Assembly: GCA_019359395.1 (NCBI GenBank)
Contig: JAHHHK010000013.1
Coordinates: 62,001 to 126,000 of the forward strand
Origin: Komarekiella atlantica HA4396-MV6
Lineage (GTDB): Bacteria; Cyanobacteriota; Cyanobacteriia; Cyanobacteriales; Nostocaceae
Length of the DNA stretch: 64,000 bases
Direction: 5' to 3'
How positions within the stretch are numbered: position 1 is the stretch's first letter; each line of letters opens with the position of its first letter. Position numbers and translations under genes: made by a program. Of this stretch, positions 1 through 64,000 are shown in pieces. The notes under the pieces were generated by a model. The model made no database searches, had not been told where the DNA came from, and worked only from the letters and a program-made list of their open reading frames with translations.

Positions 1-47
1 CGCTGAATTACAGGCTATCTTGTAATCAATTTCAGATAAAACTGATT

Positions 48-1040
48 TTAGGGGTGTTTGACTAGATACTTAAATAAATCATCAAGAACTGCATTCATAG
101 CCAAAACATCAAAAGCGTACCAGTGGTCAGAATCTACCAGATAAACCCGATTTTGTTGAACCACCTTCAACTTTCGCCACAGTGGATCTTTTTGTAGTTT
201 TTCTAATGTTTCTCTACTAGCTTTTCCTCCTCTAGTGGAAAGGAATAAAACATCACCATCAATATCAAATAAATTTTCCTGAGAAATATTATCTTTTGTG
301 AAAAAATCACCCCTTTGTGAGGGTGGGCGTTGTAATCCAATATCATTTAAAACTGCACTAGTGGGATGTTTTTTTCCATAAGTGTAAATGCCATAAGTTT
401 GGTCTACAGTAGCAACTGATACTTGCATTTGCAGACGGCGATTCTCCTTTGGAGAGGCTACGCCAACGCCCAGTTCTTGTTGCAATTTTTCAATTCGTTG
501 CCAATATTTGTTTATTAACTGTTTACTTTCCTGTTCTTTATTTAGCAATTTAGCAGTATCTTCTAAGTTGTTTTGCCAAGGAAGAGGAGGCGCAGGAAGA
601 TTCAAGACAACAGTAGGCGCAATGTTAGATAATTGTTGATAAATATTTTTTAACCGCGTGTTCCCTAAAATTAAATCGGGTTTTAGTAGCAAAATCTTTT
701 CTAAATTTGGTTCAGCAAGAGTACCAATATATTCAGCTTCATTTGCTTTGTCTCCCAAATGTTCTGGGAAAGGTTCACCCGGAATCCATATAGTTGCAAT
801 TGGCTTAATACCTAATGCCAAGGTACTACAAAAAGTGCCCATCCACATTGTCACTACTCGCTGAGGATTGCGAGGAATGCAAGTTTTTCCCATCAAGTGT
901 TGCACAACTCGGCAATCTTCTTTGAGTTGTTTTGGGCTTGTAACACTATAGTTAATGTTTCTGCTACAAGCCGAAGTCAGTGTAAATGTCAAAACTCCTA
1001 ATAATAATAAGTTGATCAAACGATGCAAAGAAGCTCTCAT
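48..1040 (-). CDS. Iron-siderophore ABC transporter substrate-binding lipoprotein
   Basis: Periplasmic binding protein of the FecB/FhuD type that would hand a ferric siderophore to an inner-membrane ABC permease. The N-terminus is a lipoprotein signal: hydrophobic stretch at residues 8-22, then a lipobox LTSAC with Cys25. The body shows the family pattern PQRVVTM (about 59-65) and KILLLKPDLILGNT (about 115-128). It lies 10 bp downstream of the TonB-dependent receptor on the same strand, so they are probably cotranscribed. No permease or ATPase gene is visible, but the window begins just past the stop codon and they could lie beyond it. Residues 191-201 are encoded by a dispersed cyanobacterial repeat (see finding). 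The exact siderophore cannot be told. Confidence 0.88.
   Translation of the reverse strand: MRASLHRLINLLLLGVLTFTLTSACSRNINYSVTSPKQLKEDCRVVQHLMGKTCIPRNPQRVVTMWMGTFCSTLALGIKPIATIWIPGEPFPEHLGDKANEAEYIGTLAEPNLEKILLLKPDLILGNTRLKNIYQQLSNIAPTVVLNLPAPPLPWQNNLEDTAKLLNKEQESKQLINKYWQRIEKLQQELGVGVASPKENRRLQMQVSVATVDQTYGIYTYGKKHPTSAVLNDIGLQRPPSQRGDFFTKDNISQENLFDIDGDVLFLSTRGGKASRETLEKLQKDPLWRKLKVVQQNRVYLVDSDHWYAFDVLAMNAVLDDLFKYLVKHP
438..470. repeat. Dispersed palindromic repeat inside the siderophore-binding gene
   Basis: The stretch contains ctcctttggagaggctacgc, resembling the short repeat with a ctccaaaggag core and a gcgtagcc flank that I recall from Nostoc-type intergenic regions. Here it lies in frame within a coding sequence and encodes GVGVASPKENR, so it adds a loop without breaking the reading frame. 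Confidence 0.55.
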
Positions 1041-1050
1041 GAACTCACCC

Positions 1051-3687
1051 CTAAAACTCCCAGGAAATTGTTCCTTGTACAGTCAGTGGATCTCCTGGTA
1101 GAACACGATTTCGGTTTTGAGCCGAGACAAAATAATCAACATCAAACAAATTTTGGATATTGAGTGAAGCCCGGAAGTTGTTTCGTTTGTAAAATATAGC
1201 AGCATCCGTGCGTGTATAACCTGGCAACACAAATGTATTTCCTAACTCACCTTGGCGATCGCCATAGTAAAATACTCCTAGACCGAATCCCAATCCTTTC
1301 AAGTCGCCAGATTGAAGTTCATAAGTTGTCCATAGATTGAGCGCGTGTTTAGGTACATTATTCAATTGATTACCAACTGAAAAGTCATTGTCTTCTGTAA
1401 TTTCTGCATCGGTGAAAGCATAACCTGCAATAACATTCCATCCTGGGAAGATTTCACCAGAAATATCAAACTCAATCCCACGGCTTCGCTGCTCCCCAAC
1501 TAGAATGCTTCGGAAGGGATTATCAGAATCGGATGTTGGCAGGTTAGAACGAGTTAAGTCATAAAAGGCTAGTGTTGCAGCCAACCGCTCCGTAATATCA
1601 GCTTTGACACCAATTTCGTACTGTGTACCTCGCTCTGGTTCAGCCTCCGCAGGAGCGAATCCACTAGATGTTGAATAATTAAACGAACGACTATGGCTAG
1701 CATAGAGCGAGATTGGTTGAATGGGCTGGTAAACAATCCCAACACGGGGGCTAAAAGCCTCTGTTTGTTTAAAGTCATCTATTTGTTCAAGTGGTTCCTG
1801 ATATTTTTGATTGGCAATATCAAAACGTCCACCCAAAAGTAGCTTGAAGTTTTCTGCTAAGGTGATTTGATCTTGGAAGTAAAAACCTAATTGCTGCACT
1901 CTATCTTTGTTAATGAAGCGCTCAAAACTTTGATCTATTGGAGTACGCCCATACACAGGGTTAAAAATATCAAGGGGAGTGTAATTGAAATCACCAGCAC
2001 CTTGATTATCAGTATCCGTTCTCCTTAGATTAAATCCTGCTACTACCTGATGTTTGATACTACCCGTAGCAAAGTTACCAACAACGTAATTGTCTAAATT
2101 ATAGGTATTTGCATCATACTTAGTGCCAACCTCTTGTCCTCTGTTTAAGGTACGCCCGTCACTTTGCAATGCTAAAGGAAATACAGTATCGCGTCTTAGG
2201 CGAAACAAAGAAGCCCGGAAAACGCTTCTTGCTTGCCAGTTGTCACTAAAGCGATGTTCTAAATCATAGCCAATACGAAAGACTTCATTTGAAACCTGAT
2301 TAAAATCAGGCTCACTCACAAAACGGTTACGAGGAATCCTACCATTAGGGTTAGGCAAAACACTGCCCCTGGGGGGTACTCCAAAGTCATAGGTTCCCTC
2401 TGATAGAGCATATTCTGCTGCTAATGTCAACTTAGTTCTATCACCTAGTTGAAATGCCAAACTTGGTGCAACTAAATAATCTCGATGACCATAGAAATCA
2501 ATAAAGCTTTCTCTAGTTTGAGCAGAAGCATTCAGACGATACAGTACTGTTTTGCTGTCATTCAATGGCCCAGATAAATCAATCGCACCACGATAAAGAT
2601 TGTAGCTGCCAACTGACGCATCTACTGCGTAGAAAGGATCGGGCAATGGCTGCTTCGTAACCATGTTAACTTTGCCACTAAGTCCACCTTGACCAAACAG
2701 AACTGAAGCAGGGCCTTTGAGAACTTCAACACGCTCAATATTTGAGCCAAACCCTACCTCTGAAGTTGTAGGATCTGGTAAACCATTGATTAGAATATCA
2801 TTAGATGCATTGAATCCTCGAATGTTGATGACATTGAGAGGATCGCGAGGTGAGCGACCACCTAGCACAACACCAGGGGCATTTTTTAACACTTCTACTA
2901 GGCGAGTGGCTTGCTGGTCTTGGATAACCTGTTGGGGAATGACTTGAATTGATTGGGGAATATCTCGCAATGGTGTATCTGTTCGCGTCGCTGTGGTTGC
3001 ATTTGGTACGCGATAGCCGTCTTGCTCACCCGTCACCACCAATTCAATCGGCTCATCACTTTCTGCTGAAGGTGTCTCTGGTTGAGTTTCACTTGTTGGC
3101 TGTTGTGGCTGCTGCGCGGAAGTTACAGCACCAGCAAAAGAGAAGATTAGACCCTCATCACCGTCAAATAGCTCAACTGTTGGCAATCCTGCTTCACCCG
3201 TTACTGTCACCCGGATAGTATTGGCATCTAGATTTGTAACTGTTATTTCAGTAATACCCTCAACAGGCTTTTGAGAACGGAATGTGAAAGCATCACCAGT
3301 TGGCAGACGTAATTGGGCTTTAGGAATATCAGCGATAAAGTTATTTCCCTGACTGCGATTTGTGATTTGCAGCTGTTCTCCTTGAGTGGTTTGTAGAATC
3401 ACCTCCACACCTTTATCGGTGGGATTAGCCTGCACTCTCGTCACTTGCGTAACATCCTCTTGAGAAGGGTTCGTTGGTAGTGACGACTGGGAAAGCAAAC
3501 CTTTTATATTAGTGGCTGGAAATTTAACCTCACTTAATTGAGGAATATGTGTGGTTAATTTTTTGTTATCTGATTCAACTTGAGCTACAACAGGCTGACT
3601 AACCGCATTGAGAATATATCCTATCAAACTGGGTAGCAGCCATAAATTTTGTTTGTGCAGAAATATCCAACCTTTCATCTTGCTCAT
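1051..3687 (-). CDS. TonB-dependent siderophore receptor with N-terminal AMIN domain
   Basis: Outer-membrane gated channel for ferric siderophores. From the chosen start (878 aa) there is a signal-like hydrophobic segment ending near PVVAQ, an AMIN domain (roughly residues 80-185) as in many cyanobacterial receptors, a plug domain (DIPQSIQVIPQQVI, then LKNAPGVV and ERVEVLKGPASVLFG), and a 22-strand-type barrel with many aromatic-ended strands, finishing in SWEF with the C-terminal Phe expected of outer-membrane proteins. The start at 3687 (MSKMKG) gives a plausible signal peptide; 3678 is equally possible, and an upstream ATG at 3750 would add an unlikely polar leader. It sits 70-130 bp downstream of the AraC regulator gene and 10 bp before the binding lipoprotein gene, all on one strand. 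Confidence 0.93.
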   Translation of the reverse strand: MSKMKGWIFLHKQNLWLLPSLIGYILNAVSQPVVAQVESDNKKLTTHIPQLSEVKFPATNIKGLLSQSSLPTNPSQEDVTQVTRVQANPTDKGVEVILQTTQGEQLQITNRSQGNNFIADIPKAQLRLPTGDAFTFRSQKPVEGITEITVTNLDANTIRVTVTGEAGLPTVELFDGDEGLIFSFAGAVTSAQQPQQPTSETQPETPSAESDEPIELVVTGEQDGYRVPNATTATRTDTPLRDIPQSIQVIPQQVIQDQQATRLVEVLKNAPGVVLGGRSPRDPLNVINIRGFNASNDILINGLPDPTTSEVGFGSNIERVEVLKGPASVLFGQGGLSGKVNMVTKQPLPDPFYAVDASVGSYNLYRGAIDLSGPLNDSKTVLYRLNASAQTRESFIDFYGHRDYLVAPSLAFQLGDRTKLTLAAEYALSEGTYDFGVPPRGSVLPNPNGRIPRNRFVSEPDFNQVSNEVFRIGYDLEHRFSDNWQARSVFRASLFRLRRDTVFPLALQSDGRTLNRGQEVGTKYDANTYNLDNYVVGNFATGSIKHQVVAGFNLRRTDTDNQGAGDFNYTPLDIFNPVYGRTPIDQSFERFINKDRVQQLGFYFQDQITLAENFKLLLGGRFDIANQKYQEPLEQIDDFKQTEAFSPRVGIVYQPIQPISLYASHSRSFNYSTSSGFAPAEAEPERGTQYEIGVKADITERLAATLAFYDLTRSNLPTSDSDNPFRSILVGEQRSRGIEFDISGEIFPGWNVIAGYAFTDAEITEDNDFSVGNQLNNVPKHALNLWTTYELQSGDLKGLGFGLGVFYYGDRQGELGNTFVLPGYTRTDAAIFYKRNNFRASLNIQNLFDVDYFVSAQNRNRVLPGDPLTVQGTISWEF

Positions 3688-3720
3688 CACACCACGCTTA
3701 CTGAAATTTAAATAAAAATC

Positions 3721-3752
3721 TGACTTATTGCATATAGTTATTAATTGCAATA
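3721..3752 (-). promoter_or_regulatory. Inverted repeat in receptor leader region
   Basis: On the minus strand ttattgca and tgcaataa form a perfect 8-bp inverted repeat around an AT-rich spacer, about 40-60 bases upstream of the chosen receptor start. It could be a Fur-type or other operator. No factor can be assigned from sequence alone. Confidence 0.3.
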
Positions 3753-3791
3753 AGGCATAGTGTAGAGAAACACTAGGGTTGGAGTCTATTC

Positions 3792-3823
3792 CAAAACGGC
3801 ATTACAGTCGCAAAACGGCATTA
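3792..3823 (-). promoter_or_regulatory. Direct-repeat operator candidate between araC-type gene and receptor
   Basis: A 13-base unit, caaaacggcatta, occurs twice (3792-3804 and 3811-3823), 19 bases apart start to start, close to two helical turns. AraC-family proteins commonly bind tandem direct repeats of this kind upstream of their targets. The second copy overlaps the stop codon of the regulator gene. It is the natural candidate binding site by which the regulator activates the receptor operon. Confidence 0.55.
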
Positions 3824-4819
3824 TGAAGCTAAAATATTTATCTTTCCTGACAAACATTCTCTGGGCGTAATGCCAAATTTTCTTTTAAAGGCAGCAGCAA
3901 AGTGTCCTTGCTGAGAATAACCGCTCAAATTGGCAACTTCCGCAACACTCAGCTTACCCTCTCGCAAAAGTTGCTCTGCTTGCTCCATGCGTATATTGGA
4001 GAGATAGCCAAACACCGTTGTGCCAAACATTTCCTTAAATCCGCGCCGGAGAGTGCGATCGCTCACCCCGACAATCTGCGACAATTCCAGCAATGACGGC
4101 GGATTCTCCAAATGGGAGAGCAAAATTTCCCTAGCGCGATGAATCCGGGCGATGGTTTCTGTTTTCAATCGTGGTGATGGTTCTAATCCATCCTGGGCAG
4201 ATAAGATGGGAGCTAACTGCAACGCCATTAGTTCCAGCACCTTCGCTTGTAAATACATCCGCCTCGTCATTCCTTTGTAGGGACAGTTGAGAATTTGTTG
4301 CGTTATTCCCACAATAGCAGTTGTAGTTTCTGGGTAAAGCAAAGTCTGCCAATCATCATCTTTCGCTAATAGACGCAACTGTTGGGAAATTTCTCCTTTT
4401 TCGTCAGGAAAAAAAGTTGCTAATAAGTCCGCAGGCATACTAATATCGATACCCACATATCGAGTTTTGATTGCCTTCGTCGTCATTTGGCGTTGAACAC
4501 CACTACCCGAAATACACGTGTATCCTTCTCCCAACTGCCCCCCGTATTCATCTGTGACTTTGCCTAAAAGGTAGACGCAGAATTGCAGTGGGTGATCCCA
4601 TTCAGGTATTTTACATAGAACATCATCGTGATATTCATAGTCCAAAATCATCACCCAGAGTTCTGGATACACCTCAATATCCCGCACATAACCTTTACCC
4701 AATCGCTTGGGCATTTCACGGACAATTTCAAATGGCTCTTGTTCCAGTTGTTGTGAGCTGTTGCAATTAGCTTCTGTCCACAGTTCCCAATCCTCTTGCA
4801 TCGTCAAGGTAATCGTCAT
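3821..4819 (-). CDS. AraC-family transcriptional regulator (PchR-type)
   Basis: DNA-binding regulator of 332 aa with an N-terminal sensor region and two C-terminal helix-turn-helix motifs (residues about 225-325: SLLELSQIVGVSDRTLRRGF and LSVAEVANLSGYSQQGHF followed by KFGITPREC). This size and order match the PchR group, which senses siderophores and activates TonB-receptor genes; the next gene downstream is such a receptor. Start ATG at 4819; an in-frame ATG at 4801 is an alternative. The 13-bp direct repeat at its 3' end is a candidate target site. Confidence 0.88.
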   Translation of the reverse strand: MTITLTMQEDWELWTEANCNSSQQLEQEPFEIVREMPKRLGKGYVRDIEVYPELWVMILDYEYHDDVLCKIPEWDHPLQFCVYLLGKVTDEYGGQLGEGYTCISGSGVQRQMTTKAIKTRYVGIDISMPADLLATFFPDEKGEISQQLRLLAKDDDWQTLLYPETTTAIVGITQQILNCPYKGMTRRMYLQAKVLELMALQLAPILSAQDGLEPSPRLKTETIARIHRAREILLSHLENPPSLLELSQIVGVSDRTLRRGFKEMFGTTVFGYLSNIRMEQAEQLLREGKLSVAEVANLSGYSQQGHFAAAFKRKFGITPRECLSGKINILAS

Positions 4820-4834
4820 AACTGATGTTGATTA

Positions 4835-4860
4835 ATGAGATTTATTTCTAATAATCTCAT
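4835..4860. promoter_or_regulatory. Inverted repeat upstream of the AraC-type gene
   Basis: Arms atgagatt (4835-4842) and aatctcat (4853-4860) form a perfect 8-bp inverted repeat with a 10-base AT-rich centre, 16 bases before the regulator start. Position and AT-rich dyad fit an operator, possibly for Fur, but the spacing is longer than the classical Fur box. Confidence 0.35.
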
Positions 4861-4903
4861 AAATGACGATCGCGCCTGCAATACTTCAATTCAAGACTTC
4901 TGA

Positions 4904-6670
4904 TTACATCCTCTCCAGTACTTGAATTCCCAGCAAAGAGAGTCCTAGCTTTAGGGTTCTAGCTGTCAAATCACACAAAACTAAGCGGGATGTCCGTAGT
5001 GGTTCTTCCGCATCTAGCACGCGAACCCCCTGATTGCGGTCATAAAACTGATTAAACTTTTTACTCAGTTCGTACAAATACTCACATAGTCGATTGGGTA
5101 GCAAATCTTGCTCTACAATACTAATAACTTCATCTAGCTGAAGTAGATACTTTGCTAAGGCTAATTCTGTTTCATGCTGCAATATGACTTTGGCATTTTC
5201 TTGCAACTCTTTAAAGTTAATACCACCTTTGCGGCTAATACCTTGAATTCGCGCGTAAGCATACAGCATATAAGGTGCAGTATTGCCTTTAAGATCTAGC
5301 ATTTTGTCGTAGCTGAAAATGTAGTTACTGGTGCGATTTTGGCTTAAGTCTGCATATTTAACCGCACTGATCCCAACTACCTCAGCAACTTTATGAATGA
5401 ATTCTTCAGTTTCTTCGCGTTCTTCTTGTTTTAATCTGATTTCTAAGTCTGCATGAGCACGAGCGATCGCTTCATCTAACAAATCTCGTAACCGCACCGT
5501 ATCCCCGGAACGAGTCTTGAATTTTTTGCCATCTTCTCCTAAGACTAAACCAAAAGAAACATGAACTAGTTCCACATCATTAGGAATCCATCCGGCTTTG
5601 CGCGCTACTTGGAAGAACTGGGTAAAGTGATTAGCTTGTCCAGCATCAGTTACATAAATTATGCGCTTTGCTTCATCTTGTTGAATTCGGTATCGTAAAG
5701 ATGCCAAATCAGTTGTGGCGTAGTTGTAGCCACCATCAGATTTTTGCACAATCAAAGGCAGAGGCTCACCTTCTCTATTCGTAAAACCTTCCAAGAAAAC
5801 ACACTTTGCTCCTTGGTTTTCTACTAATAACCCGGATTTTTCTAAATCTTCTACAATTCCTGGTAATAAACGGTTATAAAAAGATTCCCCGCGTTCAATT
5901 ACTTGGATATTCAGCAAGTCATAAATTACTTGAAACTCCCGCCGCGACTGTTCGCACAGTAATTTCCAAGCATGAAGTGTATCTTCTGCACCTGCTTGTA
6001 ATCTTACGACCTCTTGCCGTGCCGTCTCTTGAAAAGCTGGATCTGTATCAAACCGCTGTTTGGCTTGGCGATAAAAGCTGACTAAATCCCCAATATCTAA
6101 AGCGTCAGCGGTGGTAAGAGCCTCTGGGTAAACTTCCCGCAGGTAGGCAATTAACATCCCGAACTGAGTACCCCAATCACCCACGTGATTTAATCGTAGG
6201 ACATCGTGTCCTTGAAATTCTAGAATGCGGGCGATGGAATCACCAATAATCGTGGAACGCAAGTGTCCGACGTGCATTTCTTTAGCAATATTCGGACTAG
6301 AAAAATCTACAATTTCCCGCTTTGGCGTTTTCGCCGCCGGAACTCCTAGCCTAGAGTCTGCTTGAATAGTTTTCAGTTGTGCTTCTAGGTATGTTGTTTT
6401 GAGTTTCAGATTGATAAATCCTGGCCCAGCGATTTCTGGCGGTTCGCAGATTTCTGATAGATCTAGTTTCTCAACGATCGCCCCTGCGATCGCCCTTGGT
6501 TGCTTTCCTAACTTTTTACTCAGGGATAAAGCCACATTCGCTTGATAATCACCAAATTGAGGATTGCTAGCAGGAACCAAAATCGGATCTACTCCAGCGA
6601 AGTCAGCGCCAAAAGCAGCCGCCAAAGCCTGTTTAAATTTAAGTTTTAGTTGTTCTTGTGTAGCGTTCAT
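4904..6670 (-). CDS. argS: Arginyl-tRNA synthetase
   Basis: Class I aminoacyl-tRNA synthetase charging tRNA-Arg in the cytoplasm. The 588 aa length is normal for bacterial ArgS. Visible features: N-terminal additional domain, HIGH signature as HVGH at residues 133-136 after SSPNIAKEM, a degenerate KMSKS region (GKKFKTRSG) and the C-terminal anticodon-binding domain with [20 protein letters not shown] just before it. The next upstream gene is divergent, so it is probably a single transcription unit. Confidence 0.97.
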
Positions 6671-6944
6671 ATATAAATTTTATCTGCCAGAGGGATAATG
6701 TAGTCCTTGATAGTTGGGTGTTCTGAAAAGCCTGATTATTTCACTCTAGAGTATCAAGGGATTTTAACAACTGCTTTGACAAGGGGGATTATCATTAATA
6801 GCAGTTTATTTGCTCCTTAGTAGAGACATTGAGCGCCGCCAACACCTCACCAGGAATTCCATGTAAATACGAAAAGTTAAAAAAACAGCTTTCGCTATAA
6901 AAAGCAAACTACCCTGGATTTTAGGGCTGTCAAGAGGTGTTGTT

Positions 6945-8201
6945 ATGACTACCCATGTACCCGCAAATCCTTCTCAAGAATCAAGCGTTAACCCTGCCCA
7001 TGACATTGTAGACGTAGAAACTACAGATTGTTGCGTCGTTGGTGGGGGGCCAGCAGGAGCAGTTTTATCCTTGCTATTAGCGCGTCAAGGTATTTCGGTG
7101 ATGCTGCTAGAAACTCACAAAGACTTTGATCGTGACTTTCGGGGTGACACAATTCACTCATCGGTGATGGAAATTATGGAGGAAATGGGCTTAAGCGATC
7201 GCTTGCTACAACTACCCCATGCCAAGATGCACCGCATTCGGGTTCAGACTCCTCAAGATACTGTTACATTAGCAGATTTTAGTCACCTGAAAACGCGCTA
7301 TCCATACATTACGATGCTTCCCCAGGTAAAATTCCTGGAATTTATTACTCAAGAAGCACAAAAATATCCAAATTTTCGGTTAGTGATGGGTGCGAATGTG
7401 CAGGAACTAGTTACAGAAAATGGTGTGGCTCAAGGTGTCCGCTATCGGGGAGGGGGAGGTTGGCACGAAGTACGTGCGCTACTGACAGTTGGTGCAGATG
7501 GACGCCACTCCCGTTTAAAGCAACTGGGTGGTTTTGAGTCAATTGAAACTTCACCACCGATGGATGTTCTGTGGTTCCGCCTACCCCGAAAGCCAGAAGA
7601 CCCAGAGGGGGGAGTGGGGCGCTTTGCTCAAGGTCACATTGTGGCAATGCTTAATCGTGGCGACGAGTGGCAACTTGCCTATGTTATCCCCAAAGGTGGT
7701 TATCAAAAATTGCGTGCTGCTGGTTTGGAGGAATTAAAAAAATCTGTTGTCGAAGTTGTACCAGAATTCAATGAACGCATCCAAAATTTACAAGATTGGT
7801 CACAGGTAGCTTTTCTTTCTGTGGAGTCCAGTCGCGTCAAGCGTTGGTATCTTTCAGGACTACTACTTATCGGTGATGCTGCTCATGTAATGTCTCCCGT
7901 AGGTGGAGTGGGCATTAACTACGCGATTCAAGATGCTGTAGTCGCAGCAAATGTACTCAGCAAACCACTCAAGAACCGACAAGTAGAACTCAGTGATTTA
8001 GCAAAAGTGCAACGTCAACGCGAATTGCCCACACGGATCATTCAAGCATTTCAAACCTTTGTCCAGAAGCAGATATTCGCCCCGATTCTCAACTCAAATC
8101 GCAGCTTCCAGCCACCGATTTTGTTGCGCTTGCCCATCTTGCGTGACCTACCCGCGCGGTTGATTGCCTTGGGTATTTTTCCAGTTCATGTCCAAACTTA
8201 A
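6945..8201 (+). CDS. FAD-dependent monooxygenase/oxidoreductase (PHBH fold)
   Basis: Flavoprotein of 418 aa. Dinucleotide-binding motif VVGGGPAGA at residues 31-39 binds the FAD ADP moiety, and the second FAD motif LLIGDAAHVMSPVGGVGINY (near residue 305) is typical of the UbiH/p-hydroxybenzoate hydroxylase group. Substrate unknown; quinone or aromatic hydroxylation is the usual chemistry. The ATG at 6945 follows an AGAGG ribosome-binding site. No pathway partner is adjacent. Confidence 0.85.
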   Translation: MTTHVPANPSQESSVNPAHDIVDVETTDCCVVGGGPAGAVLSLLLARQGISVMLLETHKDFDRDFRGDTIHSSVMEIMEEMGLSDRLLQLPHAKMHRIRVQTPQDTVTLADFSHLKTRYPYITMLPQVKFLEFITQEAQKYPNFRLVMGANVQELVTENGVAQGVRYRGGGGWHEVRALLTVGADGRHSRLKQLGGFESIETSPPMDVLWFRLPRKPEDPEGGVGRFAQGHIVAMLNRGDEWQLAYVIPKGGYQKLRAAGLEELKKSVVEVVPEFNERIQNLQDWSQVAFLSVESSRVKRWYLSGLLLIGDAAHVMSPVGGVGINYAIQDAVVAANVLSKPLKNRQVELSDLAKVQRQRELPTRIIQAFQTFVQKQIFAPILNSNRSFQPPILLRLPILRDLPARLIALGIFPVHVQT

Positions 8202-8452
8202 CTTAATATCGAGTATTTTTTCTGTCTAACAGTGGTACAATTATACTAGTTCGTGCAGAATTCAATGCTCATCTTAGTCAAGCGAAGGTAGAGAGCAGTA
8301 TCTTAAATGCTGTTCAAAGCGATCGCTTGGCTTTTATGCTAGAACTAACTCTAATAAAGAGTTCATATAGAAAATTGATTGCGGAAATATTAAAACCCCC
8401 TCTTTATCACATTTTTTTTACTCAGCACTTTTGACAGTCAGGAGGAATTTTA

Positions 8453-9019
8453 ATGAACAGTTGTGTTTTGATGGCGGAAATTATTCAAGAACCGCAACTT
8501 CGCTATACAGCGGATAACTTGGGAGTCACGGAGATGCTGGTGCAGTTTCCGAATTCTCAGCGCACAGAAGACCAACTAGCCACTCTAAAAGTTGTCGGCT
8601 GGGGAAATTTAGCAATAGAAATACAGCAAAATTACCACCAAGGCGATCGCGTTATCCTAGTAGGACGTTTAAGTATGAATACTATTGATCGTCCAGAAGG
8701 TTTTAAAGAAAAACGCGCTGAATTGACAGTGCAACAAATTCAATCTGTAGGTGGTAGTTTCAGTACTGATCCATCGTCCTCAGCAAGCATAACTCCATCC
8801 TTTACAGATTCCCCACGGCAAACATCCTCAGAAGTGTCCTCTCCAGCCGCAGTTCCCAGTTATGAGTCACCACGTCCTATTGCTACTCCAGCTACAAGTA
8901 CTGTTGGCGTCGCCCAAGTAACAAAGTCAGAACCCATATCCCAGCCCACAAATTACGAGCGAACCACCTATCAACCAGAGAAGGAGGAAGACCCTAATCA
9001 GGACGATATTCCGTTTTAA
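8453..9019 (+). CDS. Single-stranded DNA-binding protein (SSB-type)
   Basis: 188 aa: an N-terminal OB fold (about residues 1-103, with LVGRLSMNT as strand 4) followed by a Ser/Pro/Thr-rich linker and the acidic tip QDDIPF, the conserved SSB tail that recruits replication and repair partners. The OB region is divergent from canonical SSB (it begins MNSCVLMAEI), so it is probably the cyanobacterial paralogue rather than the sole replicative SSB. A strong AGGAGG precedes the ATG and an intrinsic terminator follows at 9094. Confidence 0.8.
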   Translation: MNSCVLMAEIIQEPQLRYTADNLGVTEMLVQFPNSQRTEDQLATLKVVGWGNLAIEIQQNYHQGDRVILVGRLSMNTIDRPEGFKEKRAELTVQQIQSVGGSFSTDPSSSASITPSFTDSPRQTSSEVSSPAAVPSYESPRPIATPATSTVGVAQVTKSEPISQPTNYERTTYQPEKEEDPNQDDIPF

Positions 9020-9093
9020 AGTTTGTAGTCTAGCATGTATTCAATTTGTTAACCATACTTAGCTGAAAGCATTACAATTAGACAATTTTCACA

Positions 9094-9126
9094 AATAGCT
9101 ATCCTTTGGGATATGCTATTTTTTTT
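9094..9126 (+). terminator. Intrinsic terminator downstream of the ssb-like gene
   Basis: The hairpin aatagctatcc / ggatatgctatt (11-bp stem with a one-base bulge, 3-4 base loop) is followed by a run of T, the standard Rho-independent layout, about 75 bases after the ssb-like stop codon. Confidence 0.75.
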
Positions 9127-9243
9127 CATTGAAACTGTCCTAACTTTTGCACTTTGATTTCAGTATTATTTCCTCACCAATTCTCTATCTTCTCATTTCA
9201 GCTACAATCAAAACTACTCATCAATTAATTTTCTGGCACCACC

Positions 9244-9522
9244 ATGACCATTTCTCTGCCAGCGAAACTCAATAGCCTTCCACCAACACTACCCATTGAG
9301 GGCGCAGTTCGGATTGATTTAGAGGAAGGTATTCCAGTTTTTCGAGCATCCAGCGCTGTTCAAAATCGCATTGAAGAACTATTAGCGAAACAGCAAAATA
9401 CTCCATTAAGTCCAGAAGAAGAAGAAGAACTTGATTGTTATGAAGAAATTGATGATTACCTGAGCTTTGTAAATCGCACAATTCGTAATGTGTCTCTTGC
9501 TCCAACTCAGCAAACACTATAA
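9244..9522 (+). CDS. Small acidic protein paired with an HNH nuclease
   Basis: 92 aa, function not recognised. It is soluble and very acidic in the second half (SPEEEEELDCYEEIDDYLS) with a predicted helical IEELLAKQQNTPLS segment that recalls antitoxin-like proteins. It ends 3 bases before the GTG start of the HNH nuclease gene, so the two are almost certainly cotranscribed and possibly translationally coupled. The pairing suggests an immunity or antitoxin-like role, but this is inference from context only. Confidence 0.65.
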   Translation: MTISLPAKLNSLPPTLPIEGAVRIDLEEGIPVFRASSAVQNRIEELLAKQQNTPLSPEEEEELDCYEEIDDYLSFVNRTIRNVSLAPTQQTL

Positions 9523-9525
9523 ATT

Positions 9526-9990
9526 GTGTCCTCTCGTGGCAAAATTCCTGAATCTATACAAGAGCAGGTACGCCGACGTGCCAACTACCTGTGTGAGTAC
9601 TGTCATGCATCTGAACAATGGCAATATGTGCAATTCACAGTAGACCATACTATGCCATTGTCATTGGGTGGAACAAATAATTTGGAAAATCTGGCGTTGG
9701 CTTGCTTTCACTGCAATCGCAGGAAGACAAATCGACTGACAGCAACCGACCCTCAATCTGGAGAAGAAGTTGCACTGTTTAATCCGCGACAGCACATTTG
9801 GAGTGAGCATTTTATTTGGTCTGCTGATGGACTATTAATTGTTGGTTTGACACCTATTGGGCGAGCGACCGTCACTGTATTAACCTTGAATCGAGAACGG
9901 GTTATCAATATTCGTGCAGCTGATAAACAAATCGGTCGGCATCCATCAATGGACGATCCGATTCAATCAAAAATTGATGAAGCTGAGTAG
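9526..9990 (+). CDS. HNH endonuclease
   Basis: 154 aa. The HNH fold is clear: CEYC zinc knuckle (Cys23, Cys26), DH at 40-41 (catalytic His), NNLENLALAC with conserved Asn, and the second zinc pair CFHC (Cys60, Cys63). All key residues are present, so the nuclease should be active. It starts with GTG, 3 bases after the small acidic gene. HNH proteins of this size occur as stand-alone nucleases in defence, mobile-element and housekeeping contexts; the target here is unknown. Confidence 0.85.
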   Translation: MSSRGKIPESIQEQVRRRANYLCEYCHASEQWQYVQFTVDHTMPLSLGGTNNLENLALACFHCNRRKTNRLTATDPQSGEEVALFNPRQHIWSEHFIWSADGLLIVGLTPIGRATVTVLTLNRERVINIRAADKQIGRHPSMDDPIQSKIDEAE

Positions 9991-10026
9991 GAGATAGTGC
10001 GATCGCTCCCAAATCTTTCTTCTTAT

Positions 10027-10185
10027 TTAGTAGGCGATAACTAGTACTACTTTTCTGTCGTTAATGGTGTTGTGTAAACACTGAAACCTTAATCGCAGAG
10101 AATACCACAACACGATTATGATTGTGGTTAAGGTGTAAGCAGCGAAAAAACTGCCAAGGAGTACAAAAGCCAAATTTATCAGCAT
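10027..10185 (-). CDS. Possible small membrane protein
   Basis: A 53-aa frame beginning MLINLAFVLLGSFFAAYT forms one strong transmembrane helix followed by a basic tail (SLRLRF, NDRK). It is convergent with the HNH gene and divergent from the ABC ATPase gene. No family was recognised and there is no clear ribosome-binding site, so it may be chance coding. Confidence 0.25.
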   Translation of the reverse strand: MLINLAFVLLGSFFAAYTLTTIIIVLWYSLRLRFQCLHNTINDRKVVLVIAY

Positions 10186-10246
10186 AGCGTTAAAACTATT
10201 GTTAAAATCCAAATAATTTTTCAGACAAAATTCATACCCAACTCCT

Positions 10247-12133
10247 ATGAGAGAAACTGTCCTAGAGGTTCGCAATCTACAAGTTGACTTTTCCAGTGAT
10301 GGCAACATCGCTAAAGCCGTAGATGATATTTCATTTCAGCTACATCGAGGTGAAACTCTAGGAATAGTAGGAGAATCGGGGAGTGGCAAATCAGTGACAG
10401 CCTTAGCTGTGATGGGATTGTTGCAGAGTCCTGGTAGAATTACTGGCGGTGAAATCTGGTTTCGTGCTCAGGAGAATGCCAACCCAATAGATTTGGTGAA
10501 ATTGTCTCCTGAGCAAATGCAGTTACACCGAGGCGGCGACATCGCCATGATTTTTCAAGAACCGATGAGTTCGCTCAATCCAGTTTATGATATTGGGTTT
10601 CAGCTAACAGAAGCGATTATGCGGCATCAGAATGTCTCAGCCGCTCAAGCCAGACAAATTGCGATCGCGGGTCTGCAAGAAGTAAAATTACTGCCTAGCG
10701 ATGAGCAGATACAGCAGCAGTATATCGAAACCTGGAATCAAACCAACCCAGGTTCATCTAAACCAGACGCGCCAAAATTGGCCCAGCTGGTGAAAGAACA
10801 CAAAGAAGCAATGCTGAAACGCTACCCTCATGAACTTTCTGGGGGACAGTTGCAACGGGTAATGATTGCAATGGCGATTTCCTGCAATCCATTACTATTA
10901 ATTGCCGATGAGCCAACCACAGCCTTAGATGTAACTGTGCAAGCGACAATTCTAGAGTTGATGCGAGAATTGCAGCAAAGCCGTGAAATGGCAATGATTT
11001 TCATCACTCATGACTTGGGACTAATTTCAGAAATCGCTGATGAAGTGGCAGTGATGTACAGAGGCAAGGTCGTAGAATACGATACTGCACAGCAAATTTT
11101 TAGTAATCCCCAGCATCCATATACTAAAGGTCTAGTAGCTTGCCGTCCCACACTCAACCGCCGTCCCCAAAAACTACTCACCGTTTCTGACTACATGAGT
11201 GCAGAGGAGACTGCAACAGGACAGCTAGTAATTCAAGCAAAAGAACCCCCACAACCCCCGGAAGTTTCCAACGAAGAAATTGCTATAAGATTAGCGAATC
11301 TCAGCGAACAGCAACCCCTATTACAAATCCGCAACCTCAAGGTTGGCTTTCCAGTGCGCGGGGTATTTGGTGGTACAAAACGCTACACTATGGCAGTTAA
11401 TGGCGTTTCCTTTGATGTCAAACCAGGGGAAACACTAGGATTGGTGGGAGAATCTGGTTGTGGCAAAACCACCCTCGGCAGAACCTTGCTGCGATTAATT
11501 GAACCGATGAGTGGTCAGATTATCTTTGAAAAGCAAGATATTACTACCCTCAAAGGAGAAACGTTGCAGAAACTACGGCGGGAAATGCAAATAGTTTTTC
11601 AAAATCCCTTTAGTTCGCTTGACCCACGCATGAAAGTTGGGGATGCGGTAATGGAACCGTTATTAATTCATGCCGTTGGTAAAACAAAGCGACAACGACG
11701 TGAACGCGTAGTTGAACTTTTAGAACGGGTGGGGTTAAGTGCAGATGCGATTAACCGCTATCCTCATCAATTTTCTGGTGGTCAACGCCAGCGGATTTGT
11801 ATTGCTCGTTCCTTGGCTTTAAATCCCAAATTTATCATCTGTGATGAATCAGTTTCAGCATTAGATGTTTCAGTACAGGCGCAAGTATTGAATCTTTTAA
11901 AAGAATTGCAGAAAGATTTTCAACTCACTTATATCTTTATTTCCCATGATTTAAGTGTGGTGAAATTTATGAGCGATCGCATTTTAGTAATGAATCGCGG
12001 TCAAATTGTCGAACAAGGGACAGCCGAAAGTATTTACCTAGAACCCAAAGAAGAATACACACGAAAATTAATTGCTGCGATTCCTACTGGTAGTGCCGAA
12101 CGTGTGCGAAATCATCATCAACGAGTGTTATAG
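10247..12133 (+). CDS. Two-domain peptide/nickel-type ABC transporter ATPase (DppD-DppF fusion)
   Basis: 628 aa with two complete nucleotide-binding domains. First NBD: Walker A GESGSGKS (42-49), signature ELSGGQLQR, Walker [13 protein letters not shown]. Second NBD: Walker A GESGCGKT, signature QFSGGQRQR, Walker [13 protein letters not shown]. Each has the oligopeptide-transport C-terminal extension ([19 protein letters not shown]). NBD1 carries an extra insert of about 50 residues before its signature. It would power import of peptides or similar solutes, as in GsiA/YejF-type fusions. No permease or binding-protein gene lies beside it, so its partners must be encoded elsewhere. Confidence 0.92.
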
Positions 12134-12375
12134 AAAGCGATGGGATTTTTGTGGGAGTAGATGCAGTAAATTCACTCCGTTATGCGTTAGGCAAACAGAT
12201 TTTACTTGAAGATGTAAACCTTGAGTCATGGCTTACTTCCTCAAAGTAGTATTTATTAATCTCTCTACTCCTATTTCATCTCTTCTCTCTTGAGCTTAGT
12301 AGAGCGTGGAGCGCCGCATATTATTGGCAATTTATTTTTGTTATTAACTTTAACAAATGTTAAGGAGTTCAGATC

Positions 12376-12552
12376 ATTCCTACACAAGAACAAAAAACAC
12401 AGTGCTACATATTGTGCTGCTGATTTACTAAGCTTTACTTGCCTATTAATATCGTTCGTATTGATGAACGGACAGGAAATATATTCTTCTTGGCAGGTGA
12501 GGAAAATATTATAGAGATATACCCTAACGGTAAATGGAGATACATAGGATGA
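12376..12552 (+). pseudogene. Disrupted DUF6888-type small gene
   Basis: The 59-codon frame starting near IPTQEQ and ending RIDERTGNIFFLAGEE then IYPNGKWRYIG matches what I recall of the cyanobacterial DUF6888 family. Two defects are visible: TGA at 12421-12423 (codon 16) and ATT where the start codon should be (12376), even though an AAGGAG ribosome-binding site stands in place at about 12362-12367. The 3' end overlaps the next gene as ATGA, the arrangement expected of an intact pair. Family naming is from memory. Confidence 0.65.
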
Positions 12553-12770
12553 GCAAGCCTAATTTTCATGCAATGAGTCAGAAAGAATTACATGATTACG
12601 TTCTTGCTCATCGGGAAGATCAGGAAGCCTTTTACGCTTATGTGGATAAGCTGCATATCGAAGGTAATTGGATTGAAATGCCATCATTACAGTCAGAACA
12701 GGATTTAGAAAATTATCCTGAGTTCATTGAGCGTATTCGCAGCACTGAGCCACGAGATGGAGCAGTTTAA
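12549..12770 (+). CDS. DUF6887-type small protein
   Basis: 73 aa from the ATG at 12549 (MSKPNFHAMSQKELHDYVLA), the usual family beginning; a longer frame from 12534 adds five unlikely residues. The pattern KELHDYVLAHREDQEAFYAY is characteristic of the small cyanobacterial DUF6887 family, which I recall as neighbouring DUF6888 genes. The start overlaps the TGA of the broken upstream partner by four bases, so translation probably relied on coupling. Function unknown; the pairing resembles a toxin-antitoxin unit but this is unproven. Confidence 0.7.
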   Translation: MSKPNFHAMSQKELHDYVLAHREDQEAFYAYVDKLHIEGNWIEMPSLQSEQDLENYPEFIERIRSTEPRDGAV

Positions 12771-12783
12771 GGCGGCATTGCAG

Positions 12784-13671
12784 TTACAGCAATCTCTCCG
12801 CTATCCTCAGCTTGGCCGACCGCGATCGCGGATTTTTCTGAATCTCCTCTTCTAATGCAGCAATAGGCTTTTTTGTCAAGACTTTTAACAAAGGTGAATT
12901 TCTTAAACCATGTTTCACCGGGCGGTCTTCCAGACTATGAAAACTGATAATCGCAATTTTGCCACCAGGGACAAGCGCGTTTGGTGCTTTATCCAGAAAA
13001 GTTTCTAAAGATTTTAACTCGTCGTTGACGACAATTCGCAGAGCTTGAAAAACACGGGTAGCAGGATGAATTCTACCATAACGGTATTTAGGTGGGACAG
13101 AAGAAGCGATCGCTTCAGCCAACTCAACAGTCGTTTGAAAGGGTCGTCGTTCGACAATGCGTCTAGCAATCCGCCGCGATAGTCGTTCCTCACCGTATTT
13201 AAAGAAAATATCTGCTAATTGGGCCTCATCCCAATTATTAATCACATCAGCTGCGGTGAGCGATCGCCTCTGATCCATTCGCATATCTAGATTCGCGGTC
13301 TGGCGAAAGCTAAAACCCCGTTCCGGCTGATCTAAATGGTAAGAACTTACCCCCAAATCAGCGAGGATGCCGTCAAAAGTGTTAGAAGGAAAATGGTAGT
13401 CAGCAAAGTTAGTGAGAATAAATTGTACACGTTCTCCATACTCAGCCAAGTAATTCTGCGCCGCCACTAAAGCATCCTCATCTCGGTCAAGTGCTGTTAT
13501 TTGCACATCCGCAGCAGCTTCCAAGATCAAGCGGCTATGACCACCACCGCCAACCGTCGCATCTAAATAATGCCCGCCTGGACGCACCGCCAAACCTGCA
13601 ACTACCTCCCGACTCAACACAGGCACATGAAAAAATTCCTGCGCCTCAAGTCCCTGAAATCGAGCTTCCAT
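12784..13671 (-). CDS. rsmH: 16S rRNA (cytosine-1402-N4)-methyltransferase RsmH
   Basis: 295 aa from ATG 13671; a TTG at 13695 would add eight residues. It methylates N4 of C1402 in 16S rRNA using SAM. Motifs: [10 protein letters not shown] at the N-terminus, the SAM-binding loop [30 protein letters not shown], and the C-terminal [17 protein letters not shown], all diagnostic of MraW/RsmH. Unlike in many bacteria it is not in a division (dcw) cluster; divergent ndhH lies next to it. Confidence 0.96.
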
Positions 13672-13950
13672 ATAATAATTGAAGAAGTGCAACAAAATGA
13701 AATATCAAGTAAAATCCCTCCTCTGTCCTCCTCTCTCCAACATACCCCTGTATGGGCAATACATGTAGACGCCACCGACACTTGCTTTAACTCTCAAAGA
13801 GCAACGCAATAATGTCCTTCCAAGGAGAGTTTACTCTAAGAGTATTGCACCTACAGTCTTTACTTTAGATTGGCAGACACGATAAATCGGGTCTGGTTGG
13901 CATCTTAGCGGTTCAATTCAAAATTTTCACGAACGGAGAACACTAAATCT

Positions 13951-15135
13951 ATGGCCAGACTAGAAACCCGCACTGAACCCATGGTGTTGAATATGGGGCC
14001 ACACCATCCCTCAATGCATGGGGTTCTGCGGCTAATTGTCACCCTGGATGGCGAGGATGTCGTTGATTGTGAACCAGTCATCGGCTACCTGCACCGGGGA
14101 ATGGAAAAAATCGCTGAGAACCGCACCACAATTATGTACGTCCCCTACGTCAGTCGGTGGGACTACGCTGCGGGAATGTTTAATGAAGCCGTAACCGTCA
14201 ACGCTCCAGAACAACTGGCAGGTGTCGCTGTTCCCAAACGTGCTAGCTACATCCGCGTCATCATGCTGGAGTTGAACCGTATTGCTAACCACTTACTGTG
14301 GTTTGGCCCGTTCCTGGCTGACGTGGGTGCTCAAACTCCCTTTTTCTACCAGTTCCGGGAACGGGAGATGATTTATGATTTGTGGGAAGCCGCCACAGGT
14401 TATCGGATGGTGAATAACAACTACTTCCGCGTTGGCGGTGTAGCAGCTGATTTGCCCTATGGTTGGGTAGATAAATGTTTAGAATTCTGCGACTACTTAA
14501 TACCCAAAGTTGATGAGTACGAACGCTTAGTGACCGATAATCCCATCTTCCGCCGACGTGTTGAGGGTATTGGTACTATCACCCGCGAAGAAGCGATTAA
14601 CTGGGGGCTTTCTGGCCCAATGTTACGTGCTTCTGGAGTAAAGTGGGATCTGCGGAAAGTTGACCACTACGAGTGCTACGACGACTTCGACTGGGATGTG
14701 CAGTGGGAAACTGCTGGTGATTGCTTTGCTCGTTACGTAGTGCGGATGCGGGAAATGCGCGAATCTGTAAAGATTATTCGCCAAGCCATCAAAGGATTAC
14801 CTGGTGGCCCCTACGAAAACCTGGAAGCCAAGCGTTTAGCAGCAGGAAAAAAATCAGAGTGGGATGCATTTGATTACCAATTCATCGGTAAAAAAGTTTC
14901 CCCCTCCTTTAAGATTCCCAAAGGTGAAATCTACTCCCGTGTAGAAAGCGGTAAAGGTGAACTGGGAATTTATCTAGTTGGTGATGATAACGTCTTCCCT
15001 TTACGCTGGAAGATTCGCCCTGCTGATTTCAACAACCTCCAGATTCTCCCTCATTTATTGCGAGGGATGAAGGTTGCAGATATCGTAGTTATTCTCGGCA
15101 GTGTTGATGTGATCATGGGGTCTGTAGACAGATAG
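13951..15135 (+). CDS. ndhH: NDH-1 complex subunit H
   Basis: 394 aa, matching NdhH of the thylakoid NDH-1 complex, which mediates cyclic electron flow, respiration and CO2 uptake. The sequence [20 protein letters not shown] and the quinone-site region [19 protein letters not shown] are diagnostic of the 49-kDa/NuoD family, and the end [14 protein letters not shown] is typical of NdhH. GGAGAAC precedes the ATG. It is the only ndh gene here, as usual in cyanobacteria where ndhH is separate from ndhAIGE and ndhCKJ. Confidence 0.97.
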
Positions 15136-15186
15136 CCGTCATTTGGTGGGCATCGCTCATCCAACAATTCTTGGTTAAGCTTTAAC

Positions 15187-15352
15187 AGTAAACAGTAAAC
15201 GGTAAACAGTTATCAGTTAAGATAATTGAGTTTAAGGGGAACCACTAAGGGAGCGCTCACTCCAACCGAAAACTAATAACCCAAAGCCGATTAGTGCGAG
15301 GCACTATCTGGCGGGTTTAAATCCCCCAACTGTTTACTGTTTACTGTTTACT
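15187..15352. mobile_element. MITE-like element with 25-bp inverted ends of cagtaaa units
   Basis: The left arm 15187-15211 and right arm 15328-15352 are inverted copies of 25 bases with one mismatch, each built of tandem agtaaac units. The roughly 115-base interior has no coding capacity. The right arm overlaps the last codons and stop of the DUF309 gene. It looks like a non-autonomous palindromic repeat that can fold into a long cruciform or act as a transcription terminator between the converging genes. Confidence 0.6.
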
Positions 15353-15732
15353 GGTAAAATTCTAGGCAAAGATAAGGCTTGATTTTCACCCAAATCACCA
15401 GCGGTAATCTTGTCTGCTCCTATTTCTTGTAATGTCTTCCACAACGCTGCACTTTGATTTAATAGCTCATCGACATCAACGCCGCTGTAAATGGAAGGGT
15501 AACGCCGCAGGCGATTGCTACCTTCTCCTAGCAGAATTACTGCTCCTCGCCAGTTACGATTACCCAGATGATACAGCGCCACAGCAATTTGCAGAATACC
15601 TTGATAAAAAGTTTTTTCTGGTTCGCCCGCTTCGATCCATAGAGCCTCTAAAGTGTCATGACAGGCGTAGAACTGCCCAGAATTGAACAGTTCTACAGCT
15701 TGCCAAAATTCTTGAGGGATGGTTTCGCTCAT
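15334..15732 (-). CDS. DUF309 domain protein
   Basis: 132 aa. The DUF309 signature is visible: FWQAVELFNSGQFYACHDTL then EALWIEAGEPEKTFYQGILQ and AVALYHLGNRNWRGAVILL. The family is widespread in cyanobacteria and helical, with conserved His/Glu residues suggesting metal or ligand binding, but no established function. Its ATG overlaps the ftrC stop by four bases, so it is translationally coupled to ftrC. The last residues (PVNSKQ) and stop codon are supplied by the inverted-repeat element. Confidence 0.85.
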   Translation of the reverse strand: MSETIPQEFWQAVELFNSGQFYACHDTLEALWIEAGEPEKTFYQGILQIAVALYHLGNRNWRGAVILLGEGSNRLRRYPSIYSGVDVDELLNQSAALWKTLQEIGADKITAGDLGENQALSLPRILPVNSKQ

Positions 15733-16094
15733 CCCATACTATCTCGGACTTCTTTAATTGTTTCGAGAGAGATTTCTTGGTTTTCTCCAGCAAACTCGTT
15801 TTCAGGGGTGAGGAACAGCATACAGTGGCACTCTTTGCGTTCTCTCATTGGCACACACGGACAATTCCAATATGTGGCGTGGACTTCAGCTTCTTTATCT
15901 TCGTAGTGGCGACAGGGGCACAAAGGCGCACCCAGTTCATCTTTATGTTTGGCTAGTCCTTCAATTACAACTGCTGTAACAGAAGGTTCAGCACAGAAGT
16001 ACGTTCCAGTTCGCTTGGCGTATTGTTCGGAAAAATGCCGCATTGCCTCTAGGCTTTTATCGCTGGATTTTGTGTTAACTCCTGATGTGATCAT
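15729..16094 (-). CDS. ftrC: Ferredoxin-thioredoxin reductase catalytic subunit
   Basis: 121 aa from ATG 16094 (MITSGVNTKS). It passes electrons from photoreduced ferredoxin to thioredoxin through a [4Fe-4S] cluster beside an active-site disulfide. All expected cysteines are present: CPC at 59-61, CPC at 78-80, CHC at 89-91, plus Cys34. Spacing between the CPC, CPC and CHC motifs matches the family. It overlaps the DUF309 gene downstream. An in-frame upstream start at 16148 would add a basic leader and is less likely. Confidence 0.95.
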   Translation of the reverse strand: MITSGVNTKSSDKSLEAMRHFSEQYAKRTGTYFCAEPSVTAVVIEGLAKHKDELGAPLCPCRHYEDKEAEVHATYWNCPCVPMRERKECHCMLFLTPENEFAGENQEISLETIKEVRDSMG

Positions 16095-16300
16095 TTTGAT
16101 TTGCCGCTCATAATTTAAATATTTCTTTGCATTGTACCTCAGCCTCACTGGCGGATTACTGGGGGTATTTCCCCAACCTTAACTGTTTAAGTCATCCTCT
16201 TTTTGCTTAAAGGCTTGTATGTCTGGTCTGCGGGGATCAAACAAAATCTAGGAAATCACAGAAACTTAACTTGAATCCGACAGAAAATTTAAATTGATGA

Positions 16301-17458
16301 TCAACGTAATGTTTTTTGTAGTTGGGGTTGCACAGCTTGATCACTCTGTAGGATGATGCCAGGGTAGTCCCAGTTGATTACTAGTTGTTCTGGTGGGGAA
16401 GAAATATTTGGCCACAAAACCCAACGGCTGCCTTGAGGAAGAGAAGCAAGGCTTAGGGGGTTTTGAGTTAGCCAAATCAAGGGGTAAGTTTCAGGAACTT
16501 TTGTGTTGGCATCTTCTAGGGTGGTGGCTGCTGCTAAGGTTTCTAAAATAAAGCGATCGCCTTTGATTAAACCTGTCAATGCTGTCCACAGTTGTACCTG
16601 CATTTGCTGGCGTTGTGCATAAAAGTACAATGACGCTGCGGTAATTACTGCTTGCTCAAAGTTCTCTTCTTCCCAATTAACAGCACTATCAAGGGCAATA
16701 ATTATCTCTTGTCCACCTGTAACTATCTCTAATTCCCGTACCCTTAATTCTCCATAGCGGGCGCTAGTACGCCAATGGATTAGGCGGGTGGGATCTCCTA
16801 AACGATAAGGACGTAGCGATCGCACTAACCCTGCTGTTGCTGTCTGCAAGGGTCTACCACGAGGATCGCCTTTCTTGCTTTCTTCTTGCCCCATTTCATC
16901 CACTAGAGGGCAGGTAGCCAAGGGTAACACTGTGGGATAGACAATTGCGATCGCGGCACAATCACGCTGACGACGACACCAAAACAATCCTAAAGGCGCA
17001 CCAGTCGCGAGTTCGACTGTGTGCCAGCGATAAACACCCCGACGCTGGGTAGGTTGGTAGTATATCCAGCGATAACTTCCTTGGCTGGGAATTGTCTCTA
17101 TTGCTTGTTGTATCGGTTTTCCCAAGACGAAAGGTAATATATCTTCTACTTGCAATAAGCTCACAGGCTGTTGTAGCTGATTGCAGATTTCTAATTCTAC
17201 AGTCAATTCGTCGCCTGCTGACACTGGCTGGATGGGAAGACGCTTGATGGATAGACCTCTGAGCGATCGCGGTGGTAAAAAGGCTGCTACACCCAAAAGA
17301 GCAAAACTCACGCCACTGATAACGTACAACCAGCCAGCCATCGTATTGATGGCTGCTCCAAAAAAACAAATAGCGGTTCCTGCTAATACCCAACCGCTGT
17401 ATGCAGGAGTACAAGCGCGGGTTTCTAACCAGTTAGTGATGGGTTTGATGATTTTCAT
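16301..17458 (-). CDS. DUF58 domain membrane protein
   Basis: 385 aa from ATG 17458. Two adjacent transmembrane helices near the N-terminus (about residues 20-60) precede a beta-rich region and the DUF58 core VRSLRPYRLGDPTRLIHWRT followed by VRELE, the family signature. The C-terminal half resembles a vWA-like fold. DUF58 proteins often partner with MoxR AAA+ ATPases and transglutaminase-like proteins, none of which is adjacent here. The cellular role is not established. Confidence 0.85.
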   Translation of the reverse strand: MKIIKPITNWLETRACTPAYSGWVLAGTAICFFGAAINTMAGWLYVISGVSFALLGVAAFLPPRSLRGLSIKRLPIQPVSAGDELTVELEICNQLQQPVSLLQVEDILPFVLGKPIQQAIETIPSQGSYRWIYYQPTQRRGVYRWHTVELATGAPLGLFWCRRQRDCAAIAIVYPTVLPLATCPLVDEMGQEESKKGDPRGRPLQTATAGLVRSLRPYRLGDPTRLIHWRTSARYGELRVRELEIVTGGQEIIIALDSAVNWEEENFEQAVITAASLYFYAQRQQMQVQLWTALTGLIKGDRFILETLAAATTLEDANTKVPETYPLIWLTQNPLSLASLPQGSRWVLWPNISSPPEQLVINWDYPGIILQSDQAVQPQLQKTLR

Positions 17459-17523
17459 AGTTTCCTTTTTAGCCCAACACCAACTGAAATTCACAGTGTC
17501 TCAAGGGTTCGCTAAAAAAGCTT

Positions 17524-17990
17524 TTAATTGGATTCCTCAAAAAAAGACGGAAAGTTACGACGACCACTCACAACCCGCAGAATTTCAATACCATCATCTA
17601 GCAGTTTGTAGAAAACAATGTAGCCTTCCAAGGGAAATCCTCGGAGGTCTGGACGAATTTCCGCGTAACTTTTACCGCTGTTTGGAAAGGCAACAAGTTG
17701 TTGGCACTTGCGGTTGAATTCACTGAAAAATCGCTCTCCTGCTTCAAGATTAGTTTCGGCAAATTAGTCGGTAATTTCATTGATATCTTGGCTGGCAAGA
17801 ATAGACCTCTTGCATAAATGCTTAAATTGTCATGTTGAGCGAAGCGAAACATCTCGGAGATTCTTTCCTGCGGAACCAAGGCGTAGCTTGCTTCCCCGTA
17901 GGGGTACCCTCCACTACGTTCTGGTCAGAATGACTTTAATAGCTTTCTGACTTTTGCAAGAGGTCTAATGCTGATAACGTAGCGACTCAT
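17524..17990 (-). pseudogene. parE-type toxin gene broken by a MITE and a stop codon
   Basis: Reading from ATG 17990 gives MSRYVISI; then comes the 166-bp element 17802-17967. Removing it with one TA restores the frame to IILASQDINEITD, then TAA (17764-17766), then FAETNLEAGERFFSEFNR and LRGFPLEGYIVFYKLLDDG to the stop at 17524. Without the element the gene is 101 codons, the normal ParE/RelE-fold length. Its start overlaps the antitoxin stop as ATGA, so it was a standard parDE operon. Both the insertion and the stop prevent a full toxin. Confidence 0.85.
17802..17967. mobile_element. TA-flanked MITE with 13-bp perfect terminal inverted repeats
   Basis: The ends tagacctcttgca (17802-17814) and tgcaagaggtcta (17955-17967) are exact inverted repeats. 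The outermost TA on both sides and the restored parE frame when one TA is removed point to a TA target duplication, as produced by IS630/Tc1-mariner-type transposases. The 166-bp interior contains a palindromic gcgtagcttgc-type repeat and no open frame, so it is non-autonomous. A solo end of the same family lies at 32315-32327. Confidence 0.8.
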
Positions 17991-18253
17991 GCTTGCGCTT
18001 GATATCCTTGTCGAAATCGCTCTAAAATTTGGTTTACGAACGTTTCCCCATCAATAGGTGACGTATGGTCTGAAGCTAAAATCGCTGCATCAGTTTTTTC
18101 TCGCACATCCTCGACCCATTCAGCATCAGCGCGATCATAGTCATCCAGCAACCGTAGGGCCATTTCAAGGGCTTCCTGTGCGGAGCGATATTTCCCAGCC
18201 TGGAGCTTGGTTTGAATAAAGCGTTCTTGATCGGGCGTGAGACTGATGCTCAT
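17987..18253 (-). CDS. ParD-family antitoxin
   Basis: 88 aa, beginning MSISLTPDQERFIQTKLQAG then KYRSAQEALEMALRLLDDYD, the ribbon-helix-helix N-terminus of ParD antitoxins, which bind operator DNA as dimers. The C-terminal half (residues about 50-88) would wrap the toxin. Its frame is intact while the overlapping parE is broken, so it is now an orphan antitoxin that may still neutralise related ParE toxins elsewhere in the genome. Confidence 0.88.
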   Translation of the reverse strand: MSISLTPDQERFIQTKLQAGKYRSAQEALEMALRLLDDYDRADAEWVEDVREKTDAAILASDHTSPIDGETFVNQILERFRQGYQAQA

Positions 18254-18333
18254 AGAAAACCTCTATTCAGATTATTCACCATTTTAAGTTAAAAAACTCA
18301 CCTGCCTTTTCTTATTAAGCCGAAGGAATAATA

Positions 18334-18921
18334 TCAATTTTTACGCTGTAACCAAGCAAAAATTTCATCAACAGAGAGTGCCAAATTCAAATCTTCTAAC
18401 ACTGGTAATGTATCTTGTCCTGCTAACAAATCTGGCAAAGAATTAGGCTGATAAACTAAAATAGAGCGTTCACTTTGATCAATCAACCAGCCTAGCTGAC
18501 TGCCATTTCTCAAACAGTGTAAAATGTTGCCAGTTACTTTAGTTTGACTTTGAGCCGGGGAAAGAATTTCTATTACCCAAGCGGGTGCAAAATCAATACC
18601 ACTGCTGATGATATCACCGCTTTCATCAAGTGGTAATTGATTAGTAGAAATAACAACCACATCAGGAACTACAGAACGATTACCGCAGGTACAGCGCAAT
18701 TCAGGAAAAGCTTCGTAGTTGCTTCCCAACTCATCAATCACTGCAACTAAACGTTTTTGCAATAAGCTGTGTTTACCCCCTCCCACTGGTTTTTGAATTG
18801 CCTCTCCGTTAATATATTCCCAAGCTGGTGACTCTTCAATGTATGGAAGTTTTAAAAACTTCTCTAGAGTCGTGCTTTCTGAAACTGTAATTTTGCCTGG
18901 TGTCAACCCAATATTTTTCAT
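18334..18921 (-). CDS. Uma2 (DUF820) family putative endonuclease
   Basis: 195 aa. The PD-(D/E)xK restriction-like fold of Uma2 is visible as VVPDVVVI followed by PAWVIEILSP, with the characteristic C-terminal GWLIDQSERSILVYQP. The family is hugely expanded in cyanobacteria, and biological targets are not established. It is a single gene within the cluster of small toxin-antitoxin-type loci. Confidence 0.85.
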   Translation of the reverse strand: MKNIGLTPGKITVSESTTLEKFLKLPYIEESPAWEYINGEAIQKPVGGGKHSLLQKRLVAVIDELGSNYEAFPELRCTCGNRSVVPDVVVISTNQLPLDESGDIISSGIDFAPAWVIEILSPAQSQTKVTGNILHCLRNGSQLGWLIDQSERSILVYQPNSLPDLLAGQDTLPVLEDLNLALSVDEIFAWLQRKN

Positions 18922-19125
18922 AATTAGGTTTTTAATTTACATTCAGTTATAAGCGAAATCGGCTCATCTGTTAGAATCGGTGGATTTTGAGATCAAGATT
19001 GTTCTAGTCTTCTCCTTTTAGTATAGGCTGAAGCCTTAACTAGTTTTGAGCGATCGCTTACGACTGATAACCTTTTAACTATGTCTTTACCGATAACTTA
19101 AGGAGCTAACGTTACGCCGTATTGA

Positions 19126-19365
19126 TTATGCTGATTTTAGATGAGTGACCGGAATTTGTTCGGTTCTTTCAGGGGGTTTCGCTCCAGTTGCAACAGCATG
19201 AACCGCATGAAGAATATCGGCACAGTAGTACCGATTGCCACAGGTATCACAAATAACAATCGTCACATCTTCGAGGATAACAAATCCATCTCTATGTTTA
19301 AATGCCTCACGCTTGACAGTTCGGGGTTTAACGGTTCCTTCGCAATACTCGCATCTATAATCCAT
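19126..19365 (-). CDS. YgiT-type zinc-finger protein (MqsA-like antitoxin)
   Basis: 79 aa with two CxxC pairs: CEYC at residues 5-8 and CDTC at about 39-42, the zinc-binding YgiT/MqsA N-terminal domain. The DNA-binding half of MqsA is absent, as in most cyanobacterial members, where the gene follows a DUF4258 toxin gene. Here the upstream DUF4258 gene is broken and this gene starts about 8 bases after its original end. Confidence 0.85.
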   Translation of the reverse strand: MDYRCEYCEGTVKPRTVKREAFKHRDGFVILEDVTIVICDTCGNRYYCADILHAVHAVATGAKPPERTEQIPVTHLKSA

Positions 19366-19373
19366 ACATACGG

Positions 19374-19671
19374 CTAGCCCTCAAGCTTAGTGACTTCATA
19401 AACAGTGATAATTCAGATAACGTCCGTTGCTTGCGAAACGCCCAACAACCCTAACAGGCGTTTGTTGATCTAATGCAGTTCCTACTACTATATATTTTGT
19501 TCTTCTCGGATCATCTTTTTCAACCCGGATAACTTGACCTCTCAGAACCGCCTCTTCCACATCTAAAATCGTCAGCATATCCTCAGCCATTTCTTCCATT
19601 GCATGGGCTGACATATCGTATTGTCAAAGTTTAATCTTTTCTCTGATACGGTCAATATCACTGCGAGGCAC
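19374..19671 (-). pseudogene. DUF4258-type toxin gene with internal stop and frameshift
   Basis: The intact core runs from ATG 19614 (MSAHAMEEMAEDML) through DDPRRTKYIVVGTALDQ. Upstream in the same frame is PRSDIDRIREKIKL, cut by TGA at 19624-19626; a GTG at 19671 could be the old start. Near the 3' end the family ending (YLIITVYEVT) appears one frame off because of one extra base around 19405-19412; the present frame ends NYHCL instead. The core of 72 aa might still be made, but lacks both termini expected of the family. Confidence 0.7.
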
Positions 19672-19939
19672 TTGTTTGTTCAGTTAACATTCTGCTAATC
19701 ATACCAAGTCTTAAGACTACACCTTGTAAGGTAATTACTTCTCATAAAAAACTCATGGCCCGTGAACGTGCTGAGTCATTTTCTCAGTTGTGCAATAAAT
19801 TAGCAAATCATAACAGGCAAAAAACATAACCTAACAGGGCTTGGCTTTAGCGATCACACCTCACCCACAAACTCCTAATTACACCTCAATCAAGGGTTTA
19901 GAGCTACTTGATCATCAGGTTCCATAGATAGTAAACCAA

Positions 19940-19961
19940 AAAGCCCGCGTCAGCGGGCTTT
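19940..19961 (-). terminator. Intrinsic terminator of typA
   Basis: A perfect 9-bp stem aaagcccgc / gcgggcttt with a four-base loop lies 24 bases past the typA stop codon; on the minus strand it is followed by a T run. Classical Rho-independent terminator. Confidence 0.88.
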
Positions 19962-19984
19962 CTAAATCAATCAAGTAACTTTAC

Positions 19985-21775
19985 TTAGCGTTTCGCCAAC
20001 TTTTTCGCCATCTTCCGCAGACGAATTGATTTAGGTGTGACTTCCACCAATTCATCGGGGCCAATGTATTCCAAAGCACGCTCTAAGCTCATGTCTATTG
20101 GTGCTTGCAGTTGTACTAGTTCATCACCACCAGCGGCGCGGTGGTTGGTTAACTGCTTGGTCTTGCAGATATTTAGTTCTAAGTCTTGGGGACGATTGTG
20201 TTCGCCGACAATCATGCCTCTATAAACTTTAGTGCCTGGGATAATAAAGAATGAGCCTCTATCTTCGGCGTTCTTCATGGCGTAGAAGGTAGAAACGCCC
20301 TCTTCAAAGGAGATTAAAACGCCTTTATTACGGGCTTCAATATCGCCACTAAGTTGACGGTAGTCTAAGAAGCTGTGATTCATGATGCCTTCGCCACGAG
20401 TCATCCGCATGAATTCACCCCGGAAGCCAATTAAGCCACGGGCGGGAATGACAAACTCTAGCTGGGTGCGATCGCTACCACCTGGTTGCATGTCTTGCAT
20501 TTCGCCTTTGCGTTGTCCCAGACGTTCGATACAGCTACCAACAGCATCAGCGGGAACGTCCAGTACTAGAAGTTCAAAGGGTTCACAAGGTTGCCCGTTG
20601 ACTTCCCGGTAAATTACTTGTGGCTGAGAAACTTGAAACTCGAAGCCTTCCCGGCGCATGGTTTCGATTAAGATACCTAAGTGTAGTTCCCCACGACCGG
20701 AAACCAGGAATTTATCAGGTGAATCGGTTTCTTCGACGCGTAGAGCAACGTTGGTTTCTAGTTCGCGGAATAGGCGATCGCGTACTTGTCTTGATGTCAC
20801 CAACTTACCCTCTTGACCAGCAAAAGGTGAATCATTCACCCAGAAGGTCATTTGTAACGTTGGCTCGTCCACTTTTATTAGTGGTAAAGCTTGGGGTTCA
20901 TTGGGGTCAGTTATTGTTTCCCCAATATAAGCGTCAGCGAAACCAGCCACCGCAACAATATAACCTGCGGTTGCTTCTTCCATTTCTACCCGCTTTAGCC
21001 CCTCAAAACCCATTAACTTACTAATTTTACCTTTAACAACGCTGCCATTTTCTGTTATTAAAGCAGCTTGCTGTCCCGTACGAATAGTACCGTTATGGAT
21101 TCTGCCGATGATAATCCGTCCCAGATATTCCGAATAATCGAGGGTTGTGACTTGCAATTGCAGGGGCTTATTACTGTCGCCCACAGGTGGTGGAACATGT
21201 TTCAGAATCGCGTTAAACAGGGGTTGCATGTCTACTGATTCTGCTTCCAGGCTTTCCTTCGCATAACCTCCCATACCGGAGGCAAACAGATAAGTAAAAT
21301 CACACTGGTCTTCATCTGCCCCTAGTTCTAAGAACAGATCCAAAACTTTATCAACAGCAACGTGGGGATCAGCTTGGGCGCGGTCGATTTTGTTGATTAC
21401 AACAATCGGGCGCAGACCTTTTTCCAAAGCTTTTTTCAGTACGAAGCGCGTTTGAGGCATAGGGCCTTCGTTGGCATCGACAATCAGAAGACACCCATCA
21501 ACCATGCCGAGTACGCGTTCAACTTCACCACCGAAATCAGCGTGTCCAGGAGTATCGACAATATTGATCAGTGTCTCTCTATAGCGAACCGCTGTATTTT
21601 TGGACAAAATGGTAATCCCCCGCTCCCGTTCTAGAGCGTTGGAGTCCATGACACAATCCGGAACGTCTTCGCCTTCGCGGAAAATACCGGATTGTTTGAG
21701 AAGTGCATCAACCAGGGTGGTTTTGCCGTGGTCAACGTGGGCAATAATGGCGACGTTACGAATTGGGAGCGTCAT
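19985..21775 (-). CDS. typA: Ribosome-associated GTPase TypA/BipA
   Basis: 596 aa translational GTPase that acts on the 70S or 50S ribosome in assembly and stress adaptation. G-domain motifs: G1 AHVDHGKT (residues 12-19), the switch region ERERGITI, G3 DTPGHADF, G4 NKID. Domain II and the EF-G-like domains follow, with the TypA-specific C-terminal region [20 protein letters not shown]. Length and ending match cyanobacterial TypA. It is monocistronic, closed by the hairpin at 19940. Confidence 0.97.
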
Positions 21776-22158
21776 AGAAGCTTTTGGTGAACTCTAGAAG
21801 GGGTTTTGAGATTTACATTGTGAATGCTAGGCTTTTCTAACAGAATTGGGGATGATCAGCAAATTCTGTAAAGAACCTTTAACAATTCTAGCGTAATCGT
21901 CACAATTCCAGGGAGTTTTTGCAAACTCTATTCGATTCAGGAAATTAGAGAGGCTGAATTGTCTGCTTGGCTTGGAAATATTGACCCTGTAAAGACTCCA
22001 GCTTTTTGGGATTAGTCAAGTTTAATCATGCTTACAGGAATCGAAGCAGAAAGCCCATGAGAACAGCAACACGTTGCGAATTTCGTCCTTTTCTATACAA
22101 GGCTTTGAACAATCTAGAATGGTATTTGGATTTATGTGACTATGTATTAGCTTGATTC
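21776..22158. other. Intergenic region upstream of typA
   Basis: 383 bases between two minus-strand genes. It must hold the typA promoter. I see no tRNA, strong hairpin or conserved small frame in it. Confidence 0.5.
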
Positions 22159-23253
22159 TTAAACCATAGTCTTTTTAGCATTTTTAAATCTTAACTGACG
22201 AATTTTTTCGATTGGCTCGGAGACATATTTGATTAATAGAAATGCAGCGAAAAATGATAATACTGTCGCCAATTCACCTCTATAATCATCAATTCTCAAG
22301 CGATCAGTAAGTGGCGTGAGTGCCTGAATAACAATCCTATGAACAATATAAATAGGATACGAATATTCTCCTAAACGCATATCAAATTTTGAATCTTTTG
22401 TAACTTTAAAAATAAATGGTATTGACAAGCATGAGAATATGTAAAAACTCCACATTTTATAAAAATCTGGAATAAATTGGTAGAAAATAGTTGCTAAAAG
22501 AAATATTACTGTAATTGATAATTCTATCTTTCCAATTTTTTTGTTTGCTATTTTTGAGTAAATTCTATAAGAAATAGTTCCTAAAAGAAATAAAGCTAGT
22601 TCTGTAGGAAAGAATCTATGAATCCACGGATCATTAGTCAATCCCAGATAGAAGTATATGTATACTCTGAGCAATAAGCTAAGAAATATCAATGTTAATA
22701 TTGTCGAGGTCTTTCTGCGAACAATAAATGGAGCAATTAAGTAAAATGTTAGTTCAATACCTAAAGTCCATGCCTGGGGAATAAATAAAAACCTCCAAAG
22801 TTCTGGGTCAGTCTTGAAATAATCACTTGTAAAAAACATTTTTCCTGTTTCAGTATCTAATCCTAAGAACATAACAACATCTTGTCCAAGCAGAATGATA
22901 TTCGTGATCACTGAAAACAAGAATGTACCAAAGCTCATCTCAGAGAAATAATTAATATAATAAGAAAGAGTCACAGGTTTATCTATGACAAAAACTGCAA
23001 CTAAATTGACGAGTATTGTGATAATAAGTACTACCCAGTAAATAGGATAAAGTCGAAGCATTCTATTGGAAATAAATAACTTATAGCTACCTTTACCAAT
23101 ATACTTTTTCTCTAAAATCATCGTCATGTAAAATCCAGATATAATAAAGAAGGTCTGAACAGCGACGACTCCTTGTGTAAAAATCAATCCAAAAATAGCG
23201 TTTGAGTGAGCTACTACAACTGTCAATGCTAAAAGAACTCTTAATAATCCCAT
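22159..23253 (-). CDS. Acyltransferase 3 family membrane protein
   Basis: 364 aa integral membrane O-acyltransferase with about ten helices. The family N-terminus LLRVLLALTVVVAHSN (conserved His in helix 1), SGFYMTMILEKKY, and PQAWTLGIELTFYLIAPFIV are visible. Such proteins acylate sugars of cell-surface polysaccharide, lipopolysaccharide or glycolipid. Base composition is clearly more AT-rich than its neighbours, with many AAA/ATA/ATT codons, and the flanking spacers are AT-rich too, suggesting recent transfer. No glycan-synthesis genes are adjacent. Confidence 0.88.
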   Translation of the reverse strand: MGLLRVLLALTVVVAHSNAIFGLIFTQGVVAVQTFFIISGFYMTMILEKKYIGKGSYKLFISNRMLRLYPIYWVVLIITILVNLVAVFVIDKPVTLSYYINYFSEMSFGTFLFSVITNIILLGQDVVMFLGLDTETGKMFFTSDYFKTDPELWRFLFIPQAWTLGIELTFYLIAPFIVRRKTSTILTLIFLSLLLRVYIYFYLGLTNDPWIHRFFPTELALFLLGTISYRIYSKIANKKIGKIELSITVIFLLATIFYQFIPDFYKMWSFYIFSCLSIPFIFKVTKDSKFDMRLGEYSYPIYIVHRIVIQALTPLTDRLRIDDYRGELATVLSFFAAFLLIKYVSEPIEKIRQLRFKNAKKTMV

Positions 23254-23611
23254 GTATTTTCCAAATTAAATACTTAGCTGTGGAAATATCCACAATGGTC
23301 TAGCACATCTAAATTGATGGCTCAAAATTAGTTTAGATTAGAGTCAAAAGACAATTTTATATATTGTACGTATAAAAGTTTAAAATTTCCTAATTTCCTG
23401 ATTTAAAAAATTTTATATCTGTTCAATTACAAATGAAATATGGCTATTTGAGAGCAAACTTTTACTACCATTAGTTTGAATTAAATAGTTTGGGAAATTG
23501 TAAAATTTGGCGCTAATCAAAATCTCGCCTCTGTGGTTTGCCTTCAAAATTATACTAAAAGCAGTGCGATCGCATAATTTTCAGTATAAAGTGCGATATC
23601 TGACGACAACT

Positions 23612-24193
23612 ATGCATACAATGCTTTCAGAACGCTTTACCACAGCCCTTGTCTACGCTACACAACTCCACGCCAACCAAGTTCGTAAAAGTTCAGGTGT
23701 CCCCTATGTCGCCCATTTGTTAGGCGTTGCCAGTATTGCTTTAGAATACGGAGCAAATGAAGATGAAGCCATCGCGGCTCTTTTGCACGATGCTGTAGAA
23801 GATCAAGGCGGTGCTGCAACACGCGAAGAAATTCGCCGCCGTTTTGGGGACAAGGTGACAGAAATTGTCGATGCTTGTACTGACGCCGACGCAATACCCA
23901 AACCCCCTTGGCGAAAGCGTAAGGAAGCATACATTGCTCATATACCTACTGCTTCTCCATCAGTACTACTTGTATCAGTAGCCGATAAACTTTACAATGC
24001 TCGCTCAATTCTCAAAGATTATCGCGTTTTAGGCGAATCACTTTGGGAACGCTTTCAGGGGGGTAGAGAAGGTACTCTTTGGTACTATAGAACGCTTGTG
24101 GATGCCTTCAAAAAGACTGGAAATGCTGCGATCGTTGCAGAATTAGAACGGGTGGTTTCTGAGGTAGAAACGTTAGCAGCTCATAAAAAATGA
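23612..24193 (+). CDS. HD-domain hydrolase, small alarmone hydrolase-like
   Basis: 193 aa from ATG 23612 (or 23621); a TTG-initiated longer frame is less likely. The HD motifs resemble the hydrolase half of RelA/SpoT and Mesh1: HANQVRKSSGVPYVAHLLGV, ALLHDAVED (His-Asp pair) and VADKLYNARSI. No synthetase, TGS or ACT domain follows, so it is a stand-alone hydrolase. (p)ppGpp or a related nucleotide is the likely but unproven substrate. Confidence 0.82.
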   Translation: MHTMLSERFTTALVYATQLHANQVRKSSGVPYVAHLLGVASIALEYGANEDEAIAALLHDAVEDQGGAATREEIRRRFGDKVTEIVDACTDADAIPKPPWRKRKEAYIAHIPTASPSVLLVSVADKLYNARSILKDYRVLGESLWERFQGGREGTLWYYRTLVDAFKKTGNAAIVAELERVVSEVETLAAHKK

Positions 24194-24276
24194 AGCATGA
24201 AGGCTGAAAAATTTCATACTCCACACTTCATACTTGTTCATGCAAAACTGTAACAATAATTACAGTCTTTTGCTTA

Positions 24277-25293
24277 CTAGCGGAACATACTACTGACTGA
24301 GGTATCTTCGTGAATCCGCCAAATGGTTTCTCCAAGCAAATTAGCCACAGAAAGCACCACTAGTTGTGGAAAGCGATTGTTTTCTGCGATCGGGATTGTA
24401 TTGGTGACAACGACTTCTTCAAACAAGCCACTAGACAATCTCTCAATTGCAGGTGGTGAGAACACTGCATGAGTTGCACATGCATATACTTGACTTGCTC
24501 CCTCCTCACGTAGCAATCGCGCCCCTTCGGCAATTGTCCCCCCAGTGTCGATCATGTCGTCCACTAACACTGCCGTTTTGCCTTTAACATCGCCGATGAC
24601 ATTTAAAACCTCAGCAACGTTGTGTGCTTGGCGACGTTTGTCGATAATTGCCAATGGCGCATCACCCAGTTTTTTCGCAAATGCCCTAGCCCGTGCAACA
24701 CCGCCAACATCAGGAGAAACAACCACAATGTCAGATAGTTCTTTGCTTGCTAGATAATCCAGCAATACTGGCGAACCGTAAACATGGTCAAAAGGTATAT
24801 CGAAATAGCCTTGAATTTGAGCCGAGTGCAAATCCATTGCCAGAACTCGGTTAGCACCTGCTTCTGTGATCAGGTTAGCAACCAGCTTAGCAGTTATTGA
24901 CTCTCGTCCTGCCGTTTTCCGGTCAGCGCGGGCATAACCATAATAGGGAATTACTGCCGTCACCTGTCGGGCGGAAGCTCGACGACAGGCGTCAACCATA
25001 ATTAATAATTCCATTAAGTGATCGTTCACAGGTTGACAGCATGGCTGGATTAAATAAACATCACAACCACGGATCGATTCCTGGATTTGAACATAGAGTT
25101 CTCCATCCGCAAATCTTTTGCGGATCATTGGCCCCAAGTCCATACCCAGATAACGAGAGACTTCTTGAGACAGTTGTATATTCGCAGAGCCAGAAAATAG
25201 CCGCAGGCGATGATTATCAGTCAGTCCTGTTGCTGCTGGTTGCACTTTGAAAGTTGCAGAGCTGAGCACAGCAGATCCTCGATGTGCATTCAT
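24277..25293 (-). CDS. prs: Ribose-phosphate pyrophosphokinase
   Basis: 338 aa; makes PRPP from ribose-5-phosphate and ATP for nucleotide, His and Trp synthesis. Motifs: FADGELYVQIQESIRGCDVY, the metal-binding VLAMDLHSAQIQGYFDIP, the flexible KRR loop (IIDKRR), and the PRPP-binding loop VLVDDMIDTGGTI. The N-terminus has about 20 extra residues before LRLFSGSAN compared with E. coli Prs, common in cyanobacteria. Confidence 0.96.
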   Translation of the reverse strand: MNAHRGSAVLSSATFKVQPAATGLTDNHRLRLFSGSANIQLSQEVSRYLGMDLGPMIRKRFADGELYVQIQESIRGCDVYLIQPCCQPVNDHLMELLIMVDACRRASARQVTAVIPYYGYARADRKTAGRESITAKLVANLITEAGANRVLAMDLHSAQIQGYFDIPFDHVYGSPVLLDYLASKELSDIVVVSPDVGGVARARAFAKKLGDAPLAIIDKRRQAHNVAEVLNVIGDVKGKTAVLVDDMIDTGGTIAEGARLLREEGASQVYACATHAVFSPPAIERLSSGLFEEVVVTNTIPIAENNRFPQLVVLSVANLLGETIWRIHEDTSVSSMFR

Positions 25294-26240
25294 GGCAATA
25301 TTACCATCAGAGATTTAGTAGATTTAACCGAAAAATAGCCTGAAAAATCATTTGTGAGATTTATTGAAGCTTTGATACAAACTTTAAACATTTCTCCATA
25401 AAATTATCATTCACTAGCTCTCTAGCCCTTATGGCAAACAAACCATTGATAGCTTAACTGACATTAAGTACGTCCACTAGATGTATATTTCAAATTTTTT
25501 TCTGCTTGAGGTAAATAATCTCAATCTTTCAAAGATGGGTATGGAAAATTGCTGCTTCTAACTACTTCATTTATAACCGAGAGGATACTATTCCCAGCTT
25601 AAGTAATCTTTAAGTTGGTTCTCAGACAGTAAAACACGCAATACGGTTCGGTGAAAGGGAAAAGAGAAAAGGGAAAAGGGGAAATGTTTGAATTCACCCT
25701 TCCCCTTTCGCCCTTACCCTTTACCCAAACCACAATAAAGTGGAAGAGTGTTTAAGCGAACCGTTATTGACAAAATACAGAGGTAGCTGATTATTCTATG
25801 ATACTAGCGGCAAATAAATAAGCTGACAGACTTGTTTAGAAGTTCTAATTCATACAACAAATTTTCAGAGCAACCGCATTTGTCAAACTCTCCCGTGTGT
25901 TGGTTAGGGCTAAGGGCGGACGGCAGACTACCACGTGGGAGGGCATACCGCTGTTGCTGGGACTTCTTTGTCCTCACAGTAAACTAAATAAAATCAACAA
26001 AGCAAGTTTATACCCACTATTGTTGACTTTCTCACTTTTCTCACACATTCTTACTGAGGGCAGAGTATGAAAATCAAGTTAAGTATGTCTTTGTATGTAA
26101 GTCCAACTTCTATGGAAGACTGCTGACGCCAGTTATTTCTAATCAGTGTATTTTATTCTAAGTAATTCGGCTTTGAAAGTTTATACCTCATACTTTAAGT
26201 AAGTTACTCCTCAGTTGCTATTACACTTAACCAATTGATC
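25294..26240. other. Long intergenic region with MITE-like repeat and G/C-rich patch
   Basis: 947 bases between divergent prs and the kinase gene. It holds the inverted-repeat element at 25640-25768 and a G/C-rich patch at about 25884-25980 that could fold (ctccc near 25887 against gggag near 25950). No protein frame was recognised; promoters for both genes must lie here. Confidence 0.45.
25640..25768. mobile_element. MITE-like inverted repeat (caatacggttcg family)
   Basis: The left end carries atacggttcg and the right end cgaaccgttatt, inverted copies with one indel. The interior is a purine-rich arm (gaaaagggaaaagggg) facing a pyrimidine-rich arm (cccttcccctttcgccc), so the whole can fold into a long imperfect hairpin. 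A shorter relative is at 49349-49431. Non-coding. Confidence 0.55.
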
Positions 26241-27944
26241 ATGCAACCACCCATTACAATTGGCACTGTCCTGCAAAATCGTTATCGAATAGTTCAAATC
26301 CTTGGACAGGGAGGATTTGGTAGAACTTATCTCGCAGAAGATCAGAGGCGCTTTAACGAACTTTGCGCCATCAAAGAGTTGCTCTCAACGGTAACGGAAG
26401 CTTCTACTTGGGAAAAGGCGCAAGAGCTTTTTCACAGAGAAGCTGCTATTTTGTATCAGATAGAACACCCCCAAGTGCCGAAATTTAGGGAAAGATTTGA
26501 GCAAGACCAGCGCTTGTGTTTAGTGCAGGACTACGTTGCAGGGAAGACGTATCGAGATTTGCTGACTGAGCGCCAAGCTGTTAATCAAACTTTCACAGAA
26601 ACAGAAGTATTGCAGTTGATGCGCTCTCTGTTGCCAGTTTTAGAGCATATTCATAGTAGAGGAATTATTCACCGAGATATCTCGCCAGAGAATATTATTT
26701 TGCGAGATAGCGATGCTAAACCAGTGTTAATTGACTTTGGGGTGGTAAAAGAACTAGCAACACGATTGCAATCTCCAGATAGCATATTGCCAGTTACTAC
26801 TGTAGGAAAATTAGGCTATGCTCCAAGCGAGCAAATGCAAACAGGGCAAGCTTATCCTAGTAGTGACTTGTATGCACTAGCAGTCACAGCGATAGTTTTG
26901 CTGACTGGTAAAGAACCAAACGCTTTGTTTGATGAAAATCAACTAACTTGGACTTGGCAACGCTGGGTAAATGTGAATCCGAGATTTGCTACGGTATTAA
27001 ATCGCATGTTGAATCATTTACCGAGCGATCGCTTCCAAAGTGCCACTAGTGTAATCCAAGCATTGCAAGCAGATCAATCCAGTGTCTCTACTCCCGGTGT
27101 ATCCAGTTTGCAAACAATGGCTGTTGGTCGCGCCCCCAACCCAGTATCACCACCAGCTGCGTCAAATAAACCCGATCCTGTGATTCCATCCAGCCGTGCT
27201 AGCTCAGTCTTGGATAATCCACTGGCGATCGGGGCTATTGGCAGTGCTGTGGTAATATTAGCGGGATTTGGTTCTTGGGCGCTGGTCAGTTCTATCCGCA
27301 GTCAGTCAAATACTTCCTCAGAAACAGCACCACCACAAACTTTCCCTTCACCAGTGATTTCAGGTGGTACGACATTCACCTCTACACCTACACCTACTAG
27401 TGATGAACCTGTTATATCTAATAAGCGTCTCAGGCTGGGAGCATCTAACATAACCACGGTTGAAGATACCCTAAAAGCAAATCAAATCATCCAATACACA
27501 TTTTTTGGGCAAGAGGGAGCTAAGTTAACAACATTTATTGAGCAAGGAAGCGGTATTTTACTAACAGTATTAGATCCCAATCAGCAACCAATTGATAATA
27601 GCTCCCAGCAAGTAACATCCTATGACGGAACATTACCAGTTAGTGGTAGATACACTATTCAGTTAACTCTAGTTACGGGAGTTGCCGAAAGCAACTATAA
27701 CCTCAATGTGGCATTAGAAAAACCAGTTCAACCAACACCCACAGAGACATCAACGCCCATAGAGATACCCACGCCAATTTTTACTGAAACACCCACACCA
27801 ACGCCCATAGAAACACCAACACCCATAGAAACCCCCGCGCCAATTTTTACTGAGATACCTACACCAACTCCTACAACTGGTGCAGAACAAACTTTCCCGC
27901 CTGCGAATGTAACTCCCCAACCGTTTCCTGATCAAAGAAATTAA
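26241..27944 (+). CDS. Membrane-anchored Ser/Thr protein kinase with PPC-like sensor region
   Basis: 567 aa from ATG 26241. Kinase domain: glycine loop LGQGGFGRTY (about 21-30), catalytic Lys in CAIKEL, catalytic loop HRDISPEN (about 144-151), DFG at 165-167, APE-like region YAPSEQMQTGQAYPSSD. One transmembrane helix follows at about 326-348 (IGAIGSAVVILAGFGSWAL), then an outside region resembling a bacterial pre-peptidase C-terminal fold, then a Pro/Thr-rich tail of ETPTPIE-type repeats. All catalytic residues are present. The last base of its TAA is the first base of the bioD ATG, so the two genes are cotranscribed. Confidence 0.9.
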   Translation: MQPPITIGTVLQNRYRIVQILGQGGFGRTYLAEDQRRFNELCAIKELLSTVTEASTWEKAQELFHREAAILYQIEHPQVPKFRERFEQDQRLCLVQDYVAGKTYRDLLTERQAVNQTFTETEVLQLMRSLLPVLEHIHSRGIIHRDISPENIILRDSDAKPVLIDFGVVKELATRLQSPDSILPVTTVGKLGYAPSEQMQTGQAYPSSDLYALAVTAIVLLTGKEPNALFDENQLTWTWQRWVNVNPRFATVLNRMLNHLPSDRFQSATSVIQALQADQSSVSTPGVSSLQTMAVGRAPNPVSPPAASNKPDPVIPSSRASSVLDNPLAIGAIGSAVVILAGFGSWALVSSIRSQSNTSSETAPPQTFPSPVISGGTTFTSTPTPTSDEPVISNKRLRLGASNITTVEDTLKANQIIQYTFFGQEGAKLTTFIEQGSGILLTVLDPNQQPIDNSSQQVTSYDGTLPVSGRYTIQLTLVTGVAESNYNLNVALEKPVQPTPTETSTPIEIPTPIFTETPTPTPIETPTPIETPAPIFTEIPTPTPTTGAEQTFPPANVTPQPFPDQRN

Positions 27945-28627
27945 TGTTGAACACACTACTGATTACTGCAACTGATACGGAGGCTGGCAAAACTGTTTTA
28001 ACTACAGCTTTAGCAGCCTATTTGGAAAAATATTACTCGCAGCGTCGCTGGGGAATTATGAAACCGATTCAATCAGGAGTAGGCGATCGCGAATTGTATC
28101 AAAAGCTATTTTCGCTGGAGCAATCTGCCCAAGAAATTACACCTTTGTACTTTCAAGCACCGCTAGCGCCTCCCATCGCCGCAGCAAAAGAAAACCGTCA
28201 AGTTGATTTAGCAGTGGTGTGGCAAACTTTATCAGGACTGCAAAAACGTCACGATTTCCTCCTCGTAGAAGCTTTGGGAGGGTTAGGCTCACCAGTAACC
28301 GAGGAACTAACAATAGCTGATTTAGCGGGACAATGGCGTCTACCAACAGTGTTAGTAGTGCCAGTCAGATTAGGAGCGATCGCCCAAGCAGTAGCGAATG
28401 TGGCATTAGCTAGACAATCACACGTGAATCTCAAAGGCATTGTGCTTAACTGCGTACAACCCCGTTCCGATGCCGAAATAGCCGACTGGACACCACTAAA
28501 CTTGATTCAATCACTAACTAACACGCCTGTTTTAGGCTGCTTACCCTATCTAGATCACCCAACTGATTTGGATAAACTCGCCCAAATAGCATCAGATTTA
28601 GATTTAGAAATACTTGACACTTTCTGA
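27944..28627 (+). CDS. bioD: Dethiobiotin synthetase
   Basis: 227 aa; ATP-dependent carboxylation of 7,8-diaminopelargonate to dethiobiotin in biotin synthesis. P-loop LLITATDTEAGKTVLTTALA (residues 4-23) is typical of BioD, followed by KPIQSGVGD and VEALGGLGSPV. It overlaps the kinase stop by one base (TAATG). Other bio genes are absent from the window, as is usual in cyanobacteria where they are scattered. Confidence 0.93.
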   Translation: MLNTLLITATDTEAGKTVLTTALAAYLEKYYSQRRWGIMKPIQSGVGDRELYQKLFSLEQSAQEITPLYFQAPLAPPIAAAKENRQVDLAVVWQTLSGLQKRHDFLLVEALGGLGSPVTEELTIADLAGQWRLPTVLVVPVRLGAIAQAVANVALARQSHVNLKGIVLNCVQPRSDAEIADWTPLNLIQSLTNTPVLGCLPYLDHPTDLDKLAQIASDLDLEILDTF

Positions 28628-28684
28628 AAGATTAAACTAGGAAAATAACCTAAGTTAGCAGTGTTCACCTAGCTTGTCTTTATA

Positions 28685-29902
28685 ATGGTTTCTACTTTTC
28701 CCAACCCCGCTGTTGATCTGTCTCGAATCCGACTCTCGATTCGCTCATTGCAACCACAATTGATAGAGTGGCGGCGGCGATTGCATCAACAACCAGAGTT
28801 GGGTTTTCAAGAAAAACTCACTGCTGAATTTGTCTCGCACAAGTTGCAAGAATGGGGAATTGAGCACCAAACAGGTATAGCCCAAACTGGAATTGTTGCC
28901 ACCATTAAAGGTAACAAACTCAGCACTACAAAAGTTTTGGCGATTCGGGCAGATATGGATGCTTTGCCAATTCAAGAACTCAACGAAGTACCCTACCGAT
29001 CGCAGCATGATGGAGTAATGCACGCTTGTGGACATGACGGACATACAGCGATCGCACTTGGCACAGCTTATTATCTTAATCAGCATCGTGAAGACTTTGC
29101 TGGTGCAGTGAAAATGATCTTCCAGCCAGCGGAAGAAGGGCCAGGAGGTGCAAAACCGATGATTGAAACTGGGGTACTAAAAAACCCTGATGTGGATGCC
29201 ATTATCGGTTTGCACTTGTGGAATAATTTGCCCCTGGGGACAGTGGGTGTCCGCAGTGGGGCGTTGATGGCAGCTGTAGAGTCCTTTGAATGCAAGATTT
29301 TAGGCAAAGGTGGACATGGTGCTATGCCCCATCAAACTATTGATTCTGTTGTCGTTGCTGCCCAAATCGTCAATGCCCTGCAAACCATTGTCGCTCGTAA
29401 TGTCAATCCCATTGATTCAGCTGTGGTGACAGTGGGCGAACTTCATGCTGGAACCAGACGGAATGTGATTGCTGATACAGCGAGAATGAGTGGGACTGTC
29501 AGATATTTTAATCCGGCTTTTGAAGGCTTTTTCAAACAGCGAATCGAGCAGATTGTTAGAGGAATTTGCCAGAGTTATGGTGCAAGTTATGATTTAGAAT
29601 ATTCGTCACTTTATCCACCAGTAATTAATGATGCTGGCATGGCGGAACTAGTGCGATCGGTGGCGGAAGATGTGATCGAAACTCCTGTGGGTATTGTGCC
29701 AGAATGCCAAACTATGGGTGGCGAAGATATGTCCTTCTTTTTACAAGAAGTTCCTGGTTGTTATTTCTTTTTAGGTTCTGCTAACCCGGATAAAGACTTA
29801 GCTTATCCTCATCATCATCCCCGGTTTGATTTTGATGAAACCGCGTTGGCAATGGGTGTGGAAATATTTGTTAGATGCGTGGAGAAATTTTTTAATTATT
29901 AG
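28685..29902 (+). CDS. M20-family amidohydrolase (HipO/IAA-amino acid hydrolase type)
   Basis: 405 aa metal-dependent amidohydrolase. Metal-site motifs: MHACGHDGHTA, PAEEGPGGA with paired glutamates, IIGLHLW, ECQTMGGEDMSFF and HHHPRFDFDE near the C-terminus. These place it among N-acyl-amino-acid amidohydrolases (hippurate or IAA-conjugate hydrolases). The physiological substrate cannot be read from sequence. No signal peptide, so it is cytoplasmic. It follows bioD by 57 bases. Confidence 0.92.
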   Translation: MVSTFPNPAVDLSRIRLSIRSLQPQLIEWRRRLHQQPELGFQEKLTAEFVSHKLQEWGIEHQTGIAQTGIVATIKGNKLSTTKVLAIRADMDALPIQELNEVPYRSQHDGVMHACGHDGHTAIALGTAYYLNQHREDFAGAVKMIFQPAEEGPGGAKPMIETGVLKNPDVDAIIGLHLWNNLPLGTVGVRSGALMAAVESFECKILGKGGHGAMPHQTIDSVVVAAQIVNALQTIVARNVNPIDSAVVTVGELHAGTRRNVIADTARMSGTVRYFNPAFEGFFKQRIEQIVRGICQSYGASYDLEYSSLYPPVINDAGMAELVRSVAEDVIETPVGIVPECQTMGGEDMSFFLQEVPGCYFFLGSANPDKDLAYPHHHPRFDFDETALAMGVEIFVRCVEKFFNY

Positions 29903-29935
29903 TAGGTGGTTAACAGTTAACTGTCTTTCGTGTTA

Positions 29936-29960
29936 TCCCATCACCTTTTAGGGGTGGGAT
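29936..29960 (+). terminator. Hairpin downstream of the amidohydrolase gene
   Basis: Arms tcccatcacc and ggggtggga around a short T-rich loop make an imperfect hairpin 33 bases after the stop codon. Likely transcription end, though there is no long T run after it. Confidence 0.4.
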
Positions 29961-29980
29961 GAGTTTAACTCTTTATATTC

Positions 29981-30244
29981 TTACCAAGTACAAGGTTCTC
30001 CTTGGAGGGTACGCAGACGAATCTTGTTTCCATCTACACTCAGTTCTTCAATAGGCTTCTCAATATCAGCTATCTCGAAGTTTTACAATTCAAAAGTAAT
30101 ATACTCAAACACATTGGCGATCGCACGAGCTACGACTCGCCATTACAACTCTTGTTCTTCTTCATAAAACCAAACTTCTGCCAAAAGGCTTAAACCAATT
30201 AGCCAAAGAAAGCAGAAAACTAAAAACAAAATTATTCCTGTCAT
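29981..30244 (-). pseudogene. Transposase-like remnant (ISKra4-type) with two stop codons
   Basis: An 88-codon minus-strand frame reads LSLLAEVWFYEEEQEL, TAA (30143-30145), RVVARAIANVFEYITFEL, TAA (30083-30085), then EKPIEELSVDGNKIRLRT and GEPCTW. The segment ELSVDGNKIRLRT resembles the VDGGKVRLRT stretch I recall from cyanobacterial ISKra4-family transposases. Only an internal piece is left, with no inverted ends visible. Alternatively, the first 33 codons from ATG 30244 are a small hydrophobic peptide. Family assignment is from memory. Confidence 0.5.
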
Positions 30245-30821
30245 TGCTTCAAATCCTTGATTTCAGCAAATAACCATCTTCAATTTATCAAGATGTTAAT
30301 GTGTATGAAACCACATCGAAACAAAGCGTAAAGTAATAACTTATCAATGAGTTTATTAAAAAACTTGACTCAACTATTATTTATGTATTATAGTATAATA
30401 CAAAAGAGGCTGGGTAAGCTTAAATACTTACCTATTCTTTAACTCTCTAGTTGCAAGTAAGGCAAAGAGTTGATCTGGAGCGCTTACCACCTGTTGGGCT
30501 GGCTTGATTCTTAATAATTCAAATCCTAATAGCGACTAGATATGTAAAGTTATGTAAGATACTAAAATCTAAGTTAGGTATGGTGTTTTATTTATTTGCA
30601 AACCATAAAAGAATATTAAATTATTAATCGCTTATCCTACCGTATTTACATAGTAGAAAATATTACTATTTAACCGTTTGCGTGTCATAACGGTTCAGAT
30701 TTTAATTGATAGACGCTTTTATTATGGCGACTTGGACGCAAGTAGTTTATATTACAATAAAACTTTTCAGAATTCCCTACGTCAGACAAACTAACTCGGT
30801 TAACGCTGCATCACTAAAAAT
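30245..30821. other. AT-rich intergenic region with strong promoter-like sequence
   Basis: 577 bases before the first AAA+ gene. It contains the promoter candidate at 30364-30393 and a following hairpin-rich stretch (ggtaag / cttacc near 30412-30431). No protein frame was recognised. Confidence 0.45.
30364..30393 (+). promoter_or_regulatory. Sigma-70-like promoter candidate
   Basis: TTGACT (30364-30369) and TATAGT (30388-30393) are separated by 18 bases, with further TATAAT matches just downstream. It points at the first AAA+ gene about 430 bases away, so it would produce either a long leader or a separate small RNA beginning near 30400. Confidence 0.5.
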
Positions 30822-32024
30822 ATGAGTTTTGATTATTTTAGAAGCAATGAAGGCACTTCTGCAAACAACAACCGTCAGAGCTTACTTGCTAGCGGTTGGC
30901 GACCGTTTCATCGAGAATTAGACTGGGGATTTTTGTGGCAACTATTGTATAGTGATACGCGCGAATTAAGTCAAAAAGGTTTAAATTTAGCAAGTACCGT
31001 TGCTGATACTTTGGGGCGGACTAATTACGCTTGGTGGGCTAATTTATTAAATATTGTATCTGATAACACGCGCTACGAAGTTGAAAAATTTTGGAGTTAC
31101 ATTACACCTGATCCTCTGTCACCAGATCATCGATACAAAGATGTTTTAAGTACAGAAACGCCTATTGTACAATTTGTCAGCCGGAGTAGCATTCCTATTG
31201 ATTACGTTCTTAACCGACTGCAAGAAATTACTGTTTTACGAGTTTTAAAACTATTGGGACGTCCAGACATTATTACTCAGTATTACTCAGAAAGGGATTT
31301 TTATTTTCCTGTAGAGAGATTTGTTAACTGGGAACGTCTAGATGTTATCAACACTGTTTATGCCTACTGGTCTAAATATGACATTTGGCTACAAATTGAC
31401 CCCTACGATCGCGGACGGCGACAGTATACTTTAATGGCGACAAATATCACGCCATTAATTAACAAGGCAACTTACGACTTAGCAATAATGCTGAGTGGAT
31501 ATCAAAGTCGTGTAGGCAAAGTTCACAGCCAATTTCCTATTCGCACATTCCCGAAAGATATTCAGGATTTTACTGACTTAGTGCAGCAAGCAGTTCTTAA
31601 TCAAAACCAGTTAGCGGTTGTTGTAAATGGTGAACCAGGTACGGGTAAAACTGCATGGACACAGGCAGTAGCAAAAGAAATTCTTGTACCTTTAGGATAT
31701 GTAATTTTTATTCTAGATCATGATGCGATCGCAAACTTTGTACCACCAATATATTTAGAGCGTATTTGTATTGTAATTAATGAAGCTGATAATTTAGCAC
31801 AAAATCGTGCTTCTGAAGTGGCTCAATACAATAACAAAACAGAACATATTCTGAGTTTACTGGACGGTACTTTGTACCAAAGTGTAATTGATGATTCTGG
31901 AATTCAGATAAAGCAGCGTTTGGTTATTTTGATGACTTGTAACACTACTGAAAGGTTAGATCCAGCGATGTTACGTAAAGGCAGGGTAGATTTAATGTAT
32001 GAATTTGTGCAGCGATTTGTATAA
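30822..32024 (+). CDS. AAA+ ATPase with unassigned N-terminal domain (first of a pair)
   Basis: 400 aa. Residues 1-240 are a Trp/Tyr-rich region of unknown fold (WRPFHRELDWGFLWQLLYSD and LDVINTVYAYWSKYDIWLQI). The AAA+ module occupies about 245-400: Walker A GEPGTGKT (270-277), Walker B region ICIVINEADN (315-324), sensor/arginine region LMTCNTTERLDPAMLRKGRVD, reminiscent of Bcs1-type proteins. The Walker B reads N-E rather than D/E-D, a departure from the family. The ORF stops right after the large ATPase subdomain, so no lid or C-terminal domain is present. A second AAA+ gene follows on the same strand after 443 bases. Function unknown. Confidence 0.8.
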   Translation: MSFDYFRSNEGTSANNNRQSLLASGWRPFHRELDWGFLWQLLYSDTRELSQKGLNLASTVADTLGRTNYAWWANLLNIVSDNTRYEVEKFWSYITPDPLSPDHRYKDVLSTETPIVQFVSRSSIPIDYVLNRLQEITVLRVLKLLGRPDIITQYYSERDFYFPVERFVNWERLDVINTVYAYWSKYDIWLQIDPYDRGRRQYTLMATNITPLINKATYDLAIMLSGYQSRVGKVHSQFPIRTFPKDIQDFTDLVQQAVLNQNQLAVVVNGEPGTGKTAWTQAVAKEILVPLGYVIFILDHDAIANFVPPIYLERICIVINEADNLAQNRASEVAQYNNKTEHILSLLDGTLYQSVIDDSGIQIKQRLVILMTCNTTERLDPAMLRKGRVDLMYEFVQRFV

Positions 32025-32467
32025 AATTAACCTGTAGTGTAAAGTCTATGTTTGGAAATAAAACTGTAGATGTAGATAAATAGAGGCTTTTCGCAGAGTA
32101 CACGATCATTAATAGGTCTATCGTACGAGTATTTGAAAATAAGAATTTTAAGGTTCACGCAGAGAGAAGTTTGAGCGGCGGTTTCCGCCGTTGGCGCAGC
32201 CCGCCGTAGGCATCAAAACTTCTCCCAAGGGGAGACGCCAAAGGCGAACGGTGGGCGCAGAGGCGCAGAGAGTAACGAGAAATTTCTCTGTTTGGCAGTT
32301 GATAATCTGATTCATGTAAGAGGTCTAATGTGAATATGAGCGTAGAGGTTACTGCTTAGGACTTGGGTAATTTTTAATTGATTATCTGGAATTTGTTCGA
32401 GATGTATTGTAGCTAATTACTAATATCAGGATTCCTGCATTACTACCACCAAAGAGAATAAATCACT
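32025..32467. other. Repeat-rich spacer between the two AAA+ genes
   Basis: 443 bases without a gene. It contains the palindrome gagcggcggtttccgccg (32173-32190), related to one at 59053-59077, a gcagaggcgcagagag patch, and a solo end tgtaagaggtcta (32315-32327) differing by one base from the terminal repeat of the MITE at 17802. It appears to be a pile of degraded repeats. Confidence 0.55.
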
Positions 32468-33697
32468 GTGAAAATTCAACAATTGATTACAGAAGCGCTG
32501 AGCTTACCTAATAGCGCGATCGCCTACCACGTTAGTCAAGAATTAGCAGCAATTTATCCGAAAAAAGCACTGCTAGAAGGTAGTGATGCTTCGTTTAATT
32601 TAGAGAACTATGCTGAGGCAAACCTTTGTAGTATTCAATATGACGCTTATATCCATAACCAGATTATCACTGGTTGGAATGGAATGGACAACAAGGTTTA
32701 TGAATATACAGAAAATGCCAGCTTTGAAGTCACATGGCAAAAAGAGAAATTGGATGTACTCTTAATGAGTTGGCAGGAGGGTTATTGTAAAACTCGTTAT
32801 TACTGGGTTTTGGCTGATAGCAAAGAGTTAGCTGAACATTTTTTTGCTGCTGTTTGTGAATGGAACTCGGAAATCCGTGATGAAGTTTTGGTTTTTGAAG
32901 ATGGTTACTGGAATAAAAATCCAGACCTTTTTCAATCAATTAAAGGTGCAAATTTTGAGAATCTGATTTTGCATGGTACTCTCAAACAGGATATTCAAGA
33001 TGACCTGATAAACTTCTTTGCCTGCCGAGAAACTTACGCAGATTATGGTGTGCCTTGGAAGCGCGGTATTTTGCTAATTGGCTCACCGGGAAATGGCAAA
33101 ACTCACACGATAAAAGCATTGATTAATCAAATGCAGCAGCCTTGTTTGTATGTAAAAAGTTTCAAGTCTGAGTATGCTACTGATAGTGAAAATATGCGGA
33201 GAGTATTTAAACAAGCACGGCAGTCTGCGCCTTGTATTTTGATATTAGAAGATATCGATTCTCTGTTGACTGACGAAAATCGTTCTTTCTTTTTGAATGA
33301 ACTTGATGGCTTTGCCTTGAACCAGGGGATTGTCACCATTGCTAGTACTAATCATCCAGAACGTTTAGATGCGGCAATTTGCGATCGCCCCAGCCGTTTT
33401 GACCGCAAGTATCACTTTGAATTACCAGAGATGCTCGAAAGAGAAGCTTATATCGCTTTGTGGAACAATAAACTGAAAACTACAATGCGCTTATCTGACG
33501 AGGCCTTGAGCCAGATGGTTGCACTGACAGATGGCTTCTCCTTCGCGTACCTCAAAGAACTATTTATCTCGTCGATGATTCGCTGGATGGGAGTAATGGA
33601 ACCTGGTGCGATGGAGAAAATTATGCTTTCTCAAGTTGCAGTTTTACGAGAACAAATGAGTAGCACAACTGTTAGCGGCGAAGGTTTAGAAAAGTAA
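32468..33697 (+). CDS. AAA+ ATPase with unassigned N-terminal domain (second of a pair)
   Basis: 409 aa from GTG 32468. The N-terminal 165 residues are unassigned. AAA+ core: Walker A GSPGNGKT (205-212), complete Walker B ILILEDID (257-264), sensor ASTNHPERLDAA, arginines in CDRPSRFDRKYHFELP, then a helical lid (about 322-400). It is a fully equipped classic AAA domain resembling the FtsH/Bcs1/proteasomal-ATPase grade, without protease or transmembrane segment. The GNAT gene follows after one base, so they form an operon. Target unknown. Confidence 0.85.
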   Translation: MKIQQLITEALSLPNSAIAYHVSQELAAIYPKKALLEGSDASFNLENYAEANLCSIQYDAYIHNQIITGWNGMDNKVYEYTENASFEVTWQKEKLDVLLMSWQEGYCKTRYYWVLADSKELAEHFFAAVCEWNSEIRDEVLVFEDGYWNKNPDLFQSIKGANFENLILHGTLKQDIQDDLINFFACRETYADYGVPWKRGILLIGSPGNGKTHTIKALINQMQQPCLYVKSFKSEYATDSENMRRVFKQARQSAPCILILEDIDSLLTDENRSFFLNELDGFALNQGIVTIASTNHPERLDAAICDRPSRFDRKYHFELPEMLEREAYIALWNNKLKTTMRLSDEALSQMVALTDGFSFAYLKELFISSMIRWMGVMEPGAMEKIMLSQVAVLREQMSSTTVSGEGLEK

Positions 33698-33698
33698 A

Positions 33699-34535
33699 AT
33701 GAAAGTTCATCAATTTCAAGATGCAAGTCAATTTTACGCACGGGTGAAAGACTACTTGCTGAGTCAGGAAGCATTGCATAACCTGCTGCTGGCACTAAGC
33801 AACGCTTTGATTCAAAATCCTGAACGCTTCAAAGAACAGCCTTATTTGGCAACCGTGGATGCAGATGATGATATCGTAGCCGTAGCTTTGAGAACACCAC
33901 CTAGAAATTTAGTGCTGTCCCAGATTAAAGATTTGCAGGCGGTGGAGCTACTTGCTCAAGATTTATATCTCTCCTGCAATTCTCTACCAGGAGTAATGGC
34001 TCCCATAGATGAGGCTCAAGTATTTGCTTTGGTGTGGCGATCGCTAACTAGTCAATCTTACGAAATGAAGATGGACTTACGTACCTTTAAACTGGAAAAG
34101 GTACAGATGATTGTCTCAATCACAGGTTATTTAAGACAGGCTACAGAAGGAGACAAAGAACTTCTCAAAAACTGGAATGAAGCTTTTGCACTCGAAGCAT
34201 TGGGCAAAATTGAGACAGATCCAGAACACTGGGCTGAACGGGTGTTGCAGCAAGGTTATGCTTACCTTTGGCAAGATGAAGTTCCGGTTTCAATAGCTTG
34301 TCGTGGCAGCTTCACACCCAACGGTGTGGGGGTGAATATGGTGTACACGCCTCCAGAGTACCGCCGGAAAGGCTACGCCAGTGCTTGCGTGGCAGCGTTA
34401 AGTCAGACTTTACTGAATCAGGGAAATCAATTCTGCTTTTTATTCACGGACTTGGCAAACCCAACTTCCAATCACATTTATCAAAAGATTGGCTACCAAC
34501 CAGTAGGTGATTGGCAGCAATACTCTTTCGTTTAA
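33699..34535 (+). CDS. GNAT-family N-acetyltransferase
   Basis: 278 aa. The C-terminal half carries the acetyl-CoA-binding GNAT signature VYTPPEYRRKGYASACVAAL (about 208-227) and the closing NHIYQKIGYQPVGDW. The N-terminal half resembles the two-lobed GNAT members with a regulatory lobe. It starts one base after the AAA+ gene stop, strongly suggesting cotranslation. The acceptor is unknown; its tight linkage to the AAA+ ATPase may mean it modifies the same target. Confidence 0.85.
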   Translation: MKVHQFQDASQFYARVKDYLLSQEALHNLLLALSNALIQNPERFKEQPYLATVDADDDIVAVALRTPPRNLVLSQIKDLQAVELLAQDLYLSCNSLPGVMAPIDEAQVFALVWRSLTSQSYEMKMDLRTFKLEKVQMIVSITGYLRQATEGDKELLKNWNEAFALEALGKIETDPEHWAERVLQQGYAYLWQDEVPVSIACRGSFTPNGVGVNMVYTPPEYRRKGYASACVAALSQTLLNQGNQFCFLFTDLANPTSNHIYQKIGYQPVGDWQQYSFV

Positions 34536-34569
34536 GAATAAAAAGCAAACATCTTTAACATTGCCATCG

Positions 34570-35535
34570 ATGTCTCAGCCTAACTCCGTCACCATAACCG
34601 ATGTGCAAGCAGCGCATGAGCGGCTTTTGGGTATTGCTCATCGCACACCTGTGTTAACTTCCAGAATCGTCAATGATCGCACCCATAGTCAAGTGTTTTT
34701 TAAGTGCGAAAATTTTCAACGCACAGGAGCCTTCAAATTTAGAGGTGCGTACAATGCACTTTTGCAACTATCCGCAGCACAAAAACAAAAAGGCGTGATT
34801 ACTTATTCATCGGGGAATCATGCTCAAGCGATCGCCTTAGCTGGAAAGCTGCTAAATATTCCCGCTACAATTGTCATGCCTGACGATGCTCCCACAGTCA
34901 AGCAAATTGCTACTCGCGGTTATGGTGCTGAGGTGATTCTCTACAATCGCCAATCAACAAACCGGGAAGAATTAGCTCAAAGTTTAGCACGCGAGCGCGC
35001 TCTCACACTTATTCCTCCTTACGATCATCTGCATGTAGTCGCGGGACAGGGGACAACTGCTTTAGAACTGATTGCAGAAGTTGGTCAACTCGACTTACTA
35101 TTAGTTTGCTGTGGCGGTGGCGGATTACTTTCCGGTTGTGCGATCGCAACCAAAGCACTTTTACCCAATTGTAAAGTAATTGGCGTAGAACCAGAACTAG
35201 CCGACGATGCTACCCGTTCCTTTTACAGCAAAACCCTACAAACCGTCAAAAATCCTGATACCATTGCCGATGGCGCTCGTACTCCCAACCTTGGTAAGAT
35301 TACTTTTCCCTTAGTACTGCATTACGTCGATGATATGGTGACAGTTTCGGAAGAAGCGATTATTCGCACTATGTTTTTTTTGTGGGAACGCCTCAAAATT
35401 GTAGTTGAACCCACTGGCGCATTAGCAGCAGCAGCTTTATTAGAAGGTGTAGTTAAAGCACCGCACGCAAACATTGGTGTAATCATCAGCGGTGGAAATG
35501 TAGATTTGGCACAAATTGGTAAATTATTTTCCTGA
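34570..35535 (+). CDS. Threonine/serine dehydratase (PLP-dependent)
   Basis: 321 aa from ATG 34570 (MSQPNSVTITDVQAAHERL); a longer frame overlapping the GNAT gene is unlikely. Fold-type II PLP enzyme: PLP-lysine in TGAFKFRGAYNAL, SSGNHAQAIAL phosphate/substrate loop, and the glycine loop CCGGGGLLSGCA. It lacks the C-terminal ACT-like regulatory domain of biosynthetic IlvA, so it resembles catabolic threonine deaminase or serine racemase. It lies 34 bases after the GNAT gene and may share its transcript. Confidence 0.9.
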   Translation: MSQPNSVTITDVQAAHERLLGIAHRTPVLTSRIVNDRTHSQVFFKCENFQRTGAFKFRGAYNALLQLSAAQKQKGVITYSSGNHAQAIALAGKLLNIPATIVMPDDAPTVKQIATRGYGAEVILYNRQSTNREELAQSLARERALTLIPPYDHLHVVAGQGTTALELIAEVGQLDLLLVCCGGGGLLSGCAIATKALLPNCKVIGVEPELADDATRSFYSKTLQTVKNPDTIADGARTPNLGKITFPLVLHYVDDMVTVSEEAIIRTMFFLWERLKIVVEPTGALAAAALLEGVVKAPHANIGVIISGGNVDLAQIGKLFS

Positions 35536-35690
35536 CTGGGAGTAAGCATTTAAACCTTTTTCCATTCATGCATTCTCATAAATATAAGTAATGACACGGA
35601 CATAGAAAAAAGCTTCAGGTATTAGTTATGATATCTAAAGTTTGCTGATCGCATGTAAAAAAAATCCTCCACCACAGTAACATTAGCCCT

Positions 35691-37220
35691 ATGACCGTGA
35701 AACCTAAATACTGGGTGTTATCGCTATTTGTCTTACTGGGAGGAATTGACCCCAGCAACGCAACTTCTACACCTGTTGACCCAAAAGTAATACACATAGT
35801 TAATCGCCTTAGCTTCGGGCCTCGCCCTGGAGATATGCAAAGAGTGGAGTCTATGGGTGTAGAGCGTTACATCCAAGAACAGCTCTCACCCAACTCCATT
35901 TCTGAGCCGCCAAGCCTCACTAGCCAAATCTCTCAGCTAGAAACTTTACGCCTAAATCCGGTGGAACTCTTGGCATATGGAAAAGCTCCTTCCCCAGAAC
36001 AAAAACCCAGCCCCGAACAAATTAAAGTCGCAGACAGACATGCTAGACAGGTGCTAAATGAGGCTATTCAGGCACGGTTATTACGAGCAACGAGCAGTTC
36101 CCGGCAACTCCAGGAAGTGATGGCGGACTTTTGGTTTAACCACTTCAATGTGGATGCAGGTAAAGGACACAATGGTCTTTGGGTAGGAGCCTACGAACAA
36201 GAGGCTATTAGACCTTATGTCTTGGGTCGCTTTCGTGACCTGCTGGGGGCAACAGCTCATCATCCGGCGATGCTGTATTATCTGGACAACTTCCGAAATA
36301 GCGCTGCTAGTCGCCCCGATGCCCGTGGTAAAATCCAAGGTTTGAACGAGAACTATGCCCGTGAATTAATGGAGCTACACACTCTTGGTGTGGATGCAGG
36401 CTATACCCAGCAAGATGTGATTGCTCTAGCGCGGATTTTGAGTGGCTGGGGATTAAGTCGTCCTGAGCAGGAGACAAAGAATGGTTCGGGATTTTACTTT
36501 AACCCAAAACACCATGATTTTAGTGACAAAGTTTTTTTAGGACATACTATCAAAGGCAGTGGTGAAGCCGAGGGAGAGCAAGCTCTAGATATTTTGGCTC
36601 GTAGTCCTGCCACAGCACGTCATATTAGCTACAAGTTAGCTGAATATTTTGTTAGCGATCGCCCCCCCAGTGCTTTGATAAACCAGTTAGCACAACGCTA
36701 CCTCGCCACTGATGGAAATATTCGCGAGGTTCTCAACACTCTTTTTCACAGCCGAGAGTTTTGGGACACGAAAAACTTTAACGCCAAGTTCAAAACACCA
36801 TATCAATACGCTATCTCAGTGGTACGGGCGACAAATATCAACGTCAAGCACGTCAGACCAATCTCAATAATCGACTTTCTCAAACAGTTGGCAATGCCTC
36901 TCTACCGTTGTCAGACACCAAATGGTTATAAAAACACCGAAGATGCATGGTTAAATCCTGACGCCATCACCCGCCGGCTTAGCTTTGCGATTGCGATCGC
37001 CACTGCAAATTTACCACCATCTGGCTCACCCACAAAGGTGGATGCAAAGAAAATGACACCAACACAGCAAAGACCTCCCATTGTGACTGTAGATGCTAGA
37101 CAACTGAGTAATACACTTGGTAATTCTTTTTCTGCAACAACTCAAAATGCGATCGCTTCTAGTTCTCCTCAAATCCGCACTGCTCTAATCTTGGGCAGTC
37201 CAGAATTTATGCGCCGCTAA
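35691..37220 (+). CDS. DUF1800 domain protein
   Basis: 509 aa with an N-terminal secretion signal (about residues 5-25). DUF1800 motifs: HIVNRLSFGPRPGDMQRVE, VMADFWFNHFNV, NENYARELMELHTLGVDAGY, LSGWG. These extracytoplasmic proteins almost always pair with DUF1501 proteins, and this gene is followed by one after 5 bases. The biochemical role is not established. Confidence 0.92.
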   Translation: MTVKPKYWVLSLFVLLGGIDPSNATSTPVDPKVIHIVNRLSFGPRPGDMQRVESMGVERYIQEQLSPNSISEPPSLTSQISQLETLRLNPVELLAYGKAPSPEQKPSPEQIKVADRHARQVLNEAIQARLLRATSSSRQLQEVMADFWFNHFNVDAGKGHNGLWVGAYEQEAIRPYVLGRFRDLLGATAHHPAMLYYLDNFRNSAASRPDARGKIQGLNENYARELMELHTLGVDAGYTQQDVIALARILSGWGLSRPEQETKNGSGFYFNPKHHDFSDKVFLGHTIKGSGEAEGEQALDILARSPATARHISYKLAEYFVSDRPPSALINQLAQRYLATDGNIREVLNTLFHSREFWDTKNFNAKFKTPYQYAISVVRATNINVKHVRPISIIDFLKQLAMPLYRCQTPNGYKNTEDAWLNPDAITRRLSFAIAIATANLPPSGSPTKVDAKKMTPTQQRPPIVTVDARQLSNTLGNSFSATTQNAIASSSPQIRTALILGSPEFMRR

Positions 37221-37225
37221 CAATT

Positions 37226-38458
37226 ATGAAAAGACGCGACTTTCTCATCCAAACTGGAATTTTTTCAGCTTCCGCAATCACAACCGTAGGAAGCCATGCT
37301 TGGGTAGCTAAATCTGCTACTCGCAACAGTAAACAGAAGCGCTTGATTGTCATCTTCCTACGCGGTGCTGTGGATGGCTTAAATGTAGTGGTTCCCTACT
37401 CAGAGACAGCTTATTATCAAGCCCGACCGCAAATTGCCATTCCCCAACCAGGCAAAAACGGGGGAGTCCTAGATTTAGATGGTCGCTTTGGATTGCATCC
37501 AGCGTTATCTCCTTTGATGCCCCTTTGGCAGCAGGGTAGTCTGGCATTTGTTCATGCTTGCGGTTCTCCAGACCCGACTCGCTCTCACTTTGATGCTCAA
37601 CAATATATAGAAAGCGCTACGCCTGGTGACAAACGTACTCAAGATGGTTGGATGAACCGTTTGCTGGGGGTGATTTCCAACAAGACACCCATACAGGCAG
37701 TGAGTGTGGGGCAGACAACACCATTAATCTTTTCTGGTCGGATGGCTGTAGCTAATTTAGCAAGGGGTAAAAATGCTAATAAGCCTCTGTCAATAGATCA
37801 TCCTCAAGTCGGAGCGGCTTTTGACCAACTTTATAGCGGTAATGATGCCCTGAGTCAAACTTATCGGCAAGGAAGGATGGCGCGACAGGCTTTAATGAAT
37901 AGCCTGGATAGCGAAATGGAAATGGCTAATAATGGTGCGCCCTTACCTAACGGGTTTACCAGCGATGCCCAACGATTAGCACAACTGATGGTCAAAGATC
38001 CCAGAATCGAGTTAGGGTTTGTAGCTTTAGGTGGTTGGGATACTCATGTCAATCAAGGTGGCACTCAAGGACAATTAGCCCAGAACTTGGGAAGATTGGG
38101 AGAGGGTTTAGCGGCGCTAGTCCAAGGTTTGGGGTCTGTTTACCAAAATACAGCAATTGTAGTGATGTCCGAGTTTGGTCGCACAGTGCAGCAAAATAAC
38201 AGCGGTGGCACTGACCACGGACATGGCAATGTAATGTGGGTTTTAGGTGGTCAAGTTCGTGGCGGTAAAGTTTACGGAGAATGGCCTGGTCTATCAACAA
38301 CCCAACTTTACCAAAGCAGAGACTTAGCGATCGCTACTGATTTCCGAGATGTAATCTCTGCTGTGCTAGAACGTCATCTGCATCTCAACGAAGCAAAGCT
38401 GAATTTAGTGTTACCAAATTACGCCCCCACTCAGAAAGTTGTATTAATTGTGAAGTGA
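37226..38458 (+). CDS. DUF1501 domain protein with Tat signal
   Basis: 410 aa. The start MKRRDFLIQTGIFSASAITT is a twin-arginine export signal. The body matches the sulfatase/alkaline-phosphatase-like DUF1501 family: FLRGAVDGLNVVVPY, RSHFDAQQYIESATPG, GGWDTHVNQGG, MSEFGRTVQQN and TDHGHGNVMWVLGG, with likely metal-binding His/Asp. It is operonic with the DUF1800 gene. Substrate unknown. Confidence 0.92.
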   Translation: MKRRDFLIQTGIFSASAITTVGSHAWVAKSATRNSKQKRLIVIFLRGAVDGLNVVVPYSETAYYQARPQIAIPQPGKNGGVLDLDGRFGLHPALSPLMPLWQQGSLAFVHACGSPDPTRSHFDAQQYIESATPGDKRTQDGWMNRLLGVISNKTPIQAVSVGQTTPLIFSGRMAVANLARGKNANKPLSIDHPQVGAAFDQLYSGNDALSQTYRQGRMARQALMNSLDSEMEMANNGAPLPNGFTSDAQRLAQLMVKDPRIELGFVALGGWDTHVNQGGTQGQLAQNLGRLGEGLAALVQGLGSVYQNTAIVVMSEFGRTVQQNNSGGTDHGHGNVMWVLGGQVRGGKVYGEWPGLSTTQLYQSRDLAIATDFRDVISAVLERHLHLNEAKLNLVLPNYAPTQKVVLIVK

Positions 38459-38582
38459 GCAATCACTCTATAAACCCTAAAAATTAGCTGAAAGAGCAGT
38501 AAGTCAAGGGTTTTTGCTCCAATCTTTACATATGTTAACATTGTATACTTGGCTTGAGCATGTATGTTTTAGTATTACCCTT

Positions 38583-39899
38583 ATGAAGACTGTTCTCAAA
38601 TCGAATCAAGAGCAAGTCACTCGGTTGTTTTCTCACCTCGAATTTGATGGAAATAAGCTAAATCATCAACCGGGTAGTGTATTAGGGAGTACTGCGCTGA
38701 TTGCTGGAACCACGGTTGGGGCTGGTATTCTCGCCCTACCTGCGGTTACTCTGCCATCTGGAATTTTGCCATCCACAGCCCTGCTGATTGCTGTTTGGCT
38801 CTACGCTTTAGTCTCAGGTTTGTTAATTGCAGAAGTGACCTTGAATGCAATGCATTTAGAGGGGCGGCAGAGTGTAGGTTTGTTAGCAATTGTTCAGAAG
38901 ACCCTTGGTAAGCTGGGAGCGCGAATTGCTGGCGGCGCTTATCTATTTATGCACTATGCTCTACTGGTAGCATATATCACCCAAGGTGGAGAAATTTTAG
39001 TATCTGCGGTTGCAAAAGTCTGGGGTGTGCAGAACGTTTTGCCTATGTGGGTGGGGACAACGACTTTCACTCTCCTATTTGGCGGCATTATGTATCTTGG
39101 GCGAGAAAAGTTTATTGAGAAATTAAACAGCGCCTTTGTGGGGATTGTGATTGTTTCATTCTTGGGACTATTACTGCTGGGAGGAGGGCAAGTTAAAAGT
39201 GCCCAATTTTTATTTCAGAACTGGAGTGCCCTTGGTAGCGCTGTTTCAGTCATGTGTGTCGCCCTGTTTTACCATAACGTTGTGCCTGTCGTTGTTACCC
39301 AATTAGAAGGAGATGTCCACAAGATTCGTAATTCCATCGTCATTGGTTCTGCAATTCCTTTAATCATGTTCTTAGCGTGGAATGCTGTGATTTTGGGAAG
39401 TGTCAGTTCCGATGTACTACAAGGTATTTCTGATGGCAGAACCGTTTTTGATCCACTGCAAATTTTGCGAGCTGGTGGTGCAGGGGAATGGTTAGGAGTG
39501 CTAGTATCGATTTTCTCAGAGTTTGCGATCGTTACATCATTTATTGGATTTGTGTACGGGTTGCTAGATTTCTTCAAAGATATTTCTCTAATTACCCAAG
39601 GTGAATCTTCTAGTCGCTTACCTCTGTATTCGTTGGTTCTTTTCCCTCCTATGAGTCTTGGGACGCTTAATCCTAGCATCTTCTTTGCTGCCCTAGACTA
39701 CACTGGAACATTCAGTGTTTCAGTTTTAGGCGGGATTATTCCGGCGTTGATGAGTTGGAAGCAACGTCAAGAGCAGGAAAACTTAAATAGTGTGAATCAA
39801 CCACTTGTTCCTGGTGGTAAGGTAACACTCACCGTGATGATTGGAGTTGCATTAGCCTTAATAGTGAAACAAATTTTCTTAATCTACTATGGAATGTAA
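38583..39899 (+). CDS. Aromatic amino-acid permease (HAAAP/TyrP-like)
   Basis: 438 aa from ATG 38583, with about eleven transmembrane helices. The first helix carries the family signature STALIAGTTVGAGILALPAV; another conserved stretch is LFYHNVVPVVVTQLEGD. It is probably a proton-coupled importer of Tyr or Trp in the plasma membrane. A TTG-initiated upstream extension of 23 residues is less likely. Confidence 0.88.
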   Translation: MKTVLKSNQEQVTRLFSHLEFDGNKLNHQPGSVLGSTALIAGTTVGAGILALPAVTLPSGILPSTALLIAVWLYALVSGLLIAEVTLNAMHLEGRQSVGLLAIVQKTLGKLGARIAGGAYLFMHYALLVAYITQGGEILVSAVAKVWGVQNVLPMWVGTTTFTLLFGGIMYLGREKFIEKLNSAFVGIVIVSFLGLLLLGGGQVKSAQFLFQNWSALGSAVSVMCVALFYHNVVPVVVTQLEGDVHKIRNSIVIGSAIPLIMFLAWNAVILGSVSSDVLQGISDGRTVFDPLQILRAGGAGEWLGVLVSIFSEFAIVTSFIGFVYGLLDFFKDISLITQGESSSRLPLYSLVLFPPMSLGTLNPSIFFAALDYTGTFSVSVLGGIIPALMSWKQRQEQENLNSVNQPLVPGGKVTLTVMIGVALALIVKQIFLIYYGM

Positions 39900-40378
39900 A
39901 ACTATCAAACAACTTGGTAATGATACCTGACGACGAGTAAACTTCAAAAGACTGGCATCATAAATAGTTCTCGCTAATTCAAAATTAGCAAACATCTGCG
40001 CCTTCAACCAGATCGTATTGGTATTCAACTAACTGAATATCTAGACATGATTTAAGTCTCTAGAGGTTTTTAAGTAGATATTTTTGTTGATTTTTTATAC
40101 AGGCTTCAATATAGTATGTAATCGAGCAAACTCAATGTTTGTACAGGGTTTACTATTATATGTAATAACATAGATATTTTAAGTAACGATGCTCAAAGCC
40201 CTCAAAACCGAAGCAATAAACTCTAAATACTAAATAGTAAAAGTGTCTATAAGGTTGGATCTCAGAGTTCGAGAAAGGAGACTGAGTTTTCTTGATATTT
40301 AACAGCTATATCTTTCGATAGAAGGAAAATAATATTGTAATTAATAGGCTAGATATAAAGTCTTTGTAGAATAAATTT
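39900..40378. other. Intergenic region before the GlsB-like gene
   Basis: 479 AT-rich bases. The promoter of the small membrane-protein gene must lie here. No RNA gene or strong hairpin was seen. Confidence 0.4.
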
Positions 40379-40651
40379 ATGAACATTATTGCTTGGATAA
40401 TTCTGGGTTTGATTGCTGGAGCCATAGCTAAAGCTATTTACCCTGGTCGTCAGGGAGGCGGAATTCTTACAACCATGATTTTAGGTATTATCGGTGCGTT
40501 AATAGGAGGTACTATAGTTACTCTCTTAGAAACAGGAAGATTGCAACTCACCGCAGCGGCTCTCAGTATCCCTGGTGTAATTGTTGCAATTATTGGTGCA
40601 ATAATTGCTATTTTTCTATGGAATTTGTTGGCTGGGCGTGCTAGTTATTAG
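40379..40651 (+). CDS. GlsB/YeaQ/YmgE family stress membrane protein
   Basis: 90 aa, three hydrophobic segments, glycine-rich helices with GLIAGAIAKAIYPGRQGGG and TMILGIIGALIGG, the hallmark of the transglycosylase-associated (YeaQ/GlsB) family. It is induced by osmotic or general stress in other bacteria. Single gene. Confidence 0.9.
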   Translation: MNIIAWIILGLIAGAIAKAIYPGRQGGGILTTMILGIIGALIGGTIVTLLETGRLQLTAAALSIPGVIVAIIGAIIAIFLWNLLAGRASY

Positions 40652-41230
40652 TTGAATCGTAAGATAGATCATGGTTAAAGCCGAGTTATTATTCACTACA
40701 CCTTTTCAAAGTTCAATCCAATAAAAAAACTCCACTTAATAAAAATATAGTGGAGTAACTAATTTTAGCTTATCATTCCTTAATTATCAGTACAATTGTT
40801 ATTTTAATTGCAAACTAGTCTAGAGCTTTAGCTAATTTATATATATTTTTAGCAGTAGCCTTGATTCTTTTTTCAGTGCTCATATTTGGTATTTACATCT
40901 TGTAGTTTGTCAAACTATTACTTAATTATACATATAGTACTTTATTGTATTGTTTTTGACTTTTGTAAGTAGATAAATTAAATTTTATAACTTAGAGTAA
41001 CTTAAGTATAAATGTGGAATATGAAAGTATTCTCATACCAAGTTACTGTTGCTTATCATTCTGAGCTACACAAACCCTACACTACATTTTGCTAAGGATG
41101 ACATAAATAGTTTAGGATTAGCTCTTAGATAAAAGTATATAGATGCGATATCTCATCTCTGTACAGTTGATTTATCTTAACTATATTTATCTAAATCTCA
41201 GCGAATTCTAAATATAAGGAAAGTATAGGA
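40652..41230. other. AT-rich intergenic region
   Basis: 579 AT-rich bases. A hairpin (actccact / agtggagt, about 40730-40758) about 80 bases after the GlsB-like gene probably ends its transcript. Nothing else was recognised. Confidence 0.45.
40728..40759 (+). terminator. Hairpin downstream of the GlsB-like gene
   Basis: The arms aactccact and agtggagt form an 8-bp stem with an AT-rich loop, preceded by an A run. Likely a terminator, though the trailing T run is weak. Confidence 0.5.
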
Positions 41231-42109
41231 GTGGTAAAAAAACGTAATAAAAATGTGTGGAAGAGTGAGATAAATGACATCATTCGCGGTGCTTGTGGAG
41301 GCTTTCTATTTGGTATCCCGCTGCTGTATACAATGGAAGTCTGGTGGATTGGGACACAGGCAAAACCACAATTAATGATGATGGCGATCGCATTGACCTT
41401 TAGTGTAGTTTTATTACTCAACCAGACAGAAGGCTTTCGTAAACGCAGACATAACTGGCGACCTTATCAAGCAGTAATAGACACTGTAGAAGCAATGGCG
41501 ATCGGACTAGCTTGCTCTGCCTTTGTACTGCTGCTGTTGCGAGAATTGACATTTGAAACTTCTGTCAGGGGAATCGTAGGCAAAATTATCTTTGAAAGTG
41601 TACCTTTCACTCTCGGTGTGGCATTAGCAAACCAATTTTTGGGAAATATTGGTAGCAGAAATGGAGAAGAACAAACAACCCGTAAGGGAAACAGTTCTAC
41701 AAAAGATGAGTTACACGCCACCTTCGCTGATGTGGGTGCAACCCTAATTGGTGCAACCGTAATTGCATCTAGCATTGCTCCAACAGATGAAGTTCCCATG
41801 CTAGCAGCCGCAGCATCGCCACCTTGGCAATTGGTAATGATCGCCACATCTCTGCTAATTTCTTATGGCATTGTATTTCAGGCAGGCTTTTCAGACCAGC
41901 AAAAGCGGATGCAGCAACAAGGAGTTTTCCAACGACCATCAAGTGAAACCATCATGTCCTACTTAGTTTCTTTGCTAGTAGCCGCTTTTATGCTGTGGTT
42001 CTTTCAAAAGTTGACTTTTAGCGACCCCTGGACAATGTGGTTAGATCACACCTTAGTGTTGGGATTACCTGCAACTATTGGCGGTGCAGCAGGAAGGTTA
42101 GCGATATGA
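41231..42109 (+). CDS. TIGR02587-type integral membrane protein
   Basis: 292 aa starting with GTG. About eight transmembrane helices; the N-terminal IIRGACGGFLFGIPLLYTME and VWWIGTQ resemble the TIGR02587 family, which is found next to TIGR02588 genes in cyanobacteria and proteobacteria. That partner follows here with a four-base overlap. Function unknown. Confidence 0.82.
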   Translation: MVKKRNKNVWKSEINDIIRGACGGFLFGIPLLYTMEVWWIGTQAKPQLMMMAIALTFSVVLLLNQTEGFRKRRHNWRPYQAVIDTVEAMAIGLACSAFVLLLLRELTFETSVRGIVGKIIFESVPFTLGVALANQFLGNIGSRNGEEQTTRKGNSSTKDELHATFADVGATLIGATVIASSIAPTDEVPMLAAAASPPWQLVMIATSLLISYGIVFQAGFSDQQKRMQQQGVFQRPSSETIMSYLVSLLVAAFMLWFFQKLTFSDPWTMWLDHTLVLGLPATIGGAAGRLAI

Positions 42110-42507
42110 CTAAAACCGAACAGCAAAAACCAGAGCGTTCAGTTGCCGAATGGATGACATTCAGTGCTGCCTCATTCATCCTCGCAGTAATTGTTAGCTT
42201 GGTAGGCTACACTTGGTTGAACGACAAGAATCAACCACCGATACTTTCTGTTACTAACAAAAAAACTATTCGGGAAATTGACGGGCAATTTTATGTTCCT
42301 TTTGAGGTCGTTAATACTGGAGGAGACACAGCTGAATCAGTTCAGATTATGGCTGAGTTACAGATTAACGGTAAAGTTGCAGAATCAGGAGAGCAACAGA
42401 TTGATTTTTTATCTAGTGGGGAAATGGAGGAAGGCGCATTTGTATTTAGTCAGAATCCTCGCCAAGGTCAATTAACTATACGTGTTGCTAGCTACAAATT
42501 GCCTTAA
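42106..42507 (+). CDS. TIGR02588-type membrane-anchored protein
   Basis: 133 aa from ATG 42106, which overlaps the upstream stop (ATGA). One N-terminal transmembrane helix (WMTFSAASFILAVIVSLVGY) and an extracytoplasmic beta-rich domain (FYVPFEVVNTGGDTAESVQI). The overlap and co-occurrence imply it works with the TIGR02587 protein. A longer frame starting at 42037 lies inside the upstream gene and is not credible. Confidence 0.82.
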   Translation: MTKTEQQKPERSVAEWMTFSAASFILAVIVSLVGYTWLNDKNQPPILSVTNKKTIREIDGQFYVPFEVVNTGGDTAESVQIMAELQINGKVAESGEQQIDFLSSGEMEEGAFVFSQNPRQGQLTIRVASYKLP

Positions 42508-42537
42508 TTAGAATTTGGAATCGCAGATCAAATAGAC

Positions 42538-42569
42538 AATGGGTAATGAATTTTACTCCATTACCCATT
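42538..42569. terminator. Bidirectional hairpin between converging genes
   Basis: A perfect 11-bp inverted repeat (aatgggtaatg / cattacccatt) with a 10-base loop lies between the TIGR02588 gene and the ChaB gene. A second hairpin with the same aatgggtaa arm lies at 44255-44290. Serves well as a two-way terminator. Confidence 0.6.
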
Positions 42570-42626
42570 AAGAATTACCAATTACCAACAACACCCAAAA
42601 ATATATAATTGCTAACGTTCAATAGT

Positions 42627-43394
42627 TTAGACGTTGGCCTTAGCTTTTGACCAAACACCGTTCTCATCTTCATCAAATTGCTGGTGAACTGCCTCCCAAG
42701 CAGCGTTTTCAGCTGTAAACTCATCATTTTTCTCATTGAAGACAGCGTTATAGCGCTCAATGAATGTGCGCTGAGCTTCATCAGAAAGATGAGAACGAAC
42801 TTCAGGAGACAAATCTTCTGGACTGTTGCATGTACCAGCACAGGGACGAGCCAAAGTTTTCTCAATTGTGTGAATTTCTTCACCACCAGCACTTTCCAAC
42901 AGTAATTGAAATTCTCCGGCGCGATCGCTCGGAACTTCTGCCATCAACAAGAATTCACCAGCTTGTAAACGGGTTTGGTAAATTGCGGCTTTATCTTCTG
43001 GCATACCCAAAGTAGTCAGAACTGATACTAAACCTGCACCAGCGCTACCTGCGATCGCTCCACTTGCAGCTCCTAGCAGCACCGCACTAATAGGGCCTGC
43101 TGCCACTATTGAACCAACAAATGGAATAAATAGTACACCCACCCCTGTAAGTAAGCTGAGGAAAGAGCCAAATAAGGAACCAAATATAGCTCCTGTTCTC
43201 AAACCTCCCAGAATTACATCTTTTTTAGTAATAAAACCAGAGATACGAGTTTCAGACTGGAAGTTTCTGCCCATAACCGAAATATGATCTCTCGGCACAC
43301 CCCTGTCTAATAAACGTCGAATCACATCATCGATTTGCTTTTGTTCTTTAAAAGCAGCAGAAATAGTACGTTCTGCTTTATACGTATCTGGCAC
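42627..43394 (-). CDS. ChaB-domain protein with glycine-rich membrane-like segment
   Basis: 255 aa from GTG 43394, chosen because AAGGAG stands 8 bases upstream; a longer frame from 43493 would lack a ribosome-binding site. Residues about 10-55 form an alpha/beta unit ([20 protein letters not shown]), then a hydrophobic Gly/Ala-rich region (about 70-135), and a C-terminal ChaB domain ([20 protein letters not shown] through [14 protein letters not shown]). ChaB domains are linked to cation transport or stress regulation; the exact role is unclear. The next upstream gene is Dps. Confidence 0.8.
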
Positions 43395-43561
43395 TTGAAA
43401 ACTCCTTGTATTATGTGATTTTTGCAAAGACAAACTAGATGGACAGATGCGCGTAAATTCTTCCCTTAACACCAGTGTTGAGGAAAGAAACAATCTTCCC
43501 TCAACTGGCTACACAGCACCCTTTACTTAGACATTATATTTTTGCCTGTATCTATTAATAG

Positions 43562-44101
43562 CTACACACCTACAGGGGTTTTAGTCTGTGTTGCAGGCTG
43601 TGTACCATCTCCTTCCAATGCCTGTCCTTCAATAAATGAACGCAGCATCCAAGCCATCTCCTCATGTTCTTCCATCAGTCCAGTCAGAAAGTCAGCAGTT
43701 CCCTGATCGTGGAACTGTTCACCAGACTGATCCACATGCTCTCTTAAGTTGCGAATAACCTGCTCGTGATCCTCTACTAGATTAGATACCATCCCCGTTG
43801 CTGTGGGCACATTACCAGCATGTTCCTTGAGGGTAGTAATCTTGAGAAATCCCTCCATTGAGCCAACTGGATAACCGCCCAAAGCCCGAGTCCGCTCTGC
43901 TAGAGCATCAATATTGAGGGTCAGCTTTTCGTAGTGTTCTTCCCAAAGCTGGTGCAAAGAGCGGAACTGAGGCCCAACGACATCCCAATGGTACTTTTTG
44001 GTTTTCACCAACAATAGATAGGCATCTGCCAAATCTTGATTCAACAGATTAATTACACCTTGACGCTGTTCTTCTGTTAAACCAATGTTTATCGCACGCA
44101 T
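43562..44101 (-). CDS. Dps-family ferritin-like protein
   Basis: 179 aa. The Dps/ferritin four-helix bundle is clear: LLVKTKKYHWDVVGPQFRSL then HQLWEEHYEKLTLNIDALAE, carrying the ferroxidase His and Asp/Glu residues. It stores iron and protects DNA against peroxide and desiccation. The C-terminal tail TQTKTPVGV is extra. Cyanobacteria carry several Dps paralogues; this is one of the DpsA-like forms. Confidence 0.93.
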   Translation of the reverse strand: MRAINIGLTEEQRQGVINLLNQDLADAYLLLVKTKKYHWDVVGPQFRSLHQLWEEHYEKLTLNIDALAERTRALGGYPVGSMEGFLKITTLKEHAGNVPTATGMVSNLVEDHEQVIRNLREHVDQSGEQFHDQGTADFLTGLMEEHEEMAWMLRSFIEGQALEGDGTQPATQTKTPVGV

Positions 44102-44254
44102 TATTTTCCATCCCTAAGCGAACTTATTTACTAAGTTCTCAAATTCGAGACAGAATACACATCAACCCAAGGAAAGATTGTTAATTTAAATTAAGTCACA
44201 AAATTATAATTATGCCTATGCCTTAAGAAGGTGCAAGCTTAGCATTACTAATTA

Positions 44255-44290
44255 ATAATGGGTAACTGCTTCTACGCAATTACCCATTAT
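44255..44290 (-). terminator. Hairpin downstream of the secreted small protein gene
   Basis: A perfect 11-bp stem (ataatgggtaa / ttacccattat) with a 14-base loop lies just past the stop of the minus-strand gene at 44321. Its arms share the aatgggtaa core of the hairpin at 42538. Confidence 0.55.
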
Positions 44291-44320
44291 CACTGACATA
44301 TTATCAATGTATTTGTTTTG

Positions 44321-44677
44321 TTACTTACCTGTAACTTTTTCCAAAAAATTCTTTACGTTTTCTTCCACTGAGGTTGAACTCTGCGAATTACTGGGACGCT
44401 TCATCTTTTCAATATCAGCAGCTCCTTGAACCTCATTGAGTCCTTCGTTTGACTTCTTTTGAACTTCTTTCAGTCCAGGTGGTGGTGATTTTGCTACTTC
44501 GTCGGTTTCGCGCTGAGTTCCAAGTAGTTGTGTAGTAGCTTCGGTAGGGTCACTTTGATAGCTATCAATCGCAAAAGCAGGAAAAGCACTAGATAAAAGT
44601 AGTAAGGCGCAGGTAAAAGCCACAACTAGAAAGCGTACTGGATGTAAGATAGATAGAACAGAAGCAATAATCTTCAT
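44321..44677 (-). CDS. Secreted small hydrophilic protein
   Basis: 118 aa, not assigned to a family with confidence. A strong signal peptide (about 1-36, ending AFPAFAIDSYQ) is followed by a charged, low-complexity region rich in Lys/Glu/Gln/Ser. It resembles small periplasmic or lumenal cyanobacterial proteins induced by stress. It lies upstream of Dps on the same strand, separated by a hairpin. Confidence 0.7.
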   Translation of the reverse strand: MKIIASVLSILHPVRFLVVAFTCALLLLSSAFPAFAIDSYQSDPTEATTQLLGTQRETDEVAKSPPPGLKEVQKKSNEGLNEVQGAADIEKMKRPSNSQSSTSVEENVKNFLEKVTGK

Positions 44678-45171
44678 TTGGAATCCTCGATAACAGCTTT
44701 AACAACGCAGAACTTTTACTTGGAGAAGGAAACTCACGCCTTCACTTAGTCGATTTGACCAGTCGAATTCACAGATGTGCTTCCATCTTAAAGTTCTTGT
44801 TCACCGAACTTTACGAAAGAAATTGTCTTTGTATTCTGCATCCATTCATGAATGGGTATTGAGTAAATACTCTACCCACTATTTGATGAATACATTGCGT
44901 TGACCAGATTCTTCATTTATGGTTCGCCTATATATTTCTACTTTGAAGGCATTAATGCTTGAATCGGTCTGTGGAATGAAGTTGCTGCTATTTATATTTA
45001 CAACAAAATCATTCCCTAGGTAGATCAACTTAACATAATTTTAGCAAGCCAAGGGCTCCAGATTTATATCTAGTTCTATAGCTGACTGATTTATTGCAAT
45101 AAATTAATTGGTAGGCAGAGTAACTTAACACAGGCTACAATACCTGGGGTCAGTACATCTAGATAAAATTA
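44678..45171. other. Intergenic region between divergent genes
   Basis: 494 bases between the divergent small secreted gene and the large repeat protein. It must hold both promoters. No obvious RNA or operator was identified. Confidence 0.4.
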
Positions 45172-47535
45172 ATGACATATACTACAACATATACTTACGA
45201 CAGAAATGGAAACGTCATATCCGAAAAGATTGACAATAACAGTGATGGACTAACGGACTCGGTTATCACCTACAGATATAATCTAATATCCCAAAGCTAT
45301 AAGTTTGGTAACGACGGTACAGTTAAACCTGTTGAAACTTATACCTACGATGCCAACGGTAAGGTAACTACTTACAAAAGCTATGTATACAATGATGACG
45401 GTAGTCTTTTCTCTGTCGAGGCTGGTACTTACGATGGCAATGGCAATGTAAGTACCAAAAGCTCAGAATACTATCGCGACAGCACGATTGAATATACCGA
45501 AACATACATCTACGATGTCAATGGCAAAGAAACATTCTATAGAATGTACCCAGGAAGCGCAGACTATGCGACAGTCGGTCGCACTCAAACTTATGATGCC
45601 AACGGCAACTTGATTTTTGAAGAATTTTTTAATCAGTATACCTCTGGCGCTAGCCATTATGTGTATGATGCCAACGGCAGGTTGATTTCCAGAAGAATCG
45701 TTTCCGAAGAACCTAGCGATACGACTATTTCTACCTTTACTTACGATGCTAACGGCAACCGCACGTCCCAAAGCATTGATGTCTATGGCGACGGCACAGT
45801 TGACAAGGTTATTACATCTGCTTACGATGCCAATGACAACAAGATATCCGAAAGCTCTGTCTTTAGCGATCGCACAATTGAATATGTCTACACTGCTACC
45901 TACGATGCCAACAGCAACAAGACATCCGAGAGTTATGACAACAATGGCGATCGCATTGCAGAGAGTGTCTACACTTATACATACGATACCAACGGCAACA
46001 AGATAACCGAGAGCCGTGACGACAATGATGACGGCATTGCAGAGAGTGTCTACACTTATGCCTACGATGCCAACGACAACAAAACGTTGGAGAAATATGA
46101 CAACAATGGCGATGGTATCGCTGATAGTGTATATGCTTTTACTTATGATAGTAACGGCAACAAGACATCCGAAAGCCGTGACGAAAATGGCGATCGCATT
46201 GCGGAGAGTGTCTACACTTTTGCCTACGATACCGACGACAGATTAACATTCGAGAGTCGTGACAAAAATGGCGACAGCATCCTTGAGTACGTTTACACTG
46301 CTACCTATAATGCCAACGGCAACAAAACATCTGAGAAATATGACAACAATGGCGACGGCATCTTTGAATATGCCTACACCGCTACCTATGATGCTAACGA
46401 CAGATTAACATTCGAGAGCCGTGACGAAAATGGTGACGGCATCTTTGAATATATCTACACTGCTACCTACAATGCTAGCGGCAACAAGATATCTCAAAGC
46501 TATGACAACAATAGCGACGGCATCCTTGAATATGTTTACACTGCTATCTATGATGCCAAAGGTAACAAGATATCCGAGATCCGTGATGATCATAGCGACG
46601 GCATTGCTGACAGTATCTACATCGCTGCCTACGATGCCAACAGCAACAAGACATTCGAGAGTCGTGATGATCATGGCGACGGCATTGCTGACAGTATCTA
46701 CACTGCTACCTACAATGCCAACGGCAACAAGACATCCGAGAGTTATGACAACGATGGCGACGGCATTTTTGAGTTTGTATACAACTATACTTACGAGCGC
46801 ACATCTGCAAGCTACGACAATAATAATGATGGTGTCACTGACGCAGTTGTTATTTATAGCTACAACATCAACGACAAGCTGATATCTGAGCAAATTGACA
46901 ACAACAATGATGGCGTTACTGATGCGTTAGTCAGCTACACCTATGATGATAACGGTCAACTCATATCAAAGACCATTAACGATGAGCTAGTGCAAGGTTT
47001 GGTTCTCAACGGTGACAACGGTAATAATGAACTGATTGGTGATGCTGGTAATGACAAACTCTATGGTAGTAATGGTAACGATGAACTGTCGGGATTTGCT
47101 GCCAATGACCAACTTATAGGTGGCAAGGGTAAAGATACCCTCATTGGTGGTGCTGGTGCTGATATTCTAACTGGTGGTAGTGGTCGTGACCAGTTTATAT
47201 TTGAGTACTTAAGCGATTCATTACTATCCAAATTTGATGTAATTACTGACTTAAAGATTGGTGTAGATGTCATTGATGCACCGCGTGCCGTGAATGCTGC
47301 CGATGTTGCCCAGCTTAGTAATATTAGTACCCTAGTAGAGCTGGACATCCAAAGCTTATTGAACCCAACTACTTTTGTTGCCAATCAAGCGGCGACATTT
47401 AGCCTAGGTACGGGTGCTAACCAACGGACGTTCTTGGCTATTAATGATGCGACTGATGGATTCTCTGCCACAAGCGACGCTATCATTGAAATTACTGGTT
47501 TTAATGGTAATTTAGCTGCGCTGTCTATTGTTTAA
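45172..47535 (+). CDS. RTX surface protein with tandem 27-residue YD/Asp-loop repeats
   Basis: 787 aa, no N-terminal signal. Residues 5-239 are irregular YDANGN units; residues 240-536 are eleven tandem 27-residue units (45889-46779), consensus like YTATYDANGNKTSES then YDNNGDGIAESV, joining an RHS/YD-type strand with a DxNxDGxxE calcium-type loop. Two looser units follow, then glycine-rich RTX nonapeptides (GNNELIGDAGNDKLYGSNGN, IGGAGADILTGGSGRDQFIF). The C-terminus (TFLAINDATDGFSATSDAII, ITGFNG) looks like the cyanobacterial bluetail domain. The RTX end implies type I secretion and calcium-dependent folding; an adhesin or sheath role is inferred. No secretion genes are adjacent. Confidence 0.85.
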   Translation: MTYTTTYTYDRNGNVISEKIDNNSDGLTDSVITYRYNLISQSYKFGNDGTVKPVETYTYDANGKVTTYKSYVYNDDGSLFSVEAGTYDGNGNVSTKSSEYYRDSTIEYTETYIYDVNGKETFYRMYPGSADYATVGRTQTYDANGNLIFEEFFNQYTSGASHYVYDANGRLISRRIVSEEPSDTTISTFTYDANGNRTSQSIDVYGDGTVDKVITSAYDANDNKISESSVFSDRTIEYVYTATYDANSNKTSESYDNNGDRIAESVYTYTYDTNGNKITESRDDNDDGIAESVYTYAYDANDNKTLEKYDNNGDGIADSVYAFTYDSNGNKTSESRDENGDRIAESVYTFAYDTDDRLTFESRDKNGDSILEYVYTATYNANGNKTSEKYDNNGDGIFEYAYTATYDANDRLTFESRDENGDGIFEYIYTATYNASGNKISQSYDNNSDGILEYVYTAIYDAKGNKISEIRDDHSDGIADSIYIAAYDANSNKTFESRDDHGDGIADSIYTATYNANGNKTSESYDNDGDGIFEFVYNYTYERTSASYDNNNDGVTDAVVIYSYNINDKLISEQIDNNNDGVTDALVSYTYDDNGQLISKTINDELVQGLVLNGDNGNNELIGDAGNDKLYGSNGNDELSGFAANDQLIGGKGKDTLIGGAGADILTGGSGRDQFIFEYLSDSLLSKFDVITDLKIGVDVIDAPRAVNAADVAQLSNISTLVELDIQSLLNPTTFVANQAATFSLGTGANQRTFLAINDATDGFSATSDAIIEITGFNGNLAALSIV
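45889..46779 (+). repeat. Eleven tandem 81-bp coding repeats
   Basis: Eleven uninterrupted 81-base units (891 bp) within the RTX gene, diverged by substitutions but with no length change. Regular spacing with no truncated copies inside suggests recent expansion by unequal crossing over. Confidence 0.9.
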
Positions 47536-47553
47536 TCTGAGTTGTTATGGTAT

Positions 47554-47611
47554 AAATCGGCGGTGATTCTTCCCATCCACAGCAGAAAATGGGCTTCTTC
47601 ATCGCCGATTT
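47554..47611 (+). terminator. Long hairpin after the RTX gene
   Basis: The arms aaatcggcg (47554-47562) and cgccgattt (47603-47611) are perfect inverted copies with a 40-base interior that itself pairs partly (gaagaag / cttcttc). Probably ends both converging transcripts. Confidence 0.5.
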
Positions 47612-47645
47612 GCAGTTAAAAATTATACTCATCCTCCTATTTCGT

Positions 47646-48038
47646 TTACTCACTCATGACAGAAGCGCTGCTTTCTTGAGATTCTTGCCAAAGTTTGTGT
47701 AAAAAGAACTCAGCGCGATCGCTGATAGTAGTGACAAACACACCCACAGCATCCTCAGAACCATCTGATAGCCAAGAACCCCGCAGAGTCACCTCCATAT
47801 ACTCAGTATCGCAGGCACATAGAGTCATGATTTCTCTGTCATCGTGCTTCACTTCAGCCTTTAGTACTTCTACTCCTGGCAAATCAATAGGAAGCAAAAA
47901 GGAAGCTGTACTAGGTTCAACGCATAGACATTGACCGACTCGCATTGCCAAAATCACTCGCTGCGCTACCCATTCTTCCAGTAATAGAGTAAGACACTCT
48001 AAATAAAAGCTCCTATCGGTGTAAGTTAATTTCAGCAT
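47646..48038 (-). CDS. Conserved cyanobacterial hypothetical protein
   Basis: 130 aa, soluble, beta-rich and acidic (WVAQRVILAMRVGQCLCVEP, MEVTLRGSWLSDGSEDA). I believe it belongs to a family conserved in Nostocales (possibly the alr0857 group) but cannot verify this. Four Cys residues in CLC and CAC patterns are seen. It is cotranscribed with the following gene at 48055 (16 bases apart). No function assigned. Confidence 0.65.
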   Translation of the reverse strand: MLKLTYTDRSFYLECLTLLLEEWVAQRVILAMRVGQCLCVEPSTASFLLPIDLPGVEVLKAEVKHDDREIMTLCACDTEYMEVTLRGSWLSDGSEDAVGVFVTTISDRAEFFLHKLWQESQESSASVMSE

Positions 48039-48054
48039 TCCTTATGCTCTCCTG

Positions 48055-48372
48055 TTATTCCAGGTCTGCTTGCACATCTATCCAGAACTGTGTAGCGCGA
48101 TCGCGCCAAGCTTCGCTAACGGTAAAATAGTTTTGCTGCAAAACTTTCCACATTCGCTCACTAGAAGCGATTGGTAAGCGAATGTGTTTCGGCACTTCAA
48201 TAACCAAGCTGAGAGAGTGAAGCCATCCACCTTGGCTCACATTTGTGACTAACAGCGCGATCGCCTGCTTGATATTGACCTGGCATAGTGGTAAGTAATT
48301 TTGATAAACCACCATCACAGATTGCTCTAATACTTGCGTTGCGATCGCCATCAGATGGTTGCTTTGCATCAT
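48055..48372 (-). CDS. Conserved cyanobacterial hypothetical protein
   Basis: 105 aa, no family recognised with certainty. Mixed alpha/beta pattern with AWRDRATQFWIDVQADLE at the C-terminus and a hydrophobic N-terminal half that is not clearly transmembrane. It lies upstream of and in step with the gene ending at 47646, so the two form a small operon. Confidence 0.6.
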   Translation of the reverse strand: MMQSNHLMAIATQVLEQSVMVVYQNYLPLCQVNIKQAIALLVTNVSQGGWLHSLSLVIEVPKHIRLPIASSERMWKVLQQNYFTVSEAWRDRATQFWIDVQADLE

Positions 48373-48423
48373 TGCACAGCCTCTTGTAGAGAAGATATCG
48401 TCACAGCCTCACTCCTTATAAAA

Positions 48424-48460
48424 AAACCCCCGCTTCTTGTCTGGGTGAAGCAGGGGTTAG
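48424..48460. terminator. Hairpin upstream of the hypothetical gene pair
   Basis: aacccccgcttc and gaagcaggggtt pair as an 11-bp stem with one mismatch, with an A run on the left. On the minus strand it looks like a terminator for whatever is transcribed from 48734. Confidence 0.65.
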
Positions 48461-48485
48461 AAATTGACCGGAAAATTTTCTGGTC

Positions 48486-48734
48486 TTATATCGGTACAGT
48501 ATTTCTATGCCTGTACCTCCCGCTTCCTTCATCTAGTTGTAGTTTTGCATTCAGTGCACTAATACTGAGATATCTAAAATCATTATTACCCTCTGTGATT
48601 TGCCCATGATTTCGGCTACCATCGCCCATAAATAAATACTCCACTCGCGCAACGGCTGATTCCCAACCGGCTCGGCAGTTGGTAGCACGCAAGGTAGTAG
48701 AGATGGGGTAAATGGATTTCACAGAAAATTTCAC
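48486..48734 (-). CDS. Small hypothetical ORF
   Basis: 82 aa from GTG 48734 (MKFSVKSIYPISTTLRATNC); basic, with NHGQITEGNNDFRYLSIS in the middle. Two hairpins follow its stop (a 20-base palindrome at 48467-48486 and a terminator at 48424), giving it a proper gene end, but I recognise no family. An opposite frame over the same bases is less credible. Confidence 0.35.
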   Translation of the reverse strand: MKFSVKSIYPISTTLRATNCRAGWESAVARVEYLFMGDGSRNHGQITEGNNDFRYLSISALNAKLQLDEGSGRYRHRNTVPI

Positions 48735-48805
48735 CTATTGAACATTCCTTTAAACATACTACACTTGTATTACTATCCTGTCTATACCTTTAAGGAGAAA
48801 AAGTC

Positions 48806-49141
48806 ATGCATACGATCGCGCGCACCCCAACCACCGACATGGAAGTTACCAGCATTCGCCTAGAGCGAGAACTCAAAGATAAACTCAAAGAAATAGCAGG
48901 CAATCAGGGATATCAAGCTCTGATCCGAGATATCCTTTGGAATTATGTACAGCAAAAATCAGGTGAGTGGAAGCCTAGATTTTCGCGAGCCGATATTCGA
49001 GCTAGCATAGCTGCCACAGCTCAGCAAGAAGAACGCTGCGTACTTACAGGTCAATTAATTCAACCCCAACAACCAATGTTGCTAGGACTGACGAGGAATG
49101 GCGACATGGTTCCTCTCAGTGTCGAAAGCTTGGCTGGATAG
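48806..49141 (+). CDS. Ribbon-helix-helix-like DNA-binding protein
   Basis: 111 aa. The N-terminal part MEVTSIRLERELKDKLKEIA then LIRDILWNYVQ reads like an RHH (MetJ/Arc) DNA-binding domain. The C-terminal half (EERCVLTGQLIQPQQPMLLG) forms a separate small domain with an ALTGxxI-type pattern seen in cyanobacterial homologues. AAGGAG precedes the ATG, and a strong terminator follows at 49156. It likely regulates a nearby gene or itself. Confidence 0.7.
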   Translation: MHTIARTPTTDMEVTSIRLERELKDKLKEIAGNQGYQALIRDILWNYVQQKSGEWKPRFSRADIRASIAATAQQEERCVLTGQLIQPQQPMLLGLTRNGDMVPLSVESLAG

Positions 49142-49155
49142 TCTTACCTTCAAGT

Positions 49156-49197
49156 GAATGCAGCCCAGTTATCCTCAGTAGTAACTGGGCTGCATTC
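49156..49197 (+). terminator. Strong 16-bp hairpin terminator
   Basis: Perfect 16-bp inverted repeat, 49156-49171 against 49182-49197, with a 10-base loop and a following T-rich patch, 15 bases after the RHH gene stop. Confidence 0.85.
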
Positions 49198-49902
49198 AGA
49201 ATTTTGTCAGTAAAATTCCTTCAAAAACTCATATATATAGTGATCAAATTGTAAAGCAACTAGAAATCAGACAATTCCTGGCTCTTTTGACTAAATACTT
49301 AACAATATTTAACAAAGAGGAAAATGATTAAAAAGAATAGAAGCTAGGCCAATACGCTTGGGTTAAGCATTTTTTCTCTCCCCTGCTTCCCTTGCTCCAA
49401 CAGATAATTTTCCTTAACTGAACTGTATTGGAAGTTAGGCAAGAATACCCCATAAATTCTTGGCTATCATCCTCGAAAAACTGTCAAAATTTTTTCTGAA
49501 GCTTTGCCTTCAAGTTAGACGAATATAAAAGTAGCTTCAGCGTATACATTAGAAAAAATATTACAAAATTTTGATAAACGCTTCAGTGTTAACGCGGTGA
49601 GTTTTTCTAGAGATATTGCCTCAATTCCAGAGAAATTACGGTTTATGTATACTTACAGACAGGATATTCTAAGCCCAAGTGAGTAAATTACCTCAACATA
49701 AGCAAGCCAAGTATAATCTGGCTGAGGCATTTTAGGATATTCTAAGTATCTTATTACCTATGTAGAGATTTGTTTAATACACCACAAACTTGGTCATCTG
49801 ACATAGAAAGAGGCTATAACAGGTGAGAGAAAGTATTCATACAAAATTTGCAAATCATCAGGGTGTACTAACACCACTATTAGTAAAGAATATGCCAAGA
49901 GG
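49198..49902. other. Intergenic region before the sensor kinase
   Basis: 705 bases. It contains the MITE-like hairpin at 49349-49431 and the small frame at 49823-49945. The rest shows no recognised element. Confidence 0.4.
49349..49431. mobile_element. Short MITE-like inverted repeat (ccaatacg family)
   Basis: Left end ccaatacgcttgggttaa (49349-49366) and right end ttaactgaactgtattgg (49414-49431) are inverted repeats matching at 14 of 18 bases. The interior is a C/T-rich patch. It looks like a shorter relative of the element at 25640. Confidence 0.5.
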
Positions 49903-49945
49903 TTGGGTGCAAAAACAATGGGGTTATCCAGGGGCGTGCCAGTAA
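49823..49945 (+). CDS. Possible 40-aa leader peptide before the kinase gene
   Basis: A frame from GTG 49823 (or ATG 49891), ending MPRGWVQKQWGYPGACQ, whose TAA shares its last base with the kinase ATG at 49945 (TAATG). An AGAGG lies 9 bases before the GTG. This arrangement allows translational coupling, but no homologue is recognised and it could be chance. Confidence 0.3.
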   Translation: MRESIHTKFANHQGVLTPLLVKNMPRGWVQKQWGYPGACQ

Positions 49946-51972
49946 TGAAAAAGCCCTTATCGCCGATACAATCCCCAGATGACGTAGATCAACTACAACC
50001 ATACCAAATCAAGCTGATGCAGCATCAGGAAGAACCAACTCACCAGTTGGTACAAAAGATTAACCAAATCATCGCCAATAACTCAGCGACTACATTGATG
50101 CTGCAAGAGATAGCCCAATTGCTAGGAGTTGTCTTTCAAGTCGATTGCTGTTGCTTGGTTCCAGTAACGAGTGAGGAATCTACTAGCGAAGCGACTACTG
50201 CTAATTGGTGTGCTGATGAGTATCTAGGGTTGCCACACCCAAACAAGATATTCTCGATGGAACAGTTGCTTATGGACTCGCCAGTAGTGCAATGTGCTGC
50301 TGAACCATTGACTATCGAAGATATTTCAATTATTCAAAATAGCTTGGTAATCGGGTGTCAATATTTACCACTACCAATAAAGGCGGTTTTGGCAATTCCT
50401 ACCCGGCTTGATGGCAATAATAATGGGGTGATTAGTCTGATTAAATTTCAACCCTATGATTGGAGTGAATCAGAAAAGCAATTACTCAAAACACTAGAGT
50501 CATCTTGCGCGATTGCTTTTTCTCAAGTGGCACAAGCTCAGTTGATTGCTCATCAACAGCAGTATTTGCAAAAAAGTGACCAGCATCAAAGCTTAATCAA
50601 GCAATTAACTTTATTGAGTCGGAGTAACTTGGAGTTAAATCAAATGCTCCAGTTAGTAATCGCCTCTACCGCTGAATCTCTACAAGCAGATCGCGGTTTG
50701 CTTATACTACTAAAATATACAGATCCACTGTTTAGGACTCGACCCAAAAAACAAGTTCCTAGAGCGAAAGCTACCGTACATGCTGAATGGAACAGGGCAA
50801 CACAAATTTCTGGTATTACTAAACCAGATACCTTGGATGAATCCTTCTTACTCTCAGAGTGTGGTTTATGCCAGCGTGTGTTCATAGACTCTGGAAAACC
50901 AGTCATCATTGATGACTATACAGAGCAAAACGATACCTATCCAGCCGCCTCATTATTTGCAATAGAAAAATTACCTGCGGCATTGTTAATGCCACTAGAA
51001 AGTCAGGCCAAAGTTCTCGGATTCTTAGTGCTACAGCAAACGGTTGCTCGCAATTGGCAACCAGCAGAATTAAATCTTGTGGAAATGGTTTGCGCTCAAG
51101 TCAGCAATGCCATAATTCAGTCACAGACATTGCGGCAAGTTCAGACTTTGGTAGATGAACGGACAGCAAAACTACAAAGTAGTCTCGAACTTCAAGCAAA
51201 ATTGCATGAAAGAACGCGGCAATATGTTGAGCAGCTGCGGAAACTCAATGAACTCAAAGATGAATTCTTGAGCAACATGAGCGATCGCTTACGCTATCCT
51301 CTGACAAACATGCTAATGTCAATTCGTAACTTACGTCTGCCAGGAATAGCACCAGATCGTCAGGTGAGATACTTGGACATCTTAGAGCAAGAATGTACAA
51401 AGGAAATCAACTTAATTAATGACTTGCTGACACTCCAAAAACTAGAGTCTCATCAAGAAGCTCCACAATTAGAAACTATTGATTTAAATAATAGAGTCAA
51501 GGATATAGCAGTATCTTTTGAGCGAAAACTTGCAGAGAAGGGATTAAGAATTTCTGTAGAATTGCCACAAGAGCCGTTAACACTGCAAACCGAACTAGAA
51601 AGTTTTGACCGTATCCTCCAAGAGTTGTTAACTAATGTCTGTAAATACTCTGAGCATGACACTCTCGTCCACTTGCAAACCTCTCACCAAGTTGATCAAC
51701 TGATTGATCAAGTTATTATTAAAGTGACGAATATAGGACGTGCCATTTCCGAAGAAGAAGCGACATATATATTTGATAAGTTCCGTCGCGGTAAAGGGCG
51801 CTGGACTCCGGGGACTGGCTTGGGACTTGCTTTAGTTAAGTCTTTAGTGCAGCATTTAAATGGAGCGATCGCTGTTGAGAGTGTTTCAATCTCGGATTCT
51901 CAACTGAGCGAAATTTGCTTTACCCTGACTTTGCCCCAATTTTCTGAAAGCACATATTCTGAAAGTGACTAA
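49945..51972 (+). CDS. GAF-domain sensor kinase homologue with degenerate H-box
   Basis: 675 aa from ATG 49945; ATG 49918 is an alternative. Two GAF domains (about 40-195 and 225-390) precede a coiled coil and a DHp/ATPase module. The H-box reads LSNMSDRLRYPLTNM where NMSHELRTPL is expected, so the phospho-acceptor His is Asp447. The ATPase part keeps an N-box (LQELLTNVCKYSEHD) and G2-type loop (GTGLGLALVKSLVQHLNG). It may be a pseudokinase or act through another mechanism. The START-like gene follows with an eight-base overlap. No response regulator is adjacent. Confidence 0.85.
   Translation: MKKPLSPIQSPDDVDQLQPYQIKLMQHQEEPTHQLVQKINQIIANNSATTLMLQEIAQLLGVVFQVDCCCLVPVTSEESTSEATTANWCADEYLGLPHPNKIFSMEQLLMDSPVVQCAAEPLTIEDISIIQNSLVIGCQYLPLPIKAVLAIPTRLDGNNNGVISLIKFQPYDWSESEKQLLKTLESSCAIAFSQVAQAQLIAHQQQYLQKSDQHQSLIKQLTLLSRSNLELNQMLQLVIASTAESLQADRGLLILLKYTDPLFRTRPKKQVPRAKATVHAEWNRATQISGITKPDTLDESFLLSECGLCQRVFIDSGKPVIIDDYTEQNDTYPAASLFAIEKLPAALLMPLESQAKVLGFLVLQQTVARNWQPAELNLVEMVCAQVSNAIIQSQTLRQVQTLVDERTAKLQSSLELQAKLHERTRQYVEQLRKLNELKDEFLSNMSDRLRYPLTNMLMSIRNLRLPGIAPDRQVRYLDILEQECTKEINLINDLLTLQKLESHQEAPQLETIDLNNRVKDIAVSFERKLAEKGLRISVELPQEPLTLQTELESFDRILQELLTNVCKYSEHDTLVHLQTSHQVDQLIDQVIIKVTNIGRAISEEEATYIFDKFRRGKGRWTPGTGLGLALVKSLVQHLNGAIAVESVSISDSQLSEICFTLTLPQFSESTYSESD
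51281..51288. repeat. HIP1 octamer covering the kinase H-box
   Basis: gcgatcgc at 51281-51288 encodes the Asp-Arg pair exactly where the conserved His-Glu of the H-box should be, linking the loss of the phospho-acceptor to formation of this cyanobacterial octamer. Confidence 0.75.
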
Positions 51973-52564
51973 AGAACATAACACAACAGAAGACTTTGAT
52001 TTCCAATCCTCTAGTGATGACACTAATCTAGAAGGGGATTTACTTGCTGATACAGTTGTGCCAGCTAAAGTAGAAGTCCAAGTCGAGAGGATAGCAGAAC
52101 GACAAAGGCGAATCAGTGCTAAAATCCAAATTCCCCAACCAGTAGAACGAATCTGGAAGGTTTTGACAGATTATGAAGCCTTGGCCGACTTTATCCCCAA
52201 CCTCGCCAAGAGCCGTCTAATTGAGCATCCCAACGGTGGTATTAGACTAGAGCAAATCGGCTCTGGGCGCTTACTAAATTTCAACTTTTGTGCGCGTGTA
52301 GTCTTGGATCTGGAAGAATACTTCCCTCAAGAAATTAATTTTCGCATGGTAGAGGGAGATTTCAAAGGTTTTTCTGGTAGCTGGTGTTTAGAGCCTTATT
52401 CCCTCGGTGAGTATATAGGAACAAATCTTTGCTACACAATTCAAGTTTGGCCTAAACTCACCATGCCAGTAGCAATCATTGAAAATCGCTTAAGTAATGA
52501 TTTGCGGTTAAACATGCTAGCGATTCACCAACGTGTAGGAGAGCTAGCCAGCAAAGAACTTTAA
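51965..52564 (+). CDS. SRPBCC/START-like (cyclase/dehydrase) protein
   Basis: 199 aa from GTG 51965, overlapping the kinase stop by eight bases. The SRPBCC (Bet v 1/Coq10-like) fold is seen: ISAKIQIPQPVERIWKVLTD, YEALADFIPNLAKSRLIEHP, and FKGFSGSWCLEP. Such proteins bind hydrophobic ligands such as lipids, quinones or pigments. The acidic N-terminal 35 residues are probably disordered. Coupling to the sensor gene suggests a shared signal or ligand. Confidence 0.85.
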   Translation: MTKEHNTTEDFDFQSSSDDTNLEGDLLADTVVPAKVEVQVERIAERQRRISAKIQIPQPVERIWKVLTDYEALADFIPNLAKSRLIEHPNGGIRLEQIGSGRLLNFNFCARVVLDLEEYFPQEINFRMVEGDFKGFSGSWCLEPYSLGEYIGTNLCYTIQVWPKLTMPVAIIENRLSNDLRLNMLAIHQRVGELASKEL

Positions 52565-52642
52565 CACCCTTGTTTACTCACCATAAAGCTAAGTTATCAG
52601 CTCATTAGCATAGAAAAGGGCATTCTTGCTTTTTACTTTAAG

Positions 52643-52715
52643 TACCCCCAGGGGAATTCGAATCCCCGTTACCTCCGTGAAAGGGAGGTGTCCTAGGCCT
52701 CTAGACGATGGGGGC
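52643..52715 (-). tRNA. tRNA-Glu (anticodon UUC)
   Basis: 73-base cloverleaf on the minus strand: acceptor GCCCCCA / TGGGGGT plus discriminator A, D-arm GTCTAGAGGCCTAGGAC, anticodon arm CCTCC-CTTTCAC-GGAGG with anticodon TTC, T-arm GGGGA-TTCGAAT-TCCCC. CCA is not encoded. In cyanobacteria this tRNA also donates Glu for tetrapyrrole (haem, chlorophyll) synthesis. Confidence 0.97.
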
Positions 52716-53106
52716 ATTGGACTCAGACCTTTTATAAGGTAACGAATTTCCCTGCTGATGTCAACAGGTTTTGCTAAAAAAGTTTGATAGTAGCTATGAA
52801 TGCAAGCAAAAACGTCTACATACTTTTACTCAAAACTGGTTTTTGTCTGTAGGCGGAACATAAATCAGACAACCGACATCCTTCCCTGCATAAAGCACGG
52901 AGAATTCTCAAACAACCGAAGTTGGTTCTTAATTCAAACAACACCTTGTACCACTAATCAGTTACAAATGCTGTCTTATGGAGAACTAAATATGAAAAAA
53001 TCTCTGAATTCGGCAAGGAATAAAAGGTATGATGTTGTACCCTTAAGAGTTAATATGTGTGATTCTTTACAAAAGATTTTGAAATATATCGCTCAAAATC
53101 TACAAC
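52716..53106. other. Intergenic region upstream of tRNA-Glu and the antiporter
   Basis: 391 bases carrying the tRNA promoter (minus strand) and the antiporter leader. A spurious frame over 52800-53123 has no recognisable protein features. No other element was seen. Confidence 0.45.
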
Positions 53107-55026
53107 ATGGAAGCATCTTTTGAAATCACCCTACAAATGGTGATCACTGTCCTTGCAGGCATTAGCGCCCAGGTGGTGGCTGCATACCTCCGCTTACCAA
53201 GTATCGTCTTGTTATTGCTGTTGGGCATTTTACTTGGCTCTGATGGCATGGGGCTGCTGCACCCGCATTTGCTAGGCACTGGACTAGAAGTTATTGTCTC
53301 CCTGGCGACGGCAATAATTTTGTTTGAGGGCGGACTCAATTTGGATCTACGAGAGTTGGGTAGAGTCTCAGTCAGCCTGCAATTGCTCGTGACTCTGGGA
53401 ACGCTGATTACACTACTTGGCGGGAGCATGGCAGCTCACTGGCTAGGTGAATTTCCTTGGAATATAGCTTTTCTCTACGCTTCCATAGTCGTAGTTACAG
53501 GCCCAACCGTCATTAGCCCCCTGCTTAAACAAATCAGCGTAGACCGTCAAGTAGCAACTCTTTTGGAAGGGGAAGGGGTTTTAATTGACCCGGTAGGAGC
53601 TATCCTTGCCTTCGTTGTTTTAGATACAATTTTGAACGGCGATGCTGACCCAATCAATGCCATCATCGGTTTACTGTTGCGTCTTGGTATTGGTGGAGCA
53701 ATTGGTGGTGCTGGCGGTTATTTGATGAGCTTGATTTTTAAACGCGCCAATTTTCTGTCAATTGAACTCAAAAATCTGGTAGTGCTGGCTGTACTTTGGA
53801 GTCTGTTTGCTTTAGCCCAGACAATCCGCAGTGAAGCAGGAGTAATGACAACAGTAGTCGCAGGAGCGGTGTTTGCTAATTCTTCGGTGCCAGAAGAACG
53901 CTTATTGAAGAACTTCAAAGGTCAGTTGACAATTCTCAGTGTTTCAGTGCTATTCATCCTCCTAGCAGCTGACTTGTCTATTGCCAGTGTGTTTGCCTTG
54001 GGTTGGGGTAGTTTATTCACCGTTCTGGTACTAATATTCGTCGTTCGTCCAATTAACATCCTTTTATGTACTTGGAACAGTGATCTTAACTGGCGACAAA
54101 AACTGTTTTTAAGTTGGGTTGCTCCCAGAGGAATTGTTGCTGCTTCTGTTGCTTCTTTATTTGCAATTTTGCTGACACAGCATGGCTTCAACGGCGGTGA
54201 TTCCATCAAAGCTCTAGTTTTTCTCACAATTATCATGACAGTTGTCTGTCAAGGGCTAACAGCTGGATGGATTGCTCAGTGCTTAAAAATCACCTCCAAA
54301 GATGCAACTGGAGCGGTGATTGTTGGTTGTAATCCCCTGAGTCTTTTGATTGCTCGGTTCTTTCAAGAGCGGGGAGAAAACGTGGTGATGATTGATACTG
54401 ATCCAGATTGTTTTGAGCAAGCTAAAGCACAAAATCTCCGGGTTATTGCTAGCAGTGCCTTGGATGCTGATGTTTTGGAAGAGGCGGGACTTGCTTCTCT
54501 GGGAACTTTTCTCGCTATGACTAAGAATGGCGAAGTGAATTTTGTTTTGGCTCAACGTGCAGCAGAGGAGTTTAATCCGCCGCGTGTATTAGCAGTTTTT
54601 CCTCGTGATCGGCAAGCTACTAGTTCAAATGAGAATAAAGTTAACCAAGCCTTCATCCCAGATTTAGCAATCAAGACTTGGAATGAGTATCTGAGTGATG
54701 GGCGAGTTAAGCTGGGGACAACTACACTAGTTGAGTCAGAATTTGCCAATCAAAGCGATCGCATCCAGGAAATGATTCGGACTAAGGTGTTGATACCGTT
54801 ATTGCTAGAGCGAGAAGAACGCCTACAAGTAATGCCTGCAAATCAAGAATGGGAAGTAGGCGATCGCATTATCTACCTATTGTATGACCCCAGACCGAAG
54901 CTTTTAAAACGCCTATCTGGTGCTACCCAGTCTACTCGCCTGTCTCTAGAAAAGTTACCAGAGGTTGAGGAAGTCACCTTAGCTCAATTATCTCAACTTT
55001 CAACCAGTGAGGTTCCTGGGGGATGA
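53107..55026 (+). CDS. Na+/H+ antiporter (CPA1) with TrkA-N regulatory domain
   Basis: 639 aa. About 12 transmembrane helices with the CPA1 signatures ATAIILFEGGLNLDLRELG, VVVTGPTVISPLLKQ and EGEGVLIDPVGAILAFVVLD (the transport Asp region). After about residue 390 a Rossmann TrkA-N/RCK domain follows (GAVIVGCNPLSLLIARFFQE, VMIDTDPD), then a C-terminal domain. It exchanges Na+ (or K+) for H+ and may be gated by nucleotide binding. Single gene converging on the cytochrome b-like gene. Confidence 0.92.
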   Translation: MEASFEITLQMVITVLAGISAQVVAAYLRLPSIVLLLLLGILLGSDGMGLLHPHLLGTGLEVIVSLATAIILFEGGLNLDLRELGRVSVSLQLLVTLGTLITLLGGSMAAHWLGEFPWNIAFLYASIVVVTGPTVISPLLKQISVDRQVATLLEGEGVLIDPVGAILAFVVLDTILNGDADPINAIIGLLLRLGIGGAIGGAGGYLMSLIFKRANFLSIELKNLVVLAVLWSLFALAQTIRSEAGVMTTVVAGAVFANSSVPEERLLKNFKGQLTILSVSVLFILLAADLSIASVFALGWGSLFTVLVLIFVVRPINILLCTWNSDLNWRQKLFLSWVAPRGIVAASVASLFAILLTQHGFNGGDSIKALVFLTIIMTVVCQGLTAGWIAQCLKITSKDATGAVIVGCNPLSLLIARFFQERGENVVMIDTDPDCFEQAKAQNLRVIASSALDADVLEEAGLASLGTFLAMTKNGEVNFVLAQRAAEEFNPPRVLAVFPRDRQATSSNENKVNQAFIPDLAIKTWNEYLSDGRVKLGTTTLVESEFANQSDRIQEMIRTKVLIPLLLEREERLQVMPANQEWEVGDRIIYLLYDPRPKLLKRLSGATQSTRLSLEKLPEVEEVTLAQLSQLSTSEVPGG

Positions 55027-55157
55027 GAAGAGGGCAGGGGGAGCAGGGGACGACAAGGGAGAAATAAATACATACATCCTGTCATCCTATCTCCTGTTTC
55101 CCGTCTCTTAACTCAGCACGGGCTAAACCATAGCTATCTGCGCTTCAGCACTCACTA

Positions 55158-55808
55158 TTAGCTTTGGGAAGGGATAAACTCGCCTTCTTGTGGTTGCGAA
55201 TTAGCAAATTTAAATTTCTCTTGATACATTTGCTTTTCTTGCCACAGTAAAGCAGATAAATGTACCACAGCAAGAATTAGGGTAGCCACTGAGATCAGAT
55301 AACTGTGTATGGTGTAGAGGTGTTGGATGGTAACGGTGCTAATAGCTCCACCGCCAATCAGGATATCGCGCAGTTGTCCACCGATAAAAGGAATTGCTTC
55401 GATGGTTCCTAGCTCAATGCTAAAACGCCAGTATCCTTCTTGAGTCCAGTCTAAGAGCATTGCACTCCAATCTAGGGCGATCGCACTTAGGGCAAACAAT
55501 ATTCCACTAATCCAAGCAACCAGCCAACTCTTGCAAAATTGCCGACCTAAAAACATCACCACAATTTGAATTAAGGCAACGACAATTACTGCATTACCTG
55601 AAATCTCATGTGTTCGATGAAATAGCCAGCCGTATGGCACTTCTGTATTAATTCTTCTCAAAGAATTATAAGCACCGCCTGCTGTCGGTTCGTAATCAAA
55701 AGAAAGTAAAACTCCTGTAGAGAGATAAATTAAACACAGAGTAAGAATTACGACTGCTAATGTCGTTGCCAGTCGCCGCAAAATCCTATCGAACTGAGTG
55801 CTTTGCAT
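55158..55808 (-). CDS. PetB-like cytochrome b6 paralogue missing one haem ligand
   Basis: 216 aa, the same length as PetB and alignable end to end: LSTGVLLSFDYEPTAGGAYN, PYGWLFHRTHE, EAIPFIGGQLRDILIGGG, TVTIQHLYTIHSY. PetB His86, His187 and His202 correspond to His67, His168 and His183. PetB His100 corresponds to Gln81 (exact 14-residue spacing), and Cys35 (covalent haem c) to Thr. So it should bind one b haem fully and the second with only one His, if at all. It is an orphan gene with no petD or petA beside it; role unknown. Confidence 0.8.
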   Translation of the reverse strand: MQSTQFDRILRRLATTLAVVILTLCLIYLSTGVLLSFDYEPTAGGAYNSLRRINTEVPYGWLFHRTHEISGNAVIVVALIQIVVMFLGRQFCKSWLVAWISGILFALSAIALDWSAMLLDWTQEGYWRFSIELGTIEAIPFIGGQLRDILIGGGAISTVTIQHLYTIHSYLISVATLILAVVHLSALLWQEKQMYQEKFKFANSQPQEGEFIPSQS

Positions 55809-55907
55809 GGCTAAGCTCTCCTGACTTAAGTGAGTATTTATTCTTATTACAATTTTAGCTAAGAAAAATTAAGATATTTTACTTTTTTAAGACTCTGATA
55901 AATTTTT

Positions 55908-56621
55908 TTAAACTAAATACTGCACCCAAGCTTTTAACGGTTGTGGTGAGCCATACCAAATGCCAGGGTTTCTGGGAGAATGCCTTACACCTTCGATAAC
56001 CAGATTTTCTGCCCCCTCTAGATGAGCAGCTTCAATGGGCGTGATCCCATCGCCCCAAGTATTACCCTTGCCACAGGTTAATTGGTAACTACTGTAAGCT
56101 AACCAGCTACCGCGCCGCCTTTGCCCAAAGATAGTTTTGCCAGCTACGCAAATGTAACGAACGTCTTTGTAAAAAGCTCCAGGGTAATTATTGGTGACAA
56201 AATCCAGATTCCAGCGTGTCCAGCGTTCTTGGCTAATATGGGGTGTACCCAAGGTAACGAGGGTCGCAACTAGGGAATGTGCTTCCCAGAGAGATGGGTT
56301 AAGCTCACCGCGTGCCGAATAAGGCTTTTCTCCCATGTAGATGCGAGATATCCATCCCCCGGCTGAGTGACCAATCAAGTTAATTTGAGTAGCGTTATGT
56401 TGTTGCAATATCTGCTTGACAGTGCGATCAAGTTGCCACAGAATCGGTGTTACTGGTCTACCGCCGAGAGTGGGTAGCCAATCACGTCGTCGCAGTGGTA
56501 CTGTAAACGTGGGAAAACCCAACTGTTGTAGTGATTGTTCTAGTTGGCGGTAGGCGATCGCACTTTCTAAATATCCAGGTAAAATAACTGTCGGTAATGG
56601 CATTTTGGATTTTGAATGCAA
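55908..56621 (-). CDS. Alpha/beta hydrolase (lipase-like)
   Basis: 237 aa. The nucleophile elbow INLIGHSAGGWISRI (Ser of GHSAGG) and a preceding oxyanion region (VILPGYLESAIAY) show a serine hydrolase; His is likely in VRHSPRNPG near the C-terminus, and Asp in WGDGITPIEAAHL. The family is common in cyanobacteria and plants as esterase/lipase-like proteins. Substrate unknown. Confidence 0.85.
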   Translation of the reverse strand: MHSKSKMPLPTVILPGYLESAIAYRQLEQSLQQLGFPTFTVPLRRRDWLPTLGGRPVTPILWQLDRTVKQILQQHNATQINLIGHSAGGWISRIYMGEKPYSARGELNPSLWEAHSLVATLVTLGTPHISQERWTRWNLDFVTNNYPGAFYKDVRYICVAGKTIFGQRRRGSWLAYSSYQLTCGKGNTWGDGITPIEAAHLEGAENLVIEGVRHSPRNPGIWYGSPQPLKAWVQYLV

Positions 56622-57184
56622 GCATGTAGCGAAAATTTCGAGTCAGGCGCGTGCAAATAAAGATCTGATTTGAGATTTTTTTAACAAATATCTAAATACC
56701 CATAATGGTCTTTATTGCTGGAATACTCAATAAATCAAATTGGGAAAGCTGGAAACAGCTTTAGAGTCTGCGGATGTGGTAATATTATCAGAAGTAGTTA
56801 GGTCTACGATTCAATTGTGACAACTGTTACAGAAGCGTCGAGTTATAAAAAAGTAAAGTAAAACAACATAACTTGAGTAAATTGTAGTTATACATACAGG
56901 AATTGTGCGATAGCTTAAACAGTTAACTGCTCGATATCTCAGTTTCTCGGACAATTCACAAAAATCAAAAGTACTAATTTTTAAAATGTCTCGCTAGCAA
57001 GTGCAACTTCAAATTATAATATTGCATCATTATAAATGCTTCAAATAATGATAATGCCAATCTTGCTGTTTTGAGTGCCAAGCATAAGAAGTTATTATTT
57101 GTGAAGGGAAGCATCTACAGCAATATAGTCTGAAAGATAAGATCGCTATTAAACTGCAACTGAGCCGAGTGAACGATAACAGCT
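56622..57184. other. AT-rich intergenic region
   Basis: 563 AT-rich bases between divergent genes, holding two promoters. No RNA, operator or repeat was recognised. Confidence 0.4.
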
Positions 57185-58765
57185 ATGTCTAACGTCTCCC
57201 TGCTAAAAAATATACCAGATATCTTAAGCCAGCCAATTGGAATAGCAGCTATAGCCTCTATTGGCATCCACGGTGCTATTGCATTGATTGTGCCATTAAT
57301 GCCTGTGGACTCTAGCAAACCCAGAGAAGCAGCAAAAACAGTCGGACTCCTGGAATTAAGCCCAACCGACCAAGCACGTCTGCCACAAAATCCAAATACA
57401 CCTCAAGTAGCCCTACAACAGCAACTTCCCCCAACAGGGCAAGTTTCGCCTCCAAACTTTAGTGCCCAGACTGTACTGCCTCCACTGCCACCCGCCACCT
57501 CTAGCCAGTTCACACTGCCATCACTACCTCAATCACTTAACAACTATCGCGTTTCCTCATTGCCTACAAAGCAGTCGGTGCGGATGGTTCCCAGAGTAAA
57601 CTTAGGATTTAATGCCGCTGGTTTCAATGCCAGTGGGAAGTTTTCCTCATCAGCGGTTCCTCGTTTAAGTGACAGTGACATCAAATACGAAGCATCTAAG
57701 CCGCTGCCTGTAAACAAATTACCGGAATTGCAGTCGCAGAAAATACCTGATGATATTCTGCGGAATGCCCAATATCCTAACCTTTCTGAGACTACCTCTA
57801 CTACAGCAGTGCCAGGAAATACCACCCCGCAAACCACGCCAGGTAGTGTATCCCAAATTGCTCAAAACCAGCAACAAGTAGCTCCCATTGGACAACCTCT
57901 ACAAGGTGCAGACAACTTAGCTCTAGCAGGGCAAAGCTTGCCAAAATTGCAGCCGGGAACTATGCCCAATACACCTGAGTTACCCTCAAAAGCGATCGAA
58001 CAGGCGATCGCCCAGGTAAACTCTTATGAAGACTTAAGAAAAATAGTCCGGCAAGAATACCCCAATGCAGAAGAAAAAGCAGTCATCCGTGACACAATCC
58101 CTACAGATAAACCGAATCTGCAAGGCACTGTATTGGGTGTATTAGTAGTAGATCCTGATGGCAAGGTCTTAGATATCAAGTTCCAAAATAAGTCAATCTC
58201 TCCTGAACTGCAATTAAAAGCAAGAGAATATTTCAACACGCAACCCCCCAAGGGAGAAAAGCAAACTAGTTCTTACCCATTTAGCTTGAGTTTCCAAAAT
58301 AACAGCAACCCTATTGGAACTACTCAAGTTACTCCCAAACCTCTATCAGAACTGCAAAATAGAAATAACCAACTAGCGCCCTTACCAGCAGTTAATCCCA
58401 CACCATTACCTGAACTGCGAATCAGGAACAACCAGCCTACACCATCATCGGTAACTACTCCTAAACCATTGTCGGAATTACGAAACAGAAATAACCAGCT
58501 AAAACCCTTACCGACAGCTAATCCCAAACCATTATTGGAACTACGAAACAGAAATAATCAACCAGCAGTTACACCCAAACCATTATTGGAACTGCGAAAT
58601 AGAACCAATCAACCAGCGCCATCATCAGCAGCTAGGCTCAAACCATTATCTGTGCCAACAGTAAATAACGATCAATCTACACTCTCTGCTGAATCTGATC
58701 AAAAGCTATTAGAACAGTTGCGTCAGCTCAAGCAAAACAGAGAGAAATCTGTTCAAGAAAAATAA
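57185..58765 (+). CDS. TonB-like energy transducer with tandem C-terminal repeats
   Basis: 526 aa. One N-terminal transmembrane helix (IGIAAIASIGIHGAIALIVP, about 18-37), a long Pro/Gln-rich periplasmic linker, and a TonB-C-like domain (about 280-375: TVLGVLVVDPDGKVLDIKFQ, then LKAREYFNTQPP). After that comes a run of five PLxELRNRNNQ-type units (about 380-480) and a Lys/Gln-rich end. The first half fits a TonB that would energise receptors such as the one at 1-4 kb. ExbB/ExbD genes are not seen. The repeat tail is unusual for TonB. Confidence 0.7.
   Translation: MSNVSLLKNIPDILSQPIGIAAIASIGIHGAIALIVPLMPVDSSKPREAAKTVGLLELSPTDQARLPQNPNTPQVALQQQLPPTGQVSPPNFSAQTVLPPLPPATSSQFTLPSLPQSLNNYRVSSLPTKQSVRMVPRVNLGFNAAGFNASGKFSSSAVPRLSDSDIKYEASKPLPVNKLPELQSQKIPDDILRNAQYPNLSETTSTTAVPGNTTPQTTPGSVSQIAQNQQQVAPIGQPLQGADNLALAGQSLPKLQPGTMPNTPELPSKAIEQAIAQVNSYEDLRKIVRQEYPNAEEKAVIRDTIPTDKPNLQGTVLGVLVVDPDGKVLDIKFQNKSISPELQLKAREYFNTQPPKGEKQTSSYPFSLSFQNNSNPIGTTQVTPKPLSELQNRNNQLAPLPAVNPTPLPELRIRNNQPTPSSVTTPKPLSELRNRNNQLKPLPTANPKPLLELRNRNNQPAVTPKPLLELRNRTNQPAPSSAARLKPLSVPTVNNDQSTLSAESDQKLLEQLRQLKQNREKSVQEK
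58327..58650 (+). repeat. Tandem PLxELRNRNNQ-coding repeats
   Basis: Five units of about 20-26 residues with the core PL-x-ELRNRNNQ, separated by Pro/Ala/Thr-rich linkers, plus a decayed sixth. Copy-number change is likely among strains. Confidence 0.8.
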
Positions 58766-59293
58766 AAATCTGTTGGTAGTTTTGGGTTAAGTATAAGCGC
58801 AAAATGATGAATGATAAATCTTGAATTTTTATCATTCATTCTAAAAAATCATGATTATTTGATACCGAATTCAGATTTATGTAGAAGATATTCCTGTTTT
58901 TAAGGGGAATTTTGAAGTTTCCACTTTAGGACTTACGCAAAAAACCTTTTAAACTCTCATTCCCCCGTGACCCCTGTCTTGAAAAGTTCAGAGACGCTCC
59001 TGCGCCGCTCGTAGAGAAGGCTTTACGCGTCGGAAACCTCTCTTACAAAGTTCTGAGCGGAGGTTTCCTCCGCTCAGACTTCTCTTTGCCTACAGAACTT
59101 TTCGCTGCGGCAAGCTGCTCCGCGTCTACGTTTTTCCGTCACCTGTGCGTAAGTCCTACACTTTTTCAAGCTTGCTTTAATGGGATGCGCGGAGTATATA
59201 TTTAAGATTGTCAGTCCGTAAGTTCTAACAGAAAAACCCTCTGGAAAACCAAAGGGATTTTGTTCTATCGGACAAATAAACCTTTTAGCTACT
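58766..59293. other. Intergenic region with repeat element
   Basis: 528 bases between converging genes, of which 58927-59158 is the TA-flanked MITE. The rest has no recognised feature. Confidence 0.5.
58927..59158. mobile_element. TA-flanked MITE with 13-bp inverted ends taggacttacgca
   Basis: taggacttacgca (58927-58939) and tgcgtaagtccta (59146-59158) are exact inverted repeats. The 232-bp interior includes a palindrome (59053-59077) shared in modified form with 32173-32190 and has no coding frame. The TA at both ends suggests mobilisation by an IS630/Tc1-type transposase encoded elsewhere. Confidence 0.75.
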
Positions 59294-59638
59294 TTACCAG
59301 CCTTGCTTTGCTTGTTGGGAAACGTAAGTAGCTACCTCTAAAATTTCCTGAGAGCTTAACTTGCTTTTGAAGGCAGGCATAGCATTTTTACCATTCTGCA
59401 CTTGGTAAATAATTGCCTGAATTGAGTCGCTATCATAATTTGCGAGGTACTTTGATAATGCTTCTTTCTTCAAGGTTTTGTGGTTAACAAGGATGTTACC
59501 ACCACCTATGTGGCAGGAAGCGCAGTTAGCATCAAAAATTTTGGCACCGATGAATATTTCAGCAGCTAATGCTGGATGAATGAATGTTAATTTAGACAAA
59601 GCGATCGCTAATAGCAAGATTAATAAAAATATTCTCAA
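59294..59638 (-). CDS. petJ: Cytochrome c6
   Basis: 114 aa from TTG 59638, chosen because GAGGAG stands six bases upstream and it gives a proper signal peptide (FLLILLLAIALSKLTFIHPA, then LAA); an ATG at 59680 would add 14 odd residues. Lumenal electron carrier from cytochrome b6f to photosystem I, or to oxidase. The haem site CASCH (39-43), GKNAMPAF with the Met ligand (about Met87) and the C-terminal YVSQQAKQGW match cytochrome c6. It usually replaces plastocyanin under copper limitation; petE lies 400 bp away on the same strand. Confidence 0.88.
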   Translation of the reverse strand: MRIFLLILLLAIALSKLTFIHPALAAEIFIGAKIFDANCASCHIGGGNILVNHKTLKKEALSKYLANYDSDSIQAIIYQVQNGKNAMPAFKSKLSSQEILEVATYVSQQAKQGW

Positions 59639-59680
59639 GAAATTCTCCTCGTAACAAGCCTCAGCAACTACAGTTGCCAA

Positions 59681-60083
59681 CCGCTATGTGTACTTTACCC
59701 CATGATGCTCTAGTCTCCATAGAGTATAAACGTGATTAATTCATGATTTAGGCAAATTTGCTCAAAATTGACGGTAACGAGTAATCTCTTCTATCACCAT
59801 GCGGCGTTTAGCATTTTAGCCAGGGAGAGGACTCATTACCGCCCTTTATTAGGCATTGGAGACTGGGAAGATTTGGCTAAAAATTCGCCTCTTGTGAGCG
59901 TAATTCTTCAATCTTAAAGAAGGTTAAAATCTCGTCCCTCATGGGTGGATTTTTTCTTCAGTACCCAATTCCTATTACCCAGCCTCCTTTATCCATTTTG
60001 TCTGCCACCTTAAGACTATGGCGTTTTGCTTTTCGCTAATGCTAACAAGCAAGGAAAATCATCTGATGCCAAAAGTACTATGT
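59681..60083. other. Intergenic region upstream of the cytochrome c6 gene
   Basis: 403 bases between petE (upstream) and petJ (downstream) on the minus strand. It would hold the petJ promoter and any copper-responsive operator; none was identified by eye. Confidence 0.4.
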
Positions 60084-60503
60084 CTAGCCTTCAACAGTGA
60101 TTTTGCCAACCATGCCAGCACCACGGTGAGGTTCACAGTAGAAGGTGTATTCACCAGCTGGTGCGTCTGCGGGGATGGTGGTCTTTTCAGTTTGACCAGG
60201 ACTCATCATCAACTGTTTGTGAGACAGACCTTTGGCTAAATCAGCGCTCTTATTTGGGTTTTTAGCAGCATCAAATACAACGTTGTGGGGAGGAACTTTG
60301 TTGTTCACCCATTCAATTGTGTCGCCTGGCTTAACGGTCAACTTGGCAGGTTCAAATGCCAGCATTCCTTTATCACTACCCAATTTTACCTTATATGTTT
60401 CAGCCGCAGCGCTGGGAGTAAAAACAGCGAAGCTGCTAACAACTAAAAGGATTGTCAACACAGCTAAACCAAAGCGTCGCCAGCTTGCCGCAATCAATTT
60501 CAT
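60084..60503 (-). CDS. petE: Plastocyanin
   Basis: 139 aa precursor of the lumenal copper protein carrying electrons to photosystem I. Signal peptide about 1-34 (ends [11 protein letters not shown]). Copper ligands are all present: His73 (PPHN), Cys123, His126 and Met131 in [20 protein letters not shown] recall petE adjacent to psbV in Nostoc/Anabaena, and psbV lies just upstream here. Confidence 0.96.
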
Positions 60504-60742
60504 GGCTCTCTCCTAACAAATAGTTTTATTTTTCCTTTTTTATTTTAAATAAAATCAACACCAAATATGACAATCTGTCGTAGATACAATTTTTTTTTCA
60601 ACAATGAGGAGTAATCAATAGCAAAAAATTGTAAATTGATAGATAATACTAGACTGCCATACACCAAAAAGGCGCAAAAAAGAGTTAAATAATAAAAATA
60701 AAATACTTTTTTTATTATTGTTTAGAAATACTCCTTGGCTTT

Positions 60743-61237
60743 TCAAAAATTTTCTGTGCCCCAACCAGGAGCCTTTTGTGCTGCTGTGAGCACGAAAGCC
60801 GCTAAATTTTCCACCTGCTGTTGTGATAACAAACTAGGAGGCATCTGACGGCACCAATATGTTTGTTCACTACCATCGTAGGTCATAGGTTGGCGCATAA
60901 AGCTAAAAAGGGCGTTAATACGATCGCGCTTAGGATTTGCACCCTTAAGTGATTTCAGAGAAAGAGACACCAAGGGATCTGGCAAAGTTGCGCCGCCAAC
61001 ATGGCAATTAAGGCAGTTGGTTTCAAACAGTTTTTTGCCCGCAGATAATTCTTGTGGTGAAAACAAACGGGTATTGCCCTGCTCATCTACATTGAGCTGA
61101 ATTGGCTCAGTAACATGCAAATATCGGACTATATAGGGGTCAATATTGGCAGCTTGAGCAGGTAAGCCATAGCTGAAATAGACTGCAAAAGCAAAGATTA
61201 AAACCAGGAAACGAGCCAAAAATAGACACAGCATCAA
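60743..61237 (-). CDS. psbV2: PsbV2-type cytochrome c
   Basis: 164 aa with signal peptide (about 8-29). Paralogue of PsbV: haem motif CLNCH (75-79) and QPMTYDGSEQTYWCRQMPPS, where the sixth ligand position, His in PsbV, is Cys129. Such His/Cys coordination is known for PsbV2. It may act as an alternative lumenal c-type cytochrome rather than in photosystem II. It sits between petE and psbV on the same strand. Confidence 0.88.
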   Translation of the reverse strand: MMLCLFLARFLVLIFAFAVYFSYGLPAQAANIDPYIVRYLHVTEPIQLNVDEQGNTRLFSPQELSAGKKLFETNCLNCHVGGATLPDPLVSLSLKSLKGANPKRDRINALFSFMRQPMTYDGSEQTYWCRQMPPSLLSQQQVENLAAFVLTAAQKAPGWGTENF

Positions 61238-61308
61238 AAGCTAGTAAGTATGTTGTGGAGCGATCGCCTAAATGTAGGAAATTTTATCCCATTGAGGATG
61301 TCAAAATT

Positions 61309-61419
61309 CTGAGTTCTCAGTCCTGATTCCAGAGAAAAAAATCAAGAATCAACACCGAGACATAGCGAAGTCTGAAAGTCTTTCTTGAATACGCTCAAGT
61401 CTCAGGACTTAGAACTCAG
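61309..61419. repeat. Inverted repeat between psbV2 and psbV
   Basis: Arms at 61309-61326 and 61402-61419 are inverted copies of 18 bases with one mismatch (ctgagttctcagtcctga core), enclosing 75 bases. It may be a palindromic intergenic repeat or a regulatory hairpin. Confidence 0.5.
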
Positions 61420-61491
61420 GACTTCCCTGACAGTAAGGGCAGAATTGCCCCGCCCCTACATCACACAGTATGGAGATTTATTATTGAAAAT

Positions 61492-61983
61492 TTAGTAATA
61501 TATTTTACCTCCTCCCCACTTGGTTCCAACAATTTTTGGTTGCAAGAGAATATGACCGGCGATCGCCTCCAAGTCATCATCCGTCAGATTTCGCATTTCT
61601 GTGAAAATATCTGCACTCTTCATACTGGGGTGTATTTCCGAAATTTCTTCTTCCCCGTCGTAAGTAGTGGGATTTTTCAGGTAATCCACCAAGCCTTCAA
61701 TATTATTACGGTTTGGTGTTGCCAGTGCCAGGTCGTCTGGAGTGAGTCCCACGTTTTGGTTTGTTTTGGTAACTCCCCCAGCATGACATTGGGCGCAAGC
61801 GTAATTAAATAAGCGTTTGCCTTCTTTGACTTGTTTGAGGCTGAGTACGACGGTATCTCCTTGATCATTTAATGGCACTGTTCGGGTAGCTTCGTCCAGT
61901 TCCACCGCTGTCGCGCTACCGACAATCAACTGAAATGTGAGTAAAACAGTAGCCACAACAACGCCAATTAGTCTTCTAAACAT
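61492..61983 (-). CDS. psbV: Photosystem II cytochrome c550
   Basis: 163 aa precursor of the extrinsic lumenal PsbV that stabilises the manganese cluster and its calcium/chloride needs. Signal peptide about 1-27, haem motif CAQCH (63-67), sixth ligand His118 in SEIHPSMKS, and the conserved C-terminus GTKWGGGKIYY. Full length and intact. Confidence 0.97.
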   Translation of the reverse strand: MFRRLIGVVVATVLLTFQLIVGSATAVELDEATRTVPLNDQGDTVVLSLKQVKEGKRLFNYACAQCHAGGVTKTNQNVGLTPDDLALATPNRNNIEGLVDYLKNPTTYDGEEEISEIHPSMKSADIFTEMRNLTDDDLEAIAGHILLQPKIVGTKWGGGKIYY

Positions 61984-62108
61984 GTTTCCCCTTAAAGATT
62001 TTGACGCTCAACACAGCTAATAAAGCGATTCTCAATCTCCATGCTGCTAATTACTAATGGCTCATTGTCTTTTGTCATTAGCGATTAGCCAAAGTCTAAA
62101 ATAGCCCT

Positions 62109-62324
62109 TTAGGTGACTCTGGTATCGCCCACCGAGTCGCTAGTACCTTTTGGGTGTATCTCAGACAATATTTGCGAAATAATTGCCTTTGCATCTTCTA
62201 ACGCCAAACGGGTCTTTTGATGTTTATAGGCAATTCCTAGTTGGTCGCACAGAGAAAACACCTTTTCCACAGTAATACTGTAGTCTGCTGCTATCTCTGC
62301 GATCGATAGGTCTGCAAAACCCAT
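62109..62324 (-). CDS. Small IF2-N-like helical protein
   Basis: 71 aa: LSIAEIAADYSITVEKVFSL then CDQLGIAYKHQKTRLALEDA. This helical pattern resembles the IF2 N-terminal subdomain or a small HTH; databases often name it as an IF-2-like fragment, but no GTPase is present. It is probably a small nucleic-acid-binding protein conserved near psbV. It is not a truncated infB. Confidence 0.6.
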   Translation of the reverse strand: MGFADLSIAEIAADYSITVEKVFSLCDQLGIAYKHQKTRLALEDAKAIISQILSEIHPKGTSDSVGDTRVT

Positions 62325-62506
62325 AATGTTTGTTAACTGACAGATAGAGATTGAGTCGCTGTAATACCAATATCACGTTAAGAGTGCAATTTGTTGCTCA
62401 AAATACGGTTTGGGGATCGGGGGAGGGAGGACAAGGGGTAGGGGGAGCAGGGGAAGCAGGCGAACAATTATTATTTCCATTCCCCATTCCCTATTGCCCA
62501 TGCCTA

Positions 62507-63343
62507 TTAACCTTTCCCCCCAGTAAACGTGACGCTTTGAATAAAGTAGCGGTTGAAAAAGGCGTAAATACCTAAAGCTGGTAGGGTGAACACCATAGAG
62601 GCTGCCATAATGTAATTCCAATAACTGATGTATTGACCTTTGAAGGTATTCAGCCCCAAAGGTAGGGTAAACATTTCTGGATCAAACAGGATAACTATCG
62701 GCAGCAAGAAATTATTCCAACTCCCCATGAACACAAAAACAGCTTGTGCTGCTAATGCTGGTTTTGCTAAAGGTAAGACAATATGTCGGAAAATCCCAAA
62801 GGTGTTTAAGCCATCTAGTTGAGCGGCTTCTTCTAGTTCTTTAGAAAAATTGACAAAAAACTGCCGCATCATGAAGATAAAAGTAGCATTAACCATGCTA
62901 GGCACAATCATGCCTTGATAAGAATTCAGCCAGCCGATCGCTTTTAAAATCAAAAATGTCGGAATCAGCGTGATTTGTGCTGGTACTGCCAGTACTGCCA
63001 AAATTAAGAAAAACCAAAAGCGTTTGCCCACAAAGCGTAGTCTTGCCAAGGCATAACCTGCCATTGAATTTAATAACAAATTTAAAATAGTGACGCTGAC
63101 GGCAATTACCACACTGTTAAATAACCAGCGCCAAAACAGCGGTTCTTGCAGGAAGATTTGCCTGTAGTTGTCGAGAGTAAAATTCTTAGGGAAAAAATTA
63201 GGTTCACCGCTGACAATTTCTGTAAGCGACTTAAATGATGCCGAAAGCGCCCAGAGAAAGGGAATTAGAGTAATCAGCGCATAGAGTGTTAGCAAGACAT
63301 ATAACAACACTTTGAGCCAGGACGAGCCAGAGATTTTAGTCAA
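62507..63343 (-). CDS. Carbohydrate ABC transporter permease (MalG type)
   Basis: 278 aa with six transmembrane helices. The EAA loop (EELEEAAQLDGLNTFGIFRH then IVLPLAKPALAAQAV) binds the ATPase. It is the second permease of a sugar importer, and its start overlaps the first permease by four bases. The sugar cannot be told. No binding protein or ATPase is within the window. Confidence 0.92.
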   Translation of the reverse strand: MTKISGSSWLKVLLYVLLTLYALITLIPFLWALSASFKSLTEIVSGEPNFFPKNFTLDNYRQIFLQEPLFWRWLFNSVVIAVSVTILNLLLNSMAGYALARLRFVGKRFWFFLILAVLAVPAQITLIPTFLILKAIGWLNSYQGMIVPSMVNATFIFMMRQFFVNFSKELEEAAQLDGLNTFGIFRHIVLPLAKPALAAQAVFVFMGSWNNFLLPIVILFDPEMFTLPLGLNTFKGQYISYWNYIMAASMVFTLPALGIYAFFNRYFIQSVTFTGGKG

Positions 63344-64000
63344 ATCCTTTCGCCTCCAAAAAGTTGCCGCTGAATCAGAGTAATCGTAATAATAACTGCT
63401 GCTAATAAAAAGGCGATCGCAGCAGCATATCCCATTTGTAAATTGCGAAATACAGCTTGGTAAATTAGCAGCACCACAGTCAAGGTAGCGTTGTTTGGCC
63501 CACCAGTACCACCAGAGAAGATATAAGATTGGTCAAATAGTTGAAAAGTGCCAATCACCCCTATTGCTACTACAAAGAACGTTACAGGCTTGAGCAAAGG
63601 AATCGTGATGTGGATAAACTTTTGCCACCCATTTGCTCCATCAAGTTCTGCCGCCTCGTAAAGTGTTTGCGGTATATCCTGCAACGCTGCCAAATAAATC
63701 ACCATGTAAAACGGCGCAGTTGACCATATATTCATCAGCATAATGCCTTTGAGTACAACTGCTGGATCACCTAACCAGTTATAGGTGGGCAGTCCTATAG
63801 AAGCAAGAAAATCGTTTAGTAGCCCATCGGTGTTATAAATCCACATGAAGATGAGTGTCAGCACCGCTGAAGAAGTAACCGTCGGCAAAAAGTAAAGGAT
63901 GCGCCACCAATTTTTGCCGCGAATCCCAGAGTTGAGAGTTACTGCCAGAATTAAAGCCAGGACAGTTTGGGTTGGCACAACAATGACTACATATTCTGCT
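63340..64000 (-). CDS. Carbohydrate ABC transporter permease (MalF type), 5' end off the window
   Basis: At least 220 residues visible; the frame runs open to the right edge (VVPTQTVLALILAVTLNSG), where further N-terminal helices are expected. The EAA loop (LYEAAELDGANGWQKFIHIT then IPLLKPVTFFVV) is present. It partners with the MalG-type permease through an ATGA overlap. The true start lies beyond 64000. Confidence 0.92.
   Translation of the reverse strand, partial: AEYVVIVVPTQTVLALILAVTLNSGIRGKNWWRILYFLPTVTSSAVLTLIFMWIYNTDGLLNDFLASIGLPTYNWLGDPAVVLKGIMLMNIWSTAPFYMVIYLAALQDIPQTLYEAAELDGANGWQKFIHITIPLLKPVTFFVVAIGVIGTFQLFDQSYIFSGGTGGPNNATLTVVLLIYQAVFRNLQMGYAAAIAFLLAAVIITITLIQRQLFGGERI

Follow-up and report, generated by a model that had tools for sequence, protein, structure and literature searches.

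Genes and features of the locus

The window, that is, the whole stretch of 64,000 nucleotides analysed here, carries genes for two AAA+ ATPases (AAA1 and AAA2) followed by a gene for a GNAT acetyltransferase (Table 1). A check of the open reading frames confirmed that all three exist as described in an earlier, sequence-only reading of this DNA, all on the plus strand, and that one base (33698) lies between the AAA2 stop and the GNAT start. The AAA2-GNAT spacing is 5-20 in 11 genomes including that of the window, measured from match end to match start with the stop codon counted. The gap between AAA1 and AAA2 was searched for NUDIX and KptA remnants and gave no match at E<=0.05; at that threshold the idea of a NUDIX remnant hidden there is rejected. 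Genes for PLP-dependent enzymes of the PALP type occur in 38 of 80 AAA1 loci, fragments counted; the product of the one in the window we take to be threonine/serine dehydratase-like. The product of the gene ending at 39899 is presumably permease-like.

Table 1. Position, strand and description of the genes and features at the locus
Feature	Position	Strand	Description
AAA1	30822..32024	+	AAA+ ATPase of 400 aa that lacks the C-terminal lid; N-terminal domain unmatched in Pfam; Walker B INEAD
AAA1 Walker A GEPGTGKTAW	31629..31658	+	Residues 270-279; coordinates computed from ORF start
AAA1 Walker B ERICIVINEADNL	31758..31796	+	Residues 313-325; NEAD in 60/60
AAA1-AAA2 gap, 443 bp	32025..32467	+	Carries a ~220-bp insertion missing from two close relatives (L205 and L206)
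AAA2	32468..33697	+	409-aa AAA+ ATPase, classed by sequence as YjoB/Bcs1-type; GTG start
GNAT acetyltransferase	33699..34535	+	278 aa; one base after AAA2
PLP-dependent enzyme	34507..35535	+	Pfam PALP; next gene in the recurrent order; candidate member only
Permease-like gene	38514..39899	+	5' of KptA in several relatives; present in 18/80 loci
KptA remnant	39960..40034	+	Corresponds to KptA residues 1-29, 65% to KptA of genome G463

AAA1 is a lidless ATPase with conserved catalytic residues

The Pfam model PF00004 matches residues 267-395 of AAA1 (model 2-129 of 131). As the protein ends at residue 400, about five residues beyond the Pfam core, it has no C-terminal small (lid) domain, and its place in PF00004 is based on the core, which is present, and not on the lid. 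The last residue is the same as in the window in 58 of the 60 family members, window counted, and lies one residue further in two. The claim that AAA1 stops right after the ATPase core is thus borne out by Pfam and by 60/60 members, and an origin of the short C-terminus by frameshift or truncation is rejected, since all 60 share it. The departing Walker B noticed earlier is equally real, with N replacing the Walker B Asp in every member. Found throughout the 60 sequences, the lidless end and the N-for-D Walker B are traits of the AAA1 family. The catalytic Glu of Walker B, Walker A, the sensor-1 Asn and the Arg finger are kept in 60/60 members (window counted), which leaves the idea of AAA1 as an inactive subunit unsupported, and we reject the inactive scaffold on these grounds.

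Both ATPases had been said to have N-terminal domains without a recognised fold. The N-domain of AAA1 has no Pfam match and no sequence match among the 60 of 190 PDB matches listed; for AAA2 the statement is less secure, as its N-domain may have kin in YjoB according to Foldseek, which ranks YjoB first along nearly the entire protein, at a low TM. Bcs1 and YjoB also top the Foldseek list for the AAA1 model, with low TM values of 0.30-0.40. Mitochondrial Bcs1 ranks high in Foldseek for both models, at a TM (query) of only 0.30-0.37, and AAA1 differs from it in ending ahead of the lid. Both ATPases score below the cut-offs of all NCBIfam families they matched, and beyond the AAA core AAA1 fits no curated family scanned.

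AAA2 and the GNAT protein

PF00004 covers AAA2 along model positions 1-130 of 131 and leaves about 90 residues beyond the core. Its motifs are complete, as had been stated: Walker A, the Walker B Glu, the sensor-1 Asn and the Arg finger are invariant in our alignment A3 (19 rows), and Walker B has the ED form (LEDID) also found in Bacillus subtilis YjoB (7w42, 7w46). Residues 132-374 of AAA2 align with YjoB at E 1.3e-42 (profile E 7.5e-54), and YjoB is the first-ranked Foldseek match over about 413 columns, with a TM of 0.36 and an rmsd of 13 A from a model of pLDDT 62.5. AAA2 is a YjoB/Bcs1-type ATPase; for its residues 1-131 the profile comparison found no sequence match to YjoB. It remains below the NCBIfam cut-offs for FtsH (89 of 600 bits), CDC48 (75 of 803) and PAN (70 of 500). 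AAA1 and AAA2 have only the AAA core in common (hhalign probability 96, 112 columns). The GNAT protein scores above the Pfam cut-offs of PF08445 (42.4 vs 22.1 bits) and PF00583 (36.1 vs 20.7).

Distribution and gene order in Nostocaceae

AAA1 is present in 203 of 217 Nostocaceae genomes and AAA2 in 51, which shows that AAA1 does not need AAA2; an obligate AAA1-AAA2 pair is unlikely. Our check of the co-occurrence of the three genes found a recurrent cluster: AAA2 lies directly 3' of AAA1, at 104-1909 bp, in 32 of the 45 Nostocaceae genomes with both places listed, and the AAA1-AAA2-GNAT triple occurs in 20 genomes as well as in loci L301 and L302, the latter with AAA1 split into two ORFs. AAA2 is far from AAA1 in 13/45, and likewise in L299 and L300 (two of the four with the AAA1 place unlisted), and most of these distant AAA2 genes adjoin unrelated genes. 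Among 60 order-wide loci, GNAT is near AAA1 just once, in the window itself.

Linkage to KptA/Tpt1

In other genomes, each of the three genes shows linkage to KptA/Tpt1, an RNA 2'-phosphotransferase that depends on NAD and scores above its NCBIfam equivalog cut-off. Of 60 fetched loci, 45, from 14 families, have KptA at most 1 kb from AAA1 and in the same orientation (37 upstream, 8 downstream); loci L181-L183 had been fetched for KptA as well as for AAA1, and without those three the adjacency is 42/57. Match coordinates place KptA 16-801 bp from AAA1, on the same strand, in 8/8 further AAA1 genomes with unfetched loci, and also reveal KptA fragments adjoining AAA1 in G002, G109 and G127, which had been scored as 'none'. 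On the AAA1 tree the downstream label has to change four times, at least two of these changes being forced by starred branches, indicating that the AAA1-KptA adjacency outlasted rearrangement. Among 148 genomes, KptA (E<=0.001, fragments included) was found in 59 of 67 with AAA1 vs 29 of 81 without it (Fisher odds ratio 13, p 3e-11, uncorrected for phylogeny), so that 29 genomes carry KptA but no AAA1. Within Nostocaceae, 131/217 genomes have KptA, namely 1 of the 14 without AAA1 and, by subtraction, 130 of the 203 with it. None of the seven Nostocaceae loci of the order-wide set (window counted) has KptA within 1 kb, only 20 of 80 named AAA1 loci have it in the available flanks (two of them partial), and no KptA is near AAA1 in the two loci fetched beyond the order (L330 and L331).

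AAA2 and GNAT appear in the same context. The order in L100, from another family, is AAA1-KptA-NUDIX-AAA2-F3-ThiF, and L301 has the full order AAA1-NUDIX-AAA2-GNAT-dehydratase-KptA. In G024, G050 and G004 a GNAT homologue lies 1-167 bp 3' of KptA; outside Nostocaceae, 3 of 13 fetched GNAT loci contain KptA and most are without it. The rarer neighbours are a NUDIX hydrolase, a ThiF-like E1, conserved unknown genes and an RNA ligase of the Deinococcus radiodurans DRB0094 type. The ligase is found in 7/60 AAA1 loci and in 6/80 (one a fragment), and the single one scanned passes TIGR02306; in the window it is absent from the best 25 remnant matches listed and, at E<=0.05, from the 920 bp that precede AAA1. 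A Ro60-like identity of a vWA neighbour was dropped because this protein had no PDB match at E<=1 and its VWA_2 match was below the cut-off.

Loss of KptA and selection on the remaining genes

KptA is absent from the genome of the window in a protein search and in a search with PF01885 at E<=1. Membership of the KptA cluster would call for the gene in the same genome; only a 5' remnant is left here, at the place occupied by a complete KptA in another genome of this genus, and one KptA deletion is common to the window and L206. The dN/dS values of AAA1 (0.04-0.07; window vs L206, 0.069) and AAA2 (0.05-0.15; window vs L206, 0.151) indicate purifying selection; that of GNAT is 0.22. With AAA1 still under selection after the loss of KptA, its client would have to exist without KptA.

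Search for mobile and viral relatives

AAA1 has no match at E 1e-8 among 50,697 phage records or at E 1e-10 among 72,556 plasmid records; viral contigs gave a single weak match. For the AAA2 core, 22 viral contigs hold distant relatives at 25-32% identity and one uncultured phage holds another at 30%, and a Calothrix plasmid bears a piece amounting to 38% of AAA2, at 73.5%. With these few matches, a mobile or viral origin of the genes has little support.

Interpretation

PMC9503650 (section 3.7.3) describes RNA-repair systems around KptA/Tpt1 in which KptA, which removes 2'-phosphates in an NAD+-dependent manner, is found with RNA ligase and NUDIX functions, and proposes that NUDIX processes the ADP-ribose product of KptA; no AAA+ partner is named in that section. 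The loci studied here resemble those systems and differ from what is described there in that a lidless AAA+ protein is the most constant neighbour, a YjoB-type AAA+ protein and GNAT are added, and the setting is chromosomal instead of viral. Among the titles and abstract openings listed for KptA/Tpt1, RNA repair, AAA+ neighbourhoods, ThiF, Ro60 and YjoB, none describes the cluster; an earlier description is possible, for example in Burroughs and Aravind 2016 (NAR).

Our preferred reading, to which we give a probability of about 45%, is that AAA1, AAA2 and GNAT belong to a chromosomal neighbourhood around KptA/Tpt1 in Cyanobacteriales, where the ATPases may act in remodelling and may have a KptA-independent role too. 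KptA would strip 2'-phosphates off RNA that has been damaged, cleaved or modified, and the NUDIX hydrolase would remove the ADP-ribose by-product. AAA1 and AAA2 may spend ATP on opening, loading or unloading a protein-RNA or protein complex on which those enzymes work, and acetylation by GNAT could tune AAA2 or a shared target. The client of AAA1 would be present even without KptA.

Conserved gene order could also have carried KptA and the other neighbours along as passengers, with AAA2, and perhaps AAA1, serving as a YjoB/Bcs1-like chaperone for one or a few clients. This is unlikely but a serious alternative: among solved structures the closest to AAA2 is YjoB, both in sequence and in Foldseek, Bcs1 and YjoB lead the AAA1 list in spite of the low TM, AAA1 is retained after KptA loss and stands without adjoining KptA in the two loci beyond the order, and B. 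subtilis yjoB is listed as a core sigma-W gene in a table of PMC3498285. However, passengers would not be expected to show the repeated linkage of KptA to AAA1 in 14 families and in both orders, or to relatives of GNAT and AAA2 in other families. An AAA1-AAA2 hetero-oligomer with AAA1 as regulator and AAA2 as motor, the idea put forward from the sequence, we consider improbable, since the invariant catalytic residues of AAA1 and the 203 vs 51 genomes leave an active/inactive pair unsupported and the two proteins are alike in the AAA core only; the missing lid, the adjacency in 32/45 genomes and the linkage in a second family (L100) speak in its favour.

It is very improbable that the three genes are a decaying remnant on its way out after KptA was lost. 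The KptA remnant in the window, the in-frame stops in 7 of 51 AAA2 copies, and the genomes without GNAT (G465, at E<=1e-40) or without AAA1, GNAT and KptA (G466) would fit such decay, but the window frames of all three genes are intact, the dN/dS values given above point the other way, and AAA1 and AAA2 have been retained past the deletion that the window has in common with L206. GNAT taken alone may be decaying. The proposed conflict machine, anti-phage or other, is hardly probable at all. RNA repair is known as an arena of conflict (PMC9503650, section 3.7.3), the core of AAA2 resembles that of IetA from the IetAS defence pair, and the phage, viral-contig and plasmid relatives of AAA2 point the same way; yet AAA2 reaches 73.8 bits of the 510 of the IetA model NF042959, an IetS-type (subtilisin-type) protease is absent among the five flanking proteins scanned, and AAA1 is near-core in Nostocaceae and gave no match in either the plasmid or the phage collection.

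A more specific proposal that we regard as rather improbable is that AAA1 founds a lidless AAA+ family whose nucleotide pocket is completed by a partner (KptA or AAA2) or by its own helical N-domain, so that hydrolysis would occur only with an RNA-repair enzyme or RNA substrate bound and 2'-phosphorylated RNA would be delivered to KptA under the control of ATP. If this were true, such ATP-gated delivery would supply the physiological context that a bacterial Tpt1 has so far lacked. According to PMC6333775, the physiological substrate of Escherichia coli KptA/Tpt1 is unclear and its deletion has no effect on growth. AAA1 merits attention for being near-core in Nostocaceae, outside the curated families scanned and unusual in its lidless architecture. 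Why bacteria retain Tpt1/KptA is a riddle, and an ATPase that recurs as its neighbour in 14 cyanobacterial families may offer both a genetic and a biochemical handle on it.

Gene organization and ATPase motifs

The sequence-only reading had placed two AAA+ ATPases, here called AAA1 (400 aa) and AAA2 (409 aa), before a GNAT acetyltransferase (278 aa) that it found one base away from AAA2; the ORF positions were correct, and a single base does separate the stop codon of AAA2 from the start codon of GNAT. It had also suggested that AAA1 may be an inactive, regulatory or scaffold subunit. The PF00004 domain of AAA1 covers residues 267-395, and the protein ends at residue 400. When the window protein is aligned with its Cyanobacteriales relatives (60 sequences in all), the last residue is that of the window in 58 and lies one residue further in two, and Walker B reads NEAD in all 60, so that the short C-terminus and the departing Walker B are both family traits. 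The Walker A Lys/Thr, Walker B Glu, sensor-1 Asn and RKGR Arg-finger residues are invariant (60/60), and since Walker B departs at the first acidic residue only, ATPase loss is not indicated; an inactive subunit is not supported. AAA2, a YjoB/Bcs1-type ATPase, has an ED-type Walker B, as does YjoB, and about 90 residues past the core.

Positions of features in the window and in related loci
Feature	Position	Strand	Remarks
AAA1	30822-32024	+	
AAA1-AAA2 gap	32025-32467		~220 bp insertion relative to L205 and L206, resembling an interspersed repeat
AAA2	32468-33697	+	
GNAT	33699-34535	+	
Two 66-nt direct repeats	27731-27862		in the Pro/Thr-rich C-terminal tail of what we take to be a protein kinase
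KptA 5' remnant	39960-40034		between permease-like gene and 90-aa ORF; matches KptA residues 1-29
tRNA-Glu (ttc)	52642-52715	-	
F3 (example)	L137:8716-9570		about 280 aa
vWA-containing protein	L122:10311-11777		488 aa; vWA match weak
Exonuclease	L192:5411-5992		between GNAT and F3, near KptA
152-aa family	L330:5287-5745		beside AAA1, outside Cyanobacteriales
GNAT paralogue (46%)	G000:C62:99053-99877		466 bp after a 626-aa gene matching the AAA1 core

The 626-aa gene preceding the GNAT paralogue is presumably FtsH-like.

Distribution and co-occurrence

Among 217 genomes of the window's own family, Nostocaceae, AAA1 was detected in 203 (E<=1e-40), the RNA 2'-phosphotransferase KptA in 131 (E<=1e-20), GNAT in 86 (E<=1e-40) and AAA2 in 51 (E<=1e-60). 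Order-wide (148 genomes) the counts were 67 for AAA1 (E below 1e-60), 14 for GNAT (E below 1e-40) and three for AAA2 (E below 1e-100). A phylum sample of 234 genomes gave AAA1 in 39, 37 of these from Cyanobacteriales, and AAA1 had no match in plasmid and phage collections at the limits applied. Decay of AAA2 is apparently repeated, as the gene has in-frame stops in seven genomes (G503, G375, G474, G454, G409, G542 and G504) whose AAA1 has none.

Two of the 51 AAA2 genomes are without AAA1, and four, with the AAA1 position unlisted, were fetched later. In the remaining 45, AAA2 lies on the same strand 104-1909 bp 3' of AAA1 in 32, spanning 12 genera, and away from it in 13. In the later-fetched loci AAA1 is directly upstream of AAA2 in L301 and L302 (broken in the latter), and not in L299 or L300. 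GNAT lies 3' of AAA1 or AAA2 in 40 of 53 matches (one per genome, >=54% identity, some partial; eight other rows excluded). The AAA1, AAA2 and GNAT triple was found in 20 genomes, with KptA following GNAT within 10 kb in 18. L301 shows the one-strand order AAA1-NUDIX-AAA2-GNAT-dehydratase-KptA in about 5.4 kb. Of 80 named AAA1 loci, several on contigs that end early, 21 contained AAA2 (fragmentary in one), 26 GNAT (fragmentary in several) and 20 KptA (partial in two) within the available flanks.

KptA and other recurrent neighbours

Neighbour clustering identified KptA as the commonest neighbour of AAA1 (42/57 loci of the first set). Three further loci, selected partly for their KptA, bring the set to 60; in 45 of these, from 14 families, the two genes share a strand and are no more than 1 kb apart, KptA being upstream in 37 and downstream in eight. 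In all eight other AAA1 genomes, outside this set of loci, match coordinates place it 16-801 bp from AAA1. The downstream state needs four changes on the AAA1 tree, at least two forced by starred branches, so the pair was retained through rearrangement. KptA also adjoins or is near AAA2 in L100, a locus from a second family, and is similarly placed to GNAT in G024, G050 and G004; in four f18 genomes (L164-L167) it lies downstream of what we take to be an RtcB gene. It exceeds its equivalog cut-off (279 vs 239 bits). A DRB0094-type RNA ligase family is present in 7/60 AAA1 loci, with a member passing TIGR02306 (158 vs 151 bits), and NUDIX in 9/60. Published work gives KptA chemistry and a role suggested for NUDIX (PMC9503650), an unclear substrate for bacterial KptA (PMC6333775) and archaeal KptA as a tRNA Up47 eraser (PMC9095486).

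F3, found in 24/60 AAA1 loci, has no Pfam match at E<=0.001 and no NCBIfam match at E<=0.01; a ThiF-like E1 (22/60) usually follows it, and near KptA-AAA1 the two form an undescribed pair. The vWA-containing family occurs in 17/60, its L122 member having no relative at E<=1 in a PDB search. The exonuclease of L192 has a sub-cut-off match to KapD (3'-5'), and members of its family lie next to GNAT in L188 and next to KptA in L169 and L170. The 152-aa family of L330, also near AAA1 in L122, is possibly an older AAA1 partner.

Loss of KptA in the window genome

A KptA protein search of the window genome found none, nor did the PF01885 profile, which matched 4/14 control genomes, three above cut-off. 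The remnant is 65% identical to the KptA of a congener, whose intact gene occupies the same place. L206 has the same deletion (87% identity across it, 613 bp) and L303 retains another piece, residues 142-180, so that this genus has lost KptA on two or more occasions. Pairwise Nei-Gojobori dN/dS between the window and L206, which have the KptA loss in common, was 0.069 for AAA1 (dS 0.295) and 0.151 for AAA2; AAA1 gave 0.041 against L204, and GNAT 0.217 against L205. As the AAA1 and AAA2 ratios remain low after the common loss, both ATPases seem still useful without KptA.

Interpretation

Linkage and co-occurrence point to a chromosomal neighbourhood for RNA repair. The leading alternative is that the ATPases are YjoB/Bcs1-like protein chaperones, KptA being just a conserved neighbour. 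B. subtilis YjoB is the best solved relative of AAA2 (E 1.3e-42; by profile 7.5e-54), and Foldseek with the weak AAA2 AlphaFold model (pLDDT 62.5) ranks YjoB first (E 1e-15, TM 0.36-0.39), then Bcs1. The AAA1 model is better (pLDDT 75) and Bcs1 and YjoB head its list, yet with TM of just 0.30-0.40; among the best 60 of 190 PDB matches to the AAA1 sequence only the AAA core aligned. AAA1 and AAA2 have only the core in common (112 columns, hhalign probability 96), and no NCBIfam model matched by either attains its cut-off.

Repair systems centred on KptA are already known. In the literature listings searched, which did not extend to a key 2016 survey, we found no description of such a system in which the steadiest neighbour is an AAA+ family that lacks the lid, with a YjoB-type ATPase and a GNAT added. 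In our preferred reading, to which we give somewhat less than an even chance (about 0.45), the ATPases remodel a target that is an RNP or takes part in RNA processing, and KptA, ligase and NUDIX, where present, are enzymes of the same pathway; the ATPases would act on RNA or RNP, and GNAT may modify AAA2 or the shared target. AAA1 persists where KptA is lost, and KptA is also missing from two AAA1 loci found outside Cyanobacteriales, which implies that AAA1 serves a client independent of KptA.
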